A stretch of DNA of 42,369 nt, from positions 1 to 42,369 of the forward strand of contig JAIPBM010000033.1 in NCBI GenBank assembly GCA_021739695.1, read 5' to 3'. Both the position numbers and the translations under genes were made by a program. The DNA is from Flavobacteriales bacterium (GTDB taxonomy: Bacteria > Bacteroidota > Bacteroidia > UBA10329). This document shows positions 1 through 42,369 of the stretch, piece by piece. Within the stretch, counting starts at the first letter, position 1; each line of letters opens with the position of its first letter. The notes beneath the pieces were generated by a model. That model had not been told where the DNA came from. It saw only the letters and a program-made list of their open reading frames with translations, and ran no database searches.

Positions 1-288
1 ATCTTCCACCACAACCGTTACAACCAGTACTGCTTGGCAGACGATATGATGGAACCCTACCGTCCCTACATCGACCTTATGGTGGCCGAAGTGGTGGAAA
101 GAGAGAACGAAGCACCCGATTTTCTAAGCAAGGAACATCGTGAGAAGCTGTTGACCATTCCCACCATCACCGTGAGCATGAACGGAAAGCAACGGCCGCT
201 GATGATAGCCGCCTCCGAAACTTCGGCTTCGCTGGTACGCTGCTTTGCAGGGGAACAACGCAAATTGGTATTGCCAATAATGGAATGA
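1..288 (+). CDS. cas1: Cas1 endonuclease, C-terminal part (5' end outside window)
   Basis: This is the last ~95 codons of the CRISPR integrase Cas1, which with Cas2 inserts new spacers into the array. The reading frame is already open at base 1. It begins with the Cas1 signature IFHHNRYNQY followed by LADDMMEPYRPYID. The His at residue 3 and the Glu at residue 18 of the fragment have the spacing of two metal-binding active-site residues in type II Cas1; the third acidic residue lies upstream, off the window. cas2 follows on the same strand after an unusually long 145-bp gap filled by a palindromic element. The long AT-rich repeat type downstream suggests subtype II-C, so cas9 should precede this gene. 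The family call is secure; the subtype is inferred from context. Confidence 0.93.
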   Translation: MFHHNRYNQYCLADDMMEPYRPYIDLMVAEVVERENEAPDFLSKEHREKLLTIPTITVSMNGKQRPLMIAASETSASLVRCFAGEQRKLVLPIME

Positions 289-311
289 CCATGTCTAAAA
301 AGAATAAGCGC

Positions 312-383
312 GTCATTCTGAATTTATTTCAGAATCTTTTGGTACTGAGATTCAATCGGATGCTGAAACAAGTTCAGCATGAC
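312..383. repeat. REP/MITE-like nested palindrome between cas1 and cas2
   Basis: A 72-bp element whose two ends (GTCATTCTGAA... and ...TTCAGCATGAC) are inverted repeats of each other over about 25 bp with four mismatches. Each arm is itself a small palindrome (ATTCTGAA/TTCAGAAT and GCTGAA/TTCAGC). This nested-palindrome design with GTCATnCTGAA ends resembles dispersed REP-like elements in Bacteroidota intergenic regions. It fills most of the cas1-cas2 gap and could fold in the transcript, attenuating or stabilising cas2 mRNA. Mobility is inferred from form only. Confidence 0.65.
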
Positions 384-406
384 CTAATCGTATAACTGAC
401 CTTTGA

Positions 407-769
<363 letters not shown>

Positions 770-791
770 TGCCGCTGAAGTTTTAGTGAGG

Positions 792-837
792 GTCAGTTCG
801 AGTGCCGCGTGAAACGCGGTGTATCGAGAACTATCAG
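792..837. repeat. Intergenic hairpin, REP-like
   Basis: An imperfect inverted repeat: GTCAGTTCGAGTGCCGCGT, a three-base loop, then ACGCGGTGTATCGAGAAC. The inner stem CCGCGT/ACGCGG is perfect and the outer GTTCGA/TCGAGAAC arms pair imperfectly. It lies directly after cas2 and before the terminator. The form recalls dispersed hairpin elements seen in Bacteroidota spacers; no function is shown. Confidence 0.5.
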
Positions 838-846
838 AAACAAAAA

Positions 847-877
847 AGCCCTCCCAATTACTTGGGAAGGCTTTTAT
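847..877. terminator. Bidirectional rho-independent terminator after cas2
   Basis: An 11-bp stem AGCCCTCCCAA / TTGGGAAGGCT with one mismatch and a TTAC loop, preceded by an A run and followed by TTTTAT. It can stop transcription leaving cas2 rightward and transcription leaving the array leftward. Confidence 0.85.
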
Positions 878-907
878 AAATGAACCATTTTTTCGCAACG
901 ACAAACA

Positions 908-938
908 GCTGTATCCCTTGCTGCACAAGGCTTACAGC
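908..938. other. Hairpin in the cas2-proximal array flank
   Basis: The arms GCTGTATCCCTTG (908-920) and CAAGGCTTACAGC (926-938) pair at 11 of 13 positions around a 5-base loop. The hairpin ends 7 bp before the first repeat at 946. It could belong to the leader recognised during spacer integration or be an RNA structure at one end of the pre-crRNA. Neither role is demonstrated. Confidence 0.5.
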
Positions 939-945
939 CAAGTAC

Positions 946-3900
946 AGTGGTTCAAGAAGTCAAAGATCAATGATTGAAAGCAAATCACAACAACACCCGA
1001 TATGTAACTGAAATGGAAATAAGTGGTTCAAGAAGTCAAAGATCAATGATTGAAAGCAAATCACAACCCAATTTGCGAGCGTGTCGTTCCTGCTCGCAGT
1101 GGTTCAAGAAGTCAAAGATCAATGATTGAAAGCAAATCACAACCGCACGATGTCCACACGAAATGCGTTCACAGTGGTTCAAGAAGTCAAAGATCAATGA
1201 TTGAAAGCAAATCACAACAGTTTCGGTGGTTGAACTTCCATTCGTATAGTGGTTCAAGAAGTCAAAGATCAATGATTGAAAGCAAATCACAACTGTCATA
1301 AAGTCCGCGAGACGGTCTTCTCTAGTGGTTCAAGAAGTCAAAGATCAATGATTGAAAGCAAATCACAACTCATGATTGGGCGGCAAGCGAAGAGCGAAAA
1401 GTGGTTCAAGAAGTCAAAGATCAATGATTGAAAGCAAATCACAACTGTAGTTGAGAATGTGTTCGGTTGGTAATCAGTGGTTCAAGAAGTCAAAGATCAA
1501 TGATTGAAAGCAAATCACAACGAGAGAGGAGGAAAGGGAGAGGGGAGATGAAGTGGTTCAAGAAGTCAAAGATCAATGATTGAAAGCAAATCACAACCTA
1601 AGGCGTCAACATGCGTCAGATTTTTATAGTGGTTCAAGAAGTCAAAGATCAATGATTGAAAGCAAATCACAACGGCTGGAACATTGGTTCTTGGTGCTTC
1701 CAAAGTGGTTCAAGAAGTCAAAGATCAATGATTGAAAGCAAATCACAACGGAAGCACCTCGATGTAAACGACACCGCTTAGTGGTTCAAGAAGTCAAAGA
1801 TCAATGATTGAAAGCAAATCACAACAGGCATCATCAAGTGTTTTAATTGTGTTCAAGTGGTTCAAGAAGTCAAAGATCAATGATTGAAAGCAAATCACAA
1901 CTGCCTATGGTACCTATCAGGCAAATACTGAGTGGTTCAAGAAGTCAAAGATCAATGATTGAAAGCAAATCACAACTTTTCTCTCTCCTCTCTTCTCCTC
2001 TCTCCCAGTGGTTCAAGAAGTCAAAGATCAATGATTGAAAGCAAATCACAACAATGGTGACCAAAGATTAAGACACAGTTTTAGTGGTTCAAGAAGTCAA
2101 AGATCAATGATTGAAAGCAAATCACAACAGGAAGTTTCGACCGTTCGGCTGTTGGCATAGTGGTTCAAGAAGTCAAAGATCAATGATTGAAAGCAAATCA
2201 CAACCATTGTTTGGCCAACAACCATGTCGTCAGAGTGGTTCAAGAAGTCAAAGATCAATGATTGAAAGCAAATCACAACACTATTGAAGAAGGGAATTCA
2301 CAGCAAAGAGTGGTTCAAGAAGTCAAAGATCAATGATTGAAAGCAAATCACAACCGAAACGGACACGGCAAACCGTGGAGCTGTAGTGGTTCAAGAAGTC
2401 AAAGATCAATGATTGAAAGCAAATCACAACATAGGAAAGCAACTTGAACGGGCAAAAGAAGTGGTTCAAGAAGTCAAAGATCAATGATTGAAAGCAAATC
2501 ACAACGAAAGCTTCGATTGAAGATTCCTTTAATGGAGTGGTTCAAGAAGTCAAAGATCAATGATTGAAAGCAAATCACAACAAGTCATGGCTCAACGTGT
2601 CCGTTCGTTTCAGTGGTTCAAGAAGTCAAAGATCAATGATTGAAAGCAAATCACAACCAAGCAAACGCTTGCAATGATGAAGCCACGAGTGGTTCAAGAA
2701 GTCAAAGATCAATGATTGAAAGCAAATCACAACTTGGAAATGTTTGGAAATATTATGTTTGGAGTGGTTCAAGAAGTCAAAGATCAATGATTGAAAGCAA
2801 ATCACAACCCCTGTTGGAAGTGTGTTGAATTTAGCCCAAGTGGTTCAAGAAGTCAAAGATCAATGATTGAAAGCAAATCACAACTGAACCATTCGAGGTT
2901 GTTCCCGTCCTTATAGTGGTTCAAGAAGTCAAAGATCAATGATTGAAAGCAAATCACAACAGTTCCTTCTTCAATTTGCTGGTGAACCATAGTGGTTCAA
3001 GAAGTCAAAGATCAATGATTGAAAGCAAATCACAACACCATGAAGCGCCAAGGCGAGACCAGTTAAAGTGGTTCAAGAAGTCAAAGATCAATGATTGAAA
3101 GCAAATCACAACCGGCCTTTTCAGCGGCCTTTTTGATGTCGCAGTGGTTCAAGAAGTCAAAGATCAATGATTGAAAGCAAATCACAACTGAAGTACAGTT
3201 TGCAATCGCAAGCGAAGAAGTGGTTCAAGAAGTCAAAGATCAATGATTGAAAGCAAATCACAACCGGTGCTGTCACATCACTCAAAAGCGTCTGAGTGGT
3301 TCAAGAAGTCAAAGATCAATGATTGAAAGCAAATCACAACTCGTATCAACTTCAGATACGCAATCAAAAAGTGGTTCAAGAAGTCAAAGATCAATGATTG
3401 AAAGCAAATCACAACCACCATATTGGCATATAAACACACGCCATAAGTGGTTCAAGAAGTCAAAGATCAATGATTGAAAGCAAATCACAACATCGCCTCG
3501 ACAGGCTTGGAACGCGACCAGAGTGGTTCAAGAAGTCAAAGATCAATGATTGAAAGCAAATCACAACGCGTCTGCCAATGATATTTGTCTTTGTTTGAGT
3601 GGTTCAAGAAGTCAAAGATCAATGATTGAAAGCAAATCACAACCCTTTGGTAAAAAGCCGCATGGTGACAGGCAGTGGTTCAAGAAGTCAAAGATCAATG
3701 ATTGAAAGCAAATCACAACACTTTGCAGCGTCTTCTTTCTGAAGTCTTTAGTGGTTCAAGAAGTCAAAGATCAATGATTGAAAGCAAATCACAACGTCCG
3801 CATCCTTCTTTTCGCTGCCAAGGTCAGTGGTTCAAGAAGTCAAAGATCAATGATTGAAAGCAAATCACAACTGTTGGATGTGGTCACTCCCATGGCTTCG

Positions 3901-5618
3901 CAGTGGTTCAAGAAGTCAAAGATCAATGATTGAAAGCAAATCACAACAGGCATCCTCGAAGGTCAGAATGTCCTCCCAGTGGTTCAAGAAGTCAAAGATC
4001 AATGATTGAAAGCAAATCACAACAGCCACCGTTTATCCTTCTGCACAGCATGCAGTGGTTCAAGAAGTCAAAGATCAATGATTGAAAGCAAATCACAACG
4101 GGTGGTGCTGGTGCATTTCAGGAATTGAAAGTGGTTCAAGAAGTCAAAGATCAATGATTGAAAGCAAATCACAACGCAGAGTATCGTTCACGCTTCCAAC
4201 CCTCAAGTGGTTCAAGAAGTCAAAGATCAATGATTGAAAGCAAATCACAACGTGGCTTTGCATCTGGCTATGGAACACGCAAGTGGTTCAAGAAGTCAAA
4301 GATCAATGATTGAAAGCAAATCACAACAGGTGCAAGAGTTGTGTTCAATGCGGTCGCAGTGGTTCAAGAAGTCAAAGATCAATGATTGAAAGCAAATCAC
4401 AACAGGCTCCAGGAGGATTGGTCAACTCCACAGAGTGGTTCAAGAAGTCAAAGATCAATGATTGAAAGCAAATCACAACCCGGATTCCAACATTCCTCAG
4501 GTATGTTCTTGTGGTTCAAGAAGTCAAAGATCAATGATTGAAAGCAAATCACAACTATCCTCGTACGCACCTGGCTCAGCGCTTTAGTGGTTCAAGAAGT
4601 CAAAGATCAATGATTGAAAGCAAATCACAACGCATCTGACACTGATTTAGCAATCAACGCAAGTGGTTCAAGAAGTCAAAGATCAATGATTGAAAGCAAA
4701 TCACAACTGGTTGGTGTGGATAGATGAATCCTTTATTAGTGGTTCAAGAAGTCAAAGATCAATGATTGAAAGCAAATCACAACGACATTCTTAATCTCAT
4801 TTCGGTTGCTTGTAGTGGTTCAAGAAGTCAAAGATCAATGATTGAAAGCAAATCACAACGATCAGTTATTTATTCGGCTTCTTGCGTTAGTGGTTCAAGA
4901 AGTCAAAGATCAATGATTGAAAGCAAATCACAACGACTGTAGCCGGTGCCATCGTGACATTACCAGTGGTTCAAGAAGTCAAAGATCAATGATTGAAAGC
5001 AAATCACAACAGGAGAGGATGGGTCAAATAACGTGAGGGTAGTGGTTCAAGAAGTCAAAGATCAATGATTGAAAGCAAATCACAACAGGCATCCTCGAAG
5101 GTCAGAATGTCCTCCCAGTGGTTCAAGAAGTCAAAGATCAATGATTGAAAGCAAATCACAACTTGACCTTGCACTGCAAATTATTGATGGGAAGTGGTTC
5201 AAGAAGTCAAAGATCAATGATTGAAAGCAAATCACAACAGTGCTCAGTAAAGTCGGCCATGGTCACATAGTGGTTCAAGAAGTCAAAGATCAATGATTGA
5301 AAGCAAATCACAACAGTAATCTCGCGGGCCGATGTAAGTGGTGCAGTGGTTCAAGAAGTCAAAGATCAATGATTGAAAGCAAATCACAACTAGAATGAAC
5401 GAGGACGTGAACACCTACGTAGTGGTTCAAGAAGTCAAAGATCAATGATTGAAAGCAAATCACAACCAACGTTGAGTTCGGTGATTCGTCCCACCAAGTG
5501 GTTCAAGAAGTCAAAGATCAATGATTGAAAGCAAATCACAACAGTATTCGCTGTAATCGGCAAGCGTGGCATAGTGGTTCAAGAAGTCAAAGATCAATGA
5601 TTGAAAGCAAATCACAAG
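946..5618 (-). CRISPR. CRISPR array, 62 repeats of 46 bp, 61 spacers (type II-C style)
   Basis: Direct count gives 62 repeats starting at 946 and ending at 5618. The + strand repeat begins AGTGGTTCAAG and ends GCAAATCACAAC; there are 52 spacers of 30 bp and 9 of 29 bp. Repeats look identical except that the one at 4510 starts with T instead of A and the last (5573-5618) ends in G instead of C. Read on the minus strand the repeat starts GTTGTGATTTGC, the form expected for crRNA repeats pairing with a tracrRNA anti-repeat, so I assign crRNA transcription to the minus strand. The degenerate repeat would then be at the transcription-start end, as reported for II-C arrays. One spacer occurs twice (3948-3977 and 5087-5116). 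No anti-repeat was found in the flanks, so the tracrRNA is probably upstream of the window. Confidence 0.97.
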
Positions 5619-5707
5619 CAACTTTTTCAGCAAAAACTTAGCCACATCAATTTTCCTCGACTACCAATAAGCTGACCTCCATCAGTACCATTCCCCTTCC
5701 GATGCAA

Positions 5708-5715
5708 TACTTTTG
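5708..5715 (+). promoter_or_regulatory. -7 promoter box (TACTTTTG) for the 5732 gene
   Basis: A perfect TAnnTTTG box lies 16 bp before the ATG at 5732, implying a very short leader. No clear -33 TTTG was seen, so only half of the promoter is supported. Confidence 0.45.
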
Positions 5716-5731
5716 ACTTCAAATCTGTACG

Positions 5732-6808
5732 ATGAATCGTTTGTTCGTGTTCCTACTTCTTGCTTCGGCCTTGGTATTTGAGGCCTGCAACAATGACCCA
5801 GACGACAACAACCCACCGGATGGTAGCTGTCAGTTAGAAGCCATTTCAGCAACATCGCAGGTAATGGGCTACGGCATGCTGGATAAAGTGCCCGGCATTT
5901 GGAATGGACCTGTCTCCTCTCCTACTCCTTTGGGTAGTTTCCCCGAATGGATCGTGGATTTCAGACCCATTTCTGCGGCACAGGTTTCGGCCAAGAATGA
6001 ATTGGATTCGTTGAACGATATTTTCATGAGCTTCTTTATTGTGAAGCACGATTGCGAATACAAACTCGCCTTCAGAAACGGAGGCGGCTTTGCCGGATTG
6101 ACCCGCAACTCGTACATGATGATCGATAGCTTAGACGAAACTTCCACGCGTTCGTACTATCGTTTTGTGGATCCTGTTTCGGGTGGCCAACGGGTGTACA
6201 CCGAAGTCACCTTCAAGCAAGACAGCCTGCTGATGGTGACCTACACCAACAAATACAACACCCTCAGCGACCCAAGCATACACATGCATTGGCGTGCCAG
6301 TCTGCGCGATGCAAGCTCTGCACAAGCGGCCATCACGCATTTCAATTATCCGCAGAAAGCCGTGGTCCGCGATTTCAGCACCACCTTCGATAATGTGCAG
6401 GAAGCCGTATTCTATTCGGCAGCGCAAGACCCTTATCCCGAAAGCGAACAGCCTTATTTGGGCATGGCCCATGTAAATGTGACGGTGAGTGCTCCTGCCA
6501 CGGTAGACCCAGCTAAAAAGGTACTGATCGTGCTGACCACGCAGCCGCTTTTCAGTGGTTTTTCCTTTCAGGCACAGAACCTCAAATACCGTTCGCGCTA
6601 TGTGCTGGTGGGTGCTGCCAACCCAACGGGTTATAGCTTCAATTATATGCATCCTGGCACGTATTACATCAATGCCTTGTACGATAGCAATGGCGACCGC
6701 ACTTTCTCTTCGGGCGATTACACCAACCTGAGTTTCGACACACCCATAACCATTGCTCCCGAAAGCACTGGAAATGCCACGGTGAACATCAACTTTCAGA
6801 TCCCATAA
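5732..6808 (+). CDS. Lipoprotein of unknown function
   Basis: A 358-residue predicted lipoprotein. The N-terminus MNRLFVFLLLASALVFEAC is a signal peptide ending in a lipobox with Cys19, followed by a charged Asp/Asn-rich linker (NNDPDDNN). The body has no family I can name. It is rich in beta-strand-like stretches, and near residues 310-330 it carries YINALYDSNGDRTFSSGDYTNLSF, a DxNxD...GD pattern resembling the calcium-loop or Ig-like repeats seen in Bacteroidota surface proteins. The ATG at 5732 is chosen because the signal peptide begins there. It lies immediately beyond the CRISPR array, has no operon partner and is probably unrelated to CRISPR. Confidence 0.85.
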   Translation: MNRLFVFLLLASALVFEACNNDPDDNNPPDGSCQLEAISATSQVMGYGMLDKVPGIWNGPVSSPTPLGSFPEWIVDFRPISAAQVSAKNELDSLNDIFMSFFIVKHDCEYKLAFRNGGGFAGLTRNSYMMIDSLDETSTRSYYRFVDPVSGGQRVYTEVTFKQDSLLMVTYTNKYNTLSDPSIHMHWRASLRDASSAQAAITHFNYPQKAVVRDFSTTFDNVQEAVFYSAAQDPYPESEQPYLGMAHVNVTVSAPATVDPAKKVLIVLTTQPLFSGFSFQAQNLKYRSRYVLVGAANPTGYSFNYMHPGTYYINALYDSNGDRTFSSGDYTNLSFDTPITIAPESTGNATVNINFQIP

Positions 6809-6861
6809 TACGATTTTCGTCCATCAACCACGGTCCTCGGTAAATACTCCATTCATTATAC

Positions 6862-6869
6862 TACCTTTG
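6862..6869 (+). promoter_or_regulatory. -7 promoter box (TACCTTTG) for the RNA helicase
   Basis: A perfect TAnnTTTG match in TACCTTTGCGGCC, 75 bp before the helicase ATG. It implies a 5' leader of roughly 65-70 nt, room for translational or cold-type control. No strong -33 match. Confidence 0.55.
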
Positions 6870-6943
6870 CGGCCGATTTCTTCCCTCCTCGAATAGTTTG
6901 CATGGTGCATTTATTGGATGGTTGAAACATTCAAACGCATACA

Positions 6944-8845
6944 ATGCCAACATTTAGAGAGTTAGGCCTACGGGCCGAAATCGTTCAGGCGCTGGACGAT
7001 CTGGGATTTGAAAATCCTACACCTATTCAAGAAAAAGCCATTCCGCAGGTACTGGATTCCAAAAGGGATCTGATTGCCCTAGCGCAGACCGGAACGGGAA
7101 AAACAGCGGCCTTCAGCCTTCCTGTTCTTCAGCAACTAGACGAAAACCACAACGAGATCCAGTGCATTGTGCTCTGTCCTACCCGTGAGCTCTGTCTTCA
7201 GATCGCTAACGACATGAAGGATTTCGCGAAATACATCAACCCGAAAACGGTTGCTGTGTATGGCGGTGCAAGCATTGAAACACAGATCCGTGAAATAAAG
7301 CGCGGTTGCCAAGTGATCATTGGAACACCTGGACGTACCGTTGACCTTATCAACCGAAGAGTGTTGCGCTTGCAAGACGTTCGGTTTGTGGTGCTTGATG
7401 AGGCAGACGAAATGCTTACGATGGGTTTCAAGGATGACCTTGACCTGATCTTGGGCGAAACGCCTGCCACTAAGCAAACCTTGCTGTTTTCGGCTACCAT
7501 GCCAAGCGGTATCAAGGACATCACCAAAAAATACATGAACGACCCTATTGAGGTCAGTTCTGGACAACGCAACGAAGGCGCTGCCAATATTGAGCATCAC
7601 TACTATATGGTGGATGCACGCAACAAATACGAGTGTTTGAAGCGTTTGGCTGACGTGAATCCGAACGTGTATGGCATTGTTTTTTGCCGTACCCGAAGAG
7701 AAACACAGGAAATTGCCGACAAGTTGATGACGGATGGCTACAATGCCGATTCGCTTCATGGCGATCTTTCGCAAGCACAGCGCGACAATATCATGGCGCG
7801 TTTCCGTAAGCGAAAGATCCAATTGTTGGTAGCAACAGATGTGGCTGCGCGAGGAATTGATGTGGACGATATCACACACGTTATCAACTACAATCTACCA
7901 GACGAAGAGGAAGTTTACATTCACCGAAGTGGGCGTACCGGACGTGCGGGAAAACGTGGAATTTCCATTGCCATCATTCACTCCCGTGAGCGTGGTAAAC
8001 TGAAATCGATTGAGCATAAACTGAAGAAACAGTTTGAGCAACGCCCAGTTCCAACAGGACAGGAGATCTGCGAAACGCAGCTTTACACCATTGTGGAGCG
8101 TTTGAGCAAATTGGACATCAACGAGAAGCAGATTGAGCCATTCTTGCCTGCTATTTTGGAGCAATTGGGTCATCTTACCAAAGAAGACCTGGTGAAGCAC
8201 TTGGTAAGCTTTGAGTTCAACAAGTTCTTGGATTATTACAAGAATTCGCGCGATCTGAACGTTGTAGGTGGACGTGATGACCGTTCGAGCAGACGCGACC
8301 GCGATGACCGACCAGAAAGAGGCGATAGAGACCGAGGTAGAGATAGAGACAGCAGAGATAGCCGTGGAGACCGTGGTGCAAGCCGCGACCGTGATTTCGG
8401 TGGTGACGACAGACCAAGAAGAAGCAGCAGTGACCGATTCTTGGAAAAAGGAAAATTCACCCGTTTTCATATCAATCTAGGTACGAAAGACAACATGAAT
8501 CCTGCGAATTTGATGGGATTGATCAACGAAAGTCTGAGCCGAAGAGATGTGGAGATCGGTAAGATCGAACTGATGAACACCTTCGCATTCTTTGAATTGG
8601 ACAGCGACTACGCAGACAAACTGACGAGCTCACTGAAAGGAAGCGATTACGCTGGCAAGAAAGTAGACCTGACCATTGCCAAAAGCACGGGTGCACGTGA
8701 TGCAGGCTCGCGCGATTCGGATGGACCAGCACGAAAAGATAAATTCCGCGACCGTTTCAATAAGGACCGTGGGGGTAGCAGCCGATCTTCTTCAGGAGGT
8801 AAAAGCGGTGGTTCGGGAGGAAAACGTCCTCGCAGACCATTCTGA
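6944..8845 (+). CDS. deaD: DEAD-box ATP-dependent RNA helicase (DeaD/CsdA type)
   Basis: A 633-residue RNA helicase that unwinds structured RNA in ribosome assembly and mRNA turnover. All core motifs are present: Q motif FENPTPIQ (22-29), Walker A AQTGTGKT (47-54), PTREL, GG, TPGR, DEAD (about 152-155), SAT, and in the second RecA domain ARGID and HRSGRTGRAG. After about residue 440 comes a low-complexity Arg/Asp-rich RGG-like stretch, then a DbpA/CsdA-type RNA-binding domain (KFTRFHINLGTKDNMNP to VDLTIAKS, about 505-590), and a basic Gly/Ser tail. The length and the RRM-like C-terminal domain favour the DeaD/CsdA group over the short RhlE group. It is transcribed alone and converges on the lipoprotein gene at 8868. 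Confidence 0.95.
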   Translation: MPTFRELGLRAEIVQALDDLGFENPTPIQEKAIPQVLDSKRDLIALAQTGTGKTAAFSLPVLQQLDENHNEIQCIVLCPTRELCLQIANDMKDFAKYINPKTVAVYGGASIETQIREIKRGCQVIIGTPGRTVDLINRRVLRLQDVRFVVLDEADEMLTMGFKDDLDLILGETPATKQTLLFSATMPSGIKDITKKYMNDPIEVSSGQRNEGAANIEHHYYMVDARNKYECLKRLADVNPNVYGIVFCRTRRETQEIADKLMTDGYNADSLHGDLSQAQRDNIMARFRKRKIQLLVATDVAARGIDVDDITHVINYNLPDEEEVYIHRSGRTGRAGKRGISIAIIHSRERGKLKSIEHKLKKQFEQRPVPTGQEICETQLYTIVERLSKLDINEKQIEPFLPAILEQLGHLTKEDLVKHLVSFEFNKFLDYYKNSRDLNVVGGRDDRSSRRDRDDRPERGDRDRGRDRDSRDSRGDRGASRDRDFGGDDRPRRSSSDRFLEKGKFTRFHINLGTKDNMNPANLMGLINESLSRRDVEIGKIELMNTFAFFELDSDYADKLTSSLKGSDYAGKKVDLTIAKSTGARDAGSRDSDGPARKDKFRDRFNKDRGGSSRSSSGGKSGGSGGKRPRRPF

Positions 8846-8867
8846 TTCGAACGCGCTAAGCGATTTC

Positions 8868-10481
8868 CTAGTTCGATAATCGATTGACCACAACACGTGG
8901 CCAAGTATCTGTCTTACGATTGGTCTTTTCGCCATTCACAACGGTGATAACCCATTTCCCTTTTGGGCTATTGAGCTCAAAATGAACTTGACTTTCTACC
9001 GAACTGTTGAAAATCCCCTTGGTGGGATCAGGATTTAGTTTCGCTATTTCCGCTAAGGAGATGGGCGATTCGGGCAGAAAGATCAGTCCGAAGTTGTTGC
9101 TTGAATAGGTAACGATACGCAGATCCGAACCTGCTTCATACAGTTTCCAATTTCCCAAAGTATCTACCACTTGAAAGGTGCTTGGAACGTGCCCCGCACT
9201 TCGACCAACCGCAAAGCGATGATGTACTCCTGTGTTGTTCCACTTGGTCCATTTTCCTTTTCCATCAATATGGAAGCATTCGGAAAGCTCAGCAGCTTCA
9301 TCGTTCAACATCAGCACAATGGGCCGCGCTACGATCTGCGAAGTTTCACCGCGCTGAAACCCACCGGCACTGAGCATCCAGCCTTTTCCTCGGCTGTAAA
9401 TTTCCGGACTGCTTCCTTTTCCATGACCAATGAGCACCATTCGCTCCGTGTCATCGCTTCTCCAAATTTCAGTTGGCGGACGATAGTCGAATACCAATGC
9501 CGAAAAAGCTTGGTGATGATTTTCGGCTATCACTTTCGGATCGAATACGCCTTGCTCCTGCTCTAAGTACCACGTCTGGAACATACTGGTGGAAGCATTA
9601 TCCGCAAGGGAAGTTCCGTTGGCGCGCTCCATCCGTCTTCTGAACGGAGAATTCTTCCTGAAGCCGTCACTCGTTTGCAGATATTCCCAAACCATGTTAT
9701 CCAAGGTCTGTGCTACTTTTTCCTTCATCTCGGCCGAATGCGCATAGGCATGCAGCACCAAAAGCGCAGAGATGGTGTAGCCCTCGTAGGGTTTTGAATT
9801 GAATTCGTACTGCCCTGTTTGTTGCAATTCCTCCAGATTATCGAGCAGAAATTGCTCCATTCCATTGACGCGATTGTTGAATCTCTCATCCGTATTCCCG
9901 TGCTCCTGAAACCACTGATTCTTAAGGTATTGCGAAATATTGGTCATCAGAATATGATTCTCCGTGTCCTTCATAATACGCAAGGTTCGGGGCGTTTTGG
10001 TGTGCGGCTTCCCTCCTTCCTCAATCAATAGGTTTTGAGCAATATGATCGGCCGTTTGAGGCCACAGCAGCGCGGTATCGTTCTCAAAACGAAACAATAT
10101 GGCCGATAGAAGAATGGTGGTGAAATCGTAATCTCCTTTCGGATTCAGGAAACCACTTGTTCCACTATTTCCCCACGGAGTTGAGTTCAATAGAAACTCA
10201 TTCACGGCCTTCACATCTTTGTGCGCCACCAGTTTGGCTAGCAGAATGCGAGGCGAAGTGGTTTTTGCCTTTTGGCTCGGTTGCACCAATTCCGTTTCTG
10301 CCATTTCCAGCACCAAAGGATGCGTTTGCAATAGCTCGTCAGTTATTCGTGCTGGTCTATCACTGAACCTTGGATATTCCGTTTTCGGAATCTTCTTGAA
10401 GCTTCGCTGCCATCCATTACCAAAATAATAGGCGCAACTACTGAGACTGAGAGCGAGAAAAATGAGTAATGACCTTTGCAT
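8868..10481 (-). CDS. Large lipoprotein of unknown function
   Basis: A 537-residue lipoprotein: MQRSLLIFLALSLSSC is a short signal peptide with Cys16. The middle part (about residues 90-290) is helix-rich with repeated aromatic and Leu positions, and the C-terminal half (about 330-537) looks beta-rich. That architecture would suit an alpha-toroid plus beta-sandwich, as in some polysaccharide lyases, but no catalytic motif is visible and I do not assign it. The ATG at 10481 is supported by a strong promoter (10486-10517) just upstream, giving an almost leaderless transcript. Convergent with the helicase, 22 bp apart. Confidence 0.82.
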   Translation of the reverse strand: MQRSLLIFLALSLSSCAYYFGNGWQRSFKKIPKTEYPRFSDRPARITDELLQTHPLVLEMAETELVQPSQKAKTTSPRILLAKLVAHKDVKAVNEFLLNSTPWGNSGTSGFLNPKGDYDFTTILLSAILFRFENDTALLWPQTADHIAQNLLIEEGGKPHTKTPRTLRIMKDTENHILMTNISQYLKNQWFQEHGNTDERFNNRVNGMEQFLLDNLEELQQTGQYEFNSKPYEGYTISALLVLHAYAHSAEMKEKVAQTLDNMVWEYLQTSDGFRKNSPFRRRMERANGTSLADNASTSMFQTWYLEQEQGVFDPKVIAENHHQAFSALVFDYRPPTEIWRSDDTERMVLIGHGKGSSPEIYSRGKGWMLSAGGFQRGETSQIVARPIVLMLNDEAAELSECFHIDGKGKWTKWNNTGVHHRFAVGRSAGHVPSTFQVVDTLGNWKLYEAGSDLRIVTYSSNNFGLIFLPESPISLAEIAKLNPDPTKGIFNSSVESQVHFELNSPKGKWVITVVNGEKTNRKTDTWPRVVVNRLSN

Positions 10482-10485
10482 CGGA

Positions 10486-10517
10486 CAAAGCTATTGTTTG
10501 AACCTTACGCACAAAAA
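10486..10517 (-). promoter_or_regulatory. Bacteroidota-type promoter for the 10481 lipoprotein gene
   Basis: On the minus strand TTTTTG (10512-10517), an 18-bp spacer and TAGCTTTG (10486-10493). The -7 box ends 4 bp before the start codon, so the transcript would have little or no leader. Confidence 0.65.
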
Positions 10518-10666
10518 GTGTGTCTGCAAATCTGCTCAACGCTGAAAAGCATTCACGGTCATGAAGAGGAAGATTTACGTTTTGATACTTACGAAGGTTT
10601 GCTAAAATTGGCCATCGTAACCTAATGCTTATTGCTTCTATTCCGAAATGTATTGAAAATCAACCA

Positions 10667-10694
10667 TTTGATTTATACACAAAGTTTAACTTTG
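10667..10694 (+). promoter_or_regulatory. Promoter with palindrome upstream of the ECF sigma gene
   Basis: TTTG (10667-10670), a 16-bp spacer and TAACTTTG (10687-10694). The -7 box sits in the right arm of an imperfect palindrome (TATACACAAAGT / ACTTTGTATACA, about 10674-10700) that could be an operator. About 90 bp of leader precedes the ATG at 10788. The rest of the 306-bp gap holds only the divergent promoter described at 10486. Confidence 0.55.
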
Positions 10695-10787
10695 TATACA
10701 GGTTTCTTCAAGATTAAATTTATCAACGTTAAGGCCTTTCAATCGACTAATCAGAACCATTTGCGATAAATTTCGTCTAGTGCATGT

Positions 10788-11372
10788 ATGTTCTCGCTGA
10801 ATTCAAATAATAGGCAGAATCTGACCGACAGCGATCTGATGGAACGCTATCGTTATTCGTACGATAATAGCTACATCGGAGACCTCTTTCAGCGCTATTC
10901 TCACATGCTATATGGTGTGTGTATGAAATACTTGCAGGACGAAGAAAAAGCCAAAGACATGGTGATGGAGGTGTTCGAAAAGGTTTTAAAAGACCTGAAA
11001 CGCCACGAAGTAGAGAATTTCAGAACGTGGATCTACAGCGTCACCAAAAATCAATGTCTGATGGCTCTCCGCAAAGACAAACGAGTGGACGCACATCAGA
11101 ATGAGTTTGCTTTCTTAAGCAAGGAGATCATGGAATTTGACATTCCGCAGCATCTGAACGGAGAAAGTCAAGAAGACACAGATAAAAAATTGAGTGCCGC
11201 CATCGAATCATTGAAAAAAGAACAACGGGAATGTATTGAGTTGTTCTATTTTGAGAAGAAATCATACGAGGAAATTGAAGCGCAAACGGGCTATTCGTAC
11301 AAAGAGGTGAAAAGCTTTCTCCAAAATGGAAAGCGCAACCTGAAAATACAACTATCGAGGACCAATGAGTGA
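10788..11372 (+). CDS. ECF-type RNA polymerase sigma factor
   Basis: A 194-residue sigma-70 family factor. Region 2 (about residues 25-95) has LFQRYSHMLYGVCMKYL, then AKDMVMEVFEKVL and FRTWIYSVTKNQCLMALRK. Region 4 (about 135-190) has ECIELFYFEKKSYEEIEAQTG followed by the recognition-helix pattern SYKEVKSFLQNGKRNL. There are no regions 1 or 3, so it is a group 4 (ECF) factor. Its 3' end overlaps the next gene (ATGAGTGA), showing translational coupling with a membrane protein that probably controls it. A palindromic promoter precedes it. Confidence 0.93.
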   Translation: MFSLNSNNRQNLTDSDLMERYRYSYDNSYIGDLFQRYSHMLYGVCMKYLQDEEKAKDMVMEVFEKVLKDLKRHEVENFRTWIYSVTKNQCLMALRKDKRVDAHQNEFAFLSKEIMEFDIPQHLNGESQEDTDKKLSAAIESLKKEQRECIELFYFEKKSYEEIEAQTGYSYKEVKSFLQNGKRNLKIQLSRTNE

Positions 11373-12657
11373 GATGATCTACATAAAGGACGATTTCGGA
11401 AATCAGATCCCGCTCCTCGACAATCACGGGAACCTGTCGATGCACGTGGTCATGCTCTACACGGAAGATAAACTGGCCGAGGCAGACAGAAAAGCTGTGG
11501 ACGATTTTGCTGCCACAGACGAAATGTCGCGTGATGCCTTGGATGGCTATGCCGTCAGTTCAAATGCTTCCAAAACGCGGCATCATTTAGGAACCTTGAA
11601 TGAGGAGATTCAAAAAATTTCAGGTGCAGAAGCCGTAAGCGTCAGCTATCCTAAAAATGAATCGCAATTCGACTATCGTAAATTGGCTGCTGCCATTGCC
11701 CTTCTCATTGTGGTAGGTGGCGGAACATTCTACTTATCGCGCTATTTGGGTAAAGACGAATTGGCATCTAATGATGAAGAAGTTACAGAAACCGTGATTG
11801 AAACCGTTGCGGAAGAAGCTGAAAACGCTGAAAGAATTTCGGAAACGACTGAAGACGCTGTAGTAGTTGAAACAAGCCTTTCTGATAGCGAAGATCAAGG
11901 AGGTTCTACAAGATCAGCTAATGCGGTTCAAGAACAAGCCGTTCCTGAAAAAGCAAAGCAAGAAGACCGAAAGCCAAAGGAAACAGAGAATCCCAAAAAG
12001 GAAGAGAAAAAGCTTGATCAAGTAGCTCAAGCGTCTGCTCCATCACCAAAATCGAAAGAAGTGAAGCCGATTGCCGAAAGTGATTCTGAGCTGGCTGCAG
12101 TCAACGAACCACGAAGTAACTCAGACAAGGCTAAAGACCTGCAAAAGGCGCCACAGCAAGGAGCGGTTGCTGCAACAGGAACTGCAGAAAAGGCTGACAG
12201 CAAACTTTCCCTTCAACAGGAATTGGAAATGGCCATGGAGCAAGGTCGTTTGGAAGCTGAGCGCGCTATGCAAGAGCGCGAGCAACAAGCGCGTTCGATG
12301 GAAATTGAACGAAAGGCGAGTGTGAGCAAATCCGAAGACGAAACCGCATATACTAAATCCAGCGTGGCAAAATATTCCGGAGGAGATATTGCGATGTACA
12401 AATTCATTGAGAAAAAGAAGAACTATACAGAAGCCATGCGTGCTCAGAATCTAAGAGGTTCTGTTACTGTGATCTTTGACATTGAACCTGATGGTCGTGT
12501 TGCTAATGCCAGAATAAAATCTGGAGAGAATGGTATACTGAACGAAGATGCGCTTCGCGTGGTTCGCTCCATGCCAAAATGGAAAGCTGCTACTGATCAA
12601 TTAGGAGCCGACATCAAATCATCGCGATCGGTAGTTATTACTTACGGAGATAATTGA
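11365..12657 (+). CDS. Membrane protein: anti-sigma-like N-terminus, TonB-type C-terminal domain
   Basis: A 430-residue single-pass protein overlapping the sigma gene by 8 bp. Residues 1-90 are cytoplasmic and include LYTEDKLAEADRKAVDDFAA and MSRDALDGYAV, a pattern seen in Bacteroidota anti-sigma-like N-termini. A transmembrane helix follows at about 106-125 (AAAIALLIVVGGGTFYLSRY). Next comes a long Glu/Lys/Ala-rich periplasmic linker with predicted coiled coil (LQQELEMAMEQGRLEAERAM, about 275-310). The end (about 345-430) matches the TonB C-terminal fold: RGSVTVIFDIEPDGRVANARI and EDALRVVRSMPKWKAA. The overlap and N-terminus suggest it holds the sigma factor at the membrane; an energy-transducer role is possible but no ExbB/ExbD genes are nearby. 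Confidence 0.82.
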   Translation: MSEMIYIKDDFGNQIPLLDNHGNLSMHVVMLYTEDKLAEADRKAVDDFAATDEMSRDALDGYAVSSNASKTRHHLGTLNEEIQKISGAEAVSVSYPKNESQFDYRKLAAAIALLIVVGGGTFYLSRYLGKDELASNDEEVTETVIETVAEEAENAERISETTEDAVVVETSLSDSEDQGGSTRSANAVQEQAVPEKAKQEDRKPKETENPKKEEKKLDQVAQASAPSPKSKEVKPIAESDSELAAVNEPRSNSDKAKDLQKAPQQGAVAATGTAEKADSKLSLQQELEMAMEQGRLEAERAMQEREQQARSMEIERKASVSKSEDETAYTKSSVAKYSGGDIAMYKFIEKKKNYTEAMRAQNLRGSVTVIFDIEPDGRVANARIKSGENGILNEDALRVVRSMPKWKAATDQLGADIKSSRSVVITYGDN

Positions 12658-12768
12658 TGCGCGCTTAGCCGAATTAGAAGCGCCCGATCTCCCACTTCTA
12701 AAACGGCTATTTAAAGACAAAAGAACTCCTTTTGTACGTTTATATTCGCAGCATATCAATTACTCCAA

Positions 12769-15114
12769 ATGAGAAAATCGCTTTCACTTGCTGCACTACT
12801 ACTTTGTGCAATTCCTTCATTATGGGCTCAAGTAAGTCACGGAGGTCAACCACTGGCTTGGTCTCAAACTTCTACTTCTGCTCAAATTGAGTTCATACGT
12901 CTACCAGAATTGGACATGACTACCATTTCTGAAGAAGACAGGGAAAATGACAGATACAAGGAATTCGGATTCCGATTTGGGATTGAGCGCAATGTGGAAC
13001 TGAATGCATCCACCAGCGGAACTTGGACCACTGAAGGCAATCTGAACGTGTGGCGTTTAGGAATACACGCTCCAAACGCCAAAGGTGTCAGCGTACTTTT
13101 CAGTCAATTCAACATCCCTAAAAAAGCAAGCCTCTTTGTGTATGATGAGGAAAGAACGCACTTCATCGGTTCGTTCAACTACACCAATCTGCAGGCCAAT
13201 GGCATGCTTTCAACCAGTTTGGTGTATGGTGAAAATGTGATCATTGAATTGCAGCTTCCAGCTGATGCGAACACTTCTGATGTAGCGCTTTCCATTTCTA
13301 AAATTGTGCACGCCTATCGCGGACTGGATTCACAGTTTGAAGAATTGAAGGCACTTGCCCGTGGTCCTTTTGGCAACAGCGGTGCTTGCAATATCAATAT
13401 CAACTGCCCACTTGGAGACGATTGGCAAGTAGAAAAGAAAACGGTGGCTCTTATAGCTGATGGCGGTTTCGCTACGTGCTCAGGAGCATTGATAAACAAT
13501 ACGGCCAACGATGGTTATCCATACTTTCTAACTGCCAATCACTGCTTGGGAGGTGGCGTTGGAAACTGGGTTTTCTACTTCAACCACGAAGCGGCAAATT
13601 GTAGCGGTAATACAGGACCGACCAACCAAAGTGTTTCTGGTGCCACCATTCTTGCCAACAATTCAGGTTCCGATTTCGGGCTTTTAGAAATCAACAACGG
13701 AAATGCCATTCCTGCCAATTTCAACGTGGAATTCGCAGGTTGGGACAATTCGGATCAAGAAAGTGCGGTAACGGCAGCCACTGGAATTCACCATCCGTCT
13801 GGAGATCTGAAGAAAATCTGTCATGATGAAGATGGTCCGACTCACAATTTCCAAGATGGTGCAGAAGTTTGGTACATCGATCAATGGGAAGATGGCGTTA
13901 CCGAAGGCGGTTCTTCTGGAAGTCCACTGTTCAATCAGGATCATCGCATTATCGGACAACTTTATGGAGGTGCAGCGGCATGCAGCGGAAGCTCAAACAA
14001 TGGTCAGGCCGACTGGTACGGTCGTTTTGGTGTATCGTGGAATACAGGCACTACTTCCTCTACTCGATTGATCGATTGGTTGGATCCGTTGAGCACTGGA
14101 GCCACAACGCTTGATGGCTACCCAACAGGAGCGGTTTCTTACACGCTCGATGCCTCTTCGTATGGATTATTGAACGTTCCAGAAGTGTTGTGCGAACCAG
14201 CTTTCATTTCTCCAACATTTGTATTGAAGAACAATGGCACCAGCAACCTTACCAGTTGCACCATTACTTACAGCTACAACGGTGGAGGCGCTCAAACCAC
14301 CAATTGGACCGGTGATCTGATTCAAGGAGCAACAGAAAATGTACAACTTGGAAGTTTCACTGCTTTGATCGGAACAAACACCATTGATGTGGAGATTTCT
14401 TCTGCCAATGGGCAAACGGATGAAAATCCGAACAACAACAGTTCTACCCAGACATTCGATCTGAATGTTGGCGAGCAAGTATTGGAATTGACCATAGAAA
14501 CAGACAATTACGGTTACGAAACCTATTGGGAAGTTCGTGGCCCAAGCAATCAATTGGTTGCATCGGGCGGCAACACAGATGTTGGTGCAAACGGAGGTGG
14601 AAATCAAACCGCTGCACAGGGTGATCCTGGAGCTTATGCTGCCAATGCCACCATCACCGAAACCATACAACTGGTTGGAGATGGCTGCTACACGTTTCTT
14701 ATTGTAGATGATTTTGGTGACGGAATCTGCTGCGGATTTTTCAGTGGAAATGGAAGTTACTCGCTCAAAGATGGTAACGGTGTAGTGATGGCTGAAGGCG
14801 GTGAATTCGGAGATTCGGAGGAAACTGAATTCGGAATGGTTGCTGGACTATCTGTTTCAGAAACAGATCTTGGTAGATTGGACCTTTACCCAAATCCGAC
14901 CAATGGAACAGTTTACATTGATGTTGAACACGCAGAAATGTTAACTGGAATAACCGTAACCGACCTATTGGGAAGGAATGTACTCCAAGTGAACGGTCAA
15001 AAAAGCAATAGAACAACACTGGATCTGAGTCCATTTAAAAATGGCGTCTACCACGTTTCGCTTTATTCAGAAAATGGCGTAGTGACCAAGAAAGTAATCG
15101 TTTTGAACGATTGA
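12769..15114 (+). CDS. Secreted trypsin-like serine protease with type IX sorting tail
   Basis: A 781-residue secreted peptidase. The signal peptide is MRKSLSLAALLLCAIPSLWA. An N-terminal propeptide-like domain (about 30-190) precedes an S1-type catalytic domain. The triad is visible as His in YFLTANHCLG (His about 258), Asp in SGSDFGLLEI (about 303) and Ser in TEGGSSGSPLF (about 383). The NCP/ATC cysteines and the fold resemble lysyl endopeptidase-type proteases. A CARDB-like adhesion domain follows (about 460-570), then a beta domain, and the last ~75 residues carry the sorting signal (LDLYPNPTNGTVYIDV ... KKVIVLND). It would be exported by Sec, then by T9SS to the surface or medium. The exact cleavage specificity cannot be read here. 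Confidence 0.93.
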   Translation: MRKSLSLAALLLCAIPSLWAQVSHGGQPLAWSQTSTSAQIEFIRLPELDMTTISEEDRENDRYKEFGFRFGIERNVELNASTSGTWTTEGNLNVWRLGIHAPNAKGVSVLFSQFNIPKKASLFVYDEERTHFIGSFNYTNLQANGMLSTSLVYGENVIIELQLPADANTSDVALSISKIVHAYRGLDSQFEELKALARGPFGNSGACNININCPLGDDWQVEKKTVALIADGGFATCSGALINNTANDGYPYFLTANHCLGGGVGNWVFYFNHEAANCSGNTGPTNQSVSGATILANNSGSDFGLLEINNGNAIPANFNVEFAGWDNSDQESAVTAATGIHHPSGDLKKICHDEDGPTHNFQDGAEVWYIDQWEDGVTEGGSSGSPLFNQDHRIIGQLYGGAAACSGSSNNGQADWYGRFGVSWNTGTTSSTRLIDWLDPLSTGATTLDGYPTGAVSYTLDASSYGLLNVPEVLCEPAFISPTFVLKNNGTSNLTSCTITYSYNGGGAQTTNWTGDLIQGATENVQLGSFTALIGTNTIDVEISSANGQTDENPNNNSSTQTFDLNVGEQVLELTIETDNYGYETYWEVRGPSNQLVASGGNTDVGANGGGNQTAAQGDPGAYAANATITETIQLVGDGCYTFLIVDDFGDGICCGFFSGNGSYSLKDGNGVVMAEGGEFGDSEETEFGMVAGLSVSETDLGRLDLYPNPTNGTVYIDVEHAEMLTGITVTDLLGRNVLQVNGQKSNRTTLDLSPFKNGVYHVSLYSENGVVTKKVIVLND

Positions 15115-15153
15115 TTGTAACGCGATTTACGCTTAAACGATCGTCTAGGCATC

Positions 15154-15639
15154 ATGAATTTGAAGCAATATTTGATTCTACTGTTGATAGCTGCCAGTTT
15201 GATGGCCTGTAAGAACAATGGTCAGAATACAGTGGCATCCGAGCCAGCGAAAGTTGTAGCTGAGCTTCCTTCCATCAAACCAATTATTGTCGACAACACA
15301 CGAAAACCACGTTCAGAATTCGATTTTCAGTTACTTGATGCGAGCACGAAAGGAGACATTCTATCTGTTGTTGTCAGATACAGTGGCGGCTGCAAAGAGC
15401 ACGATTTCAACGCTTACTTTTCGGGTGCTTATGCCAAAAGTCTTCCTCCGCAGGCCATCGTAGAGTTGGAACATCTGAACCCTGACAATGATCCTTGCCG
15501 AAGTTTGGTGAAAGACACGTTCCAATTCGACCTGAAACCGCTGAGATATTCAGCCTCCGAAGAAGTGATTGTAAAGTTTGCAGGAGATTCAGAAAAATCA
15601 GTTCGATACCGATACTTCAAAGACCCTCGAACCAAGTAA
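15154..15639 (+). CDS. Small lipoprotein of unknown function
   Basis: A 161-residue lipoprotein: MNLKQYLILLLIAASLMAC with the lipid-carrying Cys19. The mature part is a single compact beta-rich domain. It contains FDFQLLDASTKGDILSVVVR and then YSGGCKEHDFNAYFSG, with a second Cys at DNDPCRSL that may form a disulfide with the GGC cysteine. Small lipoproteins of this look are common in Bacteroidota but I know no function. It follows the protease by 39 bp and could be co-transcribed with it. It converges on dapA. Confidence 0.82.
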   Translation: MNLKQYLILLLIAASLMACKNNGQNTVASEPAKVVAELPSIKPIIVDNTRKPRSEFDFQLLDASTKGDILSVVVRYSGGCKEHDFNAYFSGAYAKSLPPQAIVELEHLNPDNDPCRSLVKDTFQFDLKPLRYSASEEVIVKFAGDSEKSVRYRYFKDPRTK

Positions 15640-15678
15640 TTGAGCTCTTCAACCACTATTTCCGCCAATCTTTTAAAG

Positions 15679-16554
15679 CTACAATCCTCTAACGAGTTCG
15701 GAAAGTTGGTTGCGAAGTTTGTCTGAAACTTGAACTAGCGGCAGACGAAGATGTTCTTCGCAAACGTCCAATTCGCGAAGCGCACATTTAACACCAGCCG
15801 GATTGCCTTCTACAAACAACAGATTTACGATATCGAACAATCGGTATTGAAGGCTACGCGCAGTGGCAAAATCGCCCGAAAGGCTTGCGCGGATAAGATC
15901 TGAATAATGGCGTGGAAGTGCATTTGCTACCACAGATATGACGCCATCTCCTCCGCTCGCAATCAACGGCAAGCTGAAGTTGTCATCGCCCGAAATGACC
16001 AAGAATCCATCAGGTCGGTCTTTGATGATACGCATACATTGATCCAAACTTCCAGAAGCTTCTTTGATGGCAACGATGTTTTCGAAATCATGTGCCAGTC
16101 GCAGCGTGGTTTCTGCGGCCATATTTGAACCCGTTCTGCCTGGAACGTTGTACAGAATGATCGGCAACGGAGAGCAATCGGAAATTGCTTGGTAGTGAGC
16201 ATAAATTCCATCCTGCGTTGGTTTATTGTAGGCCGGAGAAACCGAAAGAATGGCCGTCAGGCCGGTCTTATCAAGGTTCTTCAATTGTGCACAAACAGCG
16301 GCTGTATTGTTTCCGCCAACCCCAAGAATAACCGGTAATCTGCCAGCATTTGCACCTACAACACAATCAAGAACATCTTCTTTTTCCTGTTTATTGAGGG
16401 TCACACTCTCGCCTGTTGTTCCTAAAACGACCAAGTATTCCACACCTCCATTCACCAAGTGATTGGTCAGTTTTTCCAAATGCCCGTAATTGATGCTGCC
16501 ATCACCATTGAATGGCGTTACCATCGCAACGCCTGTTCCTTTCAATTCTTTCAT
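15679..16554 (-). CDS. dapA: 4-hydroxy-tetrahydrodipicolinate synthase
   Basis: A 291-residue cytosolic enzyme that condenses pyruvate with aspartate-4-semialdehyde, the first committed step of lysine and diaminopimelate synthesis. The aldolase TIM-barrel signatures are complete: GTTGES (Thr46-Thr47), LYNVPGRTG with Tyr135, and the Schiff-base Lys164 in VAIKEASGS. GDD and SGGDGVISV follow in the later strands. Length matches the family. The ATG at 16554 is preceded at 5 bp by a TAAATTTG -7 box, giving a very short leader. Neighbours are unrelated, so it is probably monocistronic. Confidence 0.97.
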   Translation of the reverse strand: MKELKGTGVAMVTPFNGDGSINYGHLEKLTNHLVNGGVEYLVVLGTTGESVTLNKQEKEDVLDCVVGANAGRLPVILGVGGNNTAAVCAQLKNLDKTGLTAILSVSPAYNKPTQDGIYAHYQAISDCSPLPIILYNVPGRTGSNMAAETTLRLAHDFENIVAIKEASGSLDQCMRIIKDRPDGFLVISGDDNFSLPLIASGGDGVISVVANALPRHYSDLIRASLSGDFATARSLQYRLFDIVNLLFVEGNPAGVKCALRELDVCEEHLRLPLVQVSDKLRNQLSELVRGL

Positions 16555-16558
16555 GCTA

Positions 16559-16566
16559 CAAATTTA
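16559..16566 (-). promoter_or_regulatory. -7 promoter box (TAAATTTG) for dapA
   Basis: A perfect TAnnTTTG on the minus strand ending 5 bp before the dapA ATG. No convincing -33 element. Confidence 0.45.
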
Positions 16567-16630
16567 CGAGGTCAACACTATTCCAGATCAGAAGAATTTG
16601 AATCAATTTAAGAATTGATGATGGTCAGTC

Positions 16631-16658
16631 TTGTTGCCACTACTCAAGAATATTTTTG
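16631..16658 (+). promoter_or_regulatory. Promoter for the small Cys-rich lipoprotein
   Basis: TTG (16631-16633), a 17-bp spacer and TATTTTTG (16651-16658), 18 bp before the ATG at 16677. This position rules out an in-frame TTG at 16656 as start. Confidence 0.6.
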
Positions 16659-16676
16659 ACCAAAACAAACACAATT

Positions 16677-16877
16677 ATGAAAAAATTACTCTTTCCACTT
16701 ATGATTTCCGCAATTGCAATTGGCGCCACTTCTTGTAAGAAATGTGCTGAATGTACGTGTCCAATAATCAACGACCACGACTTTTGCATGGAGGATTATG
16801 ATTCCAAAGATCAATATCAAGCAGCCCTCACTTTTTTCGAAAATGAAGGTTGCGATTGTAAGGAAAAACTGAAGTGA
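16677..16877 (+). CDS. Small cysteine-rich lipoprotein
   Basis: A 66-residue peptide. MKKLLFPLMISAIAIGATSC is a signal peptide with lipobox GATSC and Cys20. The next cysteines form the cluster CKKCAECTC, then single Cys in DHDFCMED and the pair CDC near the end (NEGCDCKEKLK). The cysteine spacing suggests disulfides or metal binding in the mature peptide of about 47 residues, but I recognise no family. It has its own promoter and ends 7 bp from the convergent gene at 16885. Confidence 0.75.
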   Translation: MKKLLFPLMISAIAIGATSCKKCAECTCPIINDHDFCMEDYDSKDQYQAALTFFENEGCDCKEKLK

Positions 16878-16884
16878 TCAACGA

Positions 16885-17466
16885 TTACTTCTTTTTGGAA
16901 TTATCGAATATTTCGAGATAGTGCTGTATCTGCGAGATCAGATAAGGAAGTTCAGCGTTGTCATCCACGTTGATCATCAGATCAAAGTATTCTTTGAAAC
17001 CATCGCCAAAGCGACCTACTTTGAATTGCGCGCGCGATAGCCCGACAATGAAGAGTAGTGGAATGAATTTATTGAGTCTCAGGTCAATCAGAATATCAAA
17101 TGGTTCACTCATAAAACCGACCACTTTTCGGCCTTGCGGTTTATAGTACCAATTGAAATCGTCTCGGGTGAAAAAATCAAAATCCTGACTTGACTGGAGA
17201 AAGCTGGCCACTTCTGCCTTCGGAACGTAGCCCAACGCTTTCACATTTCGCAGGCCGCCACCTCGCAATTTATCTGCAAACTCGCGGATCAGTTTGAACG
17301 TTCGCTCATCACGCGCATTGAAAATGATGCCGATGTTGCGAGCGGAGTCCAAGCCCATACTCTGCACTTTCCGCGTACGGATACGCATTTCCTTTTTCAG
17401 GAAATACTCTCCGGCCATTTTCCGCATTTTGTTGATGAACGGAATATCTAGCAACCACTTTTTCAC
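16885..17466 (-). CDS. Uncharacterised Bacteroidota protein (DUF6913-like)
   Basis: About 193 residues, cytosolic, conserved in Bacteroidota as far as I recall (DUF6913) but without known function. Visible features are a basic N-terminus (KKWLLDIPFINKMRKMAGEYF), a Rossmann-like core strand NIGIIFNARDERTFKLI, and the motifs DFDFFTRDDFNWYYKP and EPFDILIDLRLNKFIPLLFI. I place the start at GTG 17466 (VKKWLLD). The frame can extend to a TTG at 17496, but a promoter-like TAATTTG lies inside that extension, which argues against it. Confidence 0.75.
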   Translation of the reverse strand: MKKWLLDIPFINKMRKMAGEYFLKKEMRIRTRKVQSMGLDSARNIGIIFNARDERTFKLIREFADKLRGGGLRNVKALGYVPKAEVASFLQSSQDFDFFTRDDFNWYYKPQGRKVVGFMSEPFDILIDLRLNKFIPLLFIVGLSRAQFKVGRFGDGFKEYFDLMINVDDNAELPYLISQIQHYLEIFDNSKKK

Positions 17467-17542
17467 ACTACAAATTACGTTGAATGTTACTGACAAGGTT
17501 GCGGCACTTGTCGAGATTTGTTAACACCAGCTTGACGATAAG

Positions 17543-18745
17543 CTATTGGTTTTTCGCAACTCCTCGAACGTCATATTCCCGTTTGCTAAACCGGATTACT
17601 GTATCAAGACGTTGCTTACTTCTATATCCCAAAAGATGGAAGATCTCAGTGGCCAAAAACCGAGCTATCCGTTTATTTACAACAAGTGTTTGGCGCTCTC
17701 TCGGATCGCGCGTTACGCCCGGAAGCCAAGTCAGGACTCTGTCAAATCGTATTTTCCTAAGTCTTGAAGAAAGATGCAGCCAAAAAGGCGAAACAGATCT
17801 TACCAGAAAAAAACCATCATCACCTTGCGCTTGGTATAATGGCATGAAAACACGTCCATCATCTGGCGCCAAAACAGGGCCATTAGTAGTTTCCGCCAAG
17901 CGTTCGCCTTTATTCACAGGCTGCATGTTGGAATAGCCTGGTTTCATTGTGAACTTATCCTCTGATTTTACAGCTTGCCTGAAATACACCTCAAAGACCT
18001 TCCCGTGGTCGGAATTGGATGCAGCAAGCAGAAGGTGTTGTTTTCCAAAATCAGGAACTTCTGATTCAGAAAGCAATCCGCCATAAACCATTGAATGCCA
18101 AACAAATGCCTCATGGTATTTGATGCTATCCAAAGAATAATGTTCGCCAGCTTCAAAAGCCAAAGAAGGATAACCGATCTCCATCACCCAGCTCAGCAAT
18201 GGACCGATGAGGAATTCCTCAATTCCTATAATGACCGGAACAGGGAACTTAGTGGAGAAATCACGATTGATCAAGGTGTCATTCAACGTTATGAACGGAA
18301 CAGTTGGAGCTGATGTAGTATGAAGATCGATGCAATAGACCTGATGTTCATGTTTAGCGAAAATGTCTTTCCCGATCTTGAATAACTCGAGTTGCTCCAA
18401 TTCATCAGCATTCAGTTCCGATTCGTTGTAGGTTCCTTTATCCAGTTTTCGAATCCGATCTTTCGTCCAAATTCGGTTGAGATCTTCTTTGTCAAAACGC
18501 TGCTCTTTTTCGAGGGAATGCATGTTTCCTGCAATCGCGTAAATGCTGCCTTTGATCTTCGGTTTCAGACGCTTGATCTCATTCATGACCTGAACGAGCG
18601 CCACCACACCAGACGATTCATTCCCGTGAATCCCTCCGAAAAAAACGAGAACGGGACCGTTCTCATCTCCATGAAACTCGCCAATGATCCGCTCAACCTC
18701 GAAATGCTCATTCAAGGCACGGCTGTAAAATTTTACTTTCCTCAA
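17543..18745 (-). CDS. M14-family deacylase (succinylglutamate desuccinylase/aspartoacylase)
   Basis: A 400-residue zinc hydrolase of the AstE/AspA group, which splits an acyl or amide bond on an amino acid. Zinc ligands are His40 and Glu43 in FFGGIHGNES and the His in YCIDLHTTSAP (about 152). The catalytic Glu is in SLAFEAGEHYS (about 222). A C-terminal beta domain (about 280-400) includes VNKGERLAETTNGPVLAP, as in the aspartoacylase barrel. It starts 3 bp after the stop of the GCS2/CBS gene and is therefore co-transcribed and possibly coupled with it. This pairing suggests it hydrolyses a product or analogue made by the ligase; the substrate is unknown. Confidence 0.88.
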   Translation of the reverse strand: MRKVKFYSRALNEHFEVERIIGEFHGDENGPVLVFFGGIHGNESSGVVALVQVMNEIKRLKPKIKGSIYAIAGNMHSLEKEQRFDKEDLNRIWTKDRIRKLDKGTYNESELNADELEQLELFKIGKDIFAKHEHQVYCIDLHTTSAPTVPFITLNDTLINRDFSTKFPVPVIIGIEEFLIGPLLSWVMEIGYPSLAFEAGEHYSLDSIKYHEAFVWHSMVYGGLLSESEVPDFGKQHLLLAASNSDHGKVFEVYFRQAVKSEDKFTMKPGYSNMQPVNKGERLAETTNGPVLAPDDGRVFMPLYQAQGDDGFFLVRSVSPFWLHLSSRLRKIRFDRVLTWLPGVTRDPRERQTLVVNKRIARFLATEIFHLLGYRSKQRLDTVIRFSKREYDVRGVAKNQ

Positions 18746-18748
18746 CTC

Positions 18749-20623
18749 CTACTCGTCTTCCAATTCAACCAGGTCAAACTTAGTGATAACCCCGACCAAT
18801 TTTCCCTGATAAATGACAGGTAGTGAACCGATTCCTTTTTCTATCATGATCGATTTTGCTTCCAGAATGGGTGCATTTGGGTCGATGGTGATCACGTTCC
18901 GTTGCATGATCTCTGAAGCGAACATGTTTCCGAAAGTTCCATACTTCTCGCGGCCTTTTTCAAGATCTCTGGTTGTGATAACACCAATGCATTTTCCTGC
19001 TTCATTTTCTACAGGAACATGATGGAAACCTCGCCATTTCATGATCTTTTCCACCAATTCAACTAGATCATGTTCGTGTACCGTCTGCGGATCCGTACTC
19101 ATCACTTGGTACACCTTTTCGAGCTTCAATTCTTTGCCGGTAAGTTGATCTTTTGAAGCCAATGGCCATTCTCCCACAGGTTTTCCGCTGGTCTGATTGC
19201 GGTGCATCAGTGCGGTCATTCTTCGCAACGAAACATCTTTCAAGTGTCCATCTTTCAGAGAACGATAAGCGCCTTTCATCCATTGTGCGCCATTGCGCGA
19301 ACTCAAACGCTGACGAATTACACCCAGATAATTCCGGATAGATGCATCATCAATACCTGCTTTCCTAAGTCCTGCTTCGGCAATAGGTAGCAGTTCATCA
19401 TGAATAAGTTCCTTGGTGTCCACCACTTTTCCCATCCACTGCATCTTGGTTTCCATGCCGCTTAAAGCTGCACGGAGGAAATTTGCCTTCACACGCTTGA
19501 AGTCCATTTTCTCCCACATGCGAGAATATTCTTCCGGCATTCCCTTCATCAACCCGACCCAAAAAGCAAAGTTTGCCATCTCATCCAGTATGGTTGGTCC
19601 TGATGGGATATAACGGTTCTCAATGCGCAGATGCGCTACGCCTTTTGCTACACCATAGCACGGCCTGTTCCAGCGATAAACCGTTCCGTTATGCATTCGA
19701 AGTGCTTTCAGCTCAGGAATTCTTCCTTGCTTGAGTTCCTCAAGCGAATCGTGTTCTATATCGCCAGCAACCAGGAACGTGAAGCGAGCAATGTCTTCTT
19801 TAAAAATTTCTGAAATGGATTCTCTAACCCAACGCGTGCCGAAGGTTACACGCGGCTGCTGTTCGCGAATAAGGGTAGAACCACTTCGAATATCGATGCT
19901 TTGCTGAAAGAGCGCAATCCGCGTTTCTGCCCACAGTTCTTTCCCTAAAAGCAATGGCGAATTGGCACAAACGGCCAATATGGGGCCAGCAATAGCCTGC
20001 GCCCAATTGTATTGCGCTACGGCTTCATCCTGTTCTATCTGCAAATGTGTCTGAAAGCTGGTGTTACATGCTTCAAAAACAATGGAATCGTGCTTGGCAA
20101 TGAGCTGATCGACACCTTGAATGTTGAGTTCGAAATCTCCGCCTTTGTGCTCTTTCATCACGCGATTCAACTCCTCGAATCGAGGATTTGGCGTCATGTG
20201 CTCAAATTCAATGTGACGTGGCGTAATGGTGGGAAGAATGCCTGTGAGAATGATGTGCATATTCCGCTTCTCAGCCTCTGATTCTGCTCTTCCTAGCAAC
20301 TTCCGTAATTGATGCTCTACGCGTTCAAACGAGTCTTCCTTCAATTCCTGCGGATCCAAATTCAACTCCATGTTGTATTTGGCCAATTCGGTAGTGAAAT
20401 GTGGATCGCTCAGCGCTTCCAACAATTCAGCGCAGGCATCTTCTGGTTCCCAATTGCGGTTGGTAATACAGAATTCCTGCTCTGCTCCTATTCGTTGAAT
20501 GCCTGTTTCAAACAATCGCTCAGCGATCATCTTATCAAATGCATCAATGTCGTGCAGAATATGTCGTAGAAAATTGGCGCGTTCGCGCAGATCTGAAATG
20601 GACTTTACGGCTTGGTCACCCAT
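18749..20623 (-). CDS. GCS2-family carboxylate-amine ligase with two CBS domains
   Basis: A 624-residue fusion. Residues ~1-480 resemble the glutamate-cysteine ligase 2 (YbdK) family: RIGAEQEFCITN (ATP/Mg-binding Glu pair), FELNIQGVDQLIAKHDSIVFEACNTSFQTHLQ, and SPLLLGKELWAETRIALFQQ with RSGSTLIREQQPRVTFG. Residues ~495-624 form a CBS pair (MSTDPQTVHEHDLVELVEKI ... VITTRDLEKG; IMQRNVITIDPNAPILEA ... VITKFDLVEL). Such pairs bind adenine nucleotides and could gate the ligase by energy status. It is the first gene of a two-gene unit with the M14 deacylase. The ligase class is sound; glutathione synthesis is not implied. Confidence 0.88.
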   Translation of the reverse strand: MGDQAVKSISDLRERANFLRHILHDIDAFDKMIAERLFETGIQRIGAEQEFCITNRNWEPEDACAELLEALSDPHFTTELAKYNMELNLDPQELKEDSFERVEHQLRKLLGRAESEAEKRNMHIILTGILPTITPRHIEFEHMTPNPRFEELNRVMKEHKGGDFELNIQGVDQLIAKHDSIVFEACNTSFQTHLQIEQDEAVAQYNWAQAIAGPILAVCANSPLLLGKELWAETRIALFQQSIDIRSGSTLIREQQPRVTFGTRWVRESISEIFKEDIARFTFLVAGDIEHDSLEELKQGRIPELKALRMHNGTVYRWNRPCYGVAKGVAHLRIENRYIPSGPTILDEMANFAFWVGLMKGMPEEYSRMWEKMDFKRVKANFLRAALSGMETKMQWMGKVVDTKELIHDELLPIAEAGLRKAGIDDASIRNYLGVIRQRLSSRNGAQWMKGAYRSLKDGHLKDVSLRRMTALMHRNQTSGKPVGEWPLASKDQLTGKELKLEKVYQVMSTDPQTVHEHDLVELVEKIMKWRGFHHVPVENEAGKCIGVITTRDLEKGREKYGTFGNMFASEIMQRNVITIDPNAPILEAKSIMIEKGIGSLPVIYQGKLVGVITKFDLVELEDE

Positions 20624-20708
20624 CGGAACTTGTTTGGCAAAAGGTATAAATGTTCAGCCAATTGACATTCTCACAATTATTAACTTCGCTCAAATTCAAA
20701 ATTCAAGC

Positions 20709-21854
20709 ATGAAAAGAACCTTACTATCCATTGTTTGTATCACATTAGGCACCGCATCCTTCGCGCAGCAAACCACCCACAATTGGAATTATGATGGCGT
20801 TAGCCGCAAATACATTCAGTACGTACCTTCTGTTTATGATGGCAGCGAAGCGGTTCCATTGGTTCTTGCACTGCATGGTTTGGGCGATAACGTAACTAAC
20901 TTTCAAGGAGTTGGATTTCAGTCAGTTGCCGACACGGCCAATTTCATCGTTGTATATCCTGAAGCACTGGTTGATCAGGCTTTTACAGGTTCAACAGCTT
21001 GGAATTCTGGTGCTGGTGCATTCGGCATCAGTCTAAATGGCACGGTGGATGACGTTGGTTTTTTGAATGCACTTATGGATACGCTAAGTGCGCAATACAA
21101 TATTGATCAGACAAGAATTTTTGCAACAGGATTCAGCATGGGTGGATTCATGGCCAATCGCTTAGCTTGCGAACTGAACAACCGAGTGGCGGCTACAGCT
21201 TCCGTTTCTGGACCGATTGGATCTACGCTCACTTGCAATCCTGGTCAACCAGTACGTGTTTGCCATTTCCACGGAACGGCAGACGCAACCGTTGGTTATG
21301 GAACAGATGGTGGAGGCACAAATGACAACACCTTCGGCACCAGTGTATTGGAATGGATCAGTTTCTGGACCACGAACAATGGATGTGGAAACGTAACGCT
21401 AGAAGGTCAGTTCCCTAATACTCGTAATGATGGATACACCGTTGATTATGTAGAATACGCTGGCTGTAATGATGATTCGCGCGTTGTGCATTACAAGGTT
21501 CATGGAGCAGATCACACATGGTTGTTCAAACCAACTAACGACATCGATTACACCACTGAGATCTGGAAATTCTTCATTGGGGTTTCTCCAAGCAATCTGG
21601 TTCCTGCTGGAATTGCAGAAACGGAAATTGCTACCATCGGCATTTATCCAAATCCAACTACTGGCATGTTGACGATTGAAAACACAGATTCAAAACTCCT
21701 GAATATTTCTGTGTTCAGTACAACCGGTCAACTGGTGAAGAATTTTTCTGCGGTTAGCAGAACAGTTGATGTAAGCGACCTTGAAAAAGGCGTTTACCAA
21801 ATGATGGTTGCTACAGAAACTGGCTTATTCTCCAATTCTTTTGTGAAGCAATAG
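20709..21854 (+). CDS. Secreted PHB-depolymerase/feruloyl-esterase-like hydrolase with type IX sorting tail
   Basis: A 381-residue alpha/beta hydrolase. The ATG at 20709 starts the signal peptide MKRTLLSIVCITLGTASFAQ; the frame is open further upstream but overlaps the divergent gene. The domain is esterase-PHB type: oxyanion region VPLVLALHGLGDN, nucleophile elbow FATGFSMGGFMANRLAC (GxSxG), Asp in HFHGTADATV and His in KVHGADHTWL. The last ~75 residues are a T9SS sorting domain (IGIYPNPTTGMLTIEN ... SNSFVKQ). It probably cleaves an ester in an extracellular polymer or plant-type conjugate. A perfect terminator follows. Confidence 0.9.
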   Translation: MKRTLLSIVCITLGTASFAQQTTHNWNYDGVSRKYIQYVPSVYDGSEAVPLVLALHGLGDNVTNFQGVGFQSVADTANFIVVYPEALVDQAFTGSTAWNSGAGAFGISLNGTVDDVGFLNALMDTLSAQYNIDQTRIFATGFSMGGFMANRLACELNNRVAATASVSGPIGSTLTCNPGQPVRVCHFHGTADATVGYGTDGGGTNDNTFGTSVLEWISFWTTNNGCGNVTLEGQFPNTRNDGYTVDYVEYAGCNDDSRVVHYKVHGADHTWLFKPTNDIDYTTEIWKFFIGVSPSNLVPAGIAETEIATIGIYPNPTTGMLTIENTDSKLLNISVFSTTGQLVKNFSAVSRTVDVSDLEKGVYQMMVATETGLFSNSFVKQ

Positions 21855-21875
21855 ATTCGTTTTTTGATTGAATTG

Positions 21876-21909
21876 AAAAGGCCCGAAGCAGAATTGCTTC
21901 GGGCCTTTT
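21876..21909. terminator. Rho-independent terminator
   Basis: A perfect 15-bp stem AAAAGGCCCGAAGCA / TGCTTCGGGCCTTTT with a GAAT loop, A run on one side and T run on the other; works in both directions. It lies 22 bp after the esterase gene. Confidence 0.93.
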
Positions 21910-22060
21910 ACTTGCGTACCACCTCGCACTGTCCAATCAACCTATTTACCCTCCAGTGCCGGTTAGTTTGATGAATCAAAATTACCCTGCCAAGCCATTG
22001 GCAAATGTTAGCATCTGTTAATGTCTGTTAATGGAGCAATCGGTTATTGAACTGTGAGAA

Positions 22061-23029
22061 TCAGAAAGTGAACTTCTCCGTCATCCAAACGCCATTCATT
22101 TTGATGCGAGCGAAATACATCCCGTGTTTCATCTGTGAAGGAAAATCAAATCGATTCGTGTTCGGAGCAAAGCTTCCGAGCAATTTTCCATCTACCGCGT
22201 AAAGCACAATCAACTCCATTTCATTAGCGCTGGTCACGGACAGCTGATCTCCGTTTCTAATTAATGTGACTGCTTCCGTTTGTAGCTCTTGGACGCCATT
22301 TGGCGATTCGGCCGCACAATGCAAAAAGAATGGAAATTCAATCTCAGCTCCAGGATCATTGAACCAATCTAAAGGTGCAGAAATGGTTGGTGAAGCAAAA
22401 CTACTTGAAGAAGAAACGGTTAACGTTGGTCCTCCTCCAGAAGGTTCTCCCAATGCAGACAATGAATATGAATATGTTCCAGGAGCAAGACACAGCCCGT
22501 GAAACCAGTATTGCTCGTTGGTAGTCATTGTAAGCACGCCAGATTCTATGATTGAACCTGAAGTGTCAGACACGCTCCAAGCAAAATCTCCTAACACCAA
22601 GGCACCGCCCCAATTCTGAAAGCCAATAACGAGCGAATCGCACGGAGAATCAGCACAAAGTGATTGATCAAGCGGCCACGTACACACTTGTGTGTCGTAA
22701 AAACCAGTGAAGAGTTCCAGTTGCCCCGAGAAATTATCGAGTGGATCATGAACTCCATTACTCACTTCCAACAAATGCACCGACTCTGATCCGATTCCGA
22801 AATAATTGACGGTTTCCTTAGCGAGCGTATCACCATTGTCGTCAATGATCACAAAACCCGGATAATCGAAAATCTCATTCGAATTATTGTTCTCAACATG
22901 AACCACAATCACGGAATCCGTGAATGGACTGTATTTGATTGAAATGAAATCCAGCGAATCACAGACAGTCTGCGATGATGCGGAGAAAGAAAAAACGAGG
23001 AAAAGGAAAAAAGTCAAAAGGTGTTTCAT
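22061..23029 (-). CDS. Secreted protein of unknown function with type IX sorting tail
   Basis: 322 residues. The signal peptide is MKHLLTFFLFLVFSFSASSQ. The body holds two beta-rich repeats of similar style, each starting with a C-D-S-L element (VCDSLDFISIKYSPFTDSVI and SPCDSLVIGFQNWGG), suggesting an internal domain duplication. The final ~70 residues look like a T9SS sorting signal (ITLIRNGDQLSVTSANEMEL ... GMYFARIKMNGVWMTEKFTF). No enzymatic motif is visible; a surface or matrix role is only an inference from the sorting tail. Confidence 0.82.
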   Translation of the reverse strand: MKHLLTFFLFLVFSFSASSQTVCDSLDFISIKYSPFTDSVIVVHVENNNSNEIFDYPGFVIIDDNGDTLAKETVNYFGIGSESVHLLEVSNGVHDPLDNFSGQLELFTGFYDTQVCTWPLDQSLCADSPCDSLVIGFQNWGGALVLGDFAWSVSDTSGSIIESGVLTMTTNEQYWFHGLCLAPGTYSYSLSALGEPSGGGPTLTVSSSSSFASPTISAPLDWFNDPGAEIEFPFFLHCAAESPNGVQELQTEAVTLIRNGDQLSVTSANEMELIVLYAVDGKLLGSFAPNTNRFDFPSQMKHGMYFARIKMNGVWMTEKFTF

Positions 23030-23101
23030 GGTTGGACGGTTTGCAGCTTAAACGCATCAAAGCGAATTGGGCTGCCTCCAATCAACCAAGCACGCACCTT
23101 T

Positions 23102-24304
23102 TCAATGATGCAACAGCTTCTCTACTCCTATCTTGATCCTTCGAGCAGCTTCTTTCAAATTCGTTTCTGAAGTTGCGTAAGACAAACGGATGTAATTGGG
23201 AGCTCCAAAAGCCTCACCAGGAACCATCGCCACATGACATTCGTTCAAGAAATACATGCAAAGGTCATTACCATCGTTTACTTCTTGACCGTTGAAAGAA
23301 TGGCCAAAAAGCGCAGAAACTTCTGGAAAAAGATAGAAGGCACCGCCAGGCATATTGGTTTTAAAACCTTCAATATTTGAGAATAACTCTGTAACCAGAT
23401 CTCGTCTTGTTTGAAAGAGATCACACATGTCTTTCAACCAATCCTGAGGTGTTTCTAATGCTGCAATAGTAGCACGTTGAGCTATGGAGCACGCACCAGA
23501 AGTAATCTGTCCTTGCATCTTATCGCAAGCTTTAGCAATCCACAATGGAGCTCCGATGTAACCGATACGATATCCGGTCATGGCGTAGGCTTTAGAAACA
23601 CCATTTACCGTTATAACCTGATCATACACTTCTGGAAATTGCGCCAAACTTTCGTGTTTGCCTATGAAATTGAGGTGCTCATAGATCTCATCCGCAATGG
23701 CAAATACACGTGGATTTCGCGAAATAACCTTAGCGAACCCTGCCAATTCCTCTTTAGTGTAGAACGAACCTGTCGGATTGCTTGGCGAACTGAAAATGAC
23801 AAGTTTCGTGTCGTCATTGATCGCCTCTTCCAATTCGTCAGCAGTCGATTTGAAATCCGTTTCAATTCCTGCTGTTACGAACTTGGCCTTTCCTCCTGCC
23901 AACTTCACCAATTCCAAATAACTGACCCAATATGGAGCAAGAATCACCACTTCATCTCCTGGATCAACCAAACTCAAAATAACATTGGCAAGCGACTGCT
24001 TAGCACCAGTAGAAACAACGATCTGGTCTGGTTTATACTCCAATCCATTTTCGCGTTTGAATTTCTCACAGATCGCCTTACGCAAGTCAGGATAACCTGC
24101 AACTGGCGGATAATGACTCCAGTTATCATCAATGGCTTTTTTGGCCGCTTCTTTCACGTGGTCAGGCGCATTCAGATCGGGTTCACCTAAGCTAAGAGAA
24201 ATCACATCGATCCCTTCGGCCTGCAATTCGCGACTTCTACGCGCCATGGCAATGGTTTGTGATTCGCTGAGTTTCTTGATCCGTTGTGATAGATACTTAT
24301 CCAT
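23102..24304 (-). CDS. aspC: Aspartate aminotransferase, class I (PLP-dependent)
   Basis: About 400 residues, fold-type I aminotransferase interconverting aspartate/2-oxoglutarate and oxaloacetate/glutamate. Motifs: SLSLGEPDLNAP near the N-terminus, the PLP-phosphate loop STGAKQSLANV, SSPSNPTGSFY, FAIADEIYEHL, and the Schiff-base Lys in VNGVSKAYAMTGYRIGY. This set is typical of the subgroup I-gamma enzymes common in Bacteroidota. I start it at ATG 24304 (MDKYLSQRI), six codons inside the longest frame, because a TAGCTTTG promoter box at 24320-24327 would otherwise overlap the upstream start region and the family begins here. It could also accept other amino acids. Confidence 0.93.
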   Translation of the reverse strand: MDKYLSQRIKKLSESQTIAMARRSRELQAEGIDVISLSLGEPDLNAPDHVKEAAKKAIDDNWSHYPPVAGYPDLRKAICEKFKRENGLEYKPDQIVVSTGAKQSLANVILSLVDPGDEVVILAPYWVSYLELVKLAGGKAKFVTAGIETDFKSTADELEEAINDDTKLVIFSSPSNPTGSFYTKEELAGFAKVISRNPRVFAIADEIYEHLNFIGKHESLAQFPEVYDQVITVNGVSKAYAMTGYRIGYIGAPLWIAKACDKMQGQITSGACSIAQRATIAALETPQDWLKDMCDLFQTRRDLVTELFSNIEGFKTNMPGGAFYLFPEVSALFGHSFNGQEVNDGNDLCMYFLNECHVAMVPGEAFGAPNYIRLSYATSETNLKEAARRIKIGVEKLLHH

Positions 24305-24319
24305 TGATGAAATTTTTCG

Positions 24320-24327
24320 CAAAGCTA
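24320..24327 (-). promoter_or_regulatory. -7 promoter box (TAGCTTTG) for the aminotransferase
   Basis: A perfect TAnnTTTG on the minus strand, 15 bp before ATG 24304. It supports the shorter start; no clear -33. Confidence 0.5.
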
Positions 24328-24440
24328 ATGCATGTGATGAGGATTTTAAGGACTGATGAGATCAGGTTATTAATACAATTCAACATACTAAGCGGTGAGG
24401 TAAATGCGTTGAAAAAGTAATTTCACGCCAAATTCAAGTC

Positions 24441-24983
24441 ATGAACGAAACTGTCGCTGTCATCCTAGAAATACTGAAGTACACGATTCCCTCTGGAATT
24501 GTATTTGCGACCGCTTACTTTCTTCTCAAGAAATTTTTGGAAGAACAACGCGAGTTGGCCATTCTTCAGGCGAAAGCCAATGTTTTACCTGCACGTTCGG
24601 AGATGATTCCGACCCGCATGCAAGCCTACGAGCGACTTGTTTTGTTTCTGGAACGAATTGAACCGAATAACATGATTCCAAGGGTTCATCATCCAGCCAT
24701 GACAACCTTGGTTTTTAAACGCGAATTGCAGAAGACGATACGCGAAGAATTTGAGCACAACCTCACGCAACAGCTTTATGTTTCGAGCGAAGCGTGGAAA
24801 AAGGTGATTGAGAGCAGAAATGCGGTAAACCAATTGATTGAACTTGCTGCTAAGAACGTGGGCGACAATGCCACGGGAGTTCAATTCAGCTCCATGCTAT
24901 TCGAAATTCTCAGTAAAGCAGGCTTTTCGCCAACTGCTTCGGCCATCGATGCATTGAAAGCAGAAGCCCGTCAGTTGCTATAA
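24441..24983 (+). CDS. Membrane-anchored protein of unknown function
   Basis: 180 residues with one N-terminal transmembrane helix (TIPSGIVFATAYFLLKKFL, about 15-33) followed by a helical cytosolic domain. Conserved-looking parts are EMIPTRMQAYERLVLFLERI, PNNMIPRVHHPAM and REEFEHNLTQQLYVSSEAWKKV. This architecture occurs as a hypothetical protein across Bacteroidota; I know no function. It overlaps the convergent meaB gene by 13 bp at the 3' end. Confidence 0.8.
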   Translation: MNETVAVILEILKYTIPSGIVFATAYFLLKKFLEEQRELAILQAKANVLPARSEMIPTRMQAYERLVLFLERIEPNNMIPRVHHPAMTTLVFKRELQKTIREEFEHNLTQQLYVSSEAWKKVIESRNAVNQLIELAAKNVGDNATGVQFSSMLFEILSKAGFSPTASAIDALKAEARQLL

Positions 24984-25960
24984 CCCCAATGCTTCAGTAG
25001 TTCTTTTGCAGCTGCAAAGGGACTGAGTTTTCCGTCTTTCACAGCAGATTTGAGTTGCTCTAAGCTTTCCAATGTCGAGGGATTTGAGTAAAACCGATGG
25101 TTCAACTCTTCAGAAATGGCCTGTTCGAGCCAAAATCCATTCTGATTCGCTCTATTCTCTGTCAAAAAACCACCTATGCGAACGTGGTTGAAGAAACTAT
25201 CGCAGGATTTTAGAATTTCCTCCAATCCGTTTCCGTTCAGCGATGAACAAGAAAGCACCGGAACGGTCCAGCCGCTTTCCTTGGCTGGAAACAAATGCAA
25301 GGCTTGATGATACGTGGCCTTCGCCAATTTCGTGTAACTGGCATTTTCGCCATCATCCTTATTGATGATGACCAGATCGGCCATTTCCATGATGCCGCGT
25401 TTGATGCCTTGCAGTTCATCGCCTGCGGTTGCCAATACCAACAGCACGAACATATCAACCATCGAATGAACGGCCGTTTCGCTCTGTCCTACTCCAACGG
25501 TTTCTACCAAGATCGTATCGTAACCGGCAGCTTCGCAAAGCGTGATGGTTTCGCGTGTTTTGCGCGCCACTCCACCGAGCGAACCGCTAGAAGGTGTTGG
25601 TCGGATGAATGCATTCGGATCGGCAGAAAGCCGTTCCATGCGTGTCTTATCTCCCAGAATGCTGCCTTTGGTAATATCACTGCTAGGATCAACAGCCAAA
25701 ACTGCCACTTTCCTTCCTGCTTTGGTCAATGCAGAACCGAAAGCATCGATGAACGTGCTTTTCCCAACTCCAGGAACTCCTGTTATTCCAATACGCTGAC
25801 TTTCCAAGCCGTGCGAGGAACATAGCGTGACAAGTTCTGCGGCTTTTTCCAGTTGCTCATCCCGTGTACTTTCCACCAAGGTAATGGCTTTGGCAAGCGA
25901 AACACGGTCACCTGCCAGCACACCTTTTGCTAAATCCTGAATGCTGATGGGTTGAGACAT
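24971..25960 (-). CDS. meaB: Methylmalonyl-CoA mutase-associated G3E GTPase MeaB
   Basis: A 329-residue SIMIBI-class GTPase that protects and reloads adenosylcobalamin-dependent methylmalonyl-CoA mutase. Walker A is GVPGVGKST (61-69). Further family signatures are VLAVDPSSDITKGSILGDKTRM, FIRPTPSSGSLGGVARKT, ILVETVGVGQSE, and the nucleotide-specificity loop VIINKDDG. Length matches MeaB/ArgK. The mutase genes are not in the window. Downstream it overlaps the convergent membrane gene; upstream lies aguA on the same strand, 33 bp away, so read-through is possible. Confidence 0.96.
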   Translation of the reverse strand: MSQPISIQDLAKGVLAGDRVSLAKAITLVESTRDEQLEKAAELVTLCSSHGLESQRIGITGVPGVGKSTFIDAFGSALTKAGRKVAVLAVDPSSDITKGSILGDKTRMERLSADPNAFIRPTPSSGSLGGVARKTRETITLCEAAGYDTILVETVGVGQSETAVHSMVDMFVLLVLATAGDELQGIKRGIMEMADLVIINKDDGENASYTKLAKATYHQALHLFPAKESGWTVPVLSCSSLNGNGLEEILKSCDSFFNHVRIGGFLTENRANQNGFWLEQAISEELNHRFYSNPSTLESLEQLKSAVKDGKLSPFAAAKELLKHWGYSN

Positions 25961-25993
25961 ACTGCTAATTTACCAACTTGAATTCACAGCCCC

Positions 25994-27022
25994 TTACGCA
26001 GGAATCTGCTGACTGAGACAATGCAACGTTCCGAAACCCCAAATCAGGTCGGTAGCTGCAATGCCAATGATCTCGCGGTCTGGAAAGCAATCGGCAATGA
26101 TATTGAGCGCCACACGGTCGTTGCTATCGTTAAAGGTTGGAACCAGCACACACTTGTTCAATATCAGGAAGTTCGCATAACTTGCAGGTAGGCTTAGCTC
26201 TTCAAACACGATCTGTTTCGGCATCGGCAAGCTGACCACCTTTGGGGCTTTCCCATTTTCGAGAATTGCTTTTTGCAAACGTTGATAATTGTCTTGAAGT
26301 GCCTTATAATTCGGGCTGTTCTTGTCCGTTTCCACTACAGTAATAATTGTGTCTTCACTCACAAAGCGACACAGGTCGTCAATGTGTCCGTGGGTATCAT
26401 CGCCAATAATTCCATCTCCTAACCAGATCACATTGGTAACTCCCAGATATTCCTTGAAAACGGCCTCGTAATCTGCTTTGGTGAATCCTTGATTCCTGAC
26501 CTGAATGCTCGGATGCAACAGACACTCTTCTGAAGTAAGCAAGGTGCCTTTTCCGTTCACATCGATGGCGCCACCTTCCAAAATCACTGGTTTTCCTTTG
26601 TAAACTGCGGAGGTAAGTGGAAGCTTCAGGAAATCGGCCACTTTCTGCGGCACACCTTTATCCAACTGATAATTGGAATACTTGGCCCAACCATTGAAAT
26701 GGAAATTGAGCGCTTCCCGCTTGCTCCCATTTTGGACAACAATGGGTCCTGAATCGCGCATCCAACTGCGGTTAGTGCGATGAAGGATGAAAGATACCTT
26801 CTTCAGATCGACATGCGCTCGTTGGAGCATATCTGTCACTTTTTCTTTGAGCGTTTCATCGTTGACCACCAGAATGACGTCTTCGTAGGAAGAAACCTTC
26901 TTGATGAATTCAATGAAAGCCCATTGAACGGCTGCGTATTTCCCTGGCCAATCGTTGCCATTGTGCGGAAAACAAAGCAGCATGCCACGTTGCTTTTCCC
27001 ATTCAGCAGGAAATCGTCTCAT
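25994..27022 (-). CDS. aguA: Agmatine deiminase
   Basis: 342 residues, guanidine-modifying (PAD-type) fold. It hydrolyses agmatine to N-carbamoylputrescine and ammonia. Signatures include RFPAEWEKQRGMLLCFPHN at the N-terminus, RTNRSWMRDSGPIVV, HFNGWAKY, LEGGAIDVNGKGTLLT, GDDTHGHIDDLCRF, and the catalytic Cys335 in GFGTLHCLSQQIP at the C-terminus. The His in GHIDD and the Asp in RDSGP complete the active site. Its ATG overlaps the stop of aguB by four bases, showing translational coupling to the next step of the same pathway. Confidence 0.96.
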   Translation of the reverse strand: MRRFPAEWEKQRGMLLCFPHNGNDWPGKYAAVQWAFIEFIKKVSSYEDVILVVNDETLKEKVTDMLQRAHVDLKKVSFILHRTNRSWMRDSGPIVVQNGSKREALNFHFNGWAKYSNYQLDKGVPQKVADFLKLPLTSAVYKGKPVILEGGAIDVNGKGTLLTSEECLLHPSIQVRNQGFTKADYEAVFKEYLGVTNVIWLGDGIIGDDTHGHIDDLCRFVSEDTIITVVETDKNSPNYKALQDNYQRLQKAILENGKAPKVVSLPMPKQIVFEELSLPASYANFLILNKCVLVPTFNDSNDRVALNIIADCFPDREIIGIAATDLIWGFGTLHCLSQQIPA

Positions 27023-27903
27023 TTATCGATGGCTCTTTTGGTGATGTCTCCAAAAGCATCAATCCTTCTGTCTCGGAAGAATGGCCAGTTCTGGCGCACA
27101 TTCTCCTGAAGGTCCAAGTCAACATCCGCCATTAGAATCTCTTCCTTATCGTGCGAAGCCATAGCTAGAATCTCTCCCTGCGGACCAGCAATGAACGATG
27201 CGCCCCAAAACTCAATTCCGGCTGTACCAGGAACATATTGCTCCAAACCAATTCTGTTTGCTGCCGCCACGAAAACGCCATTTGCCACCGCATGCCCTTT
27301 CATCACATTCATCCAAGCGTTGTATTGCTTCTCTCCATATTCCTCTTTCTCTTGCGGATGCCAACCAATAGCCGTTGGGTAAAACAACACTTCCGAGCCT
27401 TGCAAGGCAGTCAATCTAGCCGCTTCCGGATACCATTGATCCCAACAAATGAGCGTGCCGATGTTTCCTTTTTTGGTCGGAATGTTCTTGAATCCCAGAT
27501 CACCTGGTGTGAAATAGAATTTCTCGTAGAAATGTGGGTCGTCTGGAATATGCATTTTGCGATACAGGCCAGCCTCTGTTCCATCGGTATCGATGATGTA
27601 TGCGCTATTGTGATAAATGCCCGCCATTCTTCTTTCGAAAAATGGAACGATGATGACCGCGCCTAACTCTTTTGCCAACTTGCTAAAAGCGTTGAACGAA
27701 GTACCGTACAATGGTTCTGCCAAGGCAAAATTGGCAGTATCCTCGCATTGACAGAAGTAATGACTGCTATACAATTCTGGCAAACAGATTACCTCGGCAC
27801 CTTGCTCAGCTGCCTTTCGAACCCAAGTTTCGCACTTTTTTAGATTATTCTCGGCCGTATTGTTCAGGTTCAACTGCACCACCGCAATCTTATATTTACT
27901 CAT
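27019..27903 (-). CDS. aguB: N-carbamoylputrescine amidase
   Basis: 294 residues, nitrilase superfamily, converts N-carbamoylputrescine to putrescine, CO2 and ammonia. The catalytic Glu-Lys-Cys triad is visible: Glu43 in CLPELYSSHYF, Lys116 in LYRKMHIPDDP and Cys153 in LICWDQWYPEAARL. FTPGDLGF and GASFIAGPQGEIL are family landmarks. It is the first gene of the aguB-aguA operon, overlapping the next start by four bases, so the two enzymes are made together for polyamine synthesis from arginine-derived agmatine. Confidence 0.96.
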   Translation of the reverse strand: MSKYKIAVVQLNLNNTAENNLKKCETWVRKAAEQGAEVICLPELYSSHYFCQCEDTANFALAEPLYGTSFNAFSKLAKELGAVIIVPFFERRMAGIYHNSAYIIDTDGTEAGLYRKMHIPDDPHFYEKFYFTPGDLGFKNIPTKKGNIGTLICWDQWYPEAARLTALQGSEVLFYPTAIGWHPQEKEEYGEKQYNAWMNVMKGHAVANGVFVAAANRIGLEQYVPGTAGIEFWGASFIAGPQGEILAMASHDKEEILMADVDLDLQENVRQNWPFFRDRRIDAFGDITKRAIDK

Positions 27904-28054
27904 ATTCTGTATTCAATTTGTGAGGCGATAAATATAAGAGACCTTAAGCGGAACCATAGATGAGAAATTTGGCTTTCGTTAGAGGTTGCGGGAATCAATC
28001 GGAAATCACTTCACTGAGAACAAGCTGAAACCCGCTGCTGATTACATTTGCAGG

Positions 28055-29242
28055 ATGCGCGAATTCCTACTTTTTTATCTGGGATACAACTTGGTGGTCG
28101 GCATGGTGCTCACCACTTTGTATTTGATCAAGTATCAGGGAAAGATGAAGCCCTTGGAAATTGCTTTCCTATTGGTTTTTCCAGCCATTGGTCTTGGAAA
28201 ATCCATCTATGCCCAAAACATAGTCAAAGGCGAACAACCGGCATTTCCCGAAAAATGGTTCATGTGGAAATACATGGTGAAAGTTAATTGGGGTTTCATG
28301 GCCATTCTTGCCCTTACGCCTGTGGTTTTCTTTCTGTTCCTGTTATTAGGCATCTCCATTTCTAGCTTGTCTGAATTTGGCTTTGGCGACCTGAGTTCGT
28401 TGACCGAATTGGGTGCCATGGTTGGTAGTGGAATGATTGCCCTCGTGGTTTTCTTCGGGTTGATCATGGCATTGGCGTTGGCCATTCCCTATTTGATATT
28501 CATCTATGTTCCTAAACATCAGATGCAGATGATCGAGCGAAGCGTTCAATTGGAACTCATCAGAAATAATCAAGCACGAAGCACAGCAAGTGAAAAGCCA
28601 GCAGCAAGCAATTACAAAATGAAATCAGCAGAATTATTTCCATTGGTGGATGTGTATGTAAAAGACTGCATCAACGAATTCAAACACATACCGAAAGACC
28701 GAAGAAAGGCGTTGGAAGAAGTGGCCGCTGAACTGAGCCGCAAGCTGAACGCAAGCGAACAGGTAAATCTGATGTTCATCTGCACCCACAATTCGCGCAG
28801 AAGCCAGTTTGCGCAGGTTTGGGCCGCAGTGGCAGCAGCGCATTACGGCATTCGGAACGTGCACAACTACTCTGGCGGGACGGAAGCAACAGCTTTCAAC
28901 AAACGCGCAGTGGCAGCCATTGAACGAGCAGGATTGTTGACAAAAGGAACGGTAGGCACCAATCCGCGCTATGCTGTCCGATTCTCAGACAATTTGGGTG
29001 CAATCGATTGTTATTCAAAAACCTTCGATGATCCGGCCAATCCGCAGAAAGGTTTTATTGCCATCATGACCTGTTCGGATGCTGATGAGAACTGTCCACT
29101 CGTTCCTGGAGCGGATTTCCGCAGCAGAATAACGTATGAAGATCCAAAAGTAGCCGACCGAACAGAAGAGGAAACGCAGCGCTATGACGCGCGCTGTCAA
29201 GAGATTGCCACCGAAATGCTGTATCTCTTCAGCAAGGTCTGA
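28055..29242 (+). CDS. Membrane domain fused to low-molecular-weight phosphatase/arsenate-reductase-like domain
   Basis: About 395 residues from ATG 28055 (MREFLLFYLGYNLVVGM); the frame extends to a TTG at 27986, less likely. The N-terminal half (~1-180) has about four hydrophobic segments (LLFYLGYNLVVGMVLTTLYL, AFLLVFPAIGLG, FMAILALTPVVFFLFLLLGI, MIALVVFFGLIMALALAIPY). After a polar linker comes a ~200-residue domain typical of free-standing Bacteroidota LMW phosphatases: FPLVDVYVKDCINEFKHIP, the CX5R loop in LMFICTHNSRRSQ, YSGGTEATAFN, and MTCSDADENCPLVPGA. Normally this domain begins its own gene. Here it is in frame with the membrane part, giving a membrane-tethered phosphatase or arsenate reductase. 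Confidence 0.85.
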   Translation: MREFLLFYLGYNLVVGMVLTTLYLIKYQGKMKPLEIAFLLVFPAIGLGKSIYAQNIVKGEQPAFPEKWFMWKYMVKVNWGFMAILALTPVVFFLFLLLGISISSLSEFGFGDLSSLTELGAMVGSGMIALVVFFGLIMALALAIPYLIFIYVPKHQMQMIERSVQLELIRNNQARSTASEKPAASNYKMKSAELFPLVDVYVKDCINEFKHIPKDRRKALEEVAAELSRKLNASEQVNLMFICTHNSRRSQFAQVWAAVAAAHYGIRNVHNYSGGTEATAFNKRAVAAIERAGLLTKGTVGTNPRYAVRFSDNLGAIDCYSKTFDDPANPQKGFIAIMTCSDADENCPLVPGADFRSRITYEDPKVADRTEEETQRYDARCQEIATEMLYLFSKV

Positions 29243-29245
29243 CGC

Positions 29246-29821
29246 ATGGATCATCGTCATTTTATCCTCTACAAACCTGACTGTTTTCTGTCGCAGTTCG
29301 TATCGCAGCAAACCAAGCGGAAAAACAAAAAGATGCTTGGTCAACTGTCTGATTTCCCTGAAGGCACCATGGCCATTGGCCGCTTAGATGAACCTTCCGA
29401 AGGGCTGTTGCTACTGACCACTGATGGCAAAATGAGCGAGTACATCAGAAGCAAGCAGGTTGAAAAAGAATATTACGCACAGGTGGACGGAAACATTGAT
29501 GAATCGGCCATTGAAAAGCTGCGCAAAGGTGTACAGATCAGGACCGAAACGGGAATGTATACCACACTTCCGTGCTCAGTTCGGTTGCTTCCTGAAGCAC
29601 CTTCCCTTCCGCCCCGAACAAAAAGGATCCGTGATGAACGACACGGCCCCACTTCATGGATATCCATTACACTAACAGAAGGCAAATACCGTCAGGTGAG
29701 GAAAATGACGGCAGTTGTGGGATTTCCAACGCTACGATTGGTACGCGTGCGTATCGGAGCCATTCAACTAAAAGACATGGAACCTGGAAATGTGCTAGAA
29801 GTTTCCGAATTCGAGGTTTAG
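29246..29821 (+). CDS. rluE: 23S rRNA pseudouridine synthase, RluE/RsuA family
   Basis: 191 residues, no S4 domain, which fits the short RluE branch that modifies U2457 of 23S rRNA (E. coli numbering, from family knowledge). The catalytic loop is GRLDEPSEGLLLLTTDG with the active-site Asp; the other landmarks are FILYKPDCFLSQF at the N-terminus and LTEGKYRQVRKMTAVVGFPTLRLVRVRIG near the C-terminus. It starts 3 bp after the phosphatase fusion gene, so the two are co-transcribed. Site specificity is inferred from family similarity. Confidence 0.9.
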   Translation: MDHRHFILYKPDCFLSQFVSQQTKRKNKKMLGQLSDFPEGTMAIGRLDEPSEGLLLLTTDGKMSEYIRSKQVEKEYYAQVDGNIDESAIEKLRKGVQIRTETGMYTTLPCSVRLLPEAPSLPPRTKRIRDERHGPTSWISITLTEGKYRQVRKMTAVVGFPTLRLVRVRIGAIQLKDMEPGNVLEVSEFEV

Positions 29822-29902
29822 ATTGCCTTTCTGAATTACCTGCCGGAAACGTTGAATTTCAAAATATTTGTAATTTGAAGGCTCAATCAAACCATTCAAG
29901 CC

Positions 29903-30406
29903 ATGAAAACTACCATTCTAAAAATTCTTTTTCCAGCCTTTGTGCTTGGTTTTGTCTTCGCTTCTTGCGAAACAAGTGTCGATTCAGGATGCAGCTCAAC
30001 TGACTGTGACCTCCCGAACGGAGAATGCGTTGATGACCAATGCGTATGCATGCCGGGATACGAAGGTGAAAATTGCCAAACCGAACAGCGCCAGGAGTTC
30101 TTAGGTGCCTACTCAGTGAATGAAAGCTGCGACAACGGTAACGATTCGTATGACATGGTCGTGTCTGCTGGCGAGTTTGCTTTCAACGTGGTTTTCGAGA
30201 ATCTCGTCAACACTGGTGCCAACGTTGTGGGTGTTGTAAGTGGAAATAATGTGGTTATCAATTCCCAGACATTCGATCTTGGCGGAGGAAATTCGCTGTA
30301 TCTAAGTGGCACAGGTTCTATTGCAGGTAGCGAACTCAGTCTATCATGCACGATCTATGAGAATGGTGGAAATGCTGATGTCTGCACCATGACTTGCACA
30401 AAGTAA
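29903..30406 (+). CDS. Lipoprotein with an EGF-like module
   Basis: 167 residues. The signal peptide MKTTILKILFPAFVLGFVFASC ends in lipobox FASC (Cys22). It is followed by an EGF-like module with the cysteine pattern C-x4-C...C-x4-C-x-C-x8-C: CSSTDCDLPNGECVDDQC then VCMPGYEGENC. The rest is a single beta-rich domain (FLGAYSVNESCDNGNDSYDM ... DVCTMTCTK) resembling small lipocalin-like or beta-barrel domains attached to EGF modules in Bacteroidota lipoproteins. No function can be given. The stop is followed 71 bp later by mtaB on the same strand. Confidence 0.83.
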   Translation: MKTTILKILFPAFVLGFVFASCETSVDSGCSSTDCDLPNGECVDDQCVCMPGYEGENCQTEQRQEFLGAYSVNESCDNGNDSYDMVVSAGEFAFNVVFENLVNTGANVVGVVSGNNVVINSQTFDLGGGNSLYLSGTGSIAGSELSLSCTIYENGGNADVCTMTCTK

Positions 30407-30460
30407 AACTCCCGTTCAATCACTTTACAATTCGGATTCCTTCGAAGATAACAGAAGACA

Positions 30461-30468
30461 TATCTTTG
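30461..30468 (+). promoter_or_regulatory. -7 promoter box (TATCTTTG) for mtaB
   Basis: A perfect TAnnTTTG in TATCTTTGCCGCC, 9 bp before ATG 30478. It fixes the mtaB start, because the longer frame from 30394 would contain this promoter. Confidence 0.6.
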
Positions 30469-30477
30469 CCGCCCAGA

Positions 30478-31794
30478 ATGCGAACCGTAGCTTTTCATAC
30501 ACTTGGCTGTAAGCTTAACTTTTCGGAGACGAGCACCATTGCGCGGCAGCTCATAGCAGCTGGTTATCAGCGTGTTGATTTCAAGGAATCGGCCGATGTG
30601 TATATCATCAATACCTGTTCGGTTACTGATCAGGCAGATGCCACATGCAGAAACATCGTTCGGCAGGCGCTGAAGGTGAATCCGAACGGTTTTGTGGCCG
30701 TAATCGGTTGCTATGCGCAGCTGAAACCACAGGAAATTGCCAACATTGAAGGCGTTGATATTGTGCTTGGCGCCAACGAGAAATTCAACATTGCTGGTTA
30801 CCTCGAAAACCTAGAGAAAGGTCCAGAAGCAGGCGTACACAGCTGCGAGATCAAAGATGTGAAGGAATTCGTTCCGGGATTCTCATCCAACGATCGTACG
30901 CGCACGTTTCTGAAACTACAGGACGGTTGCGATTATTTCTGCTCATTCTGCACCATTCCGCTGGCGCGAGGAAGAAGTCGAAGCGAGAACATCGCTAACA
31001 GCCTTGTTTCTGCCAAAGAAGCCATTGCCACAGGCGTGAAAGAGATTGTACTTACTGGTGTGAACATCGGTGATTTCGGTTCGGGAACAGACGAAAACTT
31101 CTTTCAACTCATTCAACAATTGGATATGTTGGAAGGTGATGTGGAACGCTTCCGTATTTCGAGCATTGAGCCGAATCTTTTGAGTGACGAGATCATCCGT
31201 TTCTGCGCCAGTTCCGAACGTTTTGTGCCGCATTTCCACATTCCGTTGCAAAGTGGATCTAATGAGCTATTGAGCAAAATGAGAAGACGCTACGATTCTG
31301 CCCTGTACAGAAGCCGCATTGAGACGATTAGAGAAGTAATGCAGCATGCTTGTATTGGCGTTGATGTGATTGTTGGCCACCCAGGCGAAACAGAAGAAGA
31401 ATTCCTAAAAACGTATCAGTTCTTGAACGAACTGCCTATCTCCTACTTGCACGTGTTCACGTATTCGGAACGTCCGAATACCACAGCTGTTCGGGTGAAG
31501 GAGGAAATTGTGCCTATTTCCGAAAGAAGGAAACGCAATAAGATGCTTACCATTCTAAGCGAGAAGAAAAAGCGGGCGTTCTATCAACCTTTTGAAGGAA
31601 CTGTTCGCCCAGTGCTTTTTGAACACGAGGAAAAGGATGGTTTCATGTTCGGATACACCGACAATTACCTACGGGTTCAGATTCCGTATGACGAAGCCCT
31701 GAGTGGAAAGATCATTGACACCGAACTTAGCAAATTGAATGACGGAGGCGTGTTTGAAGGCACCTTGCAATTGGCTCATTCGCTTACTCGCTAA
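30478..31794 (+). CDS. mtaB: tRNA t6A37 methylthiotransferase (MtaB)
   Basis: 438 residues from ATG 30478. A radical-SAM enzyme converting t6A37 to ms2t6A37 in tRNAs reading ANN codons. The N-terminal UPF0004 domain has the three cluster cysteines in FHTLGCKLN, INTCSVT and VIGCYAQ. The radical-SAM motif CxxxCxxC is CDYFCSFC, within LQDGCDYFCSFCTIPLARG. The C-terminal part (about 365-438) is the TRAM-like substrate domain. LNFSETS and the lack of a MiaB-type extension favour MtaB over MiaB. The 28-codon upstream extension is rejected because it contains the promoter box. lgt follows 12 bp after the stop. Confidence 0.95.
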   Translation: MRTVAFHTLGCKLNFSETSTIARQLIAAGYQRVDFKESADVYIINTCSVTDQADATCRNIVRQALKVNPNGFVAVIGCYAQLKPQEIANIEGVDIVLGANEKFNIAGYLENLEKGPEAGVHSCEIKDVKEFVPGFSSNDRTRTFLKLQDGCDYFCSFCTIPLARGRSRSENIANSLVSAKEAIATGVKEIVLTGVNIGDFGSGTDENFFQLIQQLDMLEGDVERFRISSIEPNLLSDEIIRFCASSERFVPHFHIPLQSGSNELLSKMRRRYDSALYRSRIETIREVMQHACIGVDVIVGHPGETEEEFLKTYQFLNELPISYLHVFTYSERPNTTAVRVKEEIVPISERRKRNKMLTILSEKKKRAFYQPFEGTVRPVLFEHEEKDGFMFGYTDNYLRVQIPYDEALSGKIIDTELSKLNDGGVFEGTLQLAHSLTR

Positions 31795-31806
31795 GTAGCT
31801 TAGCCT

Positions 31807-32739
31807 ATGTATCCAACCTTTTACGACCTTGTTCTAGACCTCTTCGGGATTTCTGTTCCTGCATTTAACGTGATGCAGATGTATGGCATGATGGTCGGTC
31901 TTGGCTTCATTGTAGGCAGTATACTACTCACACTCGAACTGCAACGGAAAGAGCGCATCGGCCAATTAAAGCCGCTAACCAAGAAATCTGGAAGCAAGGA
32001 AACCATCATACATCCCTACGACCACGTAGGCAATATTGCCATGATCTGCTGTTTCGGAGCCATTGCGGGTGGAAAACTGTTTCACAATCTGGAAAACTGG
32101 GATGAGATGATGGCCGATCCGATGGCTGCGCTCACTTCCATGGGTGGTTTTTCCTTTTTAGGAGGACTTATCGTGTCTATGGGTCTTTTTGCGTGGTATG
32201 CGAAAAGAAACAAACTGAGCATCCTTCATTTTCTCGATGCAGTGATGCCATCTGTGGCCATTGGCTATGGCTTCGGTCGCTTGGGTTGCCATATTTCTGG
32301 CGATGGCGATTGGGGAATTCCGAACGACAGTCCCATGCCTGATTGGTTGAGCTTCCTTCCCGATTGGATGTGGGCCTACAACTACCCGAATAATGTGCTG
32401 CATGTGGATATGATCCAATACTTTGCAGATAAAGGCTATACGAGCTTGACTGGCTACGCCTATCCTACCCCGATCTACGAGATCATCATGTCCATCTTCA
32501 TGTTTGCATTCATGTGGAGCATGCGCAAGCGATGGACTGTTCCCGGAATCATGCTTTCGGTCTATCTGATACTATCGGGTATTGAACGCCTACTGATTGA
32601 ACAGATCCGCATCAATAACGAATACAACGTGCTGGGTGGAATTACGCAGGCAGAGATGTTATCCCTCGCCATGGTGCTGATCGGGGCCTTTGGCCTCTAT
32701 TACATGCCGAAAGTGGGCGAACGTTGGGCCAAGGTTTAA
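31807..32739 (+). CDS. lgt: Prolipoprotein diacylglyceryl transferase
   Basis: 310 residues, inner-membrane enzyme that moves diacylglycerol onto the lipobox Cys of prolipoproteins. It would modify the many lipoproteins in this window. About seven hydrophobic segments are visible (for example MMVGLGFIVGSILLTLEL and GGFSFLGGLIVSMGLFAWY). The Lgt signature is SVAIGYGFGRLGCHISGDGDWG (about 155-176), with the conserved Arg and Gly residues of the active site; YPTPIYEIIMSIFMF is also typical. The form GCHISGDGDWG is the Bacteroidota variant. It is co-transcribed with mtaB. Confidence 0.95.
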   Translation: MYPTFYDLVLDLFGISVPAFNVMQMYGMMVGLGFIVGSILLTLELQRKERIGQLKPLTKKSGSKETIIHPYDHVGNIAMICCFGAIAGGKLFHNLENWDEMMADPMAALTSMGGFSFLGGLIVSMGLFAWYAKRNKLSILHFLDAVMPSVAIGYGFGRLGCHISGDGDWGIPNDSPMPDWLSFLPDWMWAYNYPNNVLHVDMIQYFADKGYTSLTGYAYPTPIYEIIMSIFMFAFMWSMRKRWTVPGIMLSVYLILSGIERLLIEQIRINNEYNVLGGITQAEMLSLAMVLIGAFGLYYMPKVGERWAKV

Positions 32740-32764
32740 TCAGACGCCAAGTTCAGCTCCCTAA

Positions 32765-32853
32765 AAGCCAACAACTCCCCAAGCGCTTTTTGCACCTTCT
32801 CTTTGGAAGGAATCATGGTTTCTTCCAAGATGGAATTGAGCGGAATGGCAGGC
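32765..32853 (-). pseudogene. Duplicated 3' fragment of the E1 dehydrogenase gene
   Basis: These 89 bp match 33989-34077, the last codons of the E1 gene, at 87 of 89 positions and in the same orientation. The fragment encodes the same C-terminal peptide (IPLNSILEETMIPSKEKV ... GELLAY) without any 5' part. It flanks the secreted-protein gene at 32928-33866, so the pair of copies brackets an inserted segment of about 1.1 kb. Confidence 0.88.
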
Positions 32854-32927
32854 TTCTTCCGTTCATCTTGACTGAGGCAATCTCAAATTTTCCAAGGAAT
32901 TACAATGGATGATTGTTGATCCGGTTA

Positions 32928-33866
32928 TTAATCTCTGACAATATTCTGATTGAATTCAAAACCATCACCGTCAATAAGTTGCATCAGATACATCCCTTTT
33001 ACTTCTGGAAGCTCGTATTGGAATAATTGAGATGTGCGGAATTGATCCATTCTGATCAAAACCCCTAGAGTATTATACAGTTTTACCGTCATCCATTGAT
33101 CCGAGCCAGTAGCTTCGATGTTCACGTATCCCGTAGATGGATTAGGGTAAATTTTCGGTTGAATTCTAAGACTTGGGTAATCCTCTTCAATTCCAGTGAG
33201 CAAGAGCGGGCAGTCATATGAAGAATCGGGATAAACAGTCTCTCCATCAATTGTAACGCAATACAAATAAGTTCCGCGCTCAAATGGAGGTACTAAAAGT
33301 CCCATCAGGCCGAATGAATTCCCTATTCCTTCTATCAGATCCACATAGTTCGAATCATAACCTAGAGAGATTCCGAATCTTTTGTGGTAATCATTTCCGA
33401 TTAAAATGGAGTCTATGCTGCTAACAACATTGGTTTCATTTGAAGGATCATTGATCAGAGTTGGAGGCAGCGTATCGCCAATAGAAAGATCAAAATCGTA
33501 CAGCAAGGTGTCTGAAACGCTCGAATGTTGCTTGAAATATACCTTCTTATTCAAGCTATCTTCCCTATAATAACCCCAAAGTTCATAGAAGAAATTATGG
33601 TGGACATTCCCCGTACAATTGCCCCAAGAGTCTTCCGAATAAACTTTTCCCTTTTTACCGATGCTGCGATATGTTAAACCATTAAAGACCGTATCTCCGG
33701 TAATCCAATATTGATAATCTTCACAGCAACCGCATTGAAATCCACCTGAACTTTCCCTCCATATAGCATTGGAGGAGGGAAAAGGATGGTACGCGTTCAC
33801 CTGAGATTGAACATTCTCAGATAAAATTAAAACCAACAGAAAAAGAAATGACCGTAGCTCTTTCAT
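32928..33866 (-). CDS. Secreted protein with type IX sorting tail, unknown function
   Basis: 312 residues from ATG 33866, chosen because MKELRSFLFLLVLILSENVQSQ is a signal peptide; the frame extends 20 codons upstream without one. The mature part has a Cys cluster FQCGCCEDYQYW near the N-terminus, followed by a beta-rich region about a substrate- or metal-free fold I cannot name. The C-terminal ~80 residues form a T9SS sorting domain (PKIYPNPSTGYVNIEATGSD ... GFEFNQNIVRD). The gene sits between two copies of the E1 3' end, which suggests it arrived later than its neighbours. Confidence 0.82.
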   Translation of the reverse strand: MKELRSFLFLLVLILSENVQSQVNAYHPFPSSNAIWRESSGGFQCGCCEDYQYWITGDTVFNGLTYRSIGKKGKVYSEDSWGNCTGNVHHNFFYELWGYYREDSLNKKVYFKQHSSVSDTLLYDFDLSIGDTLPPTLINDPSNETNVVSSIDSILIGNDYHKRFGISLGYDSNYVDLIEGIGNSFGLMGLLVPPFERGTYLYCVTIDGETVYPDSSYDCPLLLTGIEEDYPSLRIQPKIYPNPSTGYVNIEATGSDQWMTVKLYNTLGVLIRMDQFRTSQLFQYELPEVKGMYLMQLIDGDGFEFNQNIVRD

Positions 33867-33983
33867 AAGCGCAACTCTATTGTTAAAACTACGAATTGTA
33901 CCAATCACATGCACGTATTGGCTCATTGATGAAAACCAATGGGCTTGCCGAAAACGAATGGATAAGAGTGGAATTGGCTGTTC

Positions 33984-36062
33984 TCAATAAGCCAACAACT
34001 CCCCAAGCGCTTTTTGCACCTTCTCTTTAGAAGGAATCATGGTTTCTTCCAAGATGGAATTGAGCGGAATGGCTGGCATGTCTTCTGAGCCGATGACCTT
34101 AACAGGCGCATCGAGGTATTCGAAACAATGTTCAGAAATGCGCGCAGCAATGCTTTGAGCGAATGAGTTGGAAACAGGTTCTTCCGTCAACACAAGACAT
34201 CTTCCATGCTTCTTCACTGTGGCATAAATGAGTTCTGTATCCAATGGTTGAAGGGTTCGAAGATCAATGATCTCTACACGGCCTTTGAATTCCTTAGCCG
34301 CATTCCTACTCCAATAAACACCCCTTCCATAGGTGATAACGCAGCAGCTTTCAGATTTTTCAATCGATTCACTGTCAGCCTCTTGCACTACCCTACCTTT
34401 ACCAAAAGGTATAACGTAATCTTCGCTTGGCTCGATGGTGCGCGCTTCTTCTGTTCCTTTGATCTTGCTCCAATACAGACCTTTGTGTTCGAGCATCACC
34501 ACAGGATTCGGGTCGTAGTAAGCAGCTTTCATCAATCCTTTGAGATCGGCACCTGTGGATGGATACGCCACCTTGATGCCTTTGATGTTGCAGAGCACGC
34601 TCTCCACACTTGATGAGTGATAGGGTCCTCCGCTACCATACGCGCCAATTGGAACGCGGAGAATGCAGCTTACAGGCCATTTGCCATTGCTGAGATAACA
34701 CGAACGACTTACTTCCGTGAAAAGCTGATTCAATCCCGGCCAGATGTAATCCGCAAACTGTACTTCCACAATAGGTTTCAATCCAGCAGCACTCATACCC
34801 ACGGTGCTACCGATGATGAACGCTTCTTGAATAGGCGTATTGAATACGCGATGGTCTCCGAATTTCTCGGCAAGCGTAGCCGCTTCGCGGAACACTCCTC
34901 CAAGCCTTCTGCCTACATCCTGTCCGTAAAGCAAGCATTCTGGGTGCTTTTCCATCAACTCACGAATGGCGAAAAGGGCGCTATCCACCATTACGGTTGC
35001 TTCCTTGCCTGCTGGCGCACGTTCTCCTGTTTCTTCCGTGATGGGCGTTGGGGCATACACGTGGGTAAAAAGGTCTTCTGGACGCGGGTCTTCGAAGGTC
35101 AGTGCCTTATCGTATTCTGCTTGCACAAAAGCCGTAGTTTCTGATTCAATGGTCAAGAGTTCCGCTTCCGAAACTTCGGCATCCAACAATTGCTTTCTCA
35201 GAATCGGATATGGGTCGCGCTTGGCGTGTTCGGCCAGGTTCTCTTCCGAACGATAAAAATCCATGCGAACACCCGAAGTATGGTGGTTCAGCAAGGGCAC
35301 TTTTGCATGTACCATCATGGGTCTTCGCTCCCTTCGGATGGTCGCTATGGCCTTTTGAACCGTAGTGTATGATTCAATGAAGTTACTTCCGTTAATCGAT
35401 TGTACCTCAAGTCCTTTGAATCCTTGAGCATACTGGCTGGCATCCATGGCACGTATCTCGTCCGCACTGGCCGAAATATCCCATTCGTTGTCCTGAACCA
35501 AGTAAAGAATAGGCAATTGCTTGAGCACCGCCATTTGCAGCGCTTCCGACACTTCGCCTTCCGTAATGGCCGCATCGCCAATAGAGCAGACCACCACAGG
35601 CCTGTCCTCCATCTCCGCATCCAGCTTCATCAATTCGCGGTACTGCACGCCCATGGCGATACCCGTGGTAGGAATGGCCTGCATGCCTGTGGCCGAACTC
35701 TGATGCGGGATCTTCGGCATGTCATCCCGCTTCAAACTCGGGTGACTGTAATAGGTCCTTCCGCCTGAGAATGGATCATCGCGCTTGGCCAATAACTGCA
35801 ACATCAATTCGTGCGGCTGCATGCCAATGGACAGCAGGATGGAATCATCGCGGTAGTAGGGCGCCACAAAATCCTGTGGCTTCAACTGCATTCCTAGGGC
35901 GATCTGAATGGCTTCGTGACCGCGCGATGTGGCATGCACATACTTGCTTGTTACCCTCGCATTGGCCTCATAGAGTATGGTCATGGCCTTGGCCGTGCAC
36001 ATCAAGCGGTAGGCTTTCTTCAGCGTTTCTACAGATACGGATGCTTTCGATGTCTTTATCAT
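33984..36062 (-). CDS. 2-oxo acid dehydrogenase E1, alpha and beta subunits fused
   Basis: 692 residues from ATG 36062. The frame continues 48 codons upstream into low-complexity sequence that is not family-like. The N-terminal half is E1-alpha: TSKYVHATSRGHEAIQIALG, the thiamine-diphosphate motif GDAAITEGEVSEALQMAVL, and VQDNEWDISA. The C-terminal half (about 355-692) is E1-beta: LYGQDVGRRLGGVFREA, NTPIQEAFIIGSTVGMSAAG, QFADYIWPGLNQL, and LEHKGLYWSK. It catalyses oxidative decarboxylation of a 2-oxo acid, most likely branched-chain 2-oxoisovalerate type, passing acyl groups to an E2 not in the window. Fused E1 is common in Bacteroidota. Confidence 0.92.
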   Translation of the reverse strand: MIKTSKASVSVETLKKAYRLMCTAKAMTILYEANARVTSKYVHATSRGHEAIQIALGMQLKPQDFVAPYYRDDSILLSIGMQPHELMLQLLAKRDDPFSGGRTYYSHPSLKRDDMPKIPHQSSATGMQAIPTTGIAMGVQYRELMKLDAEMEDRPVVVCSIGDAAITEGEVSEALQMAVLKQLPILYLVQDNEWDISASADEIRAMDASQYAQGFKGLEVQSINGSNFIESYTTVQKAIATIRRERRPMMVHAKVPLLNHHTSGVRMDFYRSEENLAEHAKRDPYPILRKQLLDAEVSEAELLTIESETTAFVQAEYDKALTFEDPRPEDLFTHVYAPTPITEETGERAPAGKEATVMVDSALFAIRELMEKHPECLLYGQDVGRRLGGVFREAATLAEKFGDHRVFNTPIQEAFIIGSTVGMSAAGLKPIVEVQFADYIWPGLNQLFTEVSRSCYLSNGKWPVSCILRVPIGAYGSGGPYHSSSVESVLCNIKGIKVAYPSTGADLKGLMKAAYYDPNPVVMLEHKGLYWSKIKGTEEARTIEPSEDYVIPFGKGRVVQEADSESIEKSESCCVITYGRGVYWSRNAAKEFKGRVEIIDLRTLQPLDTELIYATVKKHGRCLVLTEEPVSNSFAQSIAARISEHCFEYLDAPVKVIGSEDMPAIPLNSILEETMIPSKEKVQKALGELLAY

Positions 36063-36429
36063 GAACCACAAAGTTGACAAAGTTGATGGAGTTGACAAAG
36101 TTAGATATGAGATGTGAGACGTGAGATGTGAGATTAGATTGTGGTGGATAGTGCAGAACGAATCGTTTCGTTCGCCTAAGGCGGATGAAGGATGCTGTGG
36201 AAACACGAATTCTTCAGGCTACATTCCAATATCTAAAATCTAATATCTCATAGCTCAAAGCACATATCTAATAGCCCTTCACAAATAGGGTGTTGAAAGT
36301 GGAATTATTGGCGTGATTTTGTTGGATAATTGAAAAATAACTTCCAACTTCATGTTGTTAATATCTCCCATCCGAAGGTCATGAACACGGATTAGGAGAC
36401 ATGCTACCAGCCCTAAACCATCTGCTACC
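36063..36429. other. Gene-free, low-complexity spacer
   Basis: 367 bp between divergent genes. It holds short reiterated words (GTTGACAAAGTT twice, GATGTGAG three times, ATCTAATATCTCATA-like phrases at 36232-36262) and no convincing gene, terminator or full promoter. It must contain the promoters of the E1 gene and the HTH gene, but I could not assign them. Confidence 0.5.
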
Positions 36430-36738
36430 ATGACCAAGCAACATTACATATTTCTCAAAAAGGAGTTCACGCTGCGCGAAATGCAGGTCATTTCGCTCAA
36501 TGCACTCGGACTTAAACAACGACAAATAGCCGCCTATCTAAACATTGCCGAGTCAACGGTGAAGACCCACCTCTGCACCATCCGCATCAAGCTGGGCTAC
36601 AAAAAGAACGAGGACGACAGCCGCAAACTGATGTCCGATTCGCTTGCCAATGGCTTTGACCGTGAAGGAAACTACACAGGACTGCATCTCTTCCCAGATC
36701 ATCCTGCCTCTGATATGCCTTGGGGCGCGGGGATTTAG
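36430..36738 (+). CDS. LuxR-type HTH DNA-binding protein, stand-alone
   Basis: 102 residues containing only a LuxR/FixJ-type helix-turn-helix: FTLREMQVISLNALGLKQRQIAAYLNI followed by the recognition helix AESTVKTHLCTIRIKLGY (about 12-56). There is no receiver, PAS or ligand-binding domain, so it would act as a solo regulator or work with a separate sensor. The C-terminus LHLFPDHPASDMPWGAGI is unlike the family. The stop codon lies at the first base pairs of a heptamer tandem repeat, so the end of the protein could vary with repeat changes nearby. Confidence 0.82.
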   Translation: MTKQHYIFLKKEFTLREMQVISLNALGLKQRQIAAYLNIAESTVKTHLCTIRIKLGYKKNEDDSRKLMSDSLANGFDREGNYTGLHLFPDHPASDMPWGAGI

Positions 36739-36815
36739 GTAATAGGTATCAGGTATTAGGTATTAGGTAATAGGTATTAGGTGTTAGGTGTTAGGTGTTA
36801 GATGTTGGGTATTAG
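36737..36815. repeat. Heptamer tandem repeat (AGGTATT-like), 11 copies
   Basis: Eleven 7-bp units read AGGTAAT, AGGTATC, AGGTATT (twice), AGGTAAT, AGGTATT, AGGTGTT (three times), AGATGTT, GGGTATT, then AG. It begins inside the stop codon of the LuxR-type gene. Slippage-prone. Confidence 0.85.
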
Positions 36816-36890
36816 CTCAAACGTACACTTCAGTCTCAACTCTCCCCTGGTTCAATAGATCAAAGCTTTCCCCTGATCCCTAAAATCGAA

Positions 36891-37146
36891 GAATCCTCCA
36901 CTGCGGTCGGAATGACAGTAGTAGTTGGCGTAGCTCACTGCTCGAACCTCTCTGCTCAAACCTCAAACCTCAGTCTCAACTCTCCTCCGCATCAATAGAT
37001 CAAAACGTACCTCTAATACGCTAACGAGCTAATTACCTGAGCCCTTAAGAAGATTCCTCCACTGCGGTCGGAATGACAGTAGTAGTTGGCGTAGCTCACT
37101 GCTCGAACCTCTCTGCTCAAACCTCAAACCTCAGTCTCAACTCTCC
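36891..37146. repeat. Two near-identical ~95-bp direct repeats
   Basis: 36891-36985 and 37052-37146 are nearly identical (first copy GAATCCTCC, second GATTCCTCC, then the same CACTGCGGTCGGAATGACAG ... CAGTCTCAACTCTCC). A third partial copy of the last part (CAGTCTCAACTCTCC ... CAATAGATCAAA) starts near 36831. No ORF is supported; it is a locally amplified intergenic block. Confidence 0.85.
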
Positions 37147-37211
37147 CCCTTTAGGCCTACGCCCAAAGGATTAGACCAAAGGGATTACACCTTTTAGCCT
37201 AGTCCTATCTT

Positions 37212-37246
37212 TTTGATTATCAATACATTAACTCTATATATGTTTG
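37212..37246 (+). promoter_or_regulatory. Promoter upstream of the 21-bp repeat tract
   Basis: TTTG (37212-37215), a 23-bp spacer and TATGTTTG (37239-37246). It would transcribe the 21-bp repeat tract as a ~430-nt leader of the gene at 37683. Confidence 0.5.
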
Positions 37247-37321
37247 TAATGCCGCTAGCAGCAAACGTTCTTTGACATCTGGAACAGTACCCTCATCAAA
37301 ACCGTATTCAGCGGAAGTCCG

Positions 37322-37615
37322 CGAACTTTAAAAGAAGACAGCGGAACACTAAAAGAAGACAGCGGAACTCTAAAGGAAGACAGCGGAACTCTAAAGGAAG
37401 ACAGCGGAACTCTAAAAGTAGAAAGCAGAACACTAAAAGAAGACAGCGGAACTCTAAAGGAAGACAGCGGAACTCTAAAAGTAGAAAGCAGAACTCTAAA
37501 AGAAGAAAGCAGAACTCTAAAAGAAGAAAGCAGAACTCTAAAAGAAGAAAGCAGAACTCTAAAAGAAGAAAGCAAAACACTAAAAGAAGAAAGCGGAACT
37601 TCCAAGGAATATGCA
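37322..37615. repeat. 21-bp tandem repeat, 13 units plus one degenerate
   Basis: Thirteen in-phase 21-bp units (consensus around AGAACTCTAAAAGAAGA) run from 37322 to 37594, with a degenerate fourteenth to 37615. Two sub-types alternate (GGAACTCTAAAGGAAGACAG and AGAACTCTAAAAGAAGAAAG, with GTAGAAAG variants). In the + frame that stays open they read G/R-T-L-K-E-D/E-S. The minus strand is also open (LLSSFRV) but hydrophobic and implausible as a protein. No normal start codon precedes the + frame. Confidence 0.9.
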
Positions 37616-37682
37616 ACAGATTTCCCAATTGCCCGCGTTTGGCGACCGCTAAACGCATCTAACCAATTAAAAAACAAACGTC

Positions 37683-38456
37683 ATGAAAAAGGATTATGTA
37701 CCCGGAAGTAATGGAGCATTCAGATCATGGGTCATCTCGCTCTACTCATTTGTAAGCAACAATGCTGTGGAATGGGACCTGCCCGTTTCAGTGGTACCAG
37801 AGTTTGATTCCATGCTCACAGAGTTCCTAGCGCTTTTTGCCACTGTAGAAAACAAGCGCACCCGCACCACCGAACAAGTACTTACCTACGAAAGCTATAA
37901 GGCTGAGTTCACCACCTTTCTGCGAAGCTTGGTGCAGGTGCATCTGGTGCGCAATTCACAGATTCCTTACGCCACCAAAATTGCCATGAACCTCAATCCA
38001 CGCGTTGGAAGTAGCGAACGGCCCGACATTGACAGTGAACCGATCATCGTGCTTACCAATGCGGCCAGAGGTGTTATCAAGATCAAATTACTGGTGCTCG
38101 ATATGGGCAAACGCCCTAAGATTCACCCAAATGCCAACGGTGCCGAGCTGCGCTTCTACATCAGTGCTGTGCCAACACAGGTGCAAGCGGCCAAACCAGA
38201 AGCATCTACCGATAGCCCGCAGGAACCAACACCGACACCAACACCCATTCCGATTCCTACACCTACGCCCAACACAGCGGCTAGCAACAAGGATGTGTTT
38301 GTGATGGATACCTTCTTCACCACGCGTGGTAGCTTCGACCGAAAAATGGAGAACTACCTAGGCAAAGCATTTGTGGTGCAAGGCCGATGGGTGAACACCA
38401 CTGATGCCGAAAAGAATGGCACCTGGTCTGATTTCTTCACCATTATTATTGCGTAG
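37683..38456 (+). CDS. Protein of unknown function with Pro/Thr linker
   Basis: 257 residues, no signal peptide. The N-terminal domain (1-165) begins MKKDYVPGSNGAFRSWVISLYSFV and contains FLRSLVQVHLVRN and LNPRVGSSERPDI, a pattern I have seen in hypothetical Bacteroidota proteins. A flexible linker EPTPTPTPIPIPTPTPNT (about 180-198) follows, then a short C-terminal domain (FFTTRGSFDRKMENYLG ... WSDFFTIIIA). I recognise no function. It lies after the 21-bp repeat tract and is closed by a strong terminator, so it forms its own unit. Confidence 0.8.
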   Translation: MKKDYVPGSNGAFRSWVISLYSFVSNNAVEWDLPVSVVPEFDSMLTEFLALFATVENKRTRTTEQVLTYESYKAEFTTFLRSLVQVHLVRNSQIPYATKIAMNLNPRVGSSERPDIDSEPIIVLTNAARGVIKIKLLVLDMGKRPKIHPNANGAELRFYISAVPTQVQAAKPEASTDSPQEPTPTPTPIPIPTPTPNTAASNKDVFVMDTFFTTRGSFDRKMENYLGKAFVVQGRWVNTTDAEKNGTWSDFFTIIIA

Positions 38457-38488
38457 CCAATGGCCTTCTTCGCAGGCAGCTACCTTCT

Positions 38489-38529
38489 GAACCCCGTTGG
38501 GCCTTGGCCTGGCGGGGTTCTTTTTTTTT
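38489..38529 (+). terminator. Rho-independent terminator
   Basis: Stem GAACCCCG (38489-38496) / CGGGGTTC (38513-38520), with inner pairing of the GGCC-rich loop, followed by nine T. It isolates the chromosome gene at 37683 from the cassette region. Confidence 0.9.
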
Positions 38530-38675
38530 GTAAATGTGGCATGCTAAGGGATGAAAAAACACAGGATTGAGGTGATAGAGTGTTGGAAGTTTGGATTGGG
38601 ATTTGTAGTATTGGCGGGTATAAACATCACAAGGCTAGAAGTAAGAATTACGCATAGCACGCCAAGTGCCAAACC

Positions 38676-38837
38676 AACTTAAAGACCACTGCCATATACG
38701 CACATGTCAGTACAAAAGACTTAAACAAAATAGTGAGCCCTTTAGACCGTATTTTTGATGATAGAGAGCTGAAAAACAATAAATTAGCAGCACCAACTCG
38801 AAAGGCGGCTATGAATGGTATAACTGATATCCCCTAG
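38676..38837 (+). pseudogene. C-terminal relic of a tyrosine recombinase (integrase)
   Basis: The frame ending at TAG 38835-38837 reads NLKTTAIYAHVSTKDLNK then IVSPLDRIF and a polar tail to ITDIP. KTTxIYxHVS with the nucleophilic Tyr and the SPLD end are the C-terminal signature of XerC/D and integron-integrase type recombinases. Upstream the frame hits a stop at 38655 and the expected LGH box is missing, so only about 50 codons remain and the gene is dead. It points the same way as the cassettes, and the last G of its stop codon is the G of the first GTT crossover-like site. Confidence 0.8.
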
Positions 38838-38904
38838 TTGGCGGTAATTGTTGAAGCCGTTTGAAAGTGCGGCTCTAAATTGAAAACTAAGCAGTTTCTA
38901 CGTT

Positions 38905-38983
38905 GAAACTTACGGACGACAAGCAAGTCAACACCACGAAGAAATTTAAGCCCTTACTTTATTGCAGCGAAACGTTGGTAGCA
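38905..38983 (+). repeat. Half attC-like relic inside cassette alpha
   Basis: CGGACGACAAGC ... TTTAAGCCCTTACTTTATTG ... GAAACGTTGG resembles the right half of the complete palindromes (GGACGACAGG ... TTAAAGCCCTATTTTCAT ... AAAACGTTGG), ending in GTT at 38974-38976. No matching left half was found, so it looks like the remnant of a lost or fused cassette. Confidence 0.55.
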
Positions 38984-39002
38984 ATTAAAAACAAAATCAC
39001 AC

Positions 39003-39857
39003 ATGAAAAAACAGTTTTATTTAATGCTTTCAATGCTTTTACTATCTGTAATTGCACTATCGCAAGAAGGAGTTATTCCAGTTGGAGTTACCAGCACATC
39101 AAATCCGCACTACCTAGAACCTCTGGAAAGTAATTACCTACCTGAATGTTACACGTCTTTAGCAAAGAAAGGGGCTTACTTAAGATTATCAAATCCTAAA
39201 ACTGGAATGACCGCATTGTTCATAGTAAGAGGCTCTATTCAATCAGGAACTTTTGGTAATGTAACCGTTACACTTGATTATTTCTCTTTATTAAAAGACG
39301 CTAACAATAGTACTTTCAATGAATACCTGTACTGTGGTGTAGTAAGTGAATCTGATGCTTTAACTGAAATAGCAACATTAAAAGAGAATGATGAAAAGAG
39401 TAAAATAAGGTCAGAAGAATTTGCAATTAGACTAGCTGAAAATAAGAGAGTCAGAGATAGTATATCTGATAGACTTGAAGCTAATGGAATGGAGACTTCG
39501 ATAACTTATTATGCTATCAATAATAATTTTGAAGGAGCGTTAGCTAATATTACTGCGGACACTTCCGATACTGGATATTCGCAATTTGGAGGTTTTAGCG
39601 CAGCTTCTTCGAATATACCAGTAGGGACTTTCCTTAGAGTCACGTATATGGAGGGCACTAGGTATGAGAAAGTAATATACGTTGAAGTCGTAAAAAAAAT
39701 ATCAATTCAACATAGTGACGTTGATTTAATTGTGTTTAAGGAAGCTTATAAGAGTTTAGGTATAAGTATTGCTAAAAAACAATGCTCTGTGATTTACGAG
39801 ATTATATCTAAAGAAGAGTATTTGACTCTATCAAACCAGGATAATATTAATAAGTAG
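39003..39857 (+). CDS. Cassette-borne secreted protein of unknown function
   Basis: 284 residues. The signal peptide is MKKQFYLMLSMLLLSVIALSQ. The mature part has an N-terminal beta-rich region (GVTSTSNPHYLEPLESNYLP, FIVRGSIQSGTFGNVTVTL), a charged helical stretch (IATLKENDEKSKIRSEEFAI ... RDSISDRL, about 120-160), and a C-terminal part ending SKEEYLTLSNQDNINK. I know no family. Its codons are noticeably more AT-rich than those of the chromosomal genes to the left, consistent with acquisition as part of cassette alpha. Start at 39003 is set by the signal peptide. Confidence 0.8.
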   Translation: MKKQFYLMLSMLLLSVIALSQEGVIPVGVTSTSNPHYLEPLESNYLPECYTSLAKKGAYLRLSNPKTGMTALFIVRGSIQSGTFGNVTVTLDYFSLLKDANNSTFNEYLYCGVVSESDALTEIATLKENDEKSKIRSEEFAIRLAENKRVRDSISDRLEANGMETSITYYAINNNFEGALANITADTSDTGYSQFGGFSAASSNIPVGTFLRVTYMEGTRYEKVIYVEVVKKISIQHSDVDLIVFKEAYKSLGISIAKKQCSVIYEIISKEEYLTLSNQDNINK

Positions 39858-39999
39858 TTGGTTTATGTTTTGAGTGTTTCATGACTCTGGTAATGCAGTA
39901 GATTTTAAATACTGTTCTTCCAAGTCAATCTCGACAAGTCTAAAAATGACCCTCAGTTTATTTTGATATATCAACGTTTGACAAAAAAATTAAAACAAC

Positions 40000-40135
40000 T
40001 ACCGCCAACATCTGCTATCAAAATAGGGCGTGACGACAGGTACGCAAGCCTTGGTGGTTCCTACCCAGTTCGGTTTCGGCTGAAAGGACGAAGCAGTTAA
40101 AGCCCTATTTTTCATAGCAGTAACCGTTGTGTGTA
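40000..40135 (+). other. attC-like recombination site A (closes cassette alpha)
   Basis: A ~135-bp imperfect palindrome. Left arm TGCTATCAAAATAGGGC pairs with right arm GCCCTATTTTTCATAGCA with one mismatch and a bulge. Outer ends are TACCGCCAAC (left) and GTTGTGTGTA (right). Only the AAC/GTT core of the classical integron consensus is kept. The crossover would fall between G40126 and T40127. Confidence 0.7.
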
Positions 40136-40766
40136 ATTTTAAATGAGGACAGCGCTGACAATTTTTCTGACACTCACTTGTCTGACGATATTTGCCCAGA
40201 CGGTTGTGACTGGAACGTTGGTTGACAGTAAGACATTGGAACCAATAAACTATGGAAATGTATTTATTCCAAAAACAGGCATTGGTTGTACGGTAAACAC
40301 AACCGGCAGTTTTTCACTTAATGTTGGTCAAAGCACGGTAATCGAAGTTGGGGCAATAGGTTATCCTAAGCATGTAATTTATAATCTAAAGCAGGATGTT
40401 GATACCATAAGCCTTGGTCAAATTCATTTGGTATATGTCGGTTCCAGCGGTTTTGTGACCGTTGCTAAAAAAAGGTTTCTATCAAAGAAGACAAGATTGG
40501 TTTGCGTTCCTTATGACAATACGAAAGAGATTAATTCTGAAGACTTTGTAATTAAATGTCCGAAAGGGGGTGTTTGCTATAAATGGGAGTATGACGAAGC
40601 GGCCTTTTTGATGTCGTTGAATTTTGAAATGATAAAAAACTACACACAACACCAACCATCAAAATAGGGCGTGACGTGTTTGCCGCAAGTTCATCACGGT
40701 TTGCAGTTTTCGCTTTCGGGCGAAAGGACGACAGGATTAAAGCCCTATTTTCATAGTTGTAAAACG
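40127..40766 (+). mobile_element. Integron-like cassette beta (640 bp)
   Basis: Starts at the GTT of site A: GTTGTGTGTA (40126-40135) is exactly complementary to TACACACAAC (40641-40650) at the left end of site B. One gene (40143-40667) fills it almost completely, the classic compact one-gene cassette form. Confidence 0.75.
40143..40667 (+). CDS. Cassette-borne secreted carboxypeptidase-regulatory-like domain protein
   Basis: 174 residues. Signal peptide MRTALTIFLTLTCLTIFAQ, then a CarboxypepD_reg-like (Ig-like) domain: VVTGTLVDSKTLEPINYGNV, FIPKTGIGCTVNTTGSFSL, VIEVGAIGYPKHVI. This domain is the plug-side module of many Bacteroidota outer-membrane proteins but here it stands alone with a short tail (LRLV-like basic segment, then KCPKGGVCYKWEYDEAAFLM). 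The gene begins 8 bp after the cassette start and its stop TAG lies in the left arm of site B, so the cassette is tightly packed. Bases 40598-40616 match 19 nt of a CRISPR spacer. Confidence 0.8.
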   Translation: MRTALTIFLTLTCLTIFAQTVVTGTLVDSKTLEPINYGNVFIPKTGIGCTVNTTGSFSLNVGQSTVIEVGAIGYPKHVIYNLKQDVDTISLGQIHLVYVGSSGFVTVAKKRFLSKKTRLVCVPYDNTKEINSEDFVIKCPKGGVCYKWEYDEAAFLMSLNFEMIKNYTQHQPSK

Positions 40767-40775
40767 TTGGCAAAC
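40641..40775 (+). other. attC-like recombination site B (closes cassette beta)
   Basis: Left end TACACACAAC, arm ATCAAAATAGGGCGTGACG, centre with GTTTGCCGCAAGTTCATCAC, right arm GCCCTATTTTCATAGTTG and right end GTTGGCAAAC (40766-40775). It is nearly identical to site C over about 120 bp, and less similar to site A in the centre. Confidence 0.72.
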
Positions 40776-40793
40776 ATTTTAAAAACCAAACAC

Positions 40794-41435
40794 ATGAAAC
40801 ACACAATCTTAACTACGCTTCTCACTGCCCTTATCATCACTGCATTTGGTCAATCATTTGAAGGGACAGTAACCTATGAAATGGAAATCAAGAACCCAAT
40901 GCCTGACAAGATTCCTGATAGTCTCTTTTTTGCAAGCATTGGAGGTGTTTCGAAGTTTACTCAGGTATACAACTACAAAGACAACCTCTATAAATCGGAA
41001 ATTAAAGAAACAGGGTTGGTTCAGTTATATGACCCAAAAACCAATCGTCTGTACAGTTACAATGCGGCAAAAGATTCCGCAGCTTGGTCAGACGGGTCAA
41101 AGTACATGGACGAGTTGGTTGAAGCCAGGAAACTCGATGAAAAAGAAACAATACTTGGCGTGGAATGCAATGCTATTGTGGTTAAATCGACACTTGCCGA
41201 GACTACCTACTACTATTCGGACAAGTACAAAATGGACCCGAAGTTGTTTAAGGGACATAAATACGGTTTGTGGGAAGATTATCTCAAAGAAACTGGAGCC
41301 TTACCTCTGAAGTTTGTTGTGAAGTCACCCTTCTCGAATATGGTAACCACTGCTGTGGACATCAAAGAAGAACAACTTTCAAACGACCTATTTAAACTGC
41401 CTAAGTTCAAATCAGTGGTTAAGAATCTGTTCTGA
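40794..41435 (+). CDS. Cassette-borne secreted DUF4412/GLPGLI-like protein
   Basis: 213 residues from ATG 40794; the open frame continues upstream through site B but the signal peptide MKHTILTTLLTALIITAFGQ fixes the start. The mature protein begins SFEGTVTYEMEIKNP, typical of DUF4412-like periplasmic proteins. It goes on with KSEIKETGLVQLYDPKTNRL, DEKETILGVECNAIVVKS and YYYSDKYKMDP. The family is known from Bacteroidota secreted proteins without biochemical role. First of two genes in cassette gamma. Confidence 0.82.
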   Translation: MKHTILTTLLTALIITAFGQSFEGTVTYEMEIKNPMPDKIPDSLFFASIGGVSKFTQVYNYKDNLYKSEIKETGLVQLYDPKTNRLYSYNAAKDSAAWSDGSKYMDELVEARKLDEKETILGVECNAIVVKSTLAETTYYYSDKYKMDPKLFKGHKYGLWEDYLKETGALPLKFVVKSPFSNMVTTAVDIKEEQLSNDLFKLPKFKSVVKNLF

Positions 41436-41498
41436 CTGCCAAACGCCTTTTATCCGCCTTACGCTCACAATGACAAATCCCCCGATACCTTAATCGGA

Positions 41499-42101
41499 AT
41501 GAAAACGATTGTAGTTGGTTTAGTTTCTTGCCTTGCTCTGCTCGTCAGTCCCAGTTTCAATGACGCTTCTACATTGGGTAACGTAGATTATCTACAAATT
41601 GGGAAACTGATGTACACTGAAGACGAAAAAGAAATAGAAGAATTATTTGAAAACTTCCGTTCCGATCAAAAACGCTTTCTGAGGCGGAACAAAAAGCTCC
41701 TTGAATACTATGGATTTAATGAGTTGAAAGATGAGTTCAATCTTCTTTTCCTCTATGGTGAATACAAAGAATTGCTTAAATCCATTGACTGGCGAGGAGA
41801 AGAAGGTGAAAAGGAGGTGGAGGACTTCATTGAAAAGCGTCTGCCACAAACGAAAATCGATTGGTCTATTACGAATGGATTACGAGAAGAATACAAGGAC
41901 TCAGTCCAACATGACGGAACTTTCATTATCAAACTGTTCAAAGCCGTAGACATGGATGTACGAAATTCAGGTCACGGATTACTTTTCTTTGACACAGGGT
42001 CGGATTTCTACGCGTTCATTGTTTTAAGCGCAGCAAATGCTGACAAAGTCAATTCCATTGCACCTCGACAATTCATGAAAGCGTCTGACCTGAAAGAATA
42101 A
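41499..42101 (+). CDS. Cassette-borne secreted protein of unknown function
   Basis: 200 residues. The N-terminus MKTIVVGLVSCLALLVSPSFN is a likely signal peptide. The rest is a charged, mainly helical domain (MYTEDEKEIEELFENFRSDQ, FLRRNKKLLEYYGFNELKDE) followed by a more beta-like part (GTFIIKLFKAVDMDV, GHGLLFFDTGSDFYAFIVLS). No family recognised. It lies 63 bp after the previous gene, whose spacer includes a small CCGAT/ATCGG hairpin just before the ATG. Confidence 0.78.
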   Translation: MKTIVVGLVSCLALLVSPSFNDASTLGNVDYLQIGKLMYTEDEKEIEELFENFRSDQKRFLRRNKKLLEYYGFNELKDEFNLLFLYGEYKELLKSIDWRGEEGEKEVEDFIEKRLPQTKIDWSITNGLREEYKDSVQHDGTFIIKLFKAVDMDVRNSGHGLLFFDTGSDFYAFIVLSAANADKVNSIAPRQFMKASDLKE

Positions 42102-42106
42102 AAAAC

Positions 42107-42241
42107 GTTTGCCAACACCAACTATCAAAATAGGGCGTGACGTGTTTGCCGCAAGTTCATCACGGTTTGCAGTTTTTAGTTTCGGGCGAAAGGTTGAAGG
42201 TATTAAAGCCCTATTTTCATAGTTGTAAAACGTTGGAGTAA
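42107..42241 (+). other. attC-like recombination site C (closes cassette gamma)
   Basis: Left end GTTTGCCAAC, arms CAACTATCAAAATAGGGC and GCCCTATTTTCATAGTTG (17 of 18 pair), right end GTTGGAGTAA with GTT at 42232-42234. Almost the same sequence as site B. Confidence 0.72.
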
Positions 42242-42369
42242 ATTGGTGGCGCGGTCTGAAAATGCGGCTGTAACGTGAAAGTTCGACAGCTTCTAAAATA
42301 AAGTATTGAATGAGTCCAATAACTTTTCCATTTCAAGGAATACCGACAATAATCAGTCTGGTAGCCGTT
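42233..42369 (+). mobile_element. Start of cassette delta (cut by window end)
   Basis: Begins with GTTGGAGTAA. The following leader (GTCTGAAAATGCGGCTGTAA ... GACAGCTTCTAAA) is similar to the cassette alpha leader (GTTTGAAAGTGCGGCTCTAA ... AAGCAGTTTCTAC). If the model holds, the cassette ends outside the window with TTACTCCAAC. Confidence 0.6.
42310..42369 (+). CDS. 5' end of a cassette-borne ORF (partial)
   Basis: ATG at 42310 opens MSPITFPFQGIPTIISLVAV and runs to the window edge. Only 20 codons are visible; the hydrophobic second half could be a signal or membrane segment. It is in the place expected for the cassette delta gene. Confidence 0.4.
   Translation, partial: MSPITFPFQGIPTIISLVAV

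Follow-up and report, generated by a model that had tools for sequence, protein, structure and literature searches.

The right-hand end of the window, which here means the whole 42,369-nucleotide contig C33 of a 4.24-Mb draft genome (53 contigs) from a Flavobacteriales bacterium, carries a row of gene-bearing segments, each closed by a long palindrome, and raises the question of what these elements are and which enzyme could move them. An integron-like cassette array had been proposed from the sequence, with no view of the associated enzyme. Our analysis supports such an array and indicates that the palindromes serve as recombination sites in an exchangeable-cassette system, whose recombinase is apparently not the known integron integrase. 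The array extends from 38837 to the window end and comprises three complete cassettes and the beginning of a fourth, which is cut at 42369 because the window is the whole contig (Table 1). The three palindromes expected from the original prediction are present, although their size had to be corrected from about 135 bp to about 120 bp (40007-40128, 40648-40768, and 42114-42234) plus the complementary decamer. No Rfam match was found within window positions 36000-42369.

Table 1. Positions of the cassette array and its parts in the window.
Feature	Position	Strand	Size or product	Details
Stub of a tyrosine recombinase (HARP-Xer) gene, copying its final ~160 bp; attI-like array start	38680..38839	+		94% identity over 169 bp to G000:C45
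Cassette 1	38837..40125	+	1289 bp	Start GTTGGCGGTA at 38837; end TACCGCCAAC at 40000
Cassette 1 ORF	39003..39857	+	284 aa	No Pfam match; not found in 8 sibling genomes
attC-like palindrome ending cassette 1 (complementary decamer to GTT core)	40000..40128	+		Covariance model, 115 bits; DNA fold
Cassette 2	40126..40765	+	640 bp	Start GTTGTGTGTA at 40126; end TACACACAAC at 40641
Cassette 2 ORF	40143..40667	+	174 aa	Weak CarboxypepD_reg-like domain, 30.8 bits vs cut-off 32.2
attC-like palindrome ending cassette 2	40641..40768	+		Covariance model, 101.7 bits
Cassette 3	40766..42231	+	1466 bp, two ORFs	Start GTTGGCAAAC at 40766; end GTTTGCCAAC at 42107
Cassette 3 ORF 3a	40794..41435	+	213 aa	DUF4412-like, below cut-off
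Cassette 3 ORF 3b	41499..42101	+	200 aa	DUF6630, 60 bits vs cut-off 27; not found in 8 sibling genomes
attC-like palindrome ending cassette 3	42107..42234	+		Covariance model, 110.4 bits
Cassette 4, beginning	42232..42369	+	First 138 bp	Cut by contig end; predicted 3′ end at the end of C23

In integrons, the first bases of a circular cassette complete its own attC site. The same relationship had been claimed for the three complete cassettes of the window, and all three decamer pairs were recovered at the positions originally reported. When the segment was shuffled, at least three GTT decamers with a complement further downstream arose in 2 of 2000 shuffles, and 243 kb of the source genome yielded 69 cassette matches over the two strands, where shuffles gave 3 on average. 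Counts filtered by the rule itself are circular, and the comparison was repeated with cassette ends set solely by a covariance model of the palindrome. With these boundaries, 30 cassettes of the source genome, among which 19 different decamers occur, gave 23 perfect decamers, six with one mismatch and one failure, compared with 3.9% perfect matches when the ends were swapped in from other cassettes. The left edge of a palindrome perfectly matches the GTT actually next in the array in 1 of 43 cases. The pairing thus belongs to the cassette and would be complete only when the latter is a circle, as in integrons.

The match was found to be more than a simple run of ten bases. Of 84 cassettes, 83 lack a pair at position 11 (mostly an A of the start facing a C of the palindrome), and positions 12-14 pair again in 74-96%, a break and resumption that look alike in the source genome, its relatives and named genomes. 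The suggestion that the match is longer than usual proved weaker than stated, as several canonical cassettes pair over 8-10 bases (about eight credible cases); the exact ten-base length was accordingly given up as a peculiarity of the present system. The outer cores do depart from RYYYAAC/GTTRRRY, as had been noted: every cassette starts with GTTR (84/84), and GTTRRRY is present in 6 of 84. The rule also made a prediction for the truncated fourth cassette, whose start GTTGGAGTAAATTGG calls for TTACTCCAAC in front of a further palindrome. This was borne out at the end of contig C23, which reads CCAACTTACTCCAACACCAACTATGC followed by the palindrome and shows the same position-11 mismatch with more pairing beyond it; the DNA between C33 and C23 is unassembled.

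The covariance model placed the palindrome at 47 sites in the source genome, many of which lie close to a contig end or right at one. Because RNAalifold returned only nine pairs from a mixed alignment, this model served to locate sites and carries no weight as structural evidence. Classical integrons recombine the bottom strand. Here, 74 of 84 sites had a more stable stem on the bottom strand, and top-strand mismatches of the inner stem were A.C (T.G wobbles on the bottom) more often than G.T, by 133 to 45. The attC sites of one genome are related and the counts are not independent, so that 74 of 84 cannot be read as a probability; in the window's own three sites, the difference in strand stability is small. 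The bias fits an integron-like use of strands, which is suggestive only, given that the evidence is indirect and single-strand recombination is inferred.

At its left end, the array abuts the detached end of a tyrosine recombinase gene, whose stop codon TAG overlaps the first GTT. The intact gene lies on contig C45 of the same genome and encodes a 426-aa tyrosine recombinase with an open frame and the catalytic residues in place, the latter being invariant in 24 relatives. There, too, the TAG overlaps the GTT with which another array opens (CCCCTAGTTGTGG), and the junction CCCCTAGTTG is common to C45 and the window. Stubs of the gene end occur in sibling genomes as well, some immediately before GTT. 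An inverted repeat and, after it, ..TA|GTTG are common to the array starts of the source genome. In other families, similar attI-like sites were located 36-158 bp downstream of the recombinase gene, which reads in the same direction as the cassettes (not divergently) in all relatives with arrays. Judged by sequence position alone, the first cassette is joined at a putative attI-like site beside the recombinase gene, as expected for integrons.

The recombinase could be assigned neither to IntI nor to the classical Xer proteins. The C45 enzyme reached 209 bits with the IntI model TIGR02249 (cut-off 265), with a gap at positions 181-240, and fell below the curated cut-offs of the Xer equivalog families XerA_Arch (209 vs 220 bits), XerC (175.6 vs 335) and XerD (171.5 vs 329.6). 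Its alignment to IntI4 (2A3V) skips residues 180-249, and the spacing from the K-box (GKG box) to HxLRHSFAT is 65 residues vs 106-110 in canonical IntI loci from that search. The ~42-residue insertion by which integron integrases are defined is missing from the enzyme. In a quick tree with SH-aLRT support, canonical IntI formed one clade (100) and most of the Bacteroidota enzymes a separate one (98), with four HARP-type members (from Algibacter, Flavobacterium, Mesonia and one MAG) placed elsewhere. For residues 123-400, the nearest solved structures in both sequence and fold are XerA/XerC-like (PDB 4A8E and 5HXY), and the catalytic part is regarded as a XerA-type recombinase within the overall explanation given below.

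Residues 1-86 are confidently predicted to fold into five strands and three helices. Pfam DUF5710 was detected in 12 of 21 relatives (best E 1.6e-6) and Pfam HARP, weakly, in 4 of 21 (best E 6.5e-4), with neither matching the source genome's own copy. The HARP domain has been described as a five-stranded sheet with two helices that is important for fork reversal (PMC4666394). The top PDB chain for the domain profile was a SMARCAL1-type HARP (4o66, E 0.09, not significant), and a fold search with the N-terminal domain gave no PDB match below E 0.001, which leaves the HARP assignment weak both by sequence and by fold. The profile matched array-bearing recombinases, including the tree outliers, and no canonical IntI. 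We infer that this domain may read the folded attC.

Taken together, it is very likely that these elements form an integron-like gene-cassette system driven by the HARP-Xer recombinase on folded single-stranded sites, its activity being inferred in the absence of any observed recombination. The sequence shows cassettes arranged head to tail in one direction, each made of a GTT, private sequence and a ~120-bp imperfect palindrome whose left edge is complementary to the start, in arrays that open at an attI-like site at or shortly after the 3′ end of the recombinase gene. The remainder is inferred: a cassette circle would restore the full hairpin, predicted to have a 15-bp outer stem with one wobble, an asymmetric internal loop, an inner stem and a variable head of ~60 nt. 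The recombinase would then act on the folded bottom strand, cleaving at the AAC/GTT core, and the circle would be inserted at the attI-like site or at another palindrome. Recognition of folded DNA, a task performed in IntI by the insertion absent here, may fall to the HARP-like domain. As the window array lies behind a mere stub of the recombinase gene, it would be either served in trans by the C45 copy or a fossil.

The latter possibility is one of the alternatives. It holds that the array was once functional, that the sites in this genus are now mere repeats and that the window copy is an integrase-less cluster; we consider it unlikely, yet not negligible, and it concerns present activity, being compatible with the HARP-Xer cassette system as an account of what the elements are. 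In addition to the stub in the window, it is favored by the sibling genomes, only one of eight of which retains the recombinase gene, although most have the palindromes. The intact C45 copy speaks against it, as does a cassette of that copy found in a second context: C45, on the recombinase/attI side, and C9, on the attC side, both overlap C16 by 139 bp, an overlap whose first base is precisely the G of GTTGTGGTT and which is preceded by different DNA. A further sign of movement, counted for the HARP-Xer system, is a 945-bp cassette repeated exactly in tandem in L088. Both the fork and the identical copy could be assembly effects, much of the data coming from draft genomes. Two tested cassette genes were absent from the eight siblings, whose flanking DNA has also diverged, and therefore their absence is supporting rather than decisive evidence of cassette movement.

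To follow the system across Bacteroidota, palindrome-closed cassettes were counted within 10 kb downstream of recombinase genes. A strong relative of the recombinase is present in at least 29 of 395 Bacteroidia genomes. Arrays were detected at 14 of 20 loci of relatives from the genome search (27 cassettes vs 0.4 in shuffles) and at 12 of 18 named Bacteroidota loci (37 cassettes vs 0 in shuffles), or 26 of 38 together; the cassette-free relatives (6/20 and 6/18) are explained in part by strict criteria or by short contigs. Among the array-bearing isolates are Winogradskyella ursingii, Algibacter onchidii, Seonamhaeicola aphaedonensis, Flavobacterium aciduliphilum, Rufibacter, and Aquiflexum, and the same arrangement of recombinase and array in other Bacteroidota families agrees with the earlier suggestion of a divergent cassette system in this phylum. 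A single-protein query of named genomes and viral contigs gave no match; an alignment query did. Among non-IntI recombinases, arrays accompanied 13 of 19 with the N-terminal domain vs 0 of 19 without it. None was seen at 19 loci of other Xer-like recombinases with the 65-residue spacing, nearly all from other lineages, or at four loci of the source genome's other tyrosine recombinases. IS91-linked plasmid recombinases, which resemble the C-terminal half, were considered and rejected, related alphaproteobacterial recombinases having no arrays at the tested loci.

This distribution of arrays bears on a second alternative, namely that a canonical IntI, missing from the assembly, built them as ordinary integrons and that the nearby tyrosine recombinase is incidental. 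The palindrome layout and start/end complementarity do resemble attC sites, a few canonical arrays show similar extended pairing, and the genome is a draft. However, no IntI above the cut-off was found in the source genome and one was found in only 1 of 395 Bacteroidia genomes, whereas the HARP-Xer gene, unlike other Xer-like recombinases, stands at the array start in many families, which makes a missing IntI very improbable. That the palindromes are dispersed REP- or MITE-like repeats or terminators between genes, without cassette recombination, is hardly credible: many similar palindromes do lie 3′ of genes in this one genome, but the private start/end pairing with its diversity of decamers, the constant orientation, the precise contig forks at GTT, and the recombinase linkage would remain unexplained. 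Modules of the pdif/Xer type were dropped because the sites are ~120-bp palindromes and not 28-bp dif pairs.

The HARP-Xer system shares with IntI integrons head-to-tail cassettes in one direction, attC-like imperfect palindromes with AAC/GTT cores, the R''/R' self-complementarity of each cassette, an attI-like site next to the gene for the recombinase, asymmetric spacers, a bottom-strand bias in stem stability, and mostly small genes of unknown function. It differs in a recombinase that lacks the IntI insertion, groups apart from the IntI clade and carries a HARP-like domain at its N-terminus, in cores limited to AAC/GTT, in an outer arm of ~14 bp with a fixed mispair at position 11, and in a recombinase gene pointing to the array, whereas a divergent gene is usual, though not universal, in IntI integrons. 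Judged on sequence grounds, it would work like an integron while failing, as a member of the IntI family, both the integrase test and the core consensus. In Treponema chromosomal integrons, the integrase is also transcribed toward attI, in the cassette direction, but a canonical intI is used (PMC3607928). XerA/XerC-like recombinases, in contrast, resolve chromosome dimers at dif and have neither the N-terminal domain nor cassette arrays. The HARP of SMARCAL1 and phage UvsW-type helicases shares the predicted five-stranded sheet with helices and the weak Pfam matches, but is fused to helicase motors rather than to a tyrosine recombinase, and the relation is tentative.

Both the definition of integrons and the searches for them rest on IntI and its extra domain. 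As the present recombinase is apparently not IntI, standard integron searches should miss these arrays. An IntI-based search reported one complete integron in Bacteroidetes (PMC9024848), and activity is reported to require the extra domain (Messier and Roy 2001, cited in PMC9668308). According to another study, the CAT-domain insertion is not fully conserved in an integron-like subgroup (PMC8138268); thus, enzymes of the present kind may have been binned there, with no arrays reported in the text consulted. An earlier description of such a system was not found in the open-access literature (preprints and subscription journals were outside the scope), in line with the expectation of a poorly described system.

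If HARP-Xer serves these arrays, cassette shuffling would be far more common in Bacteroidota than thought, and the extra domain of IntI would not be the sole way of reading a folded attC. A broader proposal, which is possible but still tentative, is that this is a second, independently assembled kind of integron, in which a Xer-type recombinase, joined to a HARP-like structure-reading domain and without the IntI insertion, came to shuffle cassettes on folded single-stranded sites, and the main integron system of Bacteroidota. The system also offers a clean comparison for the evolution of strand choice at attC.

The cassette genes include a restriction-modification type methyltransferase, and on the same condition the arrays would hold an overlooked reservoir of cassette genes of which this is one. 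In the window, the 3′ part of the cassette 2 ORF extends into its closing palindrome.

Several elements around the start of the array recur beside other arrays. The repeat ahead of the array start, together with its surroundings, was also found upstream of other array starts in the same draft genome (contigs C3, C17, and C41) and could represent an old attI region or a promoter. The 257-aa gene to the left of the array has one relative immediately ahead of an attI-like site in genome G006 (contig C151, 4958-5656) and another close to the array on C3 (222526-223008), and it is possible that this gene is a conserved neighbour of array starts. The leader that opens cassette 1 also stands at the start of further cassettes, on C43 and C3. 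Its terminal part resembles the right half of a palindrome (AAACGTTGG at 38970); it is possibly a decayed attC or a shared 5′ element.

Features of the window at and to the left of the array start
Feature	Position	Remark
Short repeats of GGTATTA type; direct duplication of 101 bp	36735-36818 and 36888-37149	between genes
Tandem array of twelve 21-bp units (CGGAACTCTAAAGGAAGACAG-like)	37281-37651	minus strand open for 116-140 codons
257-aa gene	37683-38456	left of array
Repeat TAAGAATTAC.CATAGCAC and surroundings	~38577-38664	
Leader of cassette 1	38837-38978	

Start/end pairs of a second type, GTTATAAGCC and GTTATATGCC, were found at two further loci of this genome (L035 on C38 and L036 on C19), close to truncated recombinases of the same group, and are perhaps the remains of a second, decayed array system.

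HARP-Xer recombinases, which carry a HARP-like N-terminal domain, were also detected in three MAGs (L125, L140, and L145) whose labels are Undinarchaeales, Firmicutes, and Spirochaetota, and where no array was seen in the short downstream DNA; their presence could reflect either real spread or mis-binning. Among the cassettes of the draft genome, one on C9 (L024) encodes a type II DNA methyltransferase and is related to a cassette in a Flavobacterium aciduliphilum array (L143), with 66% DNA identity over 367 bp.
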